NCBI RefSeq assembly: GCF_000299935.1
Contig: NZ_AMRL01000027.1
Location: 1-46,687 of the forward strand
Direction of reading: 5' to 3'
Origin: Oceanibaculum indicum P24
GTDB lineage: Bacteria; Pseudomonadota; Alphaproteobacteria; Oceanibaculales; Oceanibaculaceae
DNA: 46,687 bases
Positions 1 to 46,687 of this stretch are shown piece by piece. Each line of letters starts with the position of its first letter. The stretch's first letter is position 1. The notes beneath the pieces are model-generated. The model was not told where the DNA came from. It was given only the letters and a program-made list of their open reading frames with translations, and made no database searches. Position numbers and translations under genes: made by a program.

Positions 1-847
1 GCGCCGGCAGGCCGCCGGTGCTGGCCACGCCCATCGCCGGTATGAAGGCCCGGTTGGCGAGGCTGGAACCGTAGAGCTGGCCATTCTTGATGCCGAGCGC
101 CAGGGTCTGGAGATTGCCGCGCTCGTTGCTGATATAGGCCGACTGGCGGCGCACATCGTCGGTCATCTCGTTCAGCAGACGGTCGATCAGCACCACGGTG
201 CGGTTCACATCGTCTTCCAGGATGCCCAGCTGGCGGTGATCTTCCTCGACCGCGCCGGACAGGCCATAGGCCGCCCGCGTGGATTGCAGCAGATAGGCCG
301 ACAGGTTGCTGTCGGCAGCGGCGCGGTTGGCCAGCTCGTTCATCCGGCCGACATCATTGTTCAGCGTCTCAAGCTGGCGCTGCGACTGGTCCCACTGCTG
401 GACCAGCACCGGGTTGCCCGGCGTGGTGCCGACCTGCAGGCGCGCATTGATCGCCGCGACCATGCCGTGATAGGCGGAGGCGTTCTGCTCGATGGTGTTG
501 CGGATCTGCTGCAGCGAATCATTGTGCTGCGCAATCGAGCTTTGCAGGCGGCGCAGATCTTCGCGCAGTTCCTGCACCTTCTGCCCGACATAGGTGCCGG
601 TCGGCTGGCCCGGGCGCGGCGGCTCGATCCTGAAATCGGTGCTGCCAAGCGCCGGCGGTGGCGCGCCGAGAACCGGCTGAGCGTTGCGTTCAGCGGGAGA
701 CGGCTCGATCGCGACCTGTTGCCCCTGGCTACCGCCCGCCGGATTTTCGCCCGTCAAGGTCGGCCACAGCGTGTCCGACGTGAAGGAACATCCAGAGAGT
801 AGCAGCGCTGCCCCCACAAGACCTGTCCATGAACGGGACTTTGTCAT
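1..847 (-). CDS. Putative lipoprotein with coiled-coil region (3' end outside window)
   Basis: The minus-strand frame is open from 847 to the window edge, about 282 codons, with no stop reached. The N-terminus MTKSRSWTGLVGAALLLSGC is a classic lipoprotein signal with lipobox LSGC, so the mature protein should be anchored to a membrane by a lipidated cysteine. A proline-rich linker follows, then a long Gln/Asn/Leu-rich helical stretch with heptad-like spacing, suggesting a coiled coil in the periplasm. I chose ATG 847 because it places a positively charged n-region directly before the hydrophobic core; an in-frame ATG at 862 would add five residues. The missing C-terminus could carry an OmpA-type or other peptidoglycan-binding domain, but nothing in the window shows it. 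Function unknown. Confidence 0.6.
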   Translation of the reverse strand, partial: MTKSRSWTGLVGAALLLSGCSFTSDTLWPTLTGENPAGGSQGQQVAIEPSPAERNAQPVLGAPPPALGSTDFRIEPPRPGQPTGTYVGQKVQELREDLRRLQSSIAQHNDSLQQIRNTIEQNASAYHGMVAAINARLQVGTTPGNPVLVQQWDQSQRQLETLNNDVGRMNELANRAAADSNLSAYLLQSTRAAYGLSGAVEEDHRQLGILEDDVNRTVVLIDRLLNEMTDDVRRQSAYISNERGNLQTLALGIKNGQLYGSSLANRAFIPAMGVASTGGLPA

Positions 848-926
848 TCCAGACTGCCACATGCTTGTTTCTATTGTCCCCGACTGCGGTCAGCAGACCG
901 TAACCCCCGAAACGCCGCCCTGCCCA

Positions 927-962
927 GTCCCGATTTAATCGAATGTCCCGAATTAATCGAAT
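927..962. repeat. Two tandem copies of an 18-bp unit
   Basis: GTCCCGATTTAATCGAAT at 927-944 is followed directly by GTCCCGAATTAATCGAAT at 945-962, differing at one base. It lies upstream of the lipoprotein gene (start 847) in the 848-1254 gap, where GC content drops. A tandem 18-bp unit containing TTAATCGAAT could be a paired protein-binding site for that leftward gene, but no regulator is identifiable. Apart from this and the palindrome at 1163-1179, I see no gene in this 400-base gap. Confidence 0.6.
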
Positions 963-1162
963 CTTTGCAGCAACGCGCGCTAACCGCTTAATTTTGCGTC
1001 GATACTACCGAAAGCCCGGCAGTGTCACAAGCTGATTTAACCCGCAACACCGCCAGCGGGCCGGAAAAGCTGACGAACAAACGCATATTCCTGCCCCGGA
1101 GCCTGCGAATTACTGCTCTCCAGCGGCGTTTTCCGACGCCGGGCAGGACCCGCGATTTTCCG

Positions 1163-1179
1163 CGCAATAGCCTATTGCG
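1163..1179. promoter_or_regulatory. 17-bp palindrome upstream of tRNA-Arg
   Basis: CGCAATAG and CTATTGCG form perfect 8-bp arms around a single central C. The right arm overlaps a weak -35-like TTGCGT (1175-1180), which is 17 bp from a -10-like TAGTGT (1198-1203), about 50 bases before the tRNA. It could be an operator or a chance palindrome; the promoter match is weak. Confidence 0.35.
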
Positions 1180-1254
1180 TTTACCGGAGGCTTTGAGTAG
1201 TGTGCGCGCCTCGCTGGGGGGTGGCCCGCCACCACGGCCTTCCCGGACGACAAA

Positions 1255-1331
1255 GCGCCCGTAGCTCAACTGGATAGAGCATCTGACTACGGATCAGAAG
1301 GTTAGGAGTTCGAATCTTCTCGGGCGCGCCA
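1255..1331 (+). tRNA. tRNA-Arg (anticodon ACG)
   Basis: This folds as a complete 77-nt tRNA. The acceptor stem pairs GCGCCCG (1255-1261) with CGGGCGC (1321-1327), followed by discriminator G and an encoded CCA. The anticodon arm is TCTGA / CTACGGA / TCAGA, giving anticodon ACG, which is normally deaminated to ICG and reads CGU, CGC and CGA. The T-loop GTTCGAATC is present. It is followed by an intrinsic terminator, so it is probably a single-gene transcript. Confidence 0.97.
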
Positions 1332-1355
1332 TTTTCTGCTGTTGAAGCGAACCGG

Positions 1356-1387
1356 ACCGGGACCTGAGCACAGGCCCGGTTTTTTTT
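1356..1387 (+). terminator. Intrinsic terminator after tRNA-Arg
   Basis: ACCGGGACCTG pairs with CAGGCCCGGT around a 4-nt AGCA loop, with one bulged A, and the stem runs directly into eight T residues. This is a textbook Rho-independent terminator for the tRNA-Arg transcript. The opposite strand lacks a T-run, so it should act mainly in the plus direction. Confidence 0.9.
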
Positions 1388-1402
1388 GTGCCCATCTCCG
1401 GC

Positions 1403-1960
1403 CTAGCGTGCCGCCATCTCCTGCGCAAGCTGGCCCAGCAGCCGGCTCATCGCCGCCGCCATGGCAGCGGCTTCCGCGCCATCGCCGGTGCCGGGCGATA
1501 GCGCCTCCGAAGCCTGGAACCGGCCGCTGCGCAGCGCCTCGCCTGCCCCAGCGGAAAGCTGCCAGCCGGCCCACAGCGCCACCTGGCCATCCGGCGCCGG
1601 CTCGAACCTGTCGATCCGTACATCATAGAGCGCGCCAGCCGGCATGGTTGGCCGCAGCGCGCCCAGCTCCGCCTCCAGCACGCGGCGGATGCCGGCCTCA
1701 AGGCGCTCGCCCCAATACTGGCCACGGCGCTCCACCAGCTGGGTTTCCGACATCCGCCAGACCGGATGGCGGCGCTGCAGATATTCCGCGACCTCGATGC
1801 GCCCCATCCGCGTCTCCGTCGCCGGTACGGCGGCCGCCGTGCTAGACAGCACGACGACGCGCGGATCGGGGCGCGGCCCGCCGGTGCAGCCGGCCAGCAG
1901 CAGGACCAGCAGGAAGAAGCAGGAAAGCCGGGTCAGAAACATGGTCCGCATCTCGCTCAC
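1403..1960 (-). CDS. ABC-type transport auxiliary lipoprotein (PqiC-like)
   Basis: A 185-residue lipoprotein: hydrophobic signal FFLLVLLLAGC with lipobox LAGC near residue 25, then a compact mixed domain containing PRPDPRVVVL and VERRGQYWGERLEAGIRRVLEAEL. The layout fits the auxiliary lipoprotein family (PqiC type) that accompanies MCE-domain lipid transporters at the outer membrane. The start is a GTG overlapping the stop of the upstream mlaD-like gene as GTGA, which suggests translational coupling; ATGs at 1951 and 1942 are alternatives. It is the last gene of the leftward Mla-type operon. Family assignment rests on context plus the lipoprotein pattern. Confidence 0.8.
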   Translation of the reverse strand: MSEMRTMFLTRLSCFFLLVLLLAGCTGGPRPDPRVVVLSSTAAAVPATETRMGRIEVAEYLQRRHPVWRMSETQLVERRGQYWGERLEAGIRRVLEAELGALRPTMPAGALYDVRIDRFEPAPDGQVALWAGWQLSAGAGEALRSGRFQASEALSPGTGDGAEAAAMAAAMSRLLGQLAQEMAAR

Positions 1961-2937
1961 CGCCCGAGGATCAGAAGGTTGGGGTCCCGCTCGATGGCTT
2001 CGGCGAAGCTGCGCAGCGCCCGCGTGGCCACCGCCAGATCGCGGATCGCCGATTCCGCATCCTGCCGCAGCACCGAACGGCCATCGACGGTCTGGTTCAA
2101 CGTCTCGGTCAGGGCGGAAAGCTGCGCCAGGGTGCGGTCGGCATTCTCCAGCACCTTGCGCACATCCGCCGCCGTGGCACCGACTTCCTCTCCCGCCCCA
2201 TCGCTGAGCGCGGTGACGGAGCGCAGCGCGGTGCGCACCTCCTCCTCCAGCCCCAGCAGCACCACCGTTGCCATGTCGAGGCTGTCATCCAGCCGGTCCA
2301 TCGTCGTGCCGACCCGGCCGGACATGCCGCCCATTTCCTCGGCAGCGATGTCGGCGAGGCGCTGCACGGCGGTCAGCGTGCCGATCAGCTTGTCCACCGC
2401 CTCGCGCAGCGGCAGTTCCGCAATCGTGTCCTTCACCGCCTGGATTTCCGAGCGGATCGAGGCGATCTCCGGCACTGAATCATCCAGCGCCAACAGCCGC
2501 TCCGGCGTCTCCGGACGGAAATCCAGCTGCACGCCGAGCTGGCCAGTGATCAGGCTGAGCGTCACCAGCTGGGCGCGCAGGCCCAGTTCGCCCAGCTTGT
2601 CGAAATCCGGCACCTGCAGCATCGCCTGGTTGCCGTTCGGCAGGCGCACCACATCGGTTTCCAGTGACATATAGACGGCGATCTGGGCCGAGGCTTCGCC
2701 GGGCGATATCTGCAGCTGGATACGCTCCACCCGGCCCACCGGCACGCCGCGGAAGCTGACCGGCGCGCCGATGCTGAGGCCGCCGACCGAGCCATCGAAA
2801 TAGCTGACGGCGATAAGCCGCTGCTCCCACAGCCGGCCGGCGCCGAAGAACAGTGCCGCCGCGACGGCGAGGGCAATGGCGGCGATCACGAAGCCGCCGA
2901 CCAGCACCGCCCCCTTGCGTTCCGTTCCGACTGCCAT
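1957..2937 (-). CDS. MlaD/MCE-domain lipid-transport substrate-binding protein
   Basis: A 326-residue protein with one N-terminal membrane anchor (residues about 11-31), then an MCE domain with the typical YFDGSVGGLSIGAPVSFRGV and VGRVERIQL segments, and a long C-terminal helical tail. MCE proteins of this type form hexameric periplasmic rings that bind and pass phospholipids between the membranes, fed by an MlaE/MlaF ABC complex. It lies 10 bases after the ATPase gene and overlaps the lipoprotein gene by 4 bases. The single MCE domain makes it MlaD-like rather than PqiB-like, which has three; the exact lipid and transport direction cannot be read from sequence. Confidence 0.9.
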   Translation of the reverse strand: MAVGTERKGAVLVGGFVIAAIALAVAAALFFGAGRLWEQRLIAVSYFDGSVGGLSIGAPVSFRGVPVGRVERIQLQISPGEASAQIAVYMSLETDVVRLPNGNQAMLQVPDFDKLGELGLRAQLVTLSLITGQLGVQLDFRPETPERLLALDDSVPEIASIRSEIQAVKDTIAELPLREAVDKLIGTLTAVQRLADIAAEEMGGMSGRVGTTMDRLDDSLDMATVVLLGLEEEVRTALRSVTALSDGAGEEVGATAADVRKVLENADRTLAQLSALTETLNQTVDGRSVLRQDAESAIRDLAVATRALRSFAEAIERDPNLLILGR

Positions 2938-2947
2938 GGCGCCCCGC

Positions 2948-3703
2948 TCAGGCCTCGCGGCGCAGGAAGGCCTGCACCGTCTTGTTGTCGGATGTGTCGA
3001 GCATCGCCTGCGGATGGCCGATCGCCGACGGCACCTTGGTTTCCGCGTCCAGGAAGATCGCCTTGTCAGCCACGGCGAAGATGCTGGCCAGCTCGTGCGT
3101 CACCATCACGATGGTGGTCCCCAGCATGTCCCTGATCTGCAGGATGAGGTCATCGAGCCGGCGCGAACTGATCGGGTCGAGGCCGGCCGACGGCTCGTCG
3201 AGGAACAGGATGTCCGGGTCCAGCGCCAGCGCCCGCGCCAGGCCGGCACGCTTGCGCATGCCGCCGCTGAGCGAGGCAGGATACAGATCCTCCCGCCCGG
3301 CGAGCCCGACCAGCGCCAGCTTGAAGGCGACCATGGCGGCGATCTCTTCCCTCCCCAGCCCCGTGAATATCTCCAGCGGCAGGGCGACATTCTCCCCCAC
3401 CGTCATCGACGACCAGAGCGCACCGCCCTGGAACAGCACCCCGAAACGCCGGGCAATATCCCCCAGCCCCTCCAGCGGGGTATCGCCATCATACAGGATT
3501 TCGCCAGCGGCGGGACGATGAAGGCCGATCAGATGCTTCAAGAGGGTGCTCTTGCCGCAACCGCTGCCGCCCATGATGACGAAGATCTCGCCGCGCGCGA
3601 CATCGAACTCCACCGCGCGCTGCACCACCACATCGCCATAGGCCATGGTGAGGCCGCGCACCGACAGGGCGGGTTTCACGCCGGTTTCAGATGTCGAGCG
3701 CAT
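2948..3703 (-). CDS. MlaF-type ABC transporter ATP-binding protein
   Basis: About 251 residues with Walker A GGSGCGKST (about 45-53), signature LSGGMRKRAGLARAL, Walker B ILFLDEPSAGLDP and switch His in MVTHE. This is the energising subunit of the lipid ABC complex with the adjacent permease and MCE protein, as in MlaF. I chose ATG 3703, which overlaps the 3' end of the permease gene; no strong ribosome site is visible, and GTG 3679 is an alternative. The frame stays open farther upstream only because it shadows the permease gene. Confidence 0.88.
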   Translation of the reverse strand: MRSTSETGVKPALSVRGLTMAYGDVVVQRAVEFDVARGEIFVIMGGSGCGKSTLLKHLIGLHRPAAGEILYDGDTPLEGLGDIARRFGVLFQGGALWSSMTVGENVALPLEIFTGLGREEIAAMVAFKLALVGLAGREDLYPASLSGGMRKRAGLARALALDPDILFLDEPSAGLDPISSRRLDDLILQIRDMLGTTIVMVTHELASIFAVADKAIFLDAETKVPSAIGHPQAMLDTSDNKTVQAFLRREA

Positions 3704-4817
3704 TGGCGCACACCGCAAAGACGGCATCGAGCAGGATGATGCCGACGATGGAGATGACCACGGCATCCGTCGCCGCCTTGCCGACATCGGCGGCACTGCG
3801 CCCCGCCGCCAGCCCGCAGCGGCAGCCGACCGCGGCGACCAGCAGCCCGAAGGTGATGCTCTTCACGAAGCCGAGCGCGAAATTGGCGCCCCCGATGGCG
3901 CCGCGCGTCTGCTCCAGATAGGCAACGGTGCTGAGGTCGAGCACGCCGATGGCGATCAGCATGCCGCCCAGCAGGCCCATCGCAGTGCCATAGATGTAGA
4001 GCAGCGGCATCATCGCCGAGAGCGCCAGCACGCGCGGCACCACCAGATAGGCGACAGGCGAGATGCCCAGCGTCTTCAGCGCGTCGATCTCCTCATTGCC
4101 CTGCATGGCGGCCAGCCGCGCGGCATAGGAAGCACCTGTCCGCCCGGCCACCACGATGGCGGTCATCACCGCCGCCAGTTCGCGCGCCATGGCGATGCCG
4201 ACCAGATCGGCGACCAGGATGCCGGCGCCGAAATTGCGCAGCTGCACCGCGCCGACAAAGGCAAGGATGGCGCCGACCAGCAGGGTGACGATGGAAACGA
4301 TGGCCAGCGTGCCGGCACCGGCATCGCGGAACAGTGCCAGCGTCTCCGCCGCGCGCGGGCGCTGGCGTACGCCACGCCGGGGCGCAAACAGCTCCAGCAT
4401 CACATCGCCGAGGAATCCGACGACGGTGCGCAGGCGGCGCAGTTCAGCCAGCGTGCCGAGGCCGACCCGGCTGGCGAAGCCGCCATCCGATGCTTTGTTG
4501 CGGGGCGCGGGCCGGTCCGACTTGTCGGCAAGTTCAAGGGCAGCCGTCAGCGATTCGGGCAGCCCGTCCAGGCGGAGCTTCTGGCCGCGGCGGGCGGCCT
4601 CCGCCTTCAGCGCATAGAGGAAAGCGGGAAGGGTTGCGTCCCAGCGCTCCAGATCGCGCACCCGGACGGTCAGGGTGGTGCCCTCGGCCTCTGCGGGCTG
4701 GGCCAGCAGGTCGCGCAGGCGCGGCGGCTGTCCCGTCATGGTCCAGCTGCCGGACAGGGTCAGCACGACAGTCCGGCCGTCCCGCGACACGGCAATGCGG
4801 TTGTCCCTGGCGGGCAT
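3687..4817 (-). CDS. MlaE-family ABC permease with N-terminal STAS domain
   Basis: About 376 residues. The first 100 or so resemble a STAS domain (VVLTLSGSWT ... VRDLERWDATLPAFLYAL). The rest is an MlaE permease, with conserved segments LVGAILAFVGAVQL, ARELAAVMTAIVVAGRTGASYAARLAAM and MQGNEEIDALKTLGISP. Such fused STAS-MlaE proteins carry the MlaB role and the inner-membrane permease in one chain, consistent with no separate mlaB gene here. I chose ATG 4817 because AGGAGG lies about 12 bases upstream; ATG 4856 is possible. It is the first gene of the Mla-type operon, 115 bases after the RND pump gene. Confidence 0.9.
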   Translation of the reverse strand: MPARDNRIAVSRDGRTVVLTLSGSWTMTGQPPRLRDLLAQPAEAEGTTLTVRVRDLERWDATLPAFLYALKAEAARRGQKLRLDGLPESLTAALELADKSDRPAPRNKASDGGFASRVGLGTLAELRRLRTVVGFLGDVMLELFAPRRGVRQRPRAAETLALFRDAGAGTLAIVSIVTLLVGAILAFVGAVQLRNFGAGILVADLVGIAMARELAAVMTAIVVAGRTGASYAARLAAMQGNEEIDALKTLGISPVAYLVVPRVLALSAMMPLLYIYGTAMGLLGGMLIAIGVLDLSTVAYLEQTRGAIGGANFALGFVKSITFGLLVAAVGCRCGLAAGRSAADVGKAATDAVVISIVGIILLDAVFAVCANALDI

Positions 4818-4932
4818 GGCCTGGAGAGCCCTCCTCTGGCGCCATCGGCGCGGCACGCTTTCCGACAGTGCTACAATGCGGATGGGCCAGGATCAACCGT
4901 GCGGGGTATTTCCGCTTCCCTTACGCCCCCGG

Positions 4933-7900
4933 TCACTCTGCCGGGCTGGGGACGGGCTTCTGTGGATCGGCCAGGATTTCCGGCGCCTCGCCGCCGCGCT
5001 GGCGGGTCAGCAGCGTATAGATGGTCGGCACCACGAACAGGGTGAGGATCGTGCCGCAGGTCATGCCGCCGACGATCACCCAGCCGATGGCCTGGCGGCT
5101 TTCCGCGCCGGCACCGGTGGCCACCGCCAGCGGCACCGCGCCCAGCACCATGGCGCCCGTCGTCATCAGGATCGGGCGCAGCCGCAGCACGGCGGATTCC
5201 ACCACCGCCTCGCGCAGCTTCATGCCGCGTTCCTGCAGCTGGTTGGCGAACTCCACGATCAGGATGCCGTGCTTGGTGATCAGCCCGACCAGCGTGATCA
5301 ATCCGATCTGGCTGTAGATGTTGATCGTGTTGCCGGTGAAATACAGCGCTGCCAGCGCGCCGGTCAGCGACAGCGGCACGGTCAGGATGATGATCAGCGG
5401 ATCGACGAAGCTCTCGAACTGCGCCGCCAGCACCAGATAGATGAAGGCCAGCGCCAGCAGGAAGATGACATAGAGCGCCTGGCCGGCCTGGCGGAATTCG
5501 CGCGACTGGCCATTCAGGTCGGTCTGCACATTGGCCGGCAGTACGCGCGCCGCCGTCTCCTCCAGGAACACCAGCCCCTCGCCCAGCGCGTAGCCCGGCG
5601 CCAGGTTGGCGGTGATGGTGGCGGAGCGCAGCTGGTTGAAGCGGTTCAGCTCACGCGGGGCGACCACCTCCTCCACCTTCGCGAGGTTGGAAAACTGCAC
5701 CATCTCGCCGCGCGGCGTTCGCAGATAGATGCCCGACAGATCGCCCGGCGTGCGGCGGTCCGCATCCTCGACCTGGACGATCACGTCATACTGCTCGCCA
5801 TTCATGTTGAAGCGCGTGACCTGGCGCCCGCCCAGCAGGGTTTCCAGCGTGCGCCCGATGACCGAGATGGGGATGCCGAGATCGGCTGCCTTCTCGCGGT
5901 CCACATCAATATCGAGCTGCGGCTTGTTCAGCTTCAGATCGTCGTCGAGGTTGACGAAGCCCGGATATTCCCGCGCCTCCTTCATCACCAGTTCCAGATA
6001 GCCTTCCAGCTCCTGATAGCTGGCCGTCGTCTGCAGCACGAACTGGATCGGCCGCTCGCGCGAATTCTGACCAAAGGCCGGGCGGTTGATGGCGAAGGCG
6101 CGGATGCCGGCAATCTTCGCCAGCTTCTTCTGCAGCTCCTCCACCACTGTCTGCTGCTTGCGGTCGCGATCCTCCCAGTTCTTCAGGCGCGCGAAGGAGA
6201 CCGACTGGGTGACATCGGGGAAGCCGGTGATGACGATGGCGCCCTCCACCTCCGGCGTGTCCAGCAGCATCTTCTCGAACTTCTGGGCGTAGTGATCGGC
6301 GAATTCCAGCGTCGCCCCTTCCGGCGCGCTGGAGAACACGTTGATGGTGCCGCGATCCTCGGTCGGCGCCAGTTCCGACTTCAGGTTCGTGAACAGGAAA
6401 TAGCTCGACCCGGCGACACCCAGGCCGACCAGCACCACGAGGAAGCGCACCTTCAGCGAGCCGATCAGCAGCCGGCGATAGCCATTGGCGAAGCTGTTGA
6501 ACGCCCCTTCCAGCAGATTATAGAGGCGACCGTGCGATTCGTGCGCCTTCAGCATCTTGGAGCACATCATCGGCGTCAGCGTCAGCGCCACGAAGCCCGA
6601 CACCACGACAGCGCCGGCCAGCGCCAGCGCGAACTCGATGAACAGCCGGCCGGTGCGGCCCTCGGCGAAGGCCACCGGCGTGAACACGGCGGCCAGCGTC
6701 ATCGTCATGGCGATGACCGCGAAGGCGATCTCCTTGGTGCCGACGATGGCGGCGCCGAACGGCGTCTTGCCCATCTCCAGATGGCGGTGGACGTTTTCCA
6801 GCACGACGATGGCGTCGTCCACCACCAGGCCGATGGCCAGCACCATCGCCAGCAGGGTCAGCGTGTTGATGCTGAAACCCATGGCGAACATGAAGATGAA
6901 GGCGCCGATCAGCGAGACCGGGATGGTGACCATCGGGATGATGGTCGCGCGCAGGCTGCGCAGGAAGAAGAAGATCACCAGCACGACCAGCACCACCGCC
7001 TCGATGATGGTGGTGAACACATTGTCGATCGACCGCTCGATGAAGACCGAGGTGTCGAAGGCCACTTCCGCCTGCATGTCGGGCGGCAGGTCGGCGACGA
7101 TCTTCGGCAGTTCGGCGCGCACCGCCTTGGAGACTTCCAGCGGGTTGGCGGTCGCCTGCTTCACGATGCCCAGCGTCAGCGAGTTCACGCCATTATAGCG
7201 CGAGACACGGCGGTTATCGGCCGGTCCCAGCTCCGCACGGCCGACATCGCGCAGCTTCACCTGGAAGCCGTTCGCCTCCTTCAGCACGATGTTCTCGAAC
7301 TGCTCCGGCGTCACCAGGTTGGTGCGCGACAGCACGGTGAATTCGCGGCTGAGACTCTCGATGCGCCCGGACGGGATTTCCACATTCTGCTGGCGCAGCG
7401 CGTTCTCGACATCCTGGACGGTCAGGTTGTAGCCGGCCAGCTTGGCGCGGTCGATCCACACCCGCATGGAGAAGCGGCGCTCGCCATAGATGCGCACCTC
7501 GGCGAGGCCCGGCAGGGTCTGCAGCCGGTCCACGAAGAAGCGGTCGGCATAGTCCGTCAGCTCCATGGAGGAGCGGCCCGGCGCGGAGAAGCCGACGAAC
7601 AGGATCGGCGAGGCATCGGCCTCCACCTTGGAGATCACCGGCTCCTCGATCTCCTCCGGCAGGCGGCCGCGCACGCGGCTCACCCGGTCGCGCACGTCGC
7701 TGGCCGCGACATCCGGGTCGGTGCCGAGGCGGAAGCGGATGGTGATGTCGGAGCGTTCCTGCCGGCTCCGGGAGATGATGGTCTCGATGCCCTCGATGCC
7801 GGAAATCGAGCTTTCCAGCACCTGCGTCACCTGCGATTCGATGATCTCCGCGCTGGCGCCCAGATAATCGGTACGCACGGAGACGACAGGCTCGTCGATG

Positions 7901-8016
7901 TTGGGATATTCGCGGACCGGCAGACGGTCGTAGCTGACCATGCCGACCAGCAGGATCATCAGGCTCATGACGGTCGCGAAGACCGGACGCCTGACGCAAA
8001 GCTCGAACAGGTTCAA
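4933..8016 (-). CDS. RND multidrug efflux transporter, inner-membrane subunit (HAE1 type)
   Basis: A 1027-residue AcrB/MexF-like pump. TM1 lies within the first 30 residues (RRPVFATVMSLMILLVG), followed by a large periplasmic porter region, then TM4 with the proton-relay Asp pair in GLVVDDAIVVLENVH, a second periplasmic half, and the closing TM block with PLSLTGALAALYFTG. Length and two-fold layout match the family norm. It starts 12 bases after the adaptor gene, so the two form an operon. No TolC-type outer-membrane factor lies nearby, so one encoded elsewhere must serve. Substrates cannot be predicted; the family exports drugs, bile salts, solvents or lipids. Confidence 0.96.
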   Translation of the reverse strand: MNLFELCVRRPVFATVMSLMILLVGMVSYDRLPVREYPNIDEPVVSVRTDYLGASAEIIESQVTQVLESSISGIEGIETIISRSRQERSDITIRFRLGTDPDVAASDVRDRVSRVRGRLPEEIEEPVISKVEADASPILFVGFSAPGRSSMELTDYADRFFVDRLQTLPGLAEVRIYGERRFSMRVWIDRAKLAGYNLTVQDVENALRQQNVEIPSGRIESLSREFTVLSRTNLVTPEQFENIVLKEANGFQVKLRDVGRAELGPADNRRVSRYNGVNSLTLGIVKQATANPLEVSKAVRAELPKIVADLPPDMQAEVAFDTSVFIERSIDNVFTTIIEAVVLVVLVIFFFLRSLRATIIPMVTIPVSLIGAFIFMFAMGFSINTLTLLAMVLAIGLVVDDAIVVLENVHRHLEMGKTPFGAAIVGTKEIAFAVIAMTMTLAAVFTPVAFAEGRTGRLFIEFALALAGAVVVSGFVALTLTPMMCSKMLKAHESHGRLYNLLEGAFNSFANGYRRLLIGSLKVRFLVVLVGLGVAGSSYFLFTNLKSELAPTEDRGTINVFSSAPEGATLEFADHYAQKFEKMLLDTPEVEGAIVITGFPDVTQSVSFARLKNWEDRDRKQQTVVEELQKKLAKIAGIRAFAINRPAFGQNSRERPIQFVLQTTASYQELEGYLELVMKEAREYPGFVNLDDDLKLNKPQLDIDVDREKAADLGIPISVIGRTLETLLGGRQVTRFNMNGEQYDVIVQVEDADRRTPGDLSGIYLRTPRGEMVQFSNLAKVEEVVAPRELNRFNQLRSATITANLAPGYALGEGLVFLEETAARVLPANVQTDLNGQSREFRQAGQALYVIFLLALAFIYLVLAAQFESFVDPLIIILTVPLSLTGALAALYFTGNTINIYSQIGLITLVGLITKHGILIVEFANQLQERGMKLREAVVESAVLRLRPILMTTGAMVLGAVPLAVATGAGAESRQAIGWVIVGGMTCGTILTLFVVPTIYTLLTRQRGGEAPEILADPQKPVPSPAE

Positions 8017-8028
8017 GGGCCGCTCCCC

Positions 8029-9159
8029 TTAGCTGCCGGGGGCGGTGCGGCCAGTGCCGGCGACCGGCGCGCCACGACCGACCACATCGACCTTGATGCC
8101 ATCGCGCAGCCGGAGCTGCCCGGCGACGACCACGACGTCCTTCGGCTTCAGCCCGGACAGCACCTCGACCAGGCCGGGCCGGCGCTCGCCAAGCTGCACC
8201 TCGGTCAGCACCGCCTTATCCTCGACCAGCCGATAGACGAAGCGCTTCTGGCCGACCGGCGTGACCGAGGATTCCGGCACCAGCACGGCATCCGGCCGGG
8301 TCTCGGCAATGATGGTCAGGCGGATGAACAGGCCGGGCGACAGGGCGAGATCGGGGTTGGGCACCAGCGCGCGGATGCGCAGCGAGCGGCCATTCACATC
8401 GATCTGCGGGTCGATGGCGTAGATTTCGCCGGTGAAGCTCTGGCCGGCCAGCGCGTTGGCGGTCATCTCGATCTTCTGGCCGACGCGGACCGCCGTCAGA
8501 TAGACTTCCGGCACCCGGAATTCCGCCTTCAGCGGATCGATCTGCTGCAAGGTTACAATAGTATCAGCCGGCGTCACATAACGGCCGAGGCTGATGCTGC
8601 GCAGACCCAGCACGCCGGAGAAGGGCGCGCGGATCGTCGCCTTGTCCAGCCGCGCCTTGGCGAGATCGACACCGGCCTCGTCGGAGCGCAGCCGGGCAAC
8701 CGCCTCGTCGCGCGCGCGCACCGTGCCGGTGCCCTGCTTCAACAGCGTGTCGGCCCGGTCGTAATTAGCCTTGGAAAGCGACAGGTTGGCCTGCGCCTGG
8801 GCGAGTTCGGCCTGGAGGATATCCTTGTCCAGCTCGACCAGCGGGGCGCCGCGCTCAACGCGCTGCACATCCTCGAACAGGATGCGCGAGATTCGGCCAG
8901 AGATTTCCGGCTGGATCGTCACCGCCTCGTTCGGCAGCAGCGAGCCGACGGCAGTGATTTCCGTACGCACCGTATCGACGGTCACCTCGGCGACCTCGAC
9001 TGGCGGGCCGGCATTCTGCTGCGGCGCGGGTTTTGCGGTCTGGCCATTCGCACTTTGGGCTACCGCGGCGGACCGCTCAGCCTTCAGATGATAGGCCACC
9101 CCGCCGCCTGCGGCAGCCAGTACCAGCAGCCCCGCCAGAATCTTCCAGCCTGCGCTCAT
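8029..9159 (-). CDS. RND efflux periplasmic adaptor (HlyD/MexE-like membrane fusion protein)
   Basis: About 376 residues. An N-terminal anchor or signal (WKILAGLLVLAAAGGGVAYHL) precedes a lipoyl/barrel-sandwich hybrid core (GSLLPNEAVTIQPEISGRI ... GAPLVELDKDILQAELAQAQ), an alpha-hairpin and beta-barrel domains (FSGVLGLRSISLGRYVTP; GRSLRIRALVPNPD). It bridges the adjacent RND pump to an outer-membrane channel. I chose ATG 9159 because GGAAAG lies about 5 bases upstream and the hydrophobic anchor starts immediately; a longer frame from 9231 adds a poorly supported basic segment. It is the first gene of the two-gene efflux operon. Confidence 0.94.
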   Translation of the reverse strand: MSAGWKILAGLLVLAAAGGGVAYHLKAERSAAVAQSANGQTAKPAPQQNAGPPVEVAEVTVDTVRTEITAVGSLLPNEAVTIQPEISGRISRILFEDVQRVERGAPLVELDKDILQAELAQAQANLSLSKANYDRADTLLKQGTGTVRARDEAVARLRSDEAGVDLAKARLDKATIRAPFSGVLGLRSISLGRYVTPADTIVTLQQIDPLKAEFRVPEVYLTAVRVGQKIEMTANALAGQSFTGEIYAIDPQIDVNGRSLRIRALVPNPDLALSPGLFIRLTIIAETRPDAVLVPESSVTPVGQKRFVYRLVEDKAVLTEVQLGERRPGLVEVLSGLKPKDVVVVAGQLRLRDGIKVDVVGRGAPVAGTGRTAPGS

Positions 9160-9262
9160 CGCTTTCCGTATCCATGTCGAAGGGCAGAAATCCGCATTTC
9201 CGCGCTTCCTGATAATGAGGCCGGGTCGCAAAGAGTCAAGGCGCCTTACAGGCTTAAGGCCG

Positions 9263-10039
9263 TTATGCGGCAGCGCTCGACGGGCTTTCGGCCGCCGCCA
9301 CGCAGGATAGTGCCCCGGGGATCGGCATGGCGGGGGTCGATCCGGCCAAAGCGCCAGCCGCGACCGTGTCAGACTCCGCCGCGTTCTCCTGCGCCTTCGC
9401 CCGGCTCGCCGCCAGTTCCGGCGCGATCACGAAATTCGCCCGGCGCACCCGCACCCGGTTGATCATGCCGTCGGAGATTTCCTGCGCCGTCGCCGTCAGG
9501 AAGACTTCCACCTCGCCCTTGGTCAGCTGCACGAGCCGGCCCTGCGCCAGGGCGGAAAGCTCCCCCTCCAATGCCGGGCGCAGGTCGGGCAGCAGATCGC
9601 GCACCATCTGCGTATGGCCGGGGCGCGGCACTTCGAGGTCGATCTCCAGCTGATAGACCCGGTCCGGCTCGGCCTCGTCGCCCAGCGGCACGATCAGCGG
9701 GCTGCCCGGCCGCACGATGTTCAACTGGCCCAGCACCATCAGCCGCCGCCGCCGGTGGGCGAGCTGCGCCAGCATCACCATGACGACGACGAACAGCGCA
9801 GTGACGGCGATCACGAAGCCGGTGGTGGCGATCACCGCGTCGCGGATCGCCATGCCTTCCAGATCGAAGGGGCGCAGATAGCTGCCGAACAGCAGGATGA
9901 AGGGGGCATCGCCATCGAATATGGCGTCATAGCCAGCCATCGTCGCATAGACATGCAGGCCCAGATTCCAGAAGGCGAGCGCAAGAACGGTGATGTAGAA
10001 CGCGGAAAGTGCTGCGATCACACTGTTGTAGGGTGGCAT
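9263..10039 (-). CDS. Unrecognised membrane protein with two transmembrane segments
   Basis: About 258 residues. Two hydrophobic segments are visible, one near residues 5-30 (SAFYITVLALAFWNLGLHVY) and one near 70-95 (TTGFVIAVTALFVVVMVMLA), followed by a basic RRRRLM stretch and a soluble, acidic-to-alanine-rich C-terminal domain. I do not recognise the family. ATG 10039 is preferred because AAAGGG lies 8 bases upstream; the frame remains open six codons further. The frame keeps the region's codon bias throughout, which supports a real gene. It lies between the efflux operon and the GST gene on the same strand, separated by about 100 bases on one side and 130 on the other, so it may be its own transcript. 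Confidence 0.75.
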   Translation of the reverse strand: MPPYNSVIAALSAFYITVLALAFWNLGLHVYATMAGYDAIFDGDAPFILLFGSYLRPFDLEGMAIRDAVIATTGFVIAVTALFVVVMVMLAQLAHRRRRLMVLGQLNIVRPGSPLIVPLGDEAEPDRVYQLEIDLEVPRPGHTQMVRDLLPDLRPALEGELSALAQGRLVQLTKGEVEVFLTATAQEISDGMINRVRVRRANFVIAPELAASRAKAQENAAESDTVAAGALAGSTPAMPIPGALSCVAAAESPSSAAA

Positions 10040-10171
10040 GCGGAACCCTTTGCGCAACGCCCGGACAGGGCGGGCAAGAGAATGCCAGCAGCGCCCCCGG
10101 CAATCCAGCGGTATTTTGCGGCCATACCCGGTTGCTCCACCACCTATGGTGGCGTGGCGATGCGTGCCGGG

Positions 10172-10849
10172 CTAGAACGCCAGCCGTCCGTAGAGGTTAT
10201 CGAAAGGCAGCATGACATGCGCCCGATAGGCCGGGCGCTCCTGAAGCCGGGCGAACCAGGCCTGGACATTCGGCACCTCGGGATAGTCCAGCCCCATGCC
10301 GAAATAGCGGAACAGGCAGGCCCCCGCCGGGATGTCGGCCAGCCCCAGCCGGTCGCCGGAGAGATAGGGCCGGTCCGCAAGCTCGGCGTCCAGCACGCGC
10401 ATATATTGGGCGCAGGCATCCTGCTTCACCCGGATCGCGGTCCAGTCGCGCCTGTCCTCCGGCGTGCGGTAATAGCCCCAGAACAGGCCGGAGAGGAAAG
10501 CCGGCTGCAGGGCGGTGGCCGACCAGTCCATCCAGCACTCGTCACGGGACCGGGCCGCCGGATCGTCGTGCCAGAAGGACTCCTTGCCGTACACCGCCGC
10601 CAGATAGCGCAGGATGGTGTGGGATTCCCAGATCACCGTGCCACCCCCATCACGGGCAGCATCGCGGATCACCGGCACCCTGCCATGCGGGTTCATCGCG
10701 CGGAATTCCGGCGTATCCAGCCCGCCGGCATCGCCCCCGGCATCGATATGGGTGTGCGGGATGTCCAGTTCGCCAATCAGCCACATCACCTTCTGCACGT
10801 TGAAGGCGCTGCGCCGGCCCCAGATGGTGAGCCCAGTTTGGTCGCTCAC
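10172..10849 (-). CDS. Glutathione S-transferase family protein
   Basis: A 225-residue protein with a thioredoxin-like N-terminal domain (LTIWGRRSAFNVQKVMWLIGEL, then the GSH-binding cis-Pro loop GRVPVI and the ES pair in VIWESHTILRYLA) and an all-helical C-terminal domain ending with LSGDRLGLADIPAGACL, which matches the N-capping box region. It is cytosolic and probably conjugates or reduces electrophiles using glutathione; the substrate is unknown. The start is GTG, overlapping the DUF4340 gene stop as GTGA, so it is translationally coupled to the Gld-like operon, an unusual partnership. Confidence 0.92.
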   Translation of the reverse strand: MSDQTGLTIWGRRSAFNVQKVMWLIGELDIPHTHIDAGGDAGGLDTPEFRAMNPHGRVPVIRDAARDGGGTVIWESHTILRYLAAVYGKESFWHDDPAARSRDECWMDWSATALQPAFLSGLFWGYYRTPEDRRDWTAIRVKQDACAQYMRVLDAELADRPYLSGDRLGLADIPAGACLFRYFGMGLDYPEVPNVQAWFARLQERPAYRAHVMLPFDNLYGRLAF

Positions 10850-11880
10850 GAGGAGCCTTCCTGCTTCTTCGCCAGGTCCTCCAGCTTGCGGCGCAGCTGC
10901 TCGTTCTTGAAGTCGGCCAGCCGGTAGGCCCAGCCCTCAGCCCGCGCATTGATCTCGGCGGCTTCCGCCTTCACCTCGTCCGCGGCATCGGGCAGCGCGG
11001 CAGCGGTGTAGCGTGTCCACAGCTTGCCATCGCGCTCAGCAAAGCCGATGGTCACGGCCAGCCCGTCGAAGGTGGTGTAGCGCGTCACCGCCTCCTGCAG
11101 CGCGATCCCCTCGGCCGGCATCACGGCGTCGAACACCAGCTTGTCCAGCGTGCCGGCGGTGGCGTTCACGGTGAACTGGTTCTCCACCTTCATGCCCTCG
11201 GGCAGATCGACGATGCGGAACTCATTGCCCTCGCGGCTGTCCTTGGCGACCGTCAGGCTGCCACCCTCAGGATGATCAATGACCACCTGCTTCACCCGGC
11301 CGCGCGACACGTCGGCGATGCGCCGGTCCAGCCAGTCGATGGCCTCGGTGCGCGGGTCGAGCCGGCTTTCCGCCAGGAAGGCCTGCCCGCCATCGGGCCG
11401 GCGCACATAATGCGCGTCAGGCTGACCGCCTTGGCCGAAGCGCTTCTTGCCGACGATCAGCTCCGCCAGCACCTTGCCGGCGCCATCCAGCACGGTGACC
11501 CGGCGGGAGCGCGCCTCTTCCGCATCCAGCGGCTCGACCTCCAGCCGGGCGAACATCTCCGGCCGCTCGGTCTTGGCCTCGACAATCCGCATGTCGGCAA
11601 GCGCCAGCAGCAGCGCGCGCACCGCCTCGCCGCGCGCCGGGTAATTATGCGCATTCTCGACTACCCAGCCCTCGCCGGCCCGGACCAGCGTCACGCTGTC
11701 GCGGCGATCCTCCAGCTGGATGGCGGCAACCTCGTTCAGCCGGTCGGTCAGGTTGGGGAACACCGGCTCGGCGCTGACGCTGCCGATGGCCGCAGCGTGG
11801 CGCTGCCAGGCGGCATGGCCGGCGGCGCCGACCGCGAGCAGGGTCACGACGAACAGGATCCAGAAGCCGCGGGCGGTCAT
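10846..11880 (-). CDS. DUF4340 domain protein, partner of the Gld-like ABC system
   Basis: A 344-residue protein with one N-terminal membrane anchor (GFWILFVVTLLAVGAAGHAAW) followed by a periplasmic region with repeated beta-rich modules (VAAIQLEDRRDSVTLVRAGE; GWVVENAHNYPARGEAV; WLDRRIADVSRGRVKQVVID). This pattern is typical of DUF4340 proteins, which commonly follow GldG-like genes. The start ATG overlaps the GldG-like stop as ATGA, and its own stop overlaps the GST start. Role unknown; presumably a periplasmic component of the same envelope complex. Confidence 0.85.
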   Translation of the reverse strand: MTARGFWILFVVTLLAVGAAGHAAWQRHAAAIGSVSAEPVFPNLTDRLNEVAAIQLEDRRDSVTLVRAGEGWVVENAHNYPARGEAVRALLLALADMRIVEAKTERPEMFARLEVEPLDAEEARSRRVTVLDGAGKVLAELIVGKKRFGQGGQPDAHYVRRPDGGQAFLAESRLDPRTEAIDWLDRRIADVSRGRVKQVVIDHPEGGSLTVAKDSREGNEFRIVDLPEGMKVENQFTVNATAGTLDKLVFDAVMPAEGIALQEAVTRYTTFDGLAVTIGFAERDGKLWTRYTAAALPDAADEVKAEAAEINARAEGWAYRLADFKNEQLRRKLEDLAKKQEGSS

Positions 11881-13838
11881 GCGGATGCTCCTTTCCCCGA
11901 AGGCGTTGCGGAAATCGCCCCTCGCCGGCGCCGGGCGGCGCGGGCGAGGCCGACAAGGATAGCGGCCAGCACCACGAGCAGCGGCACCAGACCGATATTC
12001 AGGAACAGCAGGCGGGTCTGCAGCGCGTCGATATCCTCGCGCAGGGAGCGCTGCACGGTGCGCAGCTCACGCCGCGCCTCCAGAATATCCTCCTGAATCT
12101 TGGCGATCTCGGCGCGCTGCGCGTTGGTCAGGATGGCACCGCCGCCGGGCGCGTCCTTGGAGCGCAGCTCCTCCAGCCGGGCCAGCGAGGCCTGCAGGCG
12201 TTCCTGCAGCGCCTCCTCCTGCGCGCGGAAGCGCTGGTCGGCCTCGCGGCGCATTTCCTCGATCACCGTGAAGGGCCGGGCGATCATGCCGCGCCCGCGC
12301 AGATCGACCAGCGCCGAACTGCCTGACAGGCTCTCCAGCAGGTTCATGACGAAGTCGCCATTGTTGGCGAACGGCGTGACCACCTGCTGGCCGAAGAAAT
12401 CCTGCACCTGGACCCAGAATCGGTCATCCAGCAGGTCGGTATCGGCGATTACCGCGAACATCGCCTCGCCCTGCGATTCGGTGCGGAACTCCGGCAGCTC
12501 CTTCGGCGCCCCAGCATCTCCTGGGGTCTCGCCTTCGGGCACCGGACGGCCGTCCGGGAAGGCGGTCGCGAGCCGGCCCTGGAAGCGCGCGGCCAGCACC
12601 TTCGCCTCACCGCCCGGCTTGTACTCGCGCAGCAGCCCCTGCGGATCGGGGCGCGGCCGCAGCCGGTCCACCGGGATCATCATCGATTCCGGGCTGGTGG
12701 TGATCAGCGGCGTCATGGTGAGGCCGGCACCCTCCGCCAGCCCGACCGCGCCGGCGCTGGCCATGGACAGGCGCTGCAACTCACCGGTGACCGGCAAATC
12801 CTGATTGATGTTGCCGCGCTGCAGATTCAGCCAGACCACGAAATCGACCGGCACCACCTGGCTGCCGGCGCCGGCATTCACCCGGCGCGCGGCGCGGCGG
12901 TCACCGACCACCTCGCCCTGCGAGACGGTGACACCCCATTTATCGAACAGGGCGGGCAGCGCGCTGGCCGTATCCAGCTTCGGCTGGCCCGACGGATCGG
13001 GGATAGTGGCGTCAGCCTCGGAATAGGGATCGACGAAGAAGATCGCGCGGCCGCCGGCCATCATGAACTGGTCGATGGCGTAGAGCGTCTTTTCCGGCAG
13101 GTTCTTCGGATGCACGACGAACAGCACATCGACATCCGGCGCCACCCGGTCGATGGCGGTGCCGATGGTGCGCACCTGAAAGACCTGTCGCATCTGCTGC
13201 AGGATCGTCCAGGGCGGGGCGACCTGCCCGCCGGGCATGAAGCGCCCTTCCAGCGGCAGGCCGGCGATCATGCCGACCACCTTGCGTTCCGGGTTGGCCA
13301 GATTGTTCACGATGCGGGTCAGGTCATACTCCAGGAAGCGCTCGCGCTCCGGCTGGAAGAAGGGGATGACCTGCTCGTCATCGGTCAGGTTGGTGCCGAC
13401 CAGGCCGAAATAGACCTGCTCGCCGGACTGGTCGATGGGCACGCCCTGCAGCCCGAAGCTGACCGCGCGGTCCTCCACGGTCGAGAAGGGCTCGGGGTCG
13501 AAAATCTCCAGCTGGATCTTCCCGCCGGCCAGATTGGCGTATTCCTGCAGCAGGTTGCGCACGCGCTGGCCATAGGCGGCATAGGCCGGCAGCTCGCGCC
13601 CCAGCCGCTCGGAGAAGAAGAAGCGCAGGGTGATCGGCTCCTCGATCTTCGACAGCGTCTCGCGCGTGCCGGACGACAGGGTGTAGAGCCGGTCCTCAGT
13701 CAGGTCGAGCCGGGCCGAGGTGAAGGTGACGCTGGAATAGACATTGACCGCGACGAACAGCAGCGCGACCAGCGCCAGCGACAGCCAGGCATAGGAAGGA
13801 CGCACAAGAGAGGAACGGGTTTGCGGGGTCTTGGCCAT
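11877..13838 (-). CDS. GldG-like ABC transporter auxiliary protein
   Basis: A 653-residue protein with an N-terminal TM (WLSLALVALLFVAVNVYSS), a large extracytoplasmic domain beginning with LDLTEDRLYTLSSGTRETL, a feature of the GldG/IFT52-like family, a coiled-coil stretch near residues 545-620 (RFRAQEEALQERLQASLARL), and a C-terminal TM (IGLVPLLVVLAAILVGLARA). In gliding Bacteroidetes, GldG works with GldA and GldF; in proteobacteria the homologous complex has no settled role. The gene lies 3 bases after the permease gene and overlaps the DUF4340 gene by 4, so they are co-translated. Confidence 0.9.
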   Translation of the reverse strand: MAKTPQTRSSLVRPSYAWLSLALVALLFVAVNVYSSVTFTSARLDLTEDRLYTLSSGTRETLSKIEEPITLRFFFSERLGRELPAYAAYGQRVRNLLQEYANLAGGKIQLEIFDPEPFSTVEDRAVSFGLQGVPIDQSGEQVYFGLVGTNLTDDEQVIPFFQPERERFLEYDLTRIVNNLANPERKVVGMIAGLPLEGRFMPGGQVAPPWTILQQMRQVFQVRTIGTAIDRVAPDVDVLFVVHPKNLPEKTLYAIDQFMMAGGRAIFFVDPYSEADATIPDPSGQPKLDTASALPALFDKWGVTVSQGEVVGDRRAARRVNAGAGSQVVPVDFVVWLNLQRGNINQDLPVTGELQRLSMASAGAVGLAEGAGLTMTPLITTSPESMMIPVDRLRPRPDPQGLLREYKPGGEAKVLAARFQGRLATAFPDGRPVPEGETPGDAGAPKELPEFRTESQGEAMFAVIADTDLLDDRFWVQVQDFFGQQVVTPFANNGDFVMNLLESLSGSSALVDLRGRGMIARPFTVIEEMRREADQRFRAQEEALQERLQASLARLEELRSKDAPGGGAILTNAQRAEIAKIQEDILEARRELRTVQRSLREDIDALQTRLLFLNIGLVPLLVVLAAILVGLARAARRRRGAISATPSGKGASA

Positions 13839-13841
13839 GGT

Positions 13842-14573
13842 TCAGCGCCCCTTCTTCAGATCGACCAGCAGCGCCGTGGCCCACAGGAAGGCCAGGATCG
13901 CCGAGAGATAGAAAATGACGTCGCGCAGATCGATGACGCCGCGCGTGATGTCCTGGAAATGCGCCAGGAAGCTGAAGGAGCGCAGCGCCTCCAGCATCGG
14001 CGCTGGCGCCCAGCCGGTGAAGAAAGACAGCACCAGCGAGGAGCCGGCGGAGACGAAGAGGACACCGACTGCCGCCGTCAGCACGAAGGCGATGATCTGG
14101 TTGCGGGTCAGCGCGGACAGGGCCGAGCCCAGCGCCAGATAGGCGCCGGCCAGCAGCGCGCTGCCGATATAGGATGCCAGGATCACGCCATTATCCGGAT
14201 CGCCCAGATAATTGACGGTGATCCACAGCGGGAAGGTCAGCGCCAACGCGATTGTCGTGAAGGCCCAGGCGGCGAGGAACTTGCCGGCAACCGCGCTGCC
14301 GATGGAGACCGGCAGGGTCAGCAGCAGCTCCAGCGTGCCGCTCTTGCGCTCCTCCGCCCACAGCCGCATCGCCACCGCCGGCGTCAGCACGAGATAGAGC
14401 CAGGGATGGAAGCCGAAGAAACCCTGCAGGCTGGCCTGCCCGGCCTCGAAGAAACTGCCGACGAAGAAGGTGAAGGTCGCCGTCAGCATCAGGAAGATGA
14501 CGATGAAGATATAGGCCAGCGGCGTCAGGAAATAGCTCGCCAGCTCGCGCTTGAAGATTGCCCAGACACCCAT
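13842..14573 (-). CDS. GldF-like ABC transporter permease
   Basis: About 243 residues with six likely TM segments, starting MGVWAIFKRELASYFLTPLAYIF and including the signature LWAEERKSGTLELLLTLPVS of the ABC-2/GldF permease family. The start at 14573 lies 4 bases after the ATPase stop and gives the canonical N-terminus; a longer open frame only shadows the ATPase gene. It forms the membrane channel of the Gld-like ABC complex. Substrate unknown. Confidence 0.92.
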   Translation of the reverse strand: MGVWAIFKRELASYFLTPLAYIFIVIFLMLTATFTFFVGSFFEAGQASLQGFFGFHPWLYLVLTPAVAMRLWAEERKSGTLELLLTLPVSIGSAVAGKFLAAWAFTTIALALTFPLWITVNYLGDPDNGVILASYIGSALLAGAYLALGSALSALTRNQIIAFVLTAAVGVLFVSAGSSLVLSFFTGWAPAPMLEALRSFSFLAHFQDITRGVIDLRDVIFYLSAILAFLWATALLVDLKKGR

Positions 14574-14577
14574 CGCT

Positions 14578-15525
14578 TTAGCCCTGTTCCCCGGTCTTTT
14601 TCGGATTGGTGATGTCGCGGAACACCTCATCGAGGCGGCCGCGCTCCAGCCGGATTTCGTCCGCCGCGATATCGGCATCGCGCAGCGCCTGGCTGACCGC
14701 CGGCAGGATGGTCTTGCGGCGCTGGGCCAGCACGGTCAGCGTGCCATCCCCCTCCTCCAGGCCGGCCGCGCCCGGAATATCCGCCAGCGCCTTGCGGGCG
14801 GCGGGCAGAGCACTCTTCTTCAGCCGCACCGTGACCGCGTTATGCAGGCGCGACCGCGCTTCCAGCTCAGCTGGGGTACCGTCGGCGACGATCTGCCCGC
14901 CGGCAATCACGACGGCGCGGCTGCACAGCGCGTCCACCTCCTCCAGGATGTGGGTCGAGATGATGATGGCCTTGTCCTTCGCCATGCTGCCGATCAGCGT
15001 GCGCACCTCATGCTTCTGGTTGGGGTCGAGACCGTCGGTCGGCTCGTCCAGCACCAGCACCTCGGGGTCATGCAGCAGCGCCTGCGCGAGCCCGACGCGG
15101 CGCTTGAAGCCCTTGGACAGCGTGTCGATCGGCTGATACAGCACGCCGCCCAGCGTGGTGCGGTCGATGGCGGCCTCGATCTTCGCCTTGCGGTCGGCGC
15201 CCTTCAGCCCGCGCACATCGGCGCAGAATCCAAGGAACCCTAGCGGCGTCATGTCGCCATAGGCCGGCGCACCTTCCGGCAGGTAGCCGATGCGGCGCTT
15301 CACTTCGATCGGCTGGCGGCCGACATCGAAGCCGCACACCTCGGCGCTGCCCCCGGTCGGCTCCAGAAAGCCGGTTATCATCTTCATGGTGGTGGATTTG
15401 CCGGCGCCATTGGGGCCGAGGAAGCCCAGCACCTCCCCCCTGGCGACGGCGAAGGAAATGCCGTCAACGGCGCGGATCGGCCCGAAATGTTTCGCCAATC
15501 CGCTGACTTTGATCATCTCGGTCAC
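14578..15525 (-). CDS. GldA-like ABC transporter ATP-binding protein
   Basis: About 315 residues. Walker A GPNGAGKST (about 37-45), signature LSKGFKRRVGLAQAL, Walker B VLVLDEPTDGLDP and switch His in IISTH are all intact, with a family-typical C-terminal extension. I chose GTG 15525 because GGGGGAG lies 6 bases upstream; ATG 15516 is the alternative. It is the first gene of the gldA-gldF-gldG-DUF4340-GST operon and lies divergent from the adenylate cyclase gene, with about 195 bases between starts for both promoters. Confidence 0.92.
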   Translation of the reverse strand: MTEMIKVSGLAKHFGPIRAVDGISFAVARGEVLGFLGPNGAGKSTTMKMITGFLEPTGGSAEVCGFDVGRQPIEVKRRIGYLPEGAPAYGDMTPLGFLGFCADVRGLKGADRKAKIEAAIDRTTLGGVLYQPIDTLSKGFKRRVGLAQALLHDPEVLVLDEPTDGLDPNQKHEVRTLIGSMAKDKAIIISTHILEEVDALCSRAVVIAGGQIVADGTPAELEARSRLHNAVTVRLKKSALPAARKALADIPGAAGLEEGDGTLTVLAQRRKTILPAVSQALRDADIAADEIRLERGRLDEVFRDITNPKKTGEQG

Positions 15526-15721
15526 TGACCGCTCCCCCTGTTCCGCCTTTTGCGCCTTCAGCGTTTCGTTCCCGGCCGTACCTGCTTCCCCCCACGGGAC
15601 GGCGACCTTCACTTTTCGACCCGCTGATTTACGAATGCAGCGCTATTTTTCAAGAGCTTGTGGCAAAATCTTGGCGACAGCCCCGCAACCGGCAGGGCTT
15701 TTAAGCCGGAGACCCTAGGAC

Positions 15722-17443
15722 ATGGCGGCGGCGGAGGCCACAAAGAAAGCCATCGATGGCGCCGCGCTGGTCCGGCGTATCCGGCTGGGCAGCGGGCTCG
15801 TGCTGGCGTTTTTCGTCATCACGCATTTCCTGAACCATTCCCTCGGCCTGATCTCGCTGGAGGCGATGGAGCAGGGCAGACTCTATTTCATGGCGTTCTG
15901 GCGCGCCAAGACCGCGATGTATGTGCTGTATGGCGCGCTGCTGACGCATCTGGCGCTCGGCCTCTGGTCGCTCTACAAGCGCCGGCCGATCCTGCGCGTG
16001 CCGCCCTGGGAGCTGGCGCAGATGGCGCTGGGCCTGTCGATCCCGCCGATCCTGGTCGGCCATGTGTTCGACACGCATTTCGGCTTCACCCTGGCCGGGG
16101 TGGACGATACCTACGCCTATGTCCTGCTGCTGCTGTGGGTGGAGCGGCCCTATGGCGCGGTGCTGCAGATCGCGCTGCTGCTGACCGCCTGGCTGCATGC
16201 CTGCATCGGCCTGCATTACTGGCTGCGCATCCGGCCCTGGTATCCGAGGGCCGTTCCGGCGCTCTATACGATCGCCCTGCTGCTGCCGGTGCTGGCGCTG
16301 CTGGGCTTCGTGCAGGGCGGGCTGCAGGTGATCGCGCTGGCCGAGACGCCGATGTGGCTGGAAAGCTACAAGCAGACCATCGACTATCCCGATGCGGCAG
16401 GCTGGGCGCGCATCCGCAATGCGGCGGAGACCGGTCAACAACTGTTCCTCGGCGGCATCGCGCTGGCGCTGCTGGGACGAGGCGCGCGGCGGCTGGCGGG
16501 GCTGCGCCGCAAGGGGGCCAGCGTGCGCTATCCCGATGGCGGGGTCTGCCACATCGCCCCTGGCACCACGATCCTGGAGGCAAGCCGCATTGCCGGCCGG
16601 CCGCATGCCTCGGTCTGCGGCGGGCGCGGACGCTGTTCCACCTGCCGGGTGCGGATCGATGCCGGCGAGGAGTGCCTGCCGCCGCCGGCACCGGAGGAGG
16701 CGCGCGTGCTGCGCCGGATCGCCGCCCCGCCGAAGGTGCGGCTGGCCTGCCAGGCGAAGCCCGCCGGCGATGTGCAGGTGACGCCGCTGCTGCCGGCCGC
16801 CGCCAGCGCCCGCGATGCGCTGCGCGCCGGACGCGAGTCCGGCGGGCGGGAGCAGCAGGTGGCGATCCTGTTCGCCGATCTGCGCGGCTACACGAAGCTG
16901 TCGGAGGACCGGCTGCCCTTCGACACGGTGTTCCTGCTGAACCGCTATTTCGCCGAGACCGGACAGGCCATCACCAGTGCCGGCGGGCGCATCGACAAAT
17001 TCATCGGCGATGGCGTGATGGCGCTGTTCGGCGCGGAAGACGGCGCCGACCCGGCGCTGGCCTGCCGCCAGGCGCTGGCCGCCGCGCGCGCCATCGGCGA
17101 GGGGCTGGACCGGCTGAACCAGGCACTGTCGCACGAGTTGAAGGAACCGCTGCGCCTGGCCATGGGGCTGCATGTCGGGCCGGCCATCGTCGGCGTGATG
17201 GGCTATGGCCCGGCGATGGCGCTGACCGCCATCGGCGATGCGGTGAACACCGCCAGCCGGCTGGAAAGCATCGCCAAGGAACGCGACGCGCAGCTGGCTG
17301 TTTCGCAGGCGCTGGTCGCGCTTGCCGTGATGGAGGCCGGCGCCGGGCTAGAGGCCCACCCGCTTGAGGATGTCGCGATCCGCGGCAAGCGCGAGCCGAT
17401 GCCGGTGCGCCTCGTCGCCCGCGCCGCCGACCTGCCAAGGTGA
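15722..17443 (+). CDS. Class III adenylate cyclase with 2Fe-2S domain and SDH-like membrane anchor
   Basis: A 573-residue three-part protein. Residues about 20-255 form roughly six TM segments rich in histidine (FFVITHFLNHSLGL, GHVFDTHFGF, TAWLHACIGLHYWL), resembling heme-binding succinate-dehydrogenase anchors. Residues about 265-350 form a plant-type ferredoxin domain with Cys299, Cys305, Cys308 and Cys343. Residues about 378-565 form a class III cyclase with metal Asp386 and Asp430, adenine-selecting Lys426 and Asp506, and transition-state Asn509 and Arg513. All catalytic residues are present in one chain, so homodimeric activity making cAMP is expected. The anchor and Fe-S cluster suggest redox or quinone control, which is inference. 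Monocistronic, divergent from the Gld-like operon. Confidence 0.93.
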   Translation: MAAAEATKKAIDGAALVRRIRLGSGLVLAFFVITHFLNHSLGLISLEAMEQGRLYFMAFWRAKTAMYVLYGALLTHLALGLWSLYKRRPILRVPPWELAQMALGLSIPPILVGHVFDTHFGFTLAGVDDTYAYVLLLLWVERPYGAVLQIALLLTAWLHACIGLHYWLRIRPWYPRAVPALYTIALLLPVLALLGFVQGGLQVIALAETPMWLESYKQTIDYPDAAGWARIRNAAETGQQLFLGGIALALLGRGARRLAGLRRKGASVRYPDGGVCHIAPGTTILEASRIAGRPHASVCGGRGRCSTCRVRIDAGEECLPPPAPEEARVLRRIAAPPKVRLACQAKPAGDVQVTPLLPAAASARDALRAGRESGGREQQVAILFADLRGYTKLSEDRLPFDTVFLLNRYFAETGQAITSAGGRIDKFIGDGVMALFGAEDGADPALACRQALAAARAIGEGLDRLNQALSHELKEPLRLAMGLHVGPAIVGVMGYGPAMALTAIGDAVNTASRLESIAKERDAQLAVSQALVALAVMEAGAGLEAHPLEDVAIRGKREPMPVRLVARAADLPR

Positions 17444-17481
17444 GGGGATTTATCTCTCCTACACCCTCCGCCTCTCTGTCC

Positions 17482-17592
17482 GTCACCCCCGCACTTGTTG
17501 CGGGGGTCCAGGCCTCGGCTTGCTGGATGCCCGCCCGAGTAAGCTGAACCCTGGATTCCCGGCACCCATGGGGCTTGGGGCCGGGAATGACG
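17482..17592. repeat. Dispersed palindromic intergenic repeat, copy 1
   Basis: Begins GTCACCCCCGCACTTGTTG, has a small CCCCCGC...GCGGGGG hairpin, then GTCCAGG, AAGCTGAACCCTGGATTCC and ends CCGGGAATGACG. Related copies lie at 27322-27420, 34037-34136 and 40189-40301. GTCCAGG pairs with CCTGGAT and GTCA with TGAC, so the whole unit can fold on itself. Non-coding, in the gap between the cyclase and the GPx gene. Confidence 0.9.
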
Positions 17593-17624
17593 AAAAGGGG
17601 GTAGGAAAAAACTTGGCCGCCCCC

Positions 17625-18197
17625 CTACTTCGCGAGCAGCGTATCGACCGTGTCGGTGACGGTGCGGCTGTCCGGCTTCACCGTGGAGGGCCAGGCGGCG
17701 GCAATGGTGCCGTCGGGGGCCAGCAGATATTTGTAGAAGTTCCAGCGCGGCGCCTTGGACTCGCCCAGCGTGTCGGCGATCCAGCGATAGAAGGGATGGG
17801 CGTCCGCCCCGGTGACCGGATATTTCGCGGTCATCGGGAAATTGATCCCGAAATTCACCTCGCAGAACTGCTTGATCTCATCGGTGCTGCCCGGCTCCTG
17901 CCCGCCGAAATCGTTCGACGGCACGCCGAGCACGACGAGGCCGCGGTCGCGGTACTTTTCCCACAGCGCCTGCAGCCCCTCATACTGGGGCGTGAAGCCA
18001 CAGCGCGAGGCGGTGTTCACCACCAGCACCGGGCGGCCGCGATACTGGTCCAGCGGCAAGGCACCGCCATCAATGGACTCGAAGCTGAAATCGAAGCCGC
18101 TTCCCGTCCCGGTCGCCGGGGCCGATTGCGGCAATACCGTGCTGACGGCAGCAGCGACCAGCATGCCGGCGAAGCTGGCGAGGCCCTTCTTAGCCAT
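17625..18197 (-). CDS. Glutathione peroxidase family protein, exported form
   Basis: A 190-residue thiol peroxidase reducing H2O2 and organic hydroperoxides. The catalytic tetrad is visible: Cys66 in NTASRCGFTPQY, Gln100 in PSNDFGGQEP, Trp152 and Asn153 in RWNFYKYLL. The active site codes cysteine, not selenocysteine. The first 27 or so residues are hydrophobic with Lys-Lys, a likely signal peptide, so the enzyme probably acts outside the cytoplasm. The start ATG 18197 has AAGGAGG a few bases upstream. It overlaps the molybdoenzyme gene by 8 bases, suggesting a shared oxidative-damage role. Thioredoxin rather than glutathione is often the reductant of such bacterial proteins. Confidence 0.93.
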   Translation of the reverse strand: MAKKGLASFAGMLVAAAVSTVLPQSAPATGTGSGFDFSFESIDGGALPLDQYRGRPVLVVNTASRCGFTPQYEGLQALWEKYRDRGLVVLGVPSNDFGGQEPGSTDEIKQFCEVNFGINFPMTAKYPVTGADAHPFYRWIADTLGESKAPRWNFYKYLLAPDGTIAAAWPSTVKPDSRTVTDTVDTLLAK

Positions 18198-18882
18198 ATC
18201 GTTCCTCCTTCCACGGGTCGCCATTGTTGTGATAGCCGCGCACTTCCCAGAAACCGGGGGCGTCCCGGTCAACGAAGCGGATGTCGCGCAGCCACTTGGC
18301 GCTCTTCCAGAGATAGAGCTTCGGCAGGATAAGTCGAACCGGTCCGCCATGTTCGCGGGTGATCGCCTTGCCTTCCCACTTGGTCGCCAGCAGCACATCC
18401 GCATCGTCGAAGGCCGACAGCGGAATGTTGGTGGCATAGCCGTCATAGCATTTCAGGATGACGAATTTCGCCTCCGGCTTCGGCTTCACGACCGACAGCA
18501 GATGCCGCGCCGACACGCCCTCCCAGCGATTGTCGAAGCGCGACCAGGCGGTCACGCAATGCATGTCGGAGGTATCCTCGAACACCGGCTGCGCCATCAG
18601 CGTCGCCCAGTCCCAGCTGACCGGGTTCTCGACCAGCCCGGTGACCGATAGCTTCCATTCCTTCTGCGTGACCACCGGATGGGAGCCGAGGTCCAGCACC
18701 GGCCAGTTCTTCACCTCGCGCTGGCCGGGCGGCAGCTTGCGCTTCGCGGGGCTCGCCGTCTCGCCGGTCAGCAGCCGGCCGTCACGGGCCCATTTCTGCT
18801 TGGTCTCGATCAGCTTGCGCTTGATCGGCCCGAAGATATCGCCGCCGCTATCGCCATCCTGGGGCATCGCCGTCTCTTTCAT
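18190..18882 (-). CDS. Sulfite-oxidase-like molybdopterin-dependent oxidoreductase
   Basis: A 230-residue protein with the sulfite-oxidase fold core: DMHCVTAWSRFDNRWEGV contains the cysteine that ligates molybdenum, followed by LKCYDGYATNIPLSAF and GGPVRLILPKLYLWKSAKWL. No heme or dimerisation domain is present, as in the small MsrP/YedY-like group. No twin-arginine signal is seen at the N-terminus, so unlike MsrP it may be cytosolic. An alternative ATG at 18867 shortens it by five residues. It is the upstream partner of the GPx gene. The substrate cannot be told from sequence. Confidence 0.88.
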   Translation of the reverse strand: MKETAMPQDGDSGGDIFGPIKRKLIETKQKWARDGRLLTGETASPAKRKLPPGQREVKNWPVLDLGSHPVVTQKEWKLSVTGLVENPVSWDWATLMAQPVFEDTSDMHCVTAWSRFDNRWEGVSARHLLSVVKPKPEAKFVILKCYDGYATNIPLSAFDDADVLLATKWEGKAITREHGGPVRLILPKLYLWKSAKWLRDIRFVDRDAPGFWEVRGYHNNGDPWKEERYG

Positions 18883-19089
18883 GAGAATTGGTGCCTAAAC
18901 ATAAGACGTCCGCCCCGCCTGGCGAAGCCCCCGCCCGTTCACGCCTGCGCGAGGCTGGCATATCCCGACATGCGGTAGAAGGCCCGCCCCGCATCGTGTA
19001 TTCATGGGACACGGCTCCATCCTACCAGAAGCAACAAAAAGCCATGCCCGTTCTGTTCCTTCCGCCAACAGCCCTGACCTGCCAGCACA

Positions 19090-19719
19090 ATGCATGACTG
19101 GCTGTTCCTGAAGTCGATCCTGGCCGGCCTCGCCATCGCCGCCCCGGTCGGTCCGGTCGGTGTACTGTGCGTGCACCGCACCGTGCTGGAAAGCCGGCTG
19201 CATGGGCTGGTCTCCGGGCTGGGAGCGGCGGTGGCGGATGCGCTCTATGGCGTGGTCGCGGCCTTCGGGCTGGCCGCCATCGCGCATCTGCTGCTGGACC
19301 ATACGGCGGAGATGCAGCTGGCCGGCGGCATCCTTCTGCTGGGCATGGGGGTAAAGACCTACCTGAAGAGGACCGCCACCCTGCCGAAGGGGCAGGAGCC
19401 GCTGCGCATGCATTCGCTGCTGGGGGATTTCTGCACCACCTTCGTGCTGACACTGATCAACCCGATCACCATCCTGGCCTTCGCCGGCATCTTCGTGGCG
19501 CTGGGCGTCTTCATCGATGCCGACAAGGCGCTGCTCGACCCGATCCTGGTGGTGCTGGGTGTGTTTATCGGGTCGTGCCTGTGGTGGTTCGGCATCGCGC
19601 TGGGGGCCGGGTTGCTGCGCGGCCGGCTGGACATCCACCATCTGGAATGGATGAACAAGATTTCCGGCGCGCTGATCTTCATCTTCGGCGCCGCCGCGCT
19701 GATCGACCTGGCCTTGTAA
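19090..19719 (+). CDS. LysE/RhtB-family amino-acid exporter
   Basis: A 209-residue membrane protein with about six TM segments. The N-terminus WLFLKSILAGLAIAAPVGPVG carries the family's conserved PVGPVG motif, and LTLINPITILAFAGIF gives the second conserved NP motif. LysE/RhtB proteins export amino acids or their derivatives by proton antiport; the substrate is not predictable. The gap 18883-19089 separates it from the divergent molybdoenzyme gene. The next gene starts 4 bases after its stop, so the two are probably co-transcribed. Confidence 0.93.
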   Translation: MHDWLFLKSILAGLAIAAPVGPVGVLCVHRTVLESRLHGLVSGLGAAVADALYGVVAAFGLAAIAHLLLDHTAEMQLAGGILLLGMGVKTYLKRTATLPKGQEPLRMHSLLGDFCTTFVLTLINPITILAFAGIFVALGVFIDADKALLDPILVVLGVFIGSCLWWFGIALGAGLLRGRLDIHHLEWMNKISGALIFIFGAAALIDLAL

Positions 19720-19723
19720 CGCC

Positions 19724-20644
19724 ATGGCCGCTCCCCGCATCGTCAGCCTGCTGCCCAGCGCCACCGAGATCGTGGCCGGCCTCGGCCATGCCGGCAATCT
19801 GGTCGGGCGCAGCCACGAATGCGACTTTCCTGGCGGCCTCGGCGAGTTGCCCGTCGTCAGCCGGCCGCGTATCGACATCAGCGTGCCGTCGGCCGAGATC
19901 GACCGTCAGGTGAAGCAGGCGGCGCGCAACGCACTGTCGGTGTTCGAGGTGGACGAGACGATGCTGGCCGAGTTGCAGCCGGACGTGATCGTCACCCAGG
20001 ATCTGTGCAAGGTCTGCGCGGTCAGCCTGGGCGAGGTGGAGCAGGCGGCCTGCGAGCTGACCGGCCGGCCGGTGCGCATCGTCTCCTGCAGCCCGGCCAG
20101 CCTCGCGGATATCTGGACCGACATCCGCCGCGTCGCCCGCGCGCTGGGAGCCATCCGTCAGGGCAAGGCGCTGATCGACCGGCTGACGCTCGCCATCGAG
20201 GGCATCGAATCGCAGACGCGGCTGATCGAGCCGAAACCGACCGTGGCCTGTATCGAATGGCTGGACCCGCCGATGGCGGCCGGCAACTGGGTGCCTGAGC
20301 TGATCGCGCGGGCCGGCGGCGTCAGCCTGTTCGGCGAGGCCGGCAAGCATTCGCCCTGGCTGGAGCTGGAGGCGCTGCTGCGGATCGATCCGGATGTGGT
20401 GGTGATCGCGCCGTGCGGGTTCGAGATTCCGCGCACCCTGTCGGAGATCACCAGCCTCACCGGCCAGCCCGGCTGGGCCGACATGCGCGCGGCGCGGGAC
20501 GGGCGCGTCTTCGTCGCCGACGGCCACCATTTCTTCAACCGGCCGGGACCGCGCATCCTGGAGACGCTGGAAATCCTGACCGAGATTCTGCATCCGGGCC
20601 GCTTCGCCTTCGCCCATGAAGGCACCGGCTGGGTCAGGCTGTAA
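19724..20644 (+). CDS. BtuF-like periplasmic-binding-fold protein (cobalamin-binding type)
   Basis: A 306-residue protein with a two-lobed type III substrate-binding fold: RIVSLLPSATEIVAGLG at the N-terminus, then LQPDVIVTQDLCKVCAVS, a rigid linking helix, and RIDPDVVVIAPCGFEIPRT and ARDGRVFVADGHHFFNRPGPRI. These match the BtuF/FhuD-type family, often named cobalamin-binding protein. No signal peptide is visible: the fold starts at residue 4. It would stay in the cytoplasm unless exported otherwise, so a transport role is doubtful. The cysteines in CKVC and CSPAS are notable. No transporter genes or B12 riboswitch lie nearby. Confidence 0.85.
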   Translation: MAAPRIVSLLPSATEIVAGLGHAGNLVGRSHECDFPGGLGELPVVSRPRIDISVPSAEIDRQVKQAARNALSVFEVDETMLAELQPDVIVTQDLCKVCAVSLGEVEQAACELTGRPVRIVSCSPASLADIWTDIRRVARALGAIRQGKALIDRLTLAIEGIESQTRLIEPKPTVACIEWLDPPMAAGNWVPELIARAGGVSLFGEAGKHSPWLELEALLRIDPDVVVIAPCGFEIPRTLSEITSLTGQPGWADMRAARDGRVFVADGHHFFNRPGPRILETLEILTEILHPGRFAFAHEGTGWVRL

Positions 20645-20665
20645 CCAGCGCAGTGGGAACCGACT

Positions 20666-20956
20666 TCAGGCGGCCTGCGCGATCCGGTCCACCTTGATCT
20701 CATCGGCACGCTTCATCGCCTGCGCCAGATCGTAGGCCGCCTGCAGCCGGTACCAGGTTTCGGCACCGCCGCCGAACGCCTTGTCGAGCCGGATCGCCAT
20801 TTCCGGGGAAATGCCGGCATGACCGTTCACCAGATCGGAAAGCTGCTTACGGCTGACCCCAAGGCGCTTCGCCGCCTCGGACACTGTGAGGCCGAGCGGC
20901 TCCAGACAATCATGCCGCACGGACAGACCGGGGTGCGGTGGGTTCTTCATCGACAT
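20666..20956 (-). CDS. higA: HigA-family antitoxin (XRE/HTH)
   Basis: A 96-residue protein with an HTH motif in [20 protein letters not shown] and the VIP/HigA features [16 protein letters not shown] and [10 protein letters not shown]-like helix [17 protein letters not shown] with [11 protein letters not shown]. It should neutralise the upstream toxin and repress the operon. GAAGGAGG lies about 6 bases before ATG 20956. It is second in the operon, after the toxin, which is the usual higBA order; 14 bases separate the genes. Confidence 0.93.
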
Positions 20957-20970
20957 GGCGGCCTCCTTCC

Positions 20971-21249
20971 TCAGTGGTAATCGACCAGATCAACATCGTG
21001 GGCGTCGCCACCCTCCATCCGGAATATGATCCGCCAGTTACCGGTCACTGTAACGGACCAGAATCCTTCCAGAGTGCCTTTCAGCGCATGCAACCGCCAT
21101 CCGGGTAGGTCCATCTCCGAAGCATTCCGCGCCTGATCCAGACGGGCGATCACGCGTTCGATCTTATCGGCCTGTTCCGGCGGCAACCGACGCCTCTCTC
21201 CCTTCTCATAGAGAAGCTTCAGGCCCTTATGTCGGAAGCTGCGGATCAC
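20971..21249 (-). CDS. higB: HigB-family toxin (RelE superfamily mRNA interferase)
   Basis: About 92 residues starting at GTG 21249 as [20 protein letters not shown], then a helix pair and the RelE-like sheet [23 protein letters not shown] with DVDLVDYH at the end. The order and length fit HigB toxins, ribosome-dependent RNases that cleave mRNA. The frame is open to GTG 21270, giving seven more residues; I prefer 21249 because the canonical family N-terminus starts there. No clear ribosome site precedes either start. Confidence 0.9.
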
Positions 21250-21254
21250 GTGAA

Positions 21255-21285
21255 AAGTGTAACGTGACACCTATCAAATTGGCAA
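21255..21285 (-). promoter_or_regulatory. Candidate higBA promoter
   Basis: On the minus strand, TTGCCA is followed 18 bases later by TACACT, a fair sigma-70-like match, only a few bases before the preferred GTG start at 21249. If used, the mRNA would be nearly leaderless. The boundaries are approximate and the call is tentative. Confidence 0.35.
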
Positions 21286-21313
21286 GCGTAGGAAAACAGG
21301 CGCAGCTTGTCTG

Positions 21314-21877
21314 CTACACCCGCTCCGACAGCCAGATGGCGAGGCGGGAGCCCGCCTTGATCGCGCCGCGCATCAGCTCGAAGCCCGGCGTCTGTTCGGC
21401 GCCGTGCTCATAGCCGATATCGCGGTGTTCCAGCTCCTCGGCGCGGAAGCGCTCGATGGTCTCGCGCAGCGGCGCCTCGTCCTCGCCCAGCTTCTCGGCC
21501 TGCTGGCGGTAATGCTCGTCGATGGTCTCCTCGACCGCGACGGTACACGCCATCGCCGCCTTCTCCCCCATCAGCGCGGTCGCCGCCCCCAGCGCGAAGC
21601 CGGCGACATGCCACAGCGGCTGCAGCGCGGTCGGGCGCACCCGGCGTTCCACCATCATCCGGCTGAAGGTGTCGAGATGCTCCAGCTCCTGCTCGTGCAT
21701 GTGGCGGATGGTGGCGGCGGAGGGGGATTTGCCGAGCACCGCGAGCTGGCCCTCATAGATGCGGCGCGCGCCATACTCGCCGGCCTGATCGACCCGGATG
21801 ATGCGGGCGATCAGCTCCTCGCGCGTCAGGTCTCCGGGCAGCCGATCCTCAGCTGTAACGCGGGGATGCTTGCTCAT
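21314..21877 (-). CDS. coq7: COQ7-type demethoxyubiquinone hydroxylase
   Basis: A 187-residue di-iron protein with the carboxylate and histidine pattern of COQ7: RVDQAGEYGARRIYEGQ, HEQELEHLDTF, ACTVAVEETIDEHYRQQ and RAEELEHRDIGYEHGAE, giving the two E-x2-H iron motifs. It hydroxylates demethoxyubiquinone in ubiquinone synthesis at the inner membrane. The COQ7 form is typical of alphaproteobacteria instead of UbiF. GGAGA lies close to ATG 21877. It is downstream of dsbB with a 14-base gap. Confidence 0.95.
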   Translation of the reverse strand: MSKHPRVTAEDRLPGDLTREELIARIIRVDQAGEYGARRIYEGQLAVLGKSPSAATIRHMHEQELEHLDTFSRMMVERRVRPTALQPLWHVAGFALGAATALMGEKAAMACTVAVEETIDEHYRQQAEKLGEDEAPLRETIERFRAEELEHRDIGYEHGAEQTPGFELMRGAIKAGSRLAIWLSERV

Positions 21878-21891
21878 GCCTCGTCTCCGTC

Positions 21892-22380
21892 TTACCTGCG
21901 GCGCGCGGCGAGCCAGAGGGTGGCAGCGGCCAGCGCCAGCGAGAGAATGAAGTTATAGCCTGCCATGGAAATGCCAAGCAGGGACCATGGCACCTCGTCG
22001 CAGCGCACCACCGGGGCGGCCAGCACCTGGGCGCGCAAATCTTCCAGCGTCATCGCCCCGCCGGCCGGCGCGCCGCAGCCCGATGTGCCCTGCCACCAGC
22101 CCTGCTCCACCCCGACATGAAAGCCGGCAATGCCGCCACCGACGAGGAAGGTGAGGCCGGCCAGCCCCAGCGCAATCCGCGCCGCCCCCGGATGCCGCCT
22201 TGCCAGCGCGAAGCCGGCCAGCCCCAGCAGGATCGTCGCCACATAGGGCCAACGCTGATAGACGCACAGCACGCATGGCTGCAAGCCCCCGACATATTGC
22301 GACAGCAGCGCGGTGCCCAGGATGGCGGCGCTGAGCAGGGCGGTCGCCAGGCTGGCGAGGCGGAGATCAATGCGGTTCAT
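21892..22380 (-). CDS. dsbB: DsbB-family disulfide bond formation protein
   Basis: About 162 residues and four TM segments. The quinone-side pair CVLC (Cys36, Cys39) follows TM1 and the second periplasmic pair is in TSGCG and VVRCDEVPWS. It reoxidises DsbA by passing electrons to quinone. I chose ATG 22380, with GGAG about 8 bases upstream. A GTG at 22401 overlaps the yqaA stop as GTGA and would add seven residues through coupling, so it is a serious alternative. Linkage with coq7 is thematically plausible because both concern ubiquinone. Confidence 0.93.
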   Translation of the reverse strand: MNRIDLRLASLATALLSAAILGTALLSQYVGGLQPCVLCVYQRWPYVATILLGLAGFALARRHPGAARIALGLAGLTFLVGGGIAGFHVGVEQGWWQGTSGCGAPAGGAMTLEDLRAQVLAAPVVRCDEVPWSLLGISMAGYNFILSLALAAATLWLAARRR

Positions 22381-22397
22381 GAAGGGAAACTCCGCGT

Positions 22398-23009
22398 TCA
22401 CAGCAGATATTTCAAGGCGACGAATCCGCCCACCAGCAGGATGAAGAAGGCAGCGGTCAGCTTGCCGAGATGCGCTTCGATGACCTTGCGGATCGGCGGC
22501 CCGAAGCGCCAGAGCAGTGCGGCCACCAGGAAGAAGCGCGCGCCGCGCGACACTGCCGAGGCCAGCATGAAGATGCCGAAATCCATCGCCGTCACGCCGC
22601 TGGCGATGGTGATGACCTTGTAGGGGAAGGGCGTGAAGCCGGCGCCGGCGACGATCAGCCAGCCCTGTTCGTTATAGAGCGCGGAGAATTCCGCGAACTT
22701 GGCGGCATAGCCGTAGAAATCCAGCACCGCGCGGCCCACGCTCTCGAACAGGAACAGGCCGATGGCATAGCCGAACGCCCCGCCCAGCACCGAGGCCAGC
22801 GTGCAGATCGCGGCGAAGCGGAAGGCGCGGCTGCGGTCGGCCAGCACCATCGGGATCAGCATCACATCGGGCGGGATCGGGAAGAAGCTGCTCTCCGCGA
22901 AGGAGACGCCGAACAGCGCCTTTTCCGCATGGCGGTGGGCGGACCAGCGCAGCGTCCAGTCATACAGCCGACGCAGCGCCGAGGGCCGGGAAACGGTATC
23001 GCTGCTCAT
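22398..23009 (-). CDS. YqaA-family membrane protein (DedA/VTT superfamily)
   Basis: A 203-residue protein with about four TM segments and the family landmarks FAESSFFPIPPDVMLIPMVL and GAGFTPFPYKVITIASGV, with a Pro-rich re-entrant motif in each half. VTT-superfamily proteins are linked to lipid scrambling and membrane homeostasis; YqaA itself has no settled function. TTGGAG lies upstream of ATG 23009. It is the first gene of the leftward yqaA-dsbB-coq7 group. Confidence 0.9.
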   Translation of the reverse strand: MSSDTVSRPSALRRLYDWTLRWSAHRHAEKALFGVSFAESSFFPIPPDVMLIPMVLADRSRAFRFAAICTLASVLGGAFGYAIGLFLFESVGRAVLDFYGYAAKFAEFSALYNEQGWLIVAGAGFTPFPYKVITIASGVTAMDFGIFMLASAVSRGARFFLVAALLWRFGPPIRKVIEAHLGKLTAAFFILLVGGFVALKYLL

Positions 23010-23084
23010 GCAGGCTCCAAACCGAGATTGACGGCGGGCCGTCCGCGACTAATATGCCGACCCGTCTGAGGACGCCTCTGCCGT

Positions 23085-23169
23085 GCGGGCGTGGTGGAAT
23101 TGGTAGACGCGCCGGACTCAAAATCCGGTTCCGAGAGGAGTGTCGGTTCGAGTCCGACCGCCCGCACCA
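23085..23169 (+). tRNA. tRNA-Leu (anticodon CAA)
   Basis: A complete 85-nt class II tRNA. The acceptor arms GCGGGCG and CGCCCGC pair, with discriminator A and encoded CCA. The anticodon arm is CCGGA / CTCAAAA / TCCGG, so the anticodon is CAA, reading UUG. A variable arm (CCGAGAGGAGTGTCGG region) and T-loop GTTCGAGTC are present. Its last base, 23169, directly abuts the stop codon of the convergent Wzt-type gene, leaving no room for a separate terminator. Confidence 0.97.
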
Positions 23170-24585
23170 TCATTCCTGATCTCCCGCCTTCATATCCCGT
23201 TCCGCGCCGCCCGAGATCACGGCATGGCCGCTGCGGAAGGCGAAATCCACCATGCCGCGCCCGTTATAGGATTTCTCCGGCAGGACGGAAAACATCAGCG
23301 CGTCGGCGATGCGGTGCAGCGGCTGGCGGGCACCCTCCTTCACCGCCGAACAGCCGACGCTGGCGAAATAGGTTCCGGCCAGCAGCCGGCAGGAAAAGGT
23401 GTGCCGCGCCTCGATCACGCTGCCGGCCGGCACGACGGGGATCGTGTCTTCCGCCAGCACCAGCGAGCCGCCGCCCAGCATGACGCCGTTCATCGACTGC
23501 ATGCTGACCGAAAAGCCGACATCACGCGCATCCTCCTCGAAGCGCACGCGGTAGCGCACGATATAGTCCTCGCCGCGCTTCAGCATGTTCACCCGCGAAC
23601 CCGGCGCACCATCAGAACCGATCAGGCAGATCGCCGGTTCCGAGATGACGGCCCCCGCCGGCTCATGCATCAGCATGCTCTCGGGCTTCAGCGACTCGTC
23701 GAAATAGGCAGCATCCGCCTGCCGCTCGCCCTGCGCTTCGGGCGCGCCATTGCCGTTCGAGCCGTTCTCCGTCTCGCGCGCCAGCAGCAGCGGCTTCGGG
23801 TCGCCATTATGCGCCTTCAGCTCCTGCCGGTAGGCCTCGTAGCGCGCGCCCTCCATATAGAGCATGCGGCGATAGGCGACGATCACCTCGTCCGGCTTGC
23901 CGTCCACCAGCTTCTCGCCGCGGTCCAGCAGGATGGCGCGGTCGCACAGCTCGATGACGCTGCGCGCATTGTGGCTGACGAACAGGATGGTGGTGCCGCG
24001 CGACCGGAGGTCCGCCATGCGGGCGATGCATTTGCGCTGGAACGCCTCGTCGCCGACCGCCAGCGCCTCGTCCACGATCAGGATTTCCGGCTCGATGCAG
24101 GTGGTGACGGAGAAGGCCAGCCGCACAGTCATGCCGGAGGAATAGGTCTTCACCGGCTGGTCGATGAAGTCGCGGATGCCGGCGAATTCCACGATCTCCT
24201 CGAAGCGGGCGGCGATCTCCTCGCGCTTCAGCCCCAGCATGGCGGCATAGAAGAAGATGTTCTCGCGGCCGGTGAATTCCGGGTTGAAGCCCGACCCCAG
24301 CTCCAGCAGCGCCGCCAGCCGCCCGGTCACCGCGACATCGCCGGAGGTCGGCGCCAGCGTATTTGCGATGATGTAGAGCAGCGTCGATTTGCCCGAGCCG
24401 TTGCGCCCGACCAGCCCGACGCATTCCCCGGCCTTTACCTCGAAGGAGACATCGTTCAGCGCCTCGAAGGCGCGCACCGGCTTGGCCTTGACGCCGAAGC
24501 CGGCATGCAGCAGACGCTCCAGCGCCGTGCGGTACAGGAAATACCGCTTGGTGACATGCGAGACGGCGATGCGGGTCTGGGTCAT
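23170..24585 (-). CDS. Wzt-type ABC ATPase with C-terminal carbohydrate-binding domain
   Basis: A 471-residue protein. The N-terminal 240 residues form an ABC ATPase with Walker A GRNGSGKST, signature YSSGMTVRLAFS, Walker B ILIVDEALAVGD and switch His in FVSHN. After a low-complexity linker near 285-300 (NGSNGNGAPEAQGE), residues about 325-450 form a beta-rich domain like the Wzt C-terminal domain that recognises terminal sugars of O-antigen. Such ATPases power polysaccharide export together with a Wzm permease. No permease gene is adjacent, which is unusual, so the partner must be elsewhere. Confidence 0.9.
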   Translation of the reverse strand: MTQTRIAVSHVTKRYFLYRTALERLLHAGFGVKAKPVRAFEALNDVSFEVKAGECVGLVGRNGSGKSTLLYIIANTLAPTSGDVAVTGRLAALLELGSGFNPEFTGRENIFFYAAMLGLKREEIAARFEEIVEFAGIRDFIDQPVKTYSSGMTVRLAFSVTTCIEPEILIVDEALAVGDEAFQRKCIARMADLRSRGTTILFVSHNARSVIELCDRAILLDRGEKLVDGKPDEVIVAYRRMLYMEGARYEAYRQELKAHNGDPKPLLLARETENGSNGNGAPEAQGERQADAAYFDESLKPESMLMHEPAGAVISEPAICLIGSDGAPGSRVNMLKRGEDYIVRYRVRFEEDARDVGFSVSMQSMNGVMLGGGSLVLAEDTIPVVPAGSVIEARHTFSCRLLAGTYFASVGCSAVKEGARQPLHRIADALMFSVLPEKSYNGRGMVDFAFRSGHAVISGGAERDMKAGDQE

Positions 24586-24817
24586 GCGACTCCCATGAGG
24601 AACCGGCCCGGCTACAGGCTACGGGCCAGGCCAGAGGACCGGCCTGGCGGACGGGCAACAGCAGCACCCCTCACCGGAGCGCGCGGCCCTGACCTCTAGT
24701 ACGATCCGCCCCGAAAATCCATCCCGGAGTGGGGAAGGGGGTGCTCGGCTTTGTGAGGAAAAGGGCGGTGCAAGGCTGAAGGTTCGGGTAGACTTAGTCG
24801 GCCATGGGGGACGCGGA

Positions 24818-25474
24818 ATGAGGCTCTATCGATTCTTTAGTGCCGAGTACGGAATGTGCTCGATCTTGGATCGCCAGATAAGGATCGGGCGCATCGAAGA
24901 GCTCAATGACGACTTTGAGTTCATCGGCGTGGCGCTGTCTGAAAAGGCCGAACGGCTCGCGCTGCGAAACATGCGCCAACGCCTCAGCATCACTAAGGGC
25001 GTGATATGCATGAGCAAAAAGTGGGAAAGCCCTCTCATGTGGGCACATTACGCCAACAGCCATAAGGGCATTGTCCTCGGCTTCGACGTGCCCGACGAGA
25101 CATTCTACAAAGTCTGCTACGTAAAAAAGCGTCCGACACTCGGGGACATGGGCCTCAGCATTCTGGGTGACATAACTCCCGAAGGCATGAAGCGTATGAT
25201 CCTGACCAAGGCCGCCGGATGGGCCTATGAGCAAGAATATCGTGCCTACGTCGAGCTCAATGATGGGATCGAGATCAACGATGAGGTGCACTATTTCATG
25301 CCCTTTTCCGAGAACATGAAGCTGCGAGAGGTAATCGTAGGCTCACGCTACAAGGGCCCGCGAGCCGAAATGGTGGCCGCCGTCAACGACCCGAGCGTCG
25401 ACGTCTATATGGCACGCGGATCGTTCGAGAAATTCAAGATGGTCCGACAGAGACAAAAGAGCATGTGGCCCTGA
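24818..25474 (+). CDS. DUF2971 domain protein
   Basis: A 218-residue protein with the DUF2971 hallmark PLMWAHYANSHKGIVLGFDV near residues 70-90, an N-terminal LYRFFS, and GWAYEQEYRAYVEL in the second half, also typical. No signal peptide or TM is visible, so it is cytosolic. Function is unknown; the family is patchily spread and found in variable regions. Base composition is visibly more AT-rich than neighbouring core genes, suggesting transfer. It faces the HEPN-like gene tail to tail with 48 bases between stops. Confidence 0.82.
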   Translation: MRLYRFFSAEYGMCSILDRQIRIGRIEELNDDFEFIGVALSEKAERLALRNMRQRLSITKGVICMSKKWESPLMWAHYANSHKGIVLGFDVPDETFYKVCYVKKRPTLGDMGLSILGDITPEGMKRMILTKAAGWAYEQEYRAYVELNDGIEINDEVHYFMPFSENMKLREVIVGSRYKGPRAEMVAAVNDPSVDVYMARGSFEKFKMVRQRQKSMWP

Positions 25475-25522
25475 AAATTGGGACTCGGGCTTCGCAGTTT
25501 TAGTGTCGCTGCTAGAGCTGCA

Positions 25523-26125
25523 TTATGGTTTCGGCCAAGCAAGAGAGGCTAGGGTCTGCAAATTTTGCCGAGTCTCTTCAAACCATGCAGAATCTTGATG
25601 CCGAAAAGCCCAACCTTGCTCAAGAATATCCTCAATAATCCGCGCTATTAATTTTGCAAGTTCCGGTATTCCCGAAACTTCAATCGACCATTGCTTCGGT
25701 TCAAAATGCACAAACTCATTCCTGATGGTTTTGTGAAAACCGCACAACCAATTCAACTCTGAATCACTTATTCCAACACCTGGATTGTTACTGGAATCCC
25801 CAGCCGAATTAGGTTTTCTCACAGCTTTAAGCAGGTCTGGAAGCGCCATCAAATTGGTCTTCGGAGGCTTTGCGTCAGGGTCAGTACGTTGATCCTCAAT
25901 ATAAGCTACCCATTCGCTGGCGTTTCGATCAGTGACCGCACCTAACGGAGCGAAAGTCGTAGTGAGATGGCATATGCAGGCACCTTGTAGCGCCGAATGC
26001 AGCGACAGTGCGACCCACTTCCAAGCTTGCGGGTCTTCACTGACAAAATTAGCAGCGCGGATCGCATGTCGAATGGATCCCGCGACATCCTCCGCCTCAT
26101 TCGTTCGAATCCAAATCTCCACCAT
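25523..26125 (-). CDS. Uncharacterised protein with HEPN-like R-x4-H motif
   Basis: About 200 residues. I do not recognise a named family. Helix-rich sequence flanks FHKTIRNEFVHFEP, whose Arg135 and His140 match the R-x4-6-H signature of HEPN ribonucleases, including Asn after Arg as is typical. The region ALSLHSALQGACICHL near 39-53 is another helical core. No TM is seen. I chose ATG 26125 because GGGGG lies about 5 bases upstream; a GTG at 26143 is possible. The gene is visibly AT-rich compared with its surroundings, has its own good promoter, and likely arrived by transfer. RNase or toxin activity is inference. Confidence 0.7.
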   Translation of the reverse strand: MVEIWIRTNEAEDVAGSIRHAIRAANFVSEDPQAWKWVALSLHSALQGACICHLTTTFAPLGAVTDRNASEWVAYIEDQRTDPDAKPPKTNLMALPDLLKAVRKPNSAGDSSNNPGVGISDSELNWLCGFHKTIRNEFVHFEPKQWSIEVSGIPELAKLIARIIEDILEQGWAFRHQDSAWFEETRQNLQTLASLAWPKP

Positions 26126-26140
26126 CGCTACCCCCGCAAA

Positions 26141-26155
26141 CACTTTATATAAGTG
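26141..26155. promoter_or_regulatory. Palindrome at the likely transcription start of the HEPN-like gene
   Basis: CACTTTATATAAGTG has perfect 5-bp arms CACTT and AAGTG around TATAT. It starts right where transcription from the adjacent minus-strand promoter would begin and ends about 16 bases before the ATG. That position suits an autoregulatory operator. Confidence 0.45.
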
Positions 26156-26162
26156 AAACTAT

Positions 26163-26190
26163 AATATACTATTACGTAAGGTGCGGTTAA
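26163..26190 (-). promoter_or_regulatory. Sigma-70-like promoter for the HEPN-like gene
   Basis: On the minus strand, -35-like TTAACC (26190-26185) and -10-like TATATT (26168-26163) are separated by 16 bases. TATATT matches consensus at five of six positions and TTAACC at four of six. The region is strongly AT-rich compared with the rest of the window. Confidence 0.5.
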
Positions 26191-26254
26191 ATGACTTCAG
26201 GAATCGCCCTCCCCCACATTGACGTACGCGCGGATAAGACGTACCTGATGCGCC

Positions 26255-27256
26255 ATGAAGGCACTTCCCGCGCATAGGCTCTCCGTCGCCCCGATGATGG
26301 ACTGGACGGACCGGCATGACCGCTTCTTCCTGCGGCTCATCAGCCGGCAGGCGCTGCTCTATACCGAGATGGTGACGACCGGCGCGGTGCTGCATGGCGA
26401 CCGCCAGCGGCTGCTGCGCTTCGACGCGGCCGAGCATCCGGTCGCCTGCCAGCTGGGCGGGTCGGAGCCGGACGATCTGGCGCGCGCGGCGGAGGTCGTC
26501 GAGGGGTTCGGCTATGACGAGGTCAATCTGAATTGCGGCTGCCCCAGCGACCGGGTGCAGAAGGGCCGCTTCGGCGCCTGCCTGATGGCCGAGCCGGAGA
26601 CCGTCGCCGCCGGCGTGAAGGCGATGATCGCCGCCACCTCCCTGCCGGTCACGGTGAAGTCGCGCATCGGCGTGGACGAGATGGAGGATTACGCCGACCT
26701 GAAGCGGTTCATAGAGACCGTGGCGGATGCCGGCTGCCGCAGCTTCATCGTGCATGCCCGCAAGGCCTGGCTGAAGGGGCTGAGCCCGAAGGAGAACCGC
26801 GAGATTCCGCCGCTGCGCTACGAGCTGGTCTATCGGCTAAAGCAGGAGCTGCCGGAACTGACCATCGTGCTGAATGGCGGTGTTGCCACGCTGGACCAGG
26901 CGGCGGCGCATCTGGCCCATGTCGATGGCGTGATGATCGGGCGGGCGGCCTATCAGGAACCCTATATGCTGGCGGATGCGGACCGGCGCTTCTTCGGTGC
27001 CTCCGCGCCCGCGCCCAGCCGGCGGCAAGTGCTGGAAGCCTTCCTCCCCTATGTCGAGCGCGAACTGGCCCAGGGCACGCCGCTGGCCCACATGACCCGG
27101 CATATTCTGGGCCTCTATAACGGGCTGCCGGGCGCGCGCGCCTTCCGCCGCCACCTGGCCGAGAATGCGCACCGGGCGGGCGCGGATGCCAGCCTGATCC
27201 TCGAAGCGGCGGCGAAGGTGCGGGAAAGGCCCGCCATGCCCGACGCGGCGGATTGA
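26255..27256 (+). CDS. dusA: tRNA-dihydrouridine synthase A
   Basis: A 333-residue FMN enzyme reducing uridine 20 and 20a in tRNA D-loops. The N-terminus HRLSVAPMMDWTDRHDR is diagnostic of DusA, the catalytic Cys109 lies in KGRFGACLM, and VTVKSRIG, IVHARKAWLKGLSPKENR and LNGGV line the barrel. Length fits the family. The 5' end of dusA is a known integration site for phages and islands, and here the AT-rich accessory genes lie immediately upstream, although no integrase or duplicated core is visible. The ribosome site is weak. Confidence 0.95.
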   Translation: MKALPAHRLSVAPMMDWTDRHDRFFLRLISRQALLYTEMVTTGAVLHGDRQRLLRFDAAEHPVACQLGGSEPDDLARAAEVVEGFGYDEVNLNCGCPSDRVQKGRFGACLMAEPETVAAGVKAMIAATSLPVTVKSRIGVDEMEDYADLKRFIETVADAGCRSFIVHARKAWLKGLSPKENREIPPLRYELVYRLKQELPELTIVLNGGVATLDQAAAHLAHVDGVMIGRAAYQEPYMLADADRRFFGASAPAPSRRQVLEAFLPYVERELAQGTPLAHMTRHILGLYNGLPGARAFRRHLAENAHRAGADASLILEAAAKVRERPAMPDAAD

Positions 27257-27321
27257 AACTCTCTCGCCAGCCCTCCCCCGATGCCCTTCGAGACGCCCAA
27301 GCCGAGCCATCCTCTCGGCCC

Positions 27322-27420
27322 GTCACCCCCGCACTTGTTGCGGGGGTCCAGGCCTCGGCCCGCTGGATATCCGCCCGAGTAAGCTGAACCCTGGATTCCC
27401 GGCACAAGGCCGGGAATGAC
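27322..27420. repeat. Dispersed palindromic intergenic repeat, copy 2
   Basis: Close match to the copy at 17482-17592: it shares the GTCACCCCCGCACTTGTTG start, AAGCTGAACCCTGGATTCC and CCGGGAATGAC end. The internal CCCATGGGG insert of copies 1 and 4 is absent here. It lies in the 27257-27604 gap after dusA, together with two further palindromic pieces and no gene. Confidence 0.9.
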
Positions 27421-27460
27421 AGAAAAAGAAAACCCCCTTCACCCGGACGCTGCGCGTCCA

Positions 27461-27483
27461 CCCTCTCCCGCGAGGGGAGAGGG
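27461..27483. repeat. Short GC hairpin in repeat-rich gap
   Basis: CCCTCTCCC and GGGGAGAGGG pair around a GCGA-type loop. It lies between two larger repeat elements and is not followed by a T-run on either strand, so it is probably part of a composite repeat block rather than a terminator. Confidence 0.6.
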
Positions 27484-27508
27484 TGGGTTGGAAAACAATC
27501 CTCCCCTT

Positions 27509-27587
27509 CGTCATGGTCGGGCTTGACCCGACCATCCAGCGAACGGAACCGCCTCTCTGGACCCTCGGGTCAAGCCCGAGGGTGACG
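27509..27587. repeat. Second type of palindromic intergenic repeat
   Basis: The unit runs from GTCATGGTCGGGCTTGACCC at the left to CCTCGGGTCAAGCCCGAGGG and TGACG at the right. It contains two small palindromes, GGTCGGGCTTGACCCGACC and CTCGGGTCAAGCCCGAG, flanking a TCTCTGGA core. It shares the GTCA...TGACG ends with the first repeat family but not its interior. It lies beside the 3' end of the maoC-like gene. Confidence 0.7.
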
Positions 27588-27604
27588 AAAAAAGAAGTGC
27601 CTCC

Positions 27605-28051
27605 TCACCCCGGCCTTCTGCGGACGATCTGCGCGGCCCTGAAGCTCATCACCTTCTCGCCGTTCTGGTTGAAGGTCTCGTAGCCGAAGGTGACGAAGCC
27701 GCGGTCGGGCTTGGAGCCGGAGGCGCGCACCTCCAGCACCGACAGCACCACCTTCAGCGTGTCGCCCGGCCGCACCGGCTGCTGCCAGCGAAGCTCGTCC
27801 ATGCCGAAGGCGCCCATGCCGGACTCGGCGATCAGCCCCAGCTGGTAGGTCAGCCGGAAGCTGACCGCCAGCGTCTGGAAGCCGCTGGAGATCAGCCCGC
27901 CGAACGGACCGGCCTCCGCCGCCGGCTTGTCGATGTGGAAGGGCTGCGGGTCGTACTGGAAGGCGAAGTCGAGGATCTGCGCTTCCGACAGCGTGACGCC
28001 CGGCGTCTCGAAACGCTGGCCGACGGCGAAATCCTCGAACCACATGGTCAT
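27605..28051 (-). CDS. MaoC-family (R)-specific enoyl-CoA hydratase-like protein
   Basis: A 148-residue hot-dog-fold protein with the hydratase 2 motif FAFQYDPQPFHIDKPAA, where Asp and His form the catalytic pair, and LISSGFQTLA and RPGDTLKVVLSVLEVR in the expected order. Substrate is probably a CoA thioester; the pathway is unclear. The start overlaps the stop of the dehydrogenase gene as ATGA, so the two are translationally coupled, although their reactions are not obviously connected. Confidence 0.92.
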   Translation of the reverse strand: MTMWFEDFAVGQRFETPGVTLSEAQILDFAFQYDPQPFHIDKPAAEAGPFGGLISSGFQTLAVSFRLTYQLGLIAESGMGAFGMDELRWQQPVRPGDTLKVVLSVLEVRASGSKPDRGFVTFGYETFNQNGEKVMSFRAAQIVRRRPG

Positions 28052-29112
28052 GACGACGCCACGACCTCGGCAATGGCGGAGCCGAGATCGGCGGTGCTGG
28101 CCTGGCCGCCCAGGTCCGGCGTCTTCGGTCCGCCGTCCTTCAGCACCGTCTCGATGGCCTTCAGGATGGCATCATGCGCGTCCTGATGGCCCATATGCTG
28201 CAGCATCATCGCGCCGGACCAGATCTGGCCGATCGGGTTGGCGATGCCCTTGCCGGCAATGTCCGGGGCGGAGCCATGCACCGGCTCGAACATTGAGGGA
28301 TGCTTGCCTTCCGGGTTCAGATTAGCCGAGGGCGCGATGGCGATGGTACCGGTGGTCGCCGGCCCGAGGTCGGACAGGATGTCCCCGAACAGGTTGGAGG
28401 CCACGACCACGTCGAACCAGTCCGGGTGCTGCACGAAATGCGCGGTCAGGATGTCGATGTGGAACTGGTCGGTCTTGAAGCCCGGATAGGCCTTCTTCAT
28501 TTCCTCGAACCGCTCGTCCCAGAACGGCATGGTGTGGATGATGCCGTTGGATTTGGTGGCCGAGGTGACGTGCTTGCCGCGCCGGGCCGCCAGCTCGAAG
28601 GCGAACTTCATCACGCGGTCCACGCCGCGCCGGGTGAACACCGATTCCTGGATCGCCATGTCGTGCTCGGTGCCGCGATTGTGGCGGCCGCCCATCGAGG
28701 AATATTCGCCCTCGCAATTCTCGCGCACGACGTAATAGTCGATATCGCCCGGCTTGCGGCCGGCCAGCGGGCTGCGCACGCCCTCGAACAGGCGCACCGG
28801 GCGCAGGTTCACATACTGGTCGAACTCGCGGCGGATCGGGATCAGCAGGCCCCACAGCGAGACATGGTCCGGCACACCGGGCCAGCCGACCGCGCCCAGG
28901 AAGATCGCCTCATGGCCGGAGAGCTGCTGGATGCCGTCCTTCGGCATGAATTCGCCGGTATCCTTGTAGCGCTCGCACGACCAGTCGAAATGGGTGAACT
29001 CGTAGTCGATGCCGAACTTGCGGCCGGCGGCGTCCAGCACCTTCAGCCCCTCGGGCACCACCTCGGTGCCGATGCCGTCGCCGGGAATGATCGCGATCTT
29101 GTGGGCAGCCAT
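28048..29112 (-). CDS. Tartrate/D-malate dehydrogenase-type beta-decarboxylating enzyme
   Basis: A 354-residue member of the isocitrate/isopropylmalate dehydrogenase family: N-terminus KIAIIPGDGIGTEVVPEG, substrate loop NLRPVRLFEGVRSPL, Tyr in DYYVVRENCEGEYSSMGG, and metal-binding ASNLFGDILSDLG. The insert GWPGVPDHVSLWGLLIPIRR resembles TtuC/DmlA rather than LeuB, so NAD-dependent oxidation of tartrate or D-malate is the best call. GGAAGAGG precedes ATG 29112. It is first in the two-gene unit with maoC. Confidence 0.9.
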   Translation of the reverse strand: MAAHKIAIIPGDGIGTEVVPEGLKVLDAAGRKFGIDYEFTHFDWSCERYKDTGEFMPKDGIQQLSGHEAIFLGAVGWPGVPDHVSLWGLLIPIRREFDQYVNLRPVRLFEGVRSPLAGRKPGDIDYYVVRENCEGEYSSMGGRHNRGTEHDMAIQESVFTRRGVDRVMKFAFELAARRGKHVTSATKSNGIIHTMPFWDERFEEMKKAYPGFKTDQFHIDILTAHFVQHPDWFDVVVASNLFGDILSDLGPATTGTIAIAPSANLNPEGKHPSMFEPVHGSAPDIAGKGIANPIGQIWSGAMMLQHMGHQDAHDAILKAIETVLKDGGPKTPDLGGQASTADLGSAIAEVVASS

Positions 29113-29256
29113 GGGCCTCTTCCTCTTATGCGGTCTTCAGTGCTGGGTTGTTAACCAGGTATTTTCCATTGGGCGGCACTCTATCCCGCAAGGTGCGAAA
29201 CCCGCAAGAAACCGCCCTGATTGCTGCTATGCACAAAACGCAGGTGAGCCCCGCTC

Positions 29257-29511
29257 CTATGCCGGGCGTTCCAGCAGGATGGTATAGACCTCGCCGGCCT
29301 GGTCCCAGGACAGGTAGCGGGTACCCGTTGCCTCGCAGAAAGCCTCGAAATCCTTGACCGCGCCGGGGTCCGTGGCCAGCACCTTCAGCTGTCCGCCGGG
29401 CGGTACCTCGCGCAGTTTCTTGCGGGCCTTCAGCACCGGCAGCGGGCATTTCAGACCCGTCGTATCCAGCTCGACCGCCTGCGTCGCTCCGCCGCACGCT
29501 TCCTTATTCAT
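29257..29511 (-). CDS. TusA-family sulfurtransferase
   Basis: About 84 residues with the family active-site motif LKCPLPVLKARK (Cys22 and the C-P-x-P signature), then LKVLATDPGAVKDFEAFCE. TusA-like proteins carry persulfide sulfur for tRNA thiolation, molybdenum cofactor synthesis or sulfur oxidation. I chose ATG 29511 because AGGAA lies 8 bases upstream; ATG 29517 is too close to it. Divergent from the ArsR-type regulator, with a shared intergenic region, which suggests common control. A member of the sulfur cluster. Confidence 0.93.
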   Translation of the reverse strand: MNKEACGGATQAVELDTTGLKCPLPVLKARKKLREVPPGGQLKVLATDPGAVKDFEAFCEATGTRYLSWDQAGEVYTILLERPA

Positions 29512-29532
29512 TGGCATTTCCTGTTTTTTCCA

Positions 29533-29641
29533 CTAGATAAGCGCAGCAACTGGTTCGCAATACGCCATCCTTAGCGGTGGCAGGGTATGCGGACCGTCCC
29601 GCAAGCTGTTACCGGCTTCTCACCATATAGGGTTTATCTAG
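29533..29641. promoter_or_regulatory. Inverted CTAGATAA / TTATCTAG pair between tusA and the ArsR-type gene
   Basis: CTAGATAA at 29533-29540 and TTATCTAG at 29634-29641 are perfect inverted copies. Read along each gene's own strand, both tusA and the regulator are preceded by TTATCTAG followed closely by a GGAAA stretch, just before the start codon. This symmetry suggests an operator for a shared regulator or a shared -10-like element. Confidence 0.45.
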
Positions 29642-29650
29642 GAAATCGCG

Positions 29651-29962
29651 ATGTTCAAGCAGAACACCCGACGTGCCAGCGCCGTACTGAAAGCCATGGG
29701 CAACGAGCGCCGCCTTCTCATCCTCCACCTCCTGGCGAGCGAGGGCGAGAAGTCCGTCAGCGAGCTGGAAAAGCTGGTGAAGCTGAGCCAGTCCGCCCTG
29801 TCCCAGCATCTGGCCCGGCTGCGCCGCGACGGGCTGGTGAAGACCCGCCGCTCGGCCCAGACCATCTTCTACTCGGTCTCGACCGAGGAGGTGACCACCA
29901 TCCTCAACACGCTGTACGGCCTCTACAACTCTGCCCCGGTGCAGCAGGCCGACGCGGCCTGA
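29651..29962 (+). CDS. ArsR-family transcriptional regulator (BigR/SqrR-like, cysteine-free)
   Basis: A 103-residue winged-helix protein: MGNERRLLILHLL near residue 16, then SVSELEKLVKLSQSALSQHLARLRRDGLVKTRR as the recognition region and wing. It closely resembles the BigR/YgaV/SqrR group, which senses sulfane sulfur through two cysteines and controls sulfur detoxification genes. Here no cysteine occurs anywhere, so persulfide sensing by that mechanism cannot operate. It is followed by the rhodanese gene after 20 bases and is divergent from tusA. Start ATG 29651 is the only good choice. Confidence 0.93.
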   Translation: MFKQNTRRASAVLKAMGNERRLLILHLLASEGEKSVSELEKLVKLSQSALSQHLARLRRDGLVKTRRSAQTIFYSVSTEEVTTILNTLYGLYNSAPVQQADAA

Positions 29963-29982
29963 GGCCTGACGGAGCGGCCGGC

Positions 29983-30321
29983 ATGAGCGCCCCCGACATC
30001 CGCATCGAATCGCCGGAAACCATCCAGGACTGGATGAGCCGCGACGAGGTGCTGCTGGTCGATGTGCGCGAGCCGCAGGAATGGGCGCAGGCCCGCATTC
30101 CCGGCGCCATGCTGCTGCCACTCTCTTCCTTCGACCCGGCGGCGATAGACCTGCCGCCGGGCAAGAAGCTGGTGTTCCACTGCCGCAGCGGCGTGCGCTG
30201 CGGTGCCGCGGCCGAGATGCTGGCCGCATCCGGACTGGCGCCCAAGGGCGCGCCGATCCACCGGCTGGGCGGTGGCATCATCGCCTGGGCGCAGGCCGGC
30301 CTGCCGATTGAGCAGGGCTAA
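29983..30321 (+). CDS. Single-domain rhodanese sulfurtransferase
   Basis: A 112-residue single rhodanese domain: LLVDVREPQEWAQARIPGA, then active-site Cys67 in FHCRSGVRC, and APIHRLGGGIIAWAQAGLPI at the end. It transfers sulfur from a donor such as thiosulfate or persulfide through a Cys persulfide. The six-residue active loop fits sulfur rather than phosphatase-type rhodaneses. GGAG lies about 9 bases before ATG 29983. Probably co-transcribed with the regulator and functionally linked to TauE and TusA. Confidence 0.93.
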   Translation: MSAPDIRIESPETIQDWMSRDEVLLVDVREPQEWAQARIPGAMLLPLSSFDPAAIDLPPGKKLVFHCRSGVRCGAAAEMLAASGLAPKGAPIHRLGGGIIAWAQAGLPIEQG

Positions 30322-30374
30322 GCAGGCCAGGCGTTAAAAATACCGCGATACCGACACTATCCATTGCGTACCGT

Positions 30375-30390
30375 TGTGGTTAGCGCCACA
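30375..30390. promoter_or_regulatory. Inverted repeat before TATAAG upstream of the TauE-type gene
   Basis: TGTGG and CCACA form perfect 5-bp arms around TTAGCG and are followed directly by CTATAAG, a -10-like sequence. No well-spaced -35 is visible, so activator-dependent transcription is possible. Weak evidence. Confidence 0.3.
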
Positions 30391-30443
30391 CTATAAGCGC
30401 CCTTGATCGGCGCGCGTCCTTATTCTGGCGGCCCACGCGACCC

Positions 30444-31364
30444 ATGCATGTCTATCTGCCCATCGCCGAAATGTCGGTGAACGTCATCCTGATTCTCGGG
30501 ATGGGATGGGTGGTGGGGTTCCTCTCCGGCATTTTCGGCGTCGGCGGCGGCTTCCTGATGACGCCGCTGCTGATCTTCATCGGCATTCCCCCCGCTGTCG
30601 CGGTCGGCACCCAGGCCAACCAGATCGTAGCCGCCTCGGTTTCCGGCGTCATCGCGCAATGGCGGCGCAAGAATGTCGATTTCAAGATGGGCGCCGTGCT
30701 GCTGGCCGGCGGCCTGTTCGGCTCTACCATCGGCGTCTGGGTGTTCAGCTGGCTGCAGACGCTGGGCCAGATCGACCTCATCATCTCGCTGCTCTACGTC
30801 TTCCTGCTCGGCATCGTAGGCCTGCTGATGCTGCAGGAATCGCTGCGCGCGATCGTGCGCCGCCGGCGCGGTGTCGCCCGGCGCGGCAAGCTGCACGAGC
30901 ACAACTGGCTGCACGGCCTGCCGCTGAAGATGCGGTTCCGCCAGTCCAAGCTCTATATCAGCGCGCTGCTGCCCTTCGCCATCGGCGCCGTGGTCGGCAT
31001 ATTGTCGGCGATCATGGGTGTCGGCGGCAGCTTCATGCTGATGCCGGCGATGATCTATCTGCTGGGTATGCCGACCGCCATCGTGGTCGGCACCTCGCTG
31101 TTCCAGGTCATCTTCGTCACTGCCAACGTCACCTTCCTGCAGGCCTACCAGAACCAGACGGTGGACGTGTTCCTGGCGCTGCTGCTGCTGGCCGGCGGCG
31201 TGCTGGGGGCACAGACCGGCGCGCGCTTCGGTGCCGCCCTGCGCGGCGAGCAGCTGCGGGCATTGCTGGCGCTGCTGGTGCTGGTCGTCTGCGGCAAGCT
31301 GCTGTTCGACCTGGTGGCGGTGCCGGGCGACTTCTATTCCCTGCAGTTCCCGGGGCGGCCATGA
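30444..31364 (+). CDS. TauE/SafE-family sulfite or sulfur-anion exporter
   Basis: A 306-residue membrane protein with two similar halves, each beginning with the family motif: GFLSGIFGVGGGFLMTPLLI near residue 25 and GILSAIMGVGGSFMLMPAMI near residue 185. About eight TM segments are visible, with a basic loop (RRRRGVARRGKL) in the middle. TauE/SafE proteins move sulfite, sulfoacetate or other sulfur anions. Its neighbours (rhodanese, regulator, TusA) fit sulfur-oxyanion detoxification. The TIGR02186 gene starts 10 bases after its stop, so they form a pair. Confidence 0.93.
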   Translation: MHVYLPIAEMSVNVILILGMGWVVGFLSGIFGVGGGFLMTPLLIFIGIPPAVAVGTQANQIVAASVSGVIAQWRRKNVDFKMGAVLLAGGLFGSTIGVWVFSWLQTLGQIDLIISLLYVFLLGIVGLLMLQESLRAIVRRRRGVARRGKLHEHNWLHGLPLKMRFRQSKLYISALLPFAIGAVVGILSAIMGVGGSFMLMPAMIYLLGMPTAIVVGTSLFQVIFVTANVTFLQAYQNQTVDVFLALLLLAGGVLGAQTGARFGAALRGEQLRALLALLVLVVCGKLLFDLVAVPGDFYSLQFPGRP

Positions 31365-31374
31365 GGGGGCGGCC

Positions 31375-32148
31375 ATGAATAGCGCCGCGGCAAACCGCCT
31401 GCCCGCCCCCATCGCGCCGATCCTGATGGCGCTGATCCTGCTGCTGCCGGCCGGTCGCGCCTCGGCGCAGGAGCTGGTAGCCGACCTGTCCAACCATCTG
31501 GTGGCGATCACCGCCGGCTTCACCGGCACCGAGGTGCTGCTGTTCGGCGCCATCGAGGGCGAGGGCGATGTGGTGGTCTCGGTGACCGGCCCGACGCAGG
31601 ACGTGATCGTACGGCGCAAGGATAAGCTGCTGGGCATCTGGCTGAACGCGCGCTCCATCGGCTTTTCCGGCGTGCCCTCCTTCTATGCCATCGCCAGCAG
31701 CCGGCCGCTCGACGAGATCGCCAACGAGGCGGTCCGCGCGCGGCTGGAGATCGGCACCGGCAATCTGCGCCTGCCGCTGGCCGACGGGCAATCCGTCACC
31801 CCTGCCGACGAGACTGATTTCCGCACCGCGCTGATCCGCCGCAAGCAGGCGCGCGGGCTGTATCCGCCGACCGTCGGGCAGGTCGGTTTCGTCGGCCGCA
31901 CCCTGTTCCGTACCCGGCTGTTCCTGCCGTCCAACGTGCCGACCGGCAATTATACCGTGACCGTCTATCTGATCCGCGAGCAGGAAGTGGTCAGCGCCCA
32001 GACCACGCCGCTGCTGGTCAGCAAGGCCGGCTTCGGCGCCGATGTGTACGAATTCGCCTACAATCACTCGGCCGCCTACGGCGCGATTGCCGTCATCATC
32101 GCGGTGATGGCAGGATGGCTGGCCTCGCTCATCTTCCGAAAGAGCTGA
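31375..32148 (+). CDS. TIGR02186-family conserved protein with C-terminal membrane anchor
   Basis: About 257 residues: a cleavable signal peptide (APILMALILLLPAGRASAQE), a periplasmic beta-rich domain with TGTEVLLFGAIEGEGDVVVSV, and a C-terminal TM (YGAIAVIIAVMAGWLASLIF). These match TIGR02186, a family found beside TauE genes in alphaproteobacteria. Function is unknown; the constant pairing suggests it helps the exporter from the periplasmic side. I chose ATG 31375 because the signal peptide begins there; the frame stays open upstream inside the TauE gene. Ends 5 bases before the USP gene. Confidence 0.85.
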   Translation: MNSAAANRLPAPIAPILMALILLLPAGRASAQELVADLSNHLVAITAGFTGTEVLLFGAIEGEGDVVVSVTGPTQDVIVRRKDKLLGIWLNARSIGFSGVPSFYAIASSRPLDEIANEAVRARLEIGTGNLRLPLADGQSVTPADETDFRTALIRRKQARGLYPPTVGQVGFVGRTLFRTRLFLPSNVPTGNYTVTVYLIREQEVVSAQTTPLLVSKAGFGADVYEFAYNHSAAYGAIAVIIAVMAGWLASLIFRKS

Positions 32149-32153
32149 CGACG

Positions 32154-32672
32154 ATGACCGATATGCCTGATAGCAACCCCGGAGCGGAGGACGACATGCC
32201 TGCAAAGCAGCACGAACGCGTCTTCCTGGTGGTGGTGGACGATACGCCGGAGATGGCGGCGGCGCTGCGCTATGCCGCCCACCGCGCACGCAATTCGCGC
32301 GGCCGCCTGGCCATGCTTTATGTGATCGAGCCGGAGGATATCGAGCCCTGGATGTCGGTCGGCGACCTGATCCGCGAGGAGAAGCGCCAGGAAGCGGAGG
32401 AGAGTGTCGCCCGCTGTTCCGACCAGGCGGCGGCGATCACCGGCAAGATCCCGGTCGTCTATATCCGCGAGGGGCGGCGGCGGGACCAGATCCTGCAGCT
32501 GATCGACGAGGAACCCGGCATCTCCATTCTGGTGCTGGCCGCCAGTACCGGACCGGAAGGGCCGGGGCCGCTGGTCAATCACCTGGTCGGCAAGGTCGCC
32601 GGCAAGATGCGCGTACCGATCACCGTGGTGCCGGGCAATTTGTCGGCGGACGATATCGAGGCGCTGACCTGA
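32154..32672 (+). CDS. Universal stress protein family (UspA-like)
   Basis: About 172 residues with a Rossmann-like fold: VFLVVVDDTPEMAAALRYAAHRA, then LAMLYVIEPEDIEPW, and a C-terminal LVNHLVGKVAGKMRVPITVVPG like the ATP-binding USP motif, although GxxG(9x)GS is only partly kept. Cytosolic. It follows TIGR02186 by 5 bases and could be co-transcribed with the sulfur exporter genes. Stop is 2 bases from the convergent MFS gene stop. An internal ATG before PAKQHE is an alternative start. Confidence 0.88.
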   Translation: MTDMPDSNPGAEDDMPAKQHERVFLVVVDDTPEMAAALRYAAHRARNSRGRLAMLYVIEPEDIEPWMSVGDLIREEKRQEAEESVARCSDQAAAITGKIPVVYIREGRRRDQILQLIDEEPGISILVLAASTGPEGPGPLVNHLVGKVAGKMRVPITVVPGNLSADDIEALT

Positions 32673-32674
32673 GT

Positions 32675-33916
32675 TCAGCTGGCGGTGGCGTCTTCTTCGC
32701 CGCGCGGGTCGAGTTCCGAGGCCACGCCGGTCATCCGGGTCAGCGGCACGAACGGCCCCTGTTCCTCCACCGTCGGCGCGGCGCGGCGGGTCATCCGGTA
32801 CAGGCCGAAGCCGGCAACCAGCAGCGACGTCACCGCCAGCGTGTAATACAGCGCCGCCGGCCCTGCGATCTCCATCGCCTGCGACGCGCCCAGCGGGCCG
32901 ATCACCGCCCCCGCGCCATAGGCGATCAGCAGACCGGCCGAGGCCGGCACCAGATCGTCGGCGGAAATATGGTCGTTGGTATGGGCGACGCTCAGCGGAT
33001 AGACCACGAAGCTGAGGCCGCCCTGCAGCGCGGCTACCGCCAGCAGCAGCTCGAAGGACAGGCCGAGCGCCGGCACGACGGCGAGGCTGACCAGGGCGGC
33101 GGCCACCAGCACCGCGACCATGACGCTGCGCCGGTCGAACCGGTCGGACAGCTTGCCGACCGGCCATTGCAGCACCAGCCCGCCCAGGATGGTGGCGCTC
33201 ATGAAGGCGGAGATGCCGGCCAGCGACAGCCCCATCTCGGCCGCGAAGATAGGCCCCAGCCCGTAGAAGGCGCCGGTCAGGACGCCGCTGGCCAGGCAGC
33301 CGATGACGCCCAGCGGCGATATCCGGTAAAGTTTGGCGAAGCTGAAGCGCGCCGGCTGCACCGGCGTCGGGCTGGCCTGCCGGTCCAGCGCCAGCGGCAC
33401 CAGCGAGACCGAGAATAGGATCGAGGCCAGGCTGAACAGCACGAAGCTGGTCGGGTCATAGGCGGTCAGCAGGAACTGGCCGAGGCCCAGCGCCAGATAG
33501 GTGGTGATGAGGTAGGCTGAGAGCATCTGGCCGCGGTTCTGGTTGGTCGCGGCGCCATTCAGCCAGCTTTCGGTGACCACGAAGACGCCGGCCATGCAGA
33601 TGCCGGTCAGCCCGCGCAGCACCGCCCAGACCAGCGGATCGACGAAGATCGCATGCGCCATGGCGAAGGCGGAGATCAGCGAGGCCAGGGCGGCGAAGGT
33701 GCGGATATGGCCGACCCGCTCCACCAGCTTGTGGGCGATCAGACTGCCGGCGACGAGACCGGCGAAATAGGCGGCGCCGACCAGGCCGGCGAGGCCGGTC
33801 GAGAACCCCTCGGCCGTCATGCGCACCGCCAGCAGCGTGGAGAACAGCCCGTTCGCCAGCAGCAGCAGGGCAACGCTGACCAGCAGCGCCGCGACCGTTT
33901 TCAGCATGCCGAACAT
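32675..33916 (-). CDS. MFS transporter (YcaD-like)
   Basis: A 413-residue protein with 12 probable TM segments. Loop 2-3 carries GSLIAHKLVERVGHIRTFA and loop 8-9 carries WPVGKLSDRFDRRSVM, the major facilitator signature. VVTESWLNGAATNQNRGQ is characteristic of the YcaD-type group. Substrate unknown. The C-terminus is a short acidic cytosolic tail. It stands alone on the minus strand, convergent with the USP gene and divergent from serC across a 447-base gap. Confidence 0.92.
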   Translation of the reverse strand: MFGMLKTVAALLVSVALLLLANGLFSTLLAVRMTAEGFSTGLAGLVGAAYFAGLVAGSLIAHKLVERVGHIRTFAALASLISAFAMAHAIFVDPLVWAVLRGLTGICMAGVFVVTESWLNGAATNQNRGQMLSAYLITTYLALGLGQFLLTAYDPTSFVLFSLASILFSVSLVPLALDRQASPTPVQPARFSFAKLYRISPLGVIGCLASGVLTGAFYGLGPIFAAEMGLSLAGISAFMSATILGGLVLQWPVGKLSDRFDRRSVMVAVLVAAALVSLAVVPALGLSFELLLAVAALQGGLSFVVYPLSVAHTNDHISADDLVPASAGLLIAYGAGAVIGPLGASQAMEIAGPAALYYTLAVTSLLVAGFGLYRMTRRAAPTVEEQGPFVPLTRMTGVASELDPRGEEDATAS

Positions 33917-34036
33917 GGGCCGGCCCCTTGGCTTTCCTCACCTGATGCCTGCATGCTGCATATCGCCGGCGGATGCAACCCGGATCGGCGGGCGGCGGCG
34001 GCATTATGGGAGGTGGTTGCCGTTCCATCTCCACCC

Positions 34037-34136
34037 GTCACCCCCGCATTTATTGCGGGGGTCCAGGCTTCCGCTTGCTGGATGCCTGCCGGAGGAGGCT
34101 GAACTCTGGATTCCTGGGACAAGCCCGGGAATGACG
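34037..34136. repeat. Dispersed palindromic intergenic repeat, copy 3
   Basis: Shares GTCACCCCCGCATTTATTG, the GTCCAGGCTTCCGCTTGCTGG interior and the GGGAATGACG end with the other copies; its start matches copy 4 more closely (TTTATT rather than CTTGTT). It lies in the 33917-34363 gap between the MFS gene and serC. Apart from this and the hairpins at 34225-34290, the gap shows no gene. Confidence 0.88.
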
Positions 34137-34224
34137 GACGAGCGGACGGAAGTGTCGTTCCGACAAACCTCCCCCTTCTGCGTGGCGGAAATGCCTTCCG
34201 CAGGGTGAAAGCGGCGGAAATGCT

Positions 34225-34249
34225 GGCCTGTAAGCGCCCTTTACAGGCC
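34225..34249. repeat. Perfect 9-bp hairpin upstream of serC
   Basis: GGCCTGTAA and TTACAGGCC are perfect inverted arms with a 7-base loop. No T-run follows on either strand. It lies about 115 bases before the serC start and just upstream of a -35-like TTGACG, so it could be an operator or a structural element. Confidence 0.6.
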
Positions 34250-34268
34250 GTCCGATGGCATGCCCCCT

Positions 34269-34312
34269 GCGTCAAGCTGTGCATTGACGCGATGCAGCAT
34301 TATGCGCTTAGT
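34269..34312 (+). promoter_or_regulatory. Candidate serC promoter with overlapping inverted repeats
   Basis: A -35-like TTGACG (34284-34289) lies in the right arm of a GCGTCAA / TTGACGC inverted repeat (34269-34290). A competing TGCAT / ATGCA pair (34280-34296) overlaps it. Downstream, CTTAGT at 17-base or TAGTAT at 19-base spacing are weak -10 candidates. The serC start is about 50 bases further on. The arrangement suggests repression at the -35, but the -10 is poor. Confidence 0.4.
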
Positions 34313-34363
34313 ATCGCCCGCCACCGCCTCCATTAGCGGCACCGAAAATAGGGGAACCCCGCC

Positions 34364-35527
34364 ATGAAGCCGAATACGCGCCCCGCCGTCCCGTACTTTT
34401 CCTCCGGCCCCTGCGCCAAGCGTCCGGGCTGGTCGCCCGCCGCGCTGTCCGACGCTGCCGTAGCCCGCTCGCACCGCGCCAAGCTGGGCAAGGCCAAGCT
34501 GGCCGAGGTGATCGACCGCACCCGCGCCATCCTCGGCGTGCCGGCCGACTGGCGCATCGGCATCGTGCCGGCCTCCGACACCGGCGCCTTCGAGATGGCG
34601 ATGTGGACCCTGCTGGGCGCGCGCGGCGTCGATGCGCTGGCGTGGGAGAGCTTCGGCTCCGGCTGGGTGACCGACATTCTGAAGCAGCTGAAGCTGACCG
34701 ATGTGCGGGTGATCGAGGCCGATTACGGCAAGCTGCCGGACCTCGGCCAGGTCGATTTCTCGCGCGATGTGGTGTTCACCTGGAACGGCACCACCTCCGG
34801 CGTGCGCGTGCCCAATGGCGACTGGATCCCCGCCGACCGCGAGGGGCTGACGCTGTGCGACGCCACTTCCGCCGCCTTCGCCATGGACCTGCCCTGGGAC
34901 AAGCTGGATGCCGTCACCTATTCCTGGCAGAAGGTGCTGGGCGGCGAGGCGCAGCACGGAATGCTGATCCTCTCCCCGCGCGCCGTCGAACGGCTGGAGA
35001 GCTACAAGCCGGCCTGGCCGCTGCCCAAGCTGTTCCGCATGACCAAGAACGGCAAGCTGAACGAGGGCATCTTCAAGGGCGAGACCATCAACACGCCCTC
35101 CATGCTCTGCGTCGAGGACCAGATCGACGCGCTGCGCTGGGCCGAGAGCCTCGGCGGGCTGAAGGGGCTGATCGCGCGCAGCCAGGCCAACCTGAAGGCC
35201 GTCGAGGCCTGGGTCGAGAAAAGCGACTGGGCAGCCTTCCTGCCGGAGACGAAGGAAACCCGCTCCAGCACCTCGATCTGCCTGGTCATCAAGGACAGCT
35301 GGTTCACCGGCCTGTCCGCCGAGGCGCAGGCCGCGGCCGCCAAGAAGCTGGCCGCGCTGGTCGAGGCCGAGGGTGTGGGCTACGACATCGGCGCCTATCG
35401 CGATGCCCCCGCAGGCCTGCGCATCTGGGGCGGCGCCACGGTCGAGACATCCGATATCGAGGCCCTGCTGCCCTGGCTCGACTGGGCCTACGCCCAGGTG
35501 AAGAATGAGGCCGCCAAGGCCGCCTGA
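34364..35527 (+). CDS. serC: Phosphoserine aminotransferase
   Basis: A 387-residue PLP enzyme converting 3-phosphohydroxypyruvate and glutamate to phosphoserine and 2-oxoglutarate, the second step of serine synthesis. N-terminus [17 protein letters not shown] is the alphaproteobacterial SerC pattern; [21 protein letters not shown] precedes the PLP lysine in [23 protein letters not shown] is also conserved. The gene is 30 bases before serA, so both form a serine operon. GGGG-rich ribosome site precedes ATG 34364. Confidence 0.96.
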
Positions 35528-35557
35528 TCCCCCTGCTGTTGAAAGAATAGGAAGACG

Positions 35558-37135
35558 ATGCCCAAGGTTCTGATCTCCGATGCGCTGTCGGAGCGCGCCG
35601 TCGATATTTTCCGCGAGCGCGGGATCGAGGTGGACTACAAGCCCGGCATGAAGGCCGACGAGCTGGTGTCCGTCATCGGCAATTACGATGGCCTCGCCAT
35701 CCGCTCCGCCACCAAGGTGACGGAAGCCGTGCTGGAAAAGGCCGGCGGCCTGAAGGTGATCGGTCGCGCCGGTATCGGCGTCGACAATGTCGATGTGCCG
35801 GCTGCGACCAAGAAGGGCGTGGTCGTCATGAACACGCCGTTCGGCAACTCCATCACCACCGCCGAACACGCGATCTCGATGATGATGGCGCTGGCCCGGC
35901 AGATTCCCGAAGCCAACGCCTCCACCCATGCCGGCAAGTGGGAGAAGAACCGCTTCATGGGCGTGGAGCTGTTCGGCAAGGTGCTGGGCGTCATCGGCTG
36001 CGGCAATATCGGCTCGATCGTCATCGACCGGGCGCAGGGGCTTAAGATGAAGGTGATCGGCTTCGATCCCTTCCTGACCGAGGAGCGCGCGCAGGATATC
36101 GGCATCGAGAAGGTGGAGCTGGACGAGCTGCTGGCCCGCGCCGACTTCATCACGCTGCACACGCCGCTGACCGATTCGACCCGCAACATCCTGAACGCCG
36201 AGAACATCGCCAAGACCAAGCCGGGCGTGCGCATTGTCAATTGCGCGCGCGGCGGCCTGATCGATGAGGCGGCGCTGAAGGCAGCCCTGGAATCCGGCCA
36301 TGTCGCCGGCGCCGCGCTGGACGTGTTCGAGGTCGAGCCGGCCAAGGAGAACGCGCTGTTCGGCATGGAGAATGTGGTGGTGACACCGCATCTCGGCGCC
36401 GCCACCTCGGAAGCGCAGGAGAATGTGGCGCTGCAGGTCGCCGAGCAGATGGCCGACTATCTGCTGACCGGCGCCATCTCCAACGCCGTGAACGTGGCCT
36501 CGGTCTCCGCCGAGGACGCGCCGAAGCTGAAGCCCTACATGCAGCTGGCCGAATATCTGGGCAGCATGCTGGGCCAGCTGACCGTCGAGGGCATCGGCCA
36601 GGTAACGGTGGAGCTGGAAGGCCATGCCGCGACGCTGAACAGCAAGCCGATCCTGGCGGCAGCGCTGGCCGGGCTGATGAAGCCGATCAGCGACAGCGTG
36701 AACATGGTGAACGCGCCCAGCTTCGCCCGCCAGCGCGACATCGCCGTCAGCCTGACCGCGCATGACCGCGACTGCGACTACCAGACGCTGGTGCGGGTGA
36801 CCACCACCGACGGCTCGCAGACCCGCACCGTCGCCGGCACCCTGTTCGGCGGCCGCGCGCCGCGCCTGGTCGAGGTGCGCGGCATCAGCATGGAGGCCGA
36901 TTTCGGCGCCACCATGCTGTATGTTCGCAACCGTGACGAGCCGGGCTTCATCGGCAAGCTGGGCAGCACGCTGGGCGAAGCCGGCATCAACATCGCCAGC
37001 TTCTATCTCGGCCGCACCGAGAAGGGCGGCGTCGCCCTGTCGCTGGTCGATATCGACGGCACGGTCGAGGATGCGGTGCTGCAGCGCATCCGCGCCCTGC
37101 CCGGCGTCATCCGCGCCGAGCTGCTGACCTTTTAA
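35558..37135 (+). CDS. serA: D-3-phosphoglycerate dehydrogenase
   Basis: A 525-residue long-form enzyme catalysing the first step of serine synthesis. NAD site GVIGCGNIGSIV near residue 148, catalytic Arg in NCARGGLIDE, Glu in ALDVFEVEPAKE and His in VTPHLGAAT are intact. After residue about 315 come the intervening ASB domain and a C-terminal ACT domain (LYVRNRDEPGFIGKLGSTLG), the serine-binding regulatory module. Length fits the type I group. It is the second gene of serC-serA. GAAGA lies just before ATG 35558. Confidence 0.97.
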   Translation: MPKVLISDALSERAVDIFRERGIEVDYKPGMKADELVSVIGNYDGLAIRSATKVTEAVLEKAGGLKVIGRAGIGVDNVDVPAATKKGVVVMNTPFGNSITTAEHAISMMMALARQIPEANASTHAGKWEKNRFMGVELFGKVLGVIGCGNIGSIVIDRAQGLKMKVIGFDPFLTEERAQDIGIEKVELDELLARADFITLHTPLTDSTRNILNAENIAKTKPGVRIVNCARGGLIDEAALKAALESGHVAGAALDVFEVEPAKENALFGMENVVVTPHLGAATSEAQENVALQVAEQMADYLLTGAISNAVNVASVSAEDAPKLKPYMQLAEYLGSMLGQLTVEGIGQVTVELEGHAATLNSKPILAAALAGLMKPISDSVNMVNAPSFARQRDIAVSLTAHDRDCDYQTLVRVTTTDGSQTRTVAGTLFGGRAPRLVEVRGISMEADFGATMLYVRNRDEPGFIGKLGSTLGEAGINIASFYLGRTEKGGVALSLVDIDGTVEDAVLQRIRALPGVIRAELLTF

Positions 37136-37146
37136 GCCGCCCTATG

Positions 37147-37194
37147 CTTCGAGACGGGCCGCCAGGTGACCTGGCGGCCCTCCTCAGCATGAGG
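37147..37194. repeat. Palindromic element A after serA
   Basis: CTTCGAGAC at the left and TCCTCAGCATGAGG at the right bound a strong hairpin (GGGCCGCCAGG / CCTGGCGGCCC). It lies just after the serA stop and may act as a transcript end structure, although no T-run follows. Partner of element B, which is an inverted copy. Confidence 0.75.
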
Positions 37195-37228
37195 TCACCA
37201 GGAAGCACCGCCGGTATTCCAACTCTCC

Positions 37229-37268
37229 CCTCGTCCTGAGGAGCCCGCTTCAGCGGGCGTCTCGAAGG
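37229..37268. repeat. Palindromic element B, inverted relative to element A
   Basis: Reads CCTCGTCCTGAGGA, a GCCCGC / GCGGGC hairpin, then GTCTCGAAGG. Its reverse complement has the same boundary sequences as element A (CTTCGAGAC and TCCTCAG...GAGG) but a different hairpin core. The two elements face each other in the gap between serA and the M16 gene. Confidence 0.75.
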
Positions 37269-37393
37269 ACATCGGGGGAGGGGCGGAAAATATTCCCCCA
37301 ACCTAGTACGCACACCTCGCCGCCGCGCCATCATCGGGCCATATTGATCGGGCTGGATTACTCTACCGTCCCGACCCCCGAGGAACAGGCGCC

Positions 37394-38752
37394 ATGACCC
37401 TGCCGAGATCCGTCCTCTTCCGCTCGATTGCCTCCCTCTGCGCCGTACTGGCGCTGCTGCTCGCCGCGACGCCAGGCCAGGCCGCCGTCTTCAATCCGAA
37501 GAGCTTCACGCTGGAGAACGGGCTGCAGGTGGTGGTGGTGGAGAACCATCGCATCCCGGTCGTCACCCATATGGTCTGGTACCGCACCGGATCGGCCGAC
37601 GAGCAGCGCGGCAAGTCGGGCATCGCGCATTTCCTAGAGCATCTGATGTTCCGCGGCACCGGCGAGCTGGCTCCCGGTGAGTTCAGCCGCATCGTCAACC
37701 GCAATGGCGGCCAGGACAACGCCTTCACATCCTGGGACTACACCGCCTATTTCCAGACCGTCGCCGCCGACCGGCTGGAGCTGATGATGAAGCTGGAGGC
37801 CGACCGCATGGCCAATCTGGCACTGACCGACGCGGTCGTGCTGCCGGAACGCGACGTGATCCTGGAGGAACGCCGGCAGGTCATCGACAACAACCCCAGC
37901 GCCATCCTGGGCGAGCAGATGCGTGCCGCGCAGTATCTGCACCACCCCTACCGCATCCCGATCATCGGCTGGGAATCGGAGATGCGCACGCTCACGACCC
38001 AGGACGCGCTGGACTGGTACCAGCGCTGGTATGTGCCGAACAACGCCTTCGTGGTGATTGCCGGCGATGTGACGGTGGAGCAGGTGCGCCCGCTGGCGGA
38101 GAAATATTACGGCCCGATCCCGCGCCGCGAGATTGCGCCACGCGACCGCGTGAACGAGCCGCCGCAGCAGGCTGCCCGCCGGCTGGAATTGAGTGACGCC
38201 CGCGTGCAGCAGCCCAGCGTCTCCCGCCAATATCTTGCCCCTTCCTATGTCTGGGGCGAGACGGAGCATGCCTATGCGCTGGATGTGCTGGCGGAAATCC
38301 TGTCCGGCGGCCCGACCAGCCGGCTCTACCGCAAGCTGGTGATCGAGGATGGCCTCGCCGTCTCGGCTGGCGCCTATTACAGCGCCGATGCGCTGGGGCC
38401 GGGCGGTTTCGGCTTCTATGGCTCGCCCAAGCCCGGCGTGAAGATTGAGAAGGTCGAGGCCGCCATTGATGCCGAGATCGCGGCATTGCTGGAAAAGGGC
38501 GTGACCGATGCGGAAATCACCGACGCCAAGCAGCGGCTGCGCGCCGACGCGGTGTTCGCCCGCGACAGTATCCGCGGCCCGGCCAACGTCATTGGCCGCG
38601 CGCTGGCCACCGGCCAGACGCTGGAGGATGTTGAGGCCTGGCCGGCGCGCATCGAGGCCGTGACCCGTGACCAGGTGGAGGCCGCCGCCCGCGCCGTGCT
38701 GAAGCCCGAACAGTCGGTCACCGGCATCCTGCGCCCGAAACCCGCAAGCTAA
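37394..38752 (+). CDS. M16-family zinc metallopeptidase, catalytic subunit
   Basis: A 452-residue protein. A signal peptide (LCAVLALLLAATPGQAA, cleavage near residue 30) exports it to the periplasm. The inverted zinc motif H-x-x-E-H is intact at His79, Glu82 and His83 in HFLEHLMFRG, with the third ligand Glu in ILEERRQ about 76 residues later. The second half has the family's inactive-lobe features (ILSGGPTSRLYRKLV). Such proteases degrade peptides in a closed chamber. The neighbouring paralogue lacks the motif, so the two probably form a heterodimer. Confidence 0.95.
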   Translation: MTLPRSVLFRSIASLCAVLALLLAATPGQAAVFNPKSFTLENGLQVVVVENHRIPVVTHMVWYRTGSADEQRGKSGIAHFLEHLMFRGTGELAPGEFSRIVNRNGGQDNAFTSWDYTAYFQTVAADRLELMMKLEADRMANLALTDAVVLPERDVILEERRQVIDNNPSAILGEQMRAAQYLHHPYRIPIIGWESEMRTLTTQDALDWYQRWYVPNNAFVVIAGDVTVEQVRPLAEKYYGPIPRREIAPRDRVNEPPQQAARRLELSDARVQQPSVSRQYLAPSYVWGETEHAYALDVLAEILSGGPTSRLYRKLVIEDGLAVSAGAYYSADALGPGGFGFYGSPKPGVKIEKVEAAIDAEIAALLEKGVTDAEITDAKQRLRADAVFARDSIRGPANVIGRALATGQTLEDVEAWPARIEAVTRDQVEAAARAVLKPEQSVTGILRPKPAS

Positions 38753-38785
38753 GCCCGCCAGCTAAGCCCGAATAAGGATCAGACA

Positions 38786-40138
38786 ATGCGGACCCATCTT
38801 ACCCGCCTGCTCGTCATCCTCCCGCTGCTGGCGTTGCTGGCCGTCGCCTCCCCAGCCCACGCCATCGAGATCAAGCGCGTGGTCAGCCCCGGCGGCATCG
38901 AGGCCTGGCTGGTCGAAGACCATAGCAACCCGATCATCGCGCTGGAGGCCGGCTTCCGCGGCGCGGGTGCCACCGCCGATCCTGACGGCAAGGAAGGGCT
39001 GGCCAGCATGACGACCAGCCTGCTGACCGAGGGCGCCGGCGACATGGACAGCCAGGCCTTCCAGAAGAAGCTGGCCGATTTGTCGATCTCGCTGGGTTTC
39101 TCCGCCAGCCAGGACGGGATCAGCGGCGGGCTGCGCACCCTGACCGAGAACCGCGACACCGCGTTCGACATGCTGCGCCTCGCCCTGACCCAGCCGCGTT
39201 TCGACCCCGAGTCGCTGGAACGGGTGCGTGGCCAGATGCTGGTCGGGCTGAAGCGCGAGCGCGAACGGCCGGGCAGCATCGCCAGCCGCGCCTTCTGGAC
39301 CAGCGCCTATCCGGACCATCCCTATGGCCGGCGCGGCAGCGGCACGCCGGAGTCGGTCGCCGCCCTGACCCCTGCCGACCTGAAACAGGTGGTCAGCCAG
39401 CGCTTCTCCCGCGCCAATCTGCTGGTCGGCGTGGTCGGCGACATCACAGCGGAAGAGCTGGCCCCGGCGCTCGACCGCATCTTCGGCACCCTGCCGGCCA
39501 CGGCAAGCCTGCCGGAAATTCCCGATGTGCAGCCGGCCTTCGCCGGCGATGTGATGGTGATCGACCGCACCATGCCGCAGAGCACGGTGCTGTTCGGCCA
39601 GCGCGGGCTGAAGCGCGACGATCCCGACTATTTCGCTGCCGCCATCCTGATGGAGATCATGGGCGGTGGCTTCGGCTCCCGCCTGACCGAGGAAATACGC
39701 GAAAAGCGCGGCCTCGCCTATTCCGTCTCCGCCGGCCTCGCGCCGATGGATCATTCGGCGGCCATCGCCGGCAGTGTCGGCACTGCCAATGCGCGGGTCG
39801 CGGAATCCATCGCCCTTGTGCGCGCCGAATGGCAGCGCATGGCCAGCGACGGGCCGACCGCCGAGGAGGTGGCGGATGCCAAGGCCTATCTCACCGGGTC
39901 CTACTTTCTGTCGCTTGATGGCTCGGGCCGCATCGCCTCCATGCTGGTGGCGATCCAGCGCGAGAATCTCGGCATCGACTATCTGGACCGCCGCGCCGGC
40001 CTGATCGAAGCGGTGACGATGGACGATCTGAAGCGCCTCTCCGCCAGCCTGTTCGACCCGAAGGCCCTGACCTTCGTCATCGTCGGCCAGCCCGAGGGCG
40101 TTACCGCGACAAAGCCGGCACCGGGCCAGGATTCCTGA
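38786..40138 (+). CDS. M16-family peptidase, non-catalytic partner
   Basis: A 450-residue paralogue of the preceding gene. A signal peptide is clear (LLVILPLLALLAVASPAHAIE). At the place of the zinc motif it reads GLASMTTSLLTEGAG, so the metal ligands are absent. The R/Y-containing C-terminal substrate-binding motif is present (GGGFGSRLTEEIREKRGLAYSVS). It is therefore likely a regulatory or substrate-binding subunit for the catalytic protein, as in other M16B pairs. 33 bases separate the genes, with AAGG in the gap. Confidence 0.94.
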   Translation: MRTHLTRLLVILPLLALLAVASPAHAIEIKRVVSPGGIEAWLVEDHSNPIIALEAGFRGAGATADPDGKEGLASMTTSLLTEGAGDMDSQAFQKKLADLSISLGFSASQDGISGGLRTLTENRDTAFDMLRLALTQPRFDPESLERVRGQMLVGLKRERERPGSIASRAFWTSAYPDHPYGRRGSGTPESVAALTPADLKQVVSQRFSRANLLVGVVGDITAEELAPALDRIFGTLPATASLPEIPDVQPAFAGDVMVIDRTMPQSTVLFGQRGLKRDDPDYFAAAILMEIMGGGFGSRLTEEIREKRGLAYSVSAGLAPMDHSAAIAGSVGTANARVAESIALVRAEWQRMASDGPTAEEVADAKAYLTGSYFLSLDGSGRIASMLVAIQRENLGIDYLDRRAGLIEAVTMDDLKRLSASLFDPKALTFVIVGQPEGVTATKPAPGQDS

Positions 40139-40188
40139 GCCGGGAGCTTTCAGAGCGTCAGCGGCGTTATAGGCGGGTTCCTGTAACC

Positions 40189-40301
40189 GTCACCCCCGCA
40201 TTTATTGCGGGGGTCCAGGCTTCCGCTTACTGGATCGTCGGTCGAGTAAGCTGAACCCTGGATTCCCCGGACGCCCATGGGGGACAAGGCCGGGAATGAC
40301 G
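40189..40301. repeat. Dispersed palindromic intergenic repeat, copy 4
   Basis: Same family as the copies at 17482, 27322 and 34037: GTCACCCCCGCATTTATTG start, GTCCAGGCTTCCGCTTACTGG interior, AAGCTGAACCCTGGATTCCC, a CCCATGGGGG insert as in copy 1, and CCGGGAATGACG end. It lies between the M16 pair and pgi. Confidence 0.9.
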
Positions 40302-40408
40302 TAAGGTGGGGTAGCCCATGATCGAGTACCCCCTCCGCCGCCCCAGCCCCCTTGGCGGAGGGGCGGCGGCTTGCTACCCTGAAGCTTACCCATTAATGGT
40401 GTTTGTTT

Positions 40409-41710
40409 ATGTATTATACACAAGATATAGCGGGCTGCCTGTCAGGCCGGATCGGCGCGGCGGGTCCGCGCGAGAGCGAGCTGGCGCGCCGCGTGGCGCT
40501 GGCGGCCCCGGCACTGGCGGCGCTGCGCCAGTGGCACAAGGAGGGCAGCCTGCCCTTGCTGCGCCTGCCGGCGCGCGAGGATGACCTGCCGGAGCTGGAG
40601 GCCATCGCCGCCGATTACCGCGCGCGGTTCGACGATGTGATCGTGCTGGGCACCGGCGGCTCCAGCCTTGGCGGGCGCACGCTCTACCGCCTCACCGACA
40701 AGGGCTTCGGCCCGCCCGAGGGCACGCCGCGCCTGCATTTCATGGACAATGTCGATCCGGCCACCTTCCAGGCGCTGTTCGCCGCCGTGGATTTCAAGCG
40801 CGCCGGCATCATCGTCATTTCCAAGTCGGGCGGCACGGCGGAAACGCTGATGCAGTTCCTCACCTGCCTGGAACCGCTGGTGCTGGCAGTCGGCGAGGAG
40901 AATGTCGCCGCCCATGTGACCGCGATCACCGAGCAGACCGACAACCCGCTGCGCAAGCTGGCAAAGCGCTATGGCATCCCGACGGTCACCCATGATCCGA
41001 AGGTCGGCGGGCGCTATTCCGTGCTGTCCTGTGTCGGCGCGCTGCCGGCGCTGATCGCCGGGCTGGATGTACGCGCGCTGCGCCGGGGCGCGCAGTCGGT
41101 GCTGGATACCGCCTTCGCCGCAAAAGACCCGATGGACTGCCCGCCGGCGGTGGGTGCCGCCCTGTCGCTGCTGCTGGCCGACAGCCGGGGGGCAGGCCAG
41201 ACCGTGCTGATGCCCTATCTCGACCAGCTGAACGACCTCAGCTTCTGGTACCGGCAGCTCTGGGCGGAAAGCCTGGGCAAGGACGGCAATGGCACGACGC
41301 CGGTGAACGCGCTGGGAACGGTTGATCAGCACAGCCAGCTGCAGCTCTATCTCGCCGGCCCGGCCGACAAGATGTTCACCGTGATCCTGGGTAAGGTGGC
41401 GGGCACCGGCCCGCGCATCGCCGATGGCGTGGCCGGGGAGGCAACACCCGCCTATCTGCGCGGCCGCACCATGGGCGATCTGCTGGATGCCGAGCAGCGC
41501 GCCACCGCCGAGACGCTGATCCGCAACCAGCGCCCGACCCGGCTGATCCATATCGACACGGTGGATGAGGGCACGCTGGGCGCGCTGATGATGCATTTCA
41601 TGCTGGAGACCATCATCGCCGCGCATCTGCTGAACATCGACCCGTTCGACCAGCCCGCCGTCGAGGAGGGAAAGGTGCTCACCCGCGACTATCTCGGCGC
41701 GATGGGCTGA
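40409..41710 (+). CDS. pgi: Glucose-6-phosphate isomerase (short form)
   Basis: A 433-residue cytosolic enzyme converting glucose 6-phosphate and fructose 6-phosphate. Phosphate-binding motifs [15 protein letters not shown] and [15 protein letters not shown] are clear, and the later [30 protein letters not shown] carries the catalytic Glu and His region. At about 430 residues it is shorter than the 550-residue E. coli type, as in many alphaproteobacteria. ATG 40409 follows an AT-rich leader with a poor ribosome site; an in-frame TTG lies six bases upstream. mutL starts 7 bases after its stop. Confidence 0.95.
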
Positions 41711-41717
41711 CGCCGCC

Positions 41718-43538
41718 ATGGCCATCCGCCGCCTGCCCGACATACTGGTCAACCAGATCGCCGCCGGCGAGGTGGTGGAGCGTCCGGCCAGCGCCGTGAA
41801 GGAGCTGGTCGAGAACGCGCTGGATGCCGGGGCGACGCGCATCGACGTGATCCTGCGCGATGGCGGGCAGTCGCTGATCTCGGTCAGCGATGACGGTTTC
41901 GGTATGACGCCGGACGAGCTGGAGCTGGCGGTCGAACGCCATGCCACCTCCAAGCTGCCGGACGATGATCTGGTGCGGATATCCTCGCTGGGGTTCCGGG
42001 GCGAGGCGCTGCCCTCCATCGGCGCGGTCAGCCGGCTTTCGATCACCTCGCGCAAGCGGGACTCGGACAGTGCGTGGAAGATATCCATCGAGGGCGGACG
42101 CAAGCTGCCGGTCGAACCCGCCGCCCATCCGCCGGGCACACGGGTCGAGGTGCGCGACCTGTTCTACGCCACGCCCGCGCGGCTGAAATTCCTGAAGACG
42201 CCGCGCGCCGAATACAGCCAGGCGATCGACACCATCAACCGGCTGGCAATGGCGCATCCGCATGTGGGATTCACGCTGGGCGACGGCGCGCGGACCTCGG
42301 TGAAGCTGGCCGCCGGACAGGGCGAGCTGTTCGATATCAGGCTGCGCCGGCTGGCCGCGATCATGGGCGACTCCTTCTCGGAGAATGCGCTGCGCATCGA
42401 TGCCATGCGCGAGGGGCTGCATCTCACCGGCTATGCCGGGCTGCCGACGCTGAATCGCGGCAATGCGCAGATGCAGTTCCTGTTCGTGAATGGCCGCCCG
42501 GTAAAGGACCGGCTGCTGCTCGGCGCGGTGCGCGGGGCCTATCAGGATTTCCTGTCGCATGACCGGCATCCGCTGCTGGCACTGTTCCTGGTCATCCCGC
42601 CGGAAGCGGTGGATGTGAACGTGCACCCGGCCAAGGCGGAGGTGCGGTTCCGCGAATCCGGGCTGGTACGCGGCCTCATCGTCTCGGCGCTGAAGCATGC
42701 GCTGGCCGAGGCCGGGCACCGTGCCTCCACCACCGTCTCGGTGGCCGCGCTGGGCGCCTTCCGGAATGACGGGCCGGCATCGGGCTTCCGCCCGCAATAC
42801 AGGCCCGGTCCTGCCTATGCCTATCCCGCGCAGGGCGGGGCTTTGGCGGAAGCGCTGCATGATTATCATGCGCCTCTTCCCTCTTCCTCGCTTCCGGGAT
42901 TGGAGGCCCAGCCCGCCGCAAGGCCGATGCCCGTGCCGGACGCGCCGCCGCCCGCCAACCTGCCTTTGGGCGTGCCGACCGCGCAGCTGCACGGCACCTA
43001 TATCGTCGCGCAGACCGCCGACGGCATCGTCATCGTCGATCAGCACGCGGCGCATGAGCGGCTGGTCTATGAGCGCATGAAGGAGGCGCTGGCCCGGGAC
43101 GGGGTGAAGCGCCAGGCGCTGCTGCTGCCCGAGGTGGTGGAGCTGGAGGAGGCCGCCGTCGAGCGGCTAACCGCGCGCGCCGAGGATCTGGCGAGGCTCG
43201 GCCTCGTCATCGAGGCCTTCGGGCCCGGCGCCGTGGTGGTGCGCGAGGTGCCCGTGCTGCTCGGCCAGACCGACGCCGCCGGGCTGGTCCGCGACCTTGC
43301 CGACGACCTCGCCGAATGGGATCAGGCGCTGACGCTGGAGGACCGGCTGGCGCATGTCTGCGGCACCATGGCCTGCCACGGATCAGTGCGCGCCGGGCGC
43401 CGGCTGAACGCCGAGGAGATGAGCGCGCTGCTGCGCCAGATGGAGGCGACGCCGCATTCCGGCCAGTGCAACCATGGCCGCCCCACCTATGTCGAGCTGA
43501 AGCTGGCCGATATCGAAAGGCTGTTCGGCAGGCGTTGA
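41718..43538 (+). CDS. mutL: DNA mismatch repair protein MutL (endonuclease type)
   Basis: A 606-residue protein. The GHKL ATPase motifs are intact: [24 protein letters not shown] and [10 protein letters not shown]. The C-terminal domain holds [12 protein letters not shown], matching the DQHA-x2-E-x4-E endonuclease motif, plus ACHGSVRAG and [11 protein letters not shown] metal-site motifs. This is the nicking type of MutL found in bacteria without MutH. A Pro/Ala-rich linker lies near residues 340-410. Operon partner of pgi, with which it has no obvious functional link. Confidence 0.97.
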
Positions 43539-43592
43539 GATTAAGGCGCTAAAAAAGCGCCGCGACGGAAATCCGCCGCCCCTGCGTGTATA

Positions 43593-43620
43593 GGGCAGGT
43601 CCGGAAGAAACGGACCGCCC
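43593..43620 (+). other. Strong hairpin in the leader of the EF-hand gene
   Basis: GGGC then GGTCCG pair with CGGACC then GCCC, with one bulged A on the left side and a 7-base GAAGAAA loop. It ends 22 bases before ATG 43643, just upstream of the ribosome site GAAAGGA. No T-run follows, so it is more likely an mRNA leader structure than a terminator. Confidence 0.55.
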
Positions 43621-43642
43621 CTTACACGAAAGGATGACCCCC

Positions 43643-44233
43643 ATGACCACACAAACCAACAGCCGCAAGCGGAACCTGCCCCCCACCCTGCGAGTCGCCC
43701 TGCTGGGCGCGGCAGCACTGGGCATCACGCTCGGCGGCTTCGCCGCCCTGCCCGGCATCGCCCATGCGGTGAACGACATGCGCGCCCCCAGGATGAGCGC
43801 CGAGCAGCGGGAGCAGCGCGTCCAGCACATGCTGGAACGCTTCGATGCGAACAAGGACGGCCAGATCACCCGCGCGGAGGTCGAGGCCGCACACGCGGCC
43901 CGGCTCGCCAAGTTCGATACCGACAAGGATGGCGCCTTGTCGCCCGACGAGTTCCGCTCGATGATGGCCGCGCGGCTGGACGAGATGGCCAAGCGCGGCT
44001 TCGCGCGGATGGACCGCAACAAGGACGGCAAGATCGGGCCGGACGAGCAGCGCCATTCCCCCGCCCCGATGTTCGGGCGTCTCGACGCCAACTGGGACGG
44101 CGTGGTGACCACGGAGGAACTGCGCCAGGCCCGGTTCGAGCACAAGCATGACGGGCTGCCGCATCATGGTAAGTTCCGTGCCGGGCGCTTCATGAAGGGC
44201 CCGCAGGGCGAAGCGCCCGGCACGCGCGACTGA
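43643..44233 (+). CDS. Exported protein with four EF-hand calcium-binding loops
   Basis: A 196-residue protein with a signal peptide (LLGAAALGITLGGFAALPGIAHA, cleavage near residue 42). Four EF-hand loops are visible: D68-E79 (DANKDGQITRAE), D92-E103 (DTDKDGALSPDE), D124-E135 (DRNKDGKIGPDE) and D148-E159 (DANWDGVVTTEE). The fourth has Trp where Lys is usual. The tail is His/Arg/Lys-rich. It is a likely periplasmic calcium-binding protein. AAAGGA lies 9 bases before ATG 43643. The sigma gene starts 32 bases after its stop, so it may belong to the same module. Confidence 0.92.
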   Translation: MTTQTNSRKRNLPPTLRVALLGAAALGITLGGFAALPGIAHAVNDMRAPRMSAEQREQRVQHMLERFDANKDGQITRAEVEAAHAARLAKFDTDKDGALSPDEFRSMMAARLDEMAKRGFARMDRNKDGKIGPDEQRHSPAPMFGRLDANWDGVVTTEELRQARFEHKHDGLPHHGKFRAGRFMKGPQGEAPGTRD

Positions 44234-44265
44234 TCCCTTCCAAGGCATCAGGCAGGAACGGCGCC

Positions 44266-44874
44266 GTGCGGCGAACGACGGAATGGGGATGGCGTGTGCA
44301 GAAGACGGACGAGTCCGAACCTTCAGACGACAACCTCATCCTGCGTCTCGCCGCCGGTGACGATGCCGCCTTCGCCCTGCTGCTCGACCGCCATCTCGGC
44401 ATGATCCACCGGCTCGCCTGGCGTCTGCTGGGCGACCGGGCGGAGGCCGAGGATGTGGCGCAGGAAAGCTTCCTGCGGCTGTGGAACAACGCGTCATCCT
44501 GGCGGCCCGGTGAGGCCGGGCTGAAGAGCTGGCTCTACCGCGTCGCCTTCAACCTTTCCCACGACAGGCTGCGCCGCCGCCGGCTGGTACTGATGGACGA
44601 ACCGCCGGAGAGCATCGACCCGGCCCCCCGCCCCGGCGAGGCGATGGAGGAGGACGAACGCGGGCTGGCCGTGCGCCACGCCCTCGACAGCCTGCCGGAA
44701 CGCCAGCGCGCGGCGCTGGTGCTGAGCTACTACGAAGGGCTGAGCCAGGCCGAGGCATCCGCCTTGCTGGAGATCAGCGAGGAAGCGCTGGAATCGCTGC
44801 TGGCGCGGGGCCGGCGCAAATTGCGGGAACTGCTGGGCGCGCAAGGGCGCGATCTGCTGGAGGGCTTGTCATGA
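44266..44874 (+). CDS. ECF-family RNA polymerase sigma factor
   Basis: A 202-residue protein with sigma region 2 (DDAAFALLLDRHLGMIHRLA, then DRAEAEDVAQESFLRLW) at residues about 32-95 and region 4 (LPERQRAALVLSYYEGLSQAEASALLEISEEALESLLARGRRKLRELL) at about 140-190. No region 3, as expected for ECF factors. GTG 44266 has AGGA about 8 bases upstream; a GTG at 44296 is possible. The ATGA overlap with the next gene suggests coupled synthesis with its regulator. Confidence 0.95.
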   Translation: MRRTTEWGWRVQKTDESEPSDDNLILRLAAGDDAAFALLLDRHLGMIHRLAWRLLGDRAEAEDVAQESFLRLWNNASSWRPGEAGLKSWLYRVAFNLSHDRLRRRRLVLMDEPPESIDPAPRPGEAMEEDERGLAVRHALDSLPERQRAALVLSYYEGLSQAEASALLEISEEALESLLARGRRKLRELLGAQGRDLLEGLS

Positions 44875-45368
44875 CCGAAGGACACAAGGATATGGATAAG
44901 CGGCGGCTGGACGCGCTGCTCGACGCCTATGGCGCCGACCCGGCGCGCTGGCCGGCGGCGGAACGCAACGCAGCGCAGGCCCTGCTGGCGTCGGACCCGG
45001 CGGCGCAGGCCCGGCTGGAACAGGCGCGCCTTCTGGACCGCGCGCTGGACGCGCTGCCGCCCGCCCCGGCCCCGGCCGGCGATCTCGCGGCGCGCATCCG
45101 GAATGCGGCACGGCAGCCGGTAGCGCCGGCCATTACCGTGCCGGCACCGGCCAATACGAATTCGCCCTGGCGCTTCACGGCAGCACTGGCCGCCTCCGCT
45201 GTCATCGGCCTTTGGCTGGGCTTCGCCGCTGCCCCGGTCACCAGCCCCTTCACCTCCGGCGGCAGTACCACCATCGATCTTGCCGCCATCGATCAACAGG
45301 ATGTCGCCGCCCTGGCGTTCGGCCCGCTGGCCGGCCAGAACGGAACGGGAGACACGAGCTATGACTGA
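44871..45368 (+). CDS. Small single-TM protein, probable anti-sigma factor
   Basis: A 165-residue protein: a cytosolic N-terminal region with RRLDALLDAYGADPARWPAAER, an Ala/Pro-rich linker, and one TM near residues 103-123 (FTAALAASAVIGLWLGFAAA), leaving a short periplasmic tail. No named domain is recognised. Its position directly after the sigma gene with ATGA overlap, its topology, and its downstream sensor partner argue for an anti-sigma role, which is inference. It overlaps the sensor gene by 8 bases. Confidence 0.8.
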   Translation: MTEGHKDMDKRRLDALLDAYGADPARWPAAERNAAQALLASDPAAQARLEQARLLDRALDALPPAPAPAGDLAARIRNAARQPVAPAITVPAPANTNSPWRFTAALAASAVIGLWLGFAAAPVTSPFTSGGSTTIDLAAIDQQDVAALAFGPLAGQNGTGDTSYD

Positions 45369-45876
45369 CGCCCCGGAAAACCGGTCTTCGGGGAAATCCC
45401 GGTTGCGCCGCTGGCTGCTGCCGGCCTCGCTGGTGCTGAACCTGCTGCTGGCCGGCATCATCGCCGGCAGCGCGCTGTCGCACTGGCATGGTGATCGCGG
45501 CCCGAAGGAGCGCCGCTTCGGCTTCGGTCCGCTGGAATATGCCGTCCCGCAGCAGGCGCGGCAGAAGCTGGAGCCTGTGTTCGAGCGCGAGCGCGCCAAT
45601 ATGCGCGATGCCTTCCGCGACCTGCGCCGTGCCCGTGGCAGCATGCACGAGGCGATGCTGAAGCAGCCCTACGATCCCGATGCGGCAGCGCGGGCGCTGG
45701 AAGAGGTGCGCGACCGGTCGGCGGCGATGCAGGATGTGCTGCATAATCTGCTGCTGTCGATCAACGAAAAGCTGACGCCGGAGGAGCGCCGGCAGTTCCT
45801 GGAAGCGCTGGAACGCCCGCTGAAGAAGCCCGGCCCCGGCCCCGAACGGAGTCCCGAACGCGGCCCGGAGCGCTGA
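45361..45876 (+). CDS. Periplasmic metal-sensor-like protein (CnrX/ZraP family)
   Basis: A 171-residue protein with an N-terminal membrane anchor (LLPASLVLNLLLAGIIAGSAL) and a helical hairpin domain: FERERANMRDAFRDLRRARG, HEAMLKQPYDPDAAARALEEV and LLSINEKLTPEERRQFLEAL. This fits the CnrX/ZraP/CpxP-like Metal_resist family. His and Met residues that could bind metal are present in the first helix region (HWHGD; SMHEAM). The C-terminus is a Pro/Glu/Arg repeat. Likely periplasmic sensor that acts on the anti-sigma protein. Confidence 0.9.
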   Translation: MTDAPENRSSGKSRLRRWLLPASLVLNLLLAGIIAGSALSHWHGDRGPKERRFGFGPLEYAVPQQARQKLEPVFERERANMRDAFRDLRRARGSMHEAMLKQPYDPDAAARALEEVRDRSAAMQDVLHNLLLSINEKLTPEERRQFLEALERPLKKPGPGPERSPERGPER

Positions 45877-46066
45877 TTCGCGGTATTTCAATAGGATTTC
45901 GTGACTTTTTGGCCACAACCCTAGCCTTCTAGCAACAGTCCCTGTGAATCCCGTGAAGCCGGCACAGTTTTTTGTTATTGCTTAACAGGAGCTGGCCATC
46001 GCGGTACCGGACGGGACTTCGCGGCCGCCGAATAATTCCTTCTGCAAAAAGAAGAGGGTACACACC

Positions 46067-46687
46067 ATGAAGTTCAATGCGCCAATCATTGCCGCGGCGC
46101 TGCTGGTCGGCCTCCCGACCGCCGCCCTGGCGCAGCCGGATGGCTGGTATCTGGGCCTGGGCGCCGGCGTCAACCTGCAGGAAGACGCCGACATCAGCGG
46201 CTCCGGCATCAGCAGCGAGGCCGATTTCGACACCGGCGCGCTGGGTGCCGCCGCGCTGGGCTACAAGTTTGGCGCCCCGCGCCTGGAGCTTGAGTTCTCC
46301 TACCGCGGCAACGATGCGGACACCGTTGGCGGCGTGAACGGCGCCGGCAACACCCGCGCCCAGGCGCTGATGCTGAACCTGCTGTACGATTTCGATATGG
46401 GCGGCTTCACCCCCTATCTCGGCGTCGGTATCGGCGGCGCGGCCGTGAAGTATGACGGCATCGCCCCGATCGGTGCGGGCAGCCTCAACGACTCCGACAT
46501 CGTGCTGGCCTATCAGGGCATCGCCGGTGTGGGCTATGACGTCAGCGAGCAGCTGAGCCTGTTCGCCGACTACCGCTATTTCGCCACCCGCGATCCGAGC
46601 TACACCACCTCGACCGGTGCCAGCGTCGATGGCGAGTATGCCGCGCACACCGTGCTGGTCGGCCTGCGCTGGGCCTTCAACCCGCCG
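46067..46687 (+). CDS. Outer-membrane beta-barrel protein, N-terminal part (3' end outside window)
   Basis: The frame is open from ATG 46067 to the window edge, 207 codons. A signal peptide (PIIAAALLVGLPTAALAQ) is followed by alternating strands typical of an eight-stranded OmpA-like or Omp25/31-like barrel: GWYLGLGAGVNLQED, TPYLGVGIGGAAVKYDG, LSLFADYRYFATRDPSYTTS and HTVLVGLRWAFNPP. The last strand ends near the window edge, so a C-terminal OmpA-type domain may follow. GAAGAGG lies about 10 bases before ATG 46067. It follows a 190-base gap with no gene, which probably holds its promoter. Confidence 0.88.
   Translation, partial: MKFNAPIIAAALLVGLPTAALAQPDGWYLGLGAGVNLQEDADISGSGISSEADFDTGALGAAALGYKFGAPRLELEFSYRGNDADTVGGVNGAGNTRAQALMLNLLYDFDMGGFTPYLGVGIGGAAVKYDGIAPIGAGSLNDSDIVLAYQGIAGVGYDVSEQLSLFADYRYFATRDPSYTTSTGASVDGEYAAHTVLVGLRWAFNPP

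Follow-up and report, generated by a model that had tools for sequence, protein, structure and literature searches.

The window analysed here, the whole stretch of 46,687 nucleotides from Oceanibaculum indicum P24, carries a CyaC-type adenylate cyclase gene (15722..17443, plus strand). By analogy with its characterised relative in S. meliloti, the encoded protein probably uses two membrane hemes and an iron-sulfur cluster to sense how far the respiratory quinones are oxidised, and signals by cAMP. We consider it very likely that the protein is an adenylate cyclase of class IIIb, bound to the membrane as a homodimer through a diheme-b anchor of the complex II type, and that its cAMP output tracks the oxidation state of quinone. 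The basis for this reading, namely the gene, the order of its domains, the fold, the invariant ligand residues, the class IIIb site and the family, was computed.

The open reading frame runs on the plus strand from an ATG start to a TGA stop and encodes 573 amino acids. Pfam domains and AlphaFold2 helices place in a single chain a six-helix membrane anchor, a 2Fe-2S ferredoxin domain (Fer2) and a class III cyclase domain, the three-part architecture that the original prediction had described; its residue numbers for C299, C305, C308, C343, D386, K426, D430, D506, N509 and R513 also proved right when checked on the translation. The full-length model, computed as a monomer, reaches a pLDDT of 91.9 and a pTM of 0.76. 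Full-length orthologues share 36-92% identity with the window protein, and comparison with the nearest, same-genus orthologue (dN 0.043, dS 0.255, dN/dS ~0.17) indicates that the gene is under purifying selection.

The anchor (amino acids 12-262; 15755..16507, plus strand) was analysed with AlphaFold2 and VIA-align and has the fold of a diheme cytochrome b of the FrdC/SdhC type with an extra C-terminal helix. Its model, built with 60 homologues (pLDDT 96.5), consists of six long helices spanning residues 2-43, 63-86, 95-125, 144-168, 174-207 and 225-261, in agreement with the roughly six transmembrane segments expected. VIA-align against the PDB paired it with Wolinella FrdC (1qlb_C) at Z 14.6 and 3.6 A over 210 residues, with the four Wolinella quinol:fumarate reductase entries at Z 14.2-14.6, the D. 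gigas anchor 5xmj_C at 13.7 and Chloroflexus SdhC 9lay_C at 11.7. All six chains with Z of at least 8 are diheme complex II-type anchors, and the next, unrelated chain scores 7.0. The alignment covers model residues 1-222, which leaves the last long helix, leading into Fer2, as an extra element that by topology would take the chain back to the cytoplasm.

The modelled fold thus relates the anchor to the SdhC/FrdC cytochromes b, while the relationship by sequence is weak. A profile search of the PDB returned D. gigas FrdC with an E of 1.4, ranked behind a designed protein; Foldseek listed FrdC ninth with an E of 1.3, yet with the top probability of the list (0.87); and hhalign against single SdhC sequences gave probabilities of 3.8-4.4%. 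The anchor fold is what one would also expect of an electron-transfer enzyme or a complex II anchor in which the cyclase is inactive or plays a secondary part. To this idea we attach almost no weight, since the anchor scores only 11.1 bits (E 0.22) against the SdhC family TIGR02046, far under its cut-off of 96, sdhA/sdhB-type genes are absent from the neighbours of the cyclase gene, and the metal-binding and transition-state residues of the cyclase are intact and under purifying selection.

Conservation was counted over 98 full-length homologues, 96 of which cover the first two of four predicted heme ligands. His35 in helix I (15824..15826, plus strand) and His76 in helix II (15947..15949, plus strand) are invariant in all 96, and His114 in helix III (16061..16063, plus strand) and His159 in helix IV (16196..16198, plus strand) in all 98. 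In an hhalign comparison with 16 SdhC b558 proteins, which is weak alone (E 2.8e-4, probability 41%), the four pair with SdhC histidines. Together with the VIA-align match to diheme complex II anchors, these four invariant residues bear out the suggestion that histidines are placed here like the heme ligands of succinate dehydrogenase. His39 is nearly invariant only (91/98); His119 (5/98) and His165 (60/98) were considered as ligands and rejected as not conserved.

The Fer2 domain follows at amino acids 278-347 (16553..16762, plus strand; Pfam PF00111, E 2.7e-9, 37.3 bits against a cut-off of 21) and also matches solved [2Fe-2S] ferredoxins. Its predicted cluster ligands, spaced C-x5-C-x2-C-x34-C, are Cys299 (16616..16618), Cys305 (16634..16636), Cys308 (16643..16645) and Cys343 (16748..16750), all on the plus strand and each invariant in 98/98 homologues. 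The genome scan for homologues was seeded with the pattern GRCSTCR, which contains Cys305 and Cys308, so that cysteine conservation is partly by construction; that of the histidines is not. When the membrane domain alone served as seed, 29 of the 30 loci kept had Fer2 and cyclase motifs downstream in one frame, and the remaining one (L178/L195) is frameshifted. The frameshift in L195:2854-4568 sits where the cyclase domain begins; the L148 (G087) copy is split into two pieces and those in L013 and L185 contain an in-frame stop, in each case through assembly error or decay.

The invariance of these residues bears on the proposal that the six helices serve chiefly as a receptor for a ligand or lipid, with hemes and cluster as structural elements. 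Other 6TM anchors of class III cyclases have been proposed as receptors (PMC4821796), and lipid regulation of Rv1625c is described in PMC12505454. The window anchor, however, has a cytochrome fold and falls in a separate cluster from the receptor-type anchors (PMC4821796), and a structural role would not require that four redox-type cysteines be invariant too, which makes a receptor function very improbable here.

The catalytic domain (amino acids 376-558; 16847..17395, plus strand) is recognised by Pfam PF00211 Guanylate_cyc (E 6.7e-16, 58.9 bits, cut-off 21.9), and its best solved match is Spirulina CyaC (1wc0; E 8.9e-16, TM-score 0.83 by target length). The metal-binding residues Asp386 (16877..16879) and Asp430 (17009..17011) are invariant in 98/98 homologues. 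Adenine recognition falls to Lys426 (16997..16999; K410 of S. meliloti CyaC), which is Lys in 77 and Gln in 18 of the 98, and to Thr502 (17225..17227; T484 of CyaC), which is Thr in 94 and Ser in four. The transition-state residues Asn509 and Arg513 (17246..17260; N491 and R495 of CyaC) are kept in 89/98 and 98/98, respectively; all these codons lie on the plus strand. In the motif TAIGDAVNTASR, Thr502 stands seven residues ahead of Asn509, the same distance as between T484 and N491 in S. meliloti CyaC. Since the adenine-specifying position is Thr502, the enzyme belongs to class IIIb, and the signature of that class is present in full (D386, D430, K426, T502, N509, R513). Numbering and conservation confirm five of the catalytic residues first named (D386, D430, K426, N509 and R513); the sixth, Asp506, is neither a catalytic nor a purine residue; the corresponding position in class IIIb is T502.

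Gln replaces Lys426 in L038, L042, L043, L044, L047, L062, L064, L066, L083, L086, L088, L089, L097, L100, L102, L103, L106 and L015, and His replaces Asn509 in eight of the 98 homologues. Judged by these substitutions, the Gln426 and His509 subgroups may differ in activity or in the substrate they prefer.

The genomic context looks like that of a gene on its own. Upstream lies a minus-strand ABC-2 transporter operon, divergent from the cyclase gene and of the gliding type (10846-15612; ABC_tran, ABC2 membrane, ABC_transp_aux, DUF4340), and downstream, also on the minus strand, follow genes for a glutathione peroxidase and a molybdopterin oxidoreductase. Across 98 loci no conserved gene neighbourhood was found apart from lineage-level clusters, and the absence of a neighbour conserved across the family makes it look like a stand-alone sensor gene. 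The partner regulator cycR, reported next to cyaC in S. meliloti, is not next to the window cyclase gene and is an accessory trait that does not define the family. Elsewhere in the host genome, which encodes two class III cyclases, there are five cNMP-binding domains, among them possible cAMP receptors.

Domains with heme or Fe-S centres are common gas sensors. In this context, the hemes could sense O2, NO, CO or another ligand directly and the 2Fe-2S cluster NO or peroxide, a view to which the adjoining peroxidase and oxidoreductase genes lend some colour. Those genes are not conserved with the cyclase gene, however, and four invariant histidines arranged as in complex II point to two six-coordinate bis-histidine hemes with no free ligand site, which argues against gas sensing. 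As the characterised relative CyaC responds to quinone, according to PMC10463352, we regard direct gas sensing as improbable and keep quinone as the preferred signal.

The gene upstream of S. meliloti cyaC (SMc01819, CycR) is called TetR-type in the CyaC paper. Directly upstream of cyaC in 24 of 30 Ensifer-group genomes (L119-L148), and also in L067 and L075, we observed a homologue of LysR-type regulators, an assignment that Pfam confirmed in L067. In a Ferrovibrio bin, a TetR-type regulator (L045:5298-5933) stands directly ahead of the cyaC homologue, an arrangement like that reported for S. meliloti.

The architecture itself has been described. In a 2016 eLife study (PMC4821796), 'cluster 1' of the 6TM cyclases comprises 30 class IIIb enzymes in which a ferredoxin separates the anchor from the catalytic domain, and their anchors, with four precisely spaced intramembrane histidines, were predicted to hold two hemes; Fe-S class III cyclases had thus rightly been called a known architecture. 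For S. meliloti CyaC, PMC10463352, citing Wissig 2019, reports two hemes b in the 6TM domain, a [2Fe-2S] cluster and a response to the redox state of ubiquinone in which oxidation activates, and K410 and T484 are residues mutated in the CyaC work, according to the same source. We compared the window protein with orthologues from 30 genomes of the Ensifer group, to which S. meliloti CyaC belongs. The complete ones are 46-49% identical to it from end to end, and about two thirds of them show Lys410 and Thr484, the published CyaC numbering, when translation is taken to begin at a TTG codon. On this identity and numbering the window protein belongs to the CyaC family, and on sequence grounds it is a member at the level of orthology. 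Heme b binding, the response to redox state or quinone and the dimer would then apply to the window protein by analogy with published S. meliloti CyaC. It is a known kind of protein, whose architecture and heme/quinone response are already published, and the window gene adds another member. The original prediction, in which an SDH-like heme anchor and a 2Fe-2S domain couple membrane redox or quinone state to cAMP, agrees with all the tests made and with S. meliloti CyaC as presented in PMC10463352; with that response already reported, it restates published work.

For the window protein we infer the following path of the electrons and part played by the cluster. Ubiquinone or ubiquinol would trade electrons with two bis-histidine hemes b, liganded by H35, H76, H114 and H159. 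The sixth helix would lead back into the cytoplasm; there the 2Fe-2S domain would either equilibrate with the nearer heme or respond to the heme redox state. A change in this domain and the following linker could then reorient the two cyclase domains, so that cAMP output would track quinone oxidation.

Relatives without a cyclase add a further perspective on the anchor and Fer2. Two anchor matches of the genome surveys had short frames (~380 amino acids), and follow-up searches found six more, giving eight proteins (L194, L198, L222 and L226-L230) that consist of a 6TM anchor and Fer2 without a cyclase. They come from alphaproteobacterial genomes and families f61 and f23; the first three loci are L194:4920-8008, L198:2-2466 and L222:767-4095 (minus strand). 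The four-His and four-Cys patterns are kept in the seven complete proteins, L198 being cut by the contig start, and the three proteins tested form one clade with a support of 0.99. This cyclase-less clade, a sister group of the cyclase type, argues that heme anchor and Fer2 act as one unit. Directly 3' of the cyclase-less gene, on the same strand, lies an MscS homologue in 8/8 loci of the two families, its start overlapping the upstream stop (GTGA, ATGA or TTGA/TGATG), whereas 0/80 cyclase-type loci, searched over flanks of at most 6 kb, have such a homologue. The overlap marks the two genes as translationally coupled and suggests a redox-coupled mechanosensitive channel pair. A literature search found no publication on this pairing of 6TM-Fer2 with MscS, which lies outside the window and may be newer than the cyclase finding. 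As a tentative extension, which we think possible but doubtful, the diheme 6TM anchor and 2Fe-2S domain would form a portable redox sensor not tied to cAMP, and pairing with MscS would give quinone- or redox-gated channels. If so, the window cyclase would represent one output among those of a wider module, whose common output port would be the 2Fe-2S domain. Stand-alone SdhC-like membrane proteins of ~200 amino acids, with neither Fer2 nor cyclase, were also seen (L223:3225-3821 and L224:2350-2964); they align with the anchor profile over its first helices.

The window gene supports the view that a direct link from quinone pool to cAMP is widespread among Alphaproteobacteria, and this link would extend to metagenome bins labelled Betaproteobacteria, Rokubacteria, Nitrospinae and Magnetococcales.

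Compared with known systems, the window protein shares with Spirulina platensis CyaC (1wc0) the catalytic fold, at 30% identity, and the class IIIb Thr, whereas that enzyme has other regulatory domains, its sensor domains being unrelated to those of S. meliloti CyaC. With the Wolinella FrdC, D. gigas and Chloroflexus SdhC anchors it has in common the fold (Z 11.7-14.6) and the number and placement of the histidines; it differs from these diheme complex II anchors in its extra C-terminal helix, in the fusion to Fer2 and cyclase, in a gene without flavoprotein or iron-sulfur subunit genes nearby and in a sequence under the family cut-offs. Cluster 1 proteins such as Rhodopseudomonas palustris Q132R4 (PMC4821796) have the same domain order and the four intramembrane histidines, with no defining difference. 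S. meliloti CyaC (SMc01818) likewise has the order 6TM diheme-b anchor, 2Fe-2S domain and class IIIb cyclase, with the same catalytic Lys, Thr, Asn and Arg; there a regulator gene adjoins, unlike in the window, and the biochemistry belongs to the S. meliloti protein, whereas the window protein is known here from sequence and models. S. meliloti has 28 class III cyclases (PMC10463352) and the window host two, so that the latter would offer a cleaner system for studying signal transfer through the 2Fe-2S domain.
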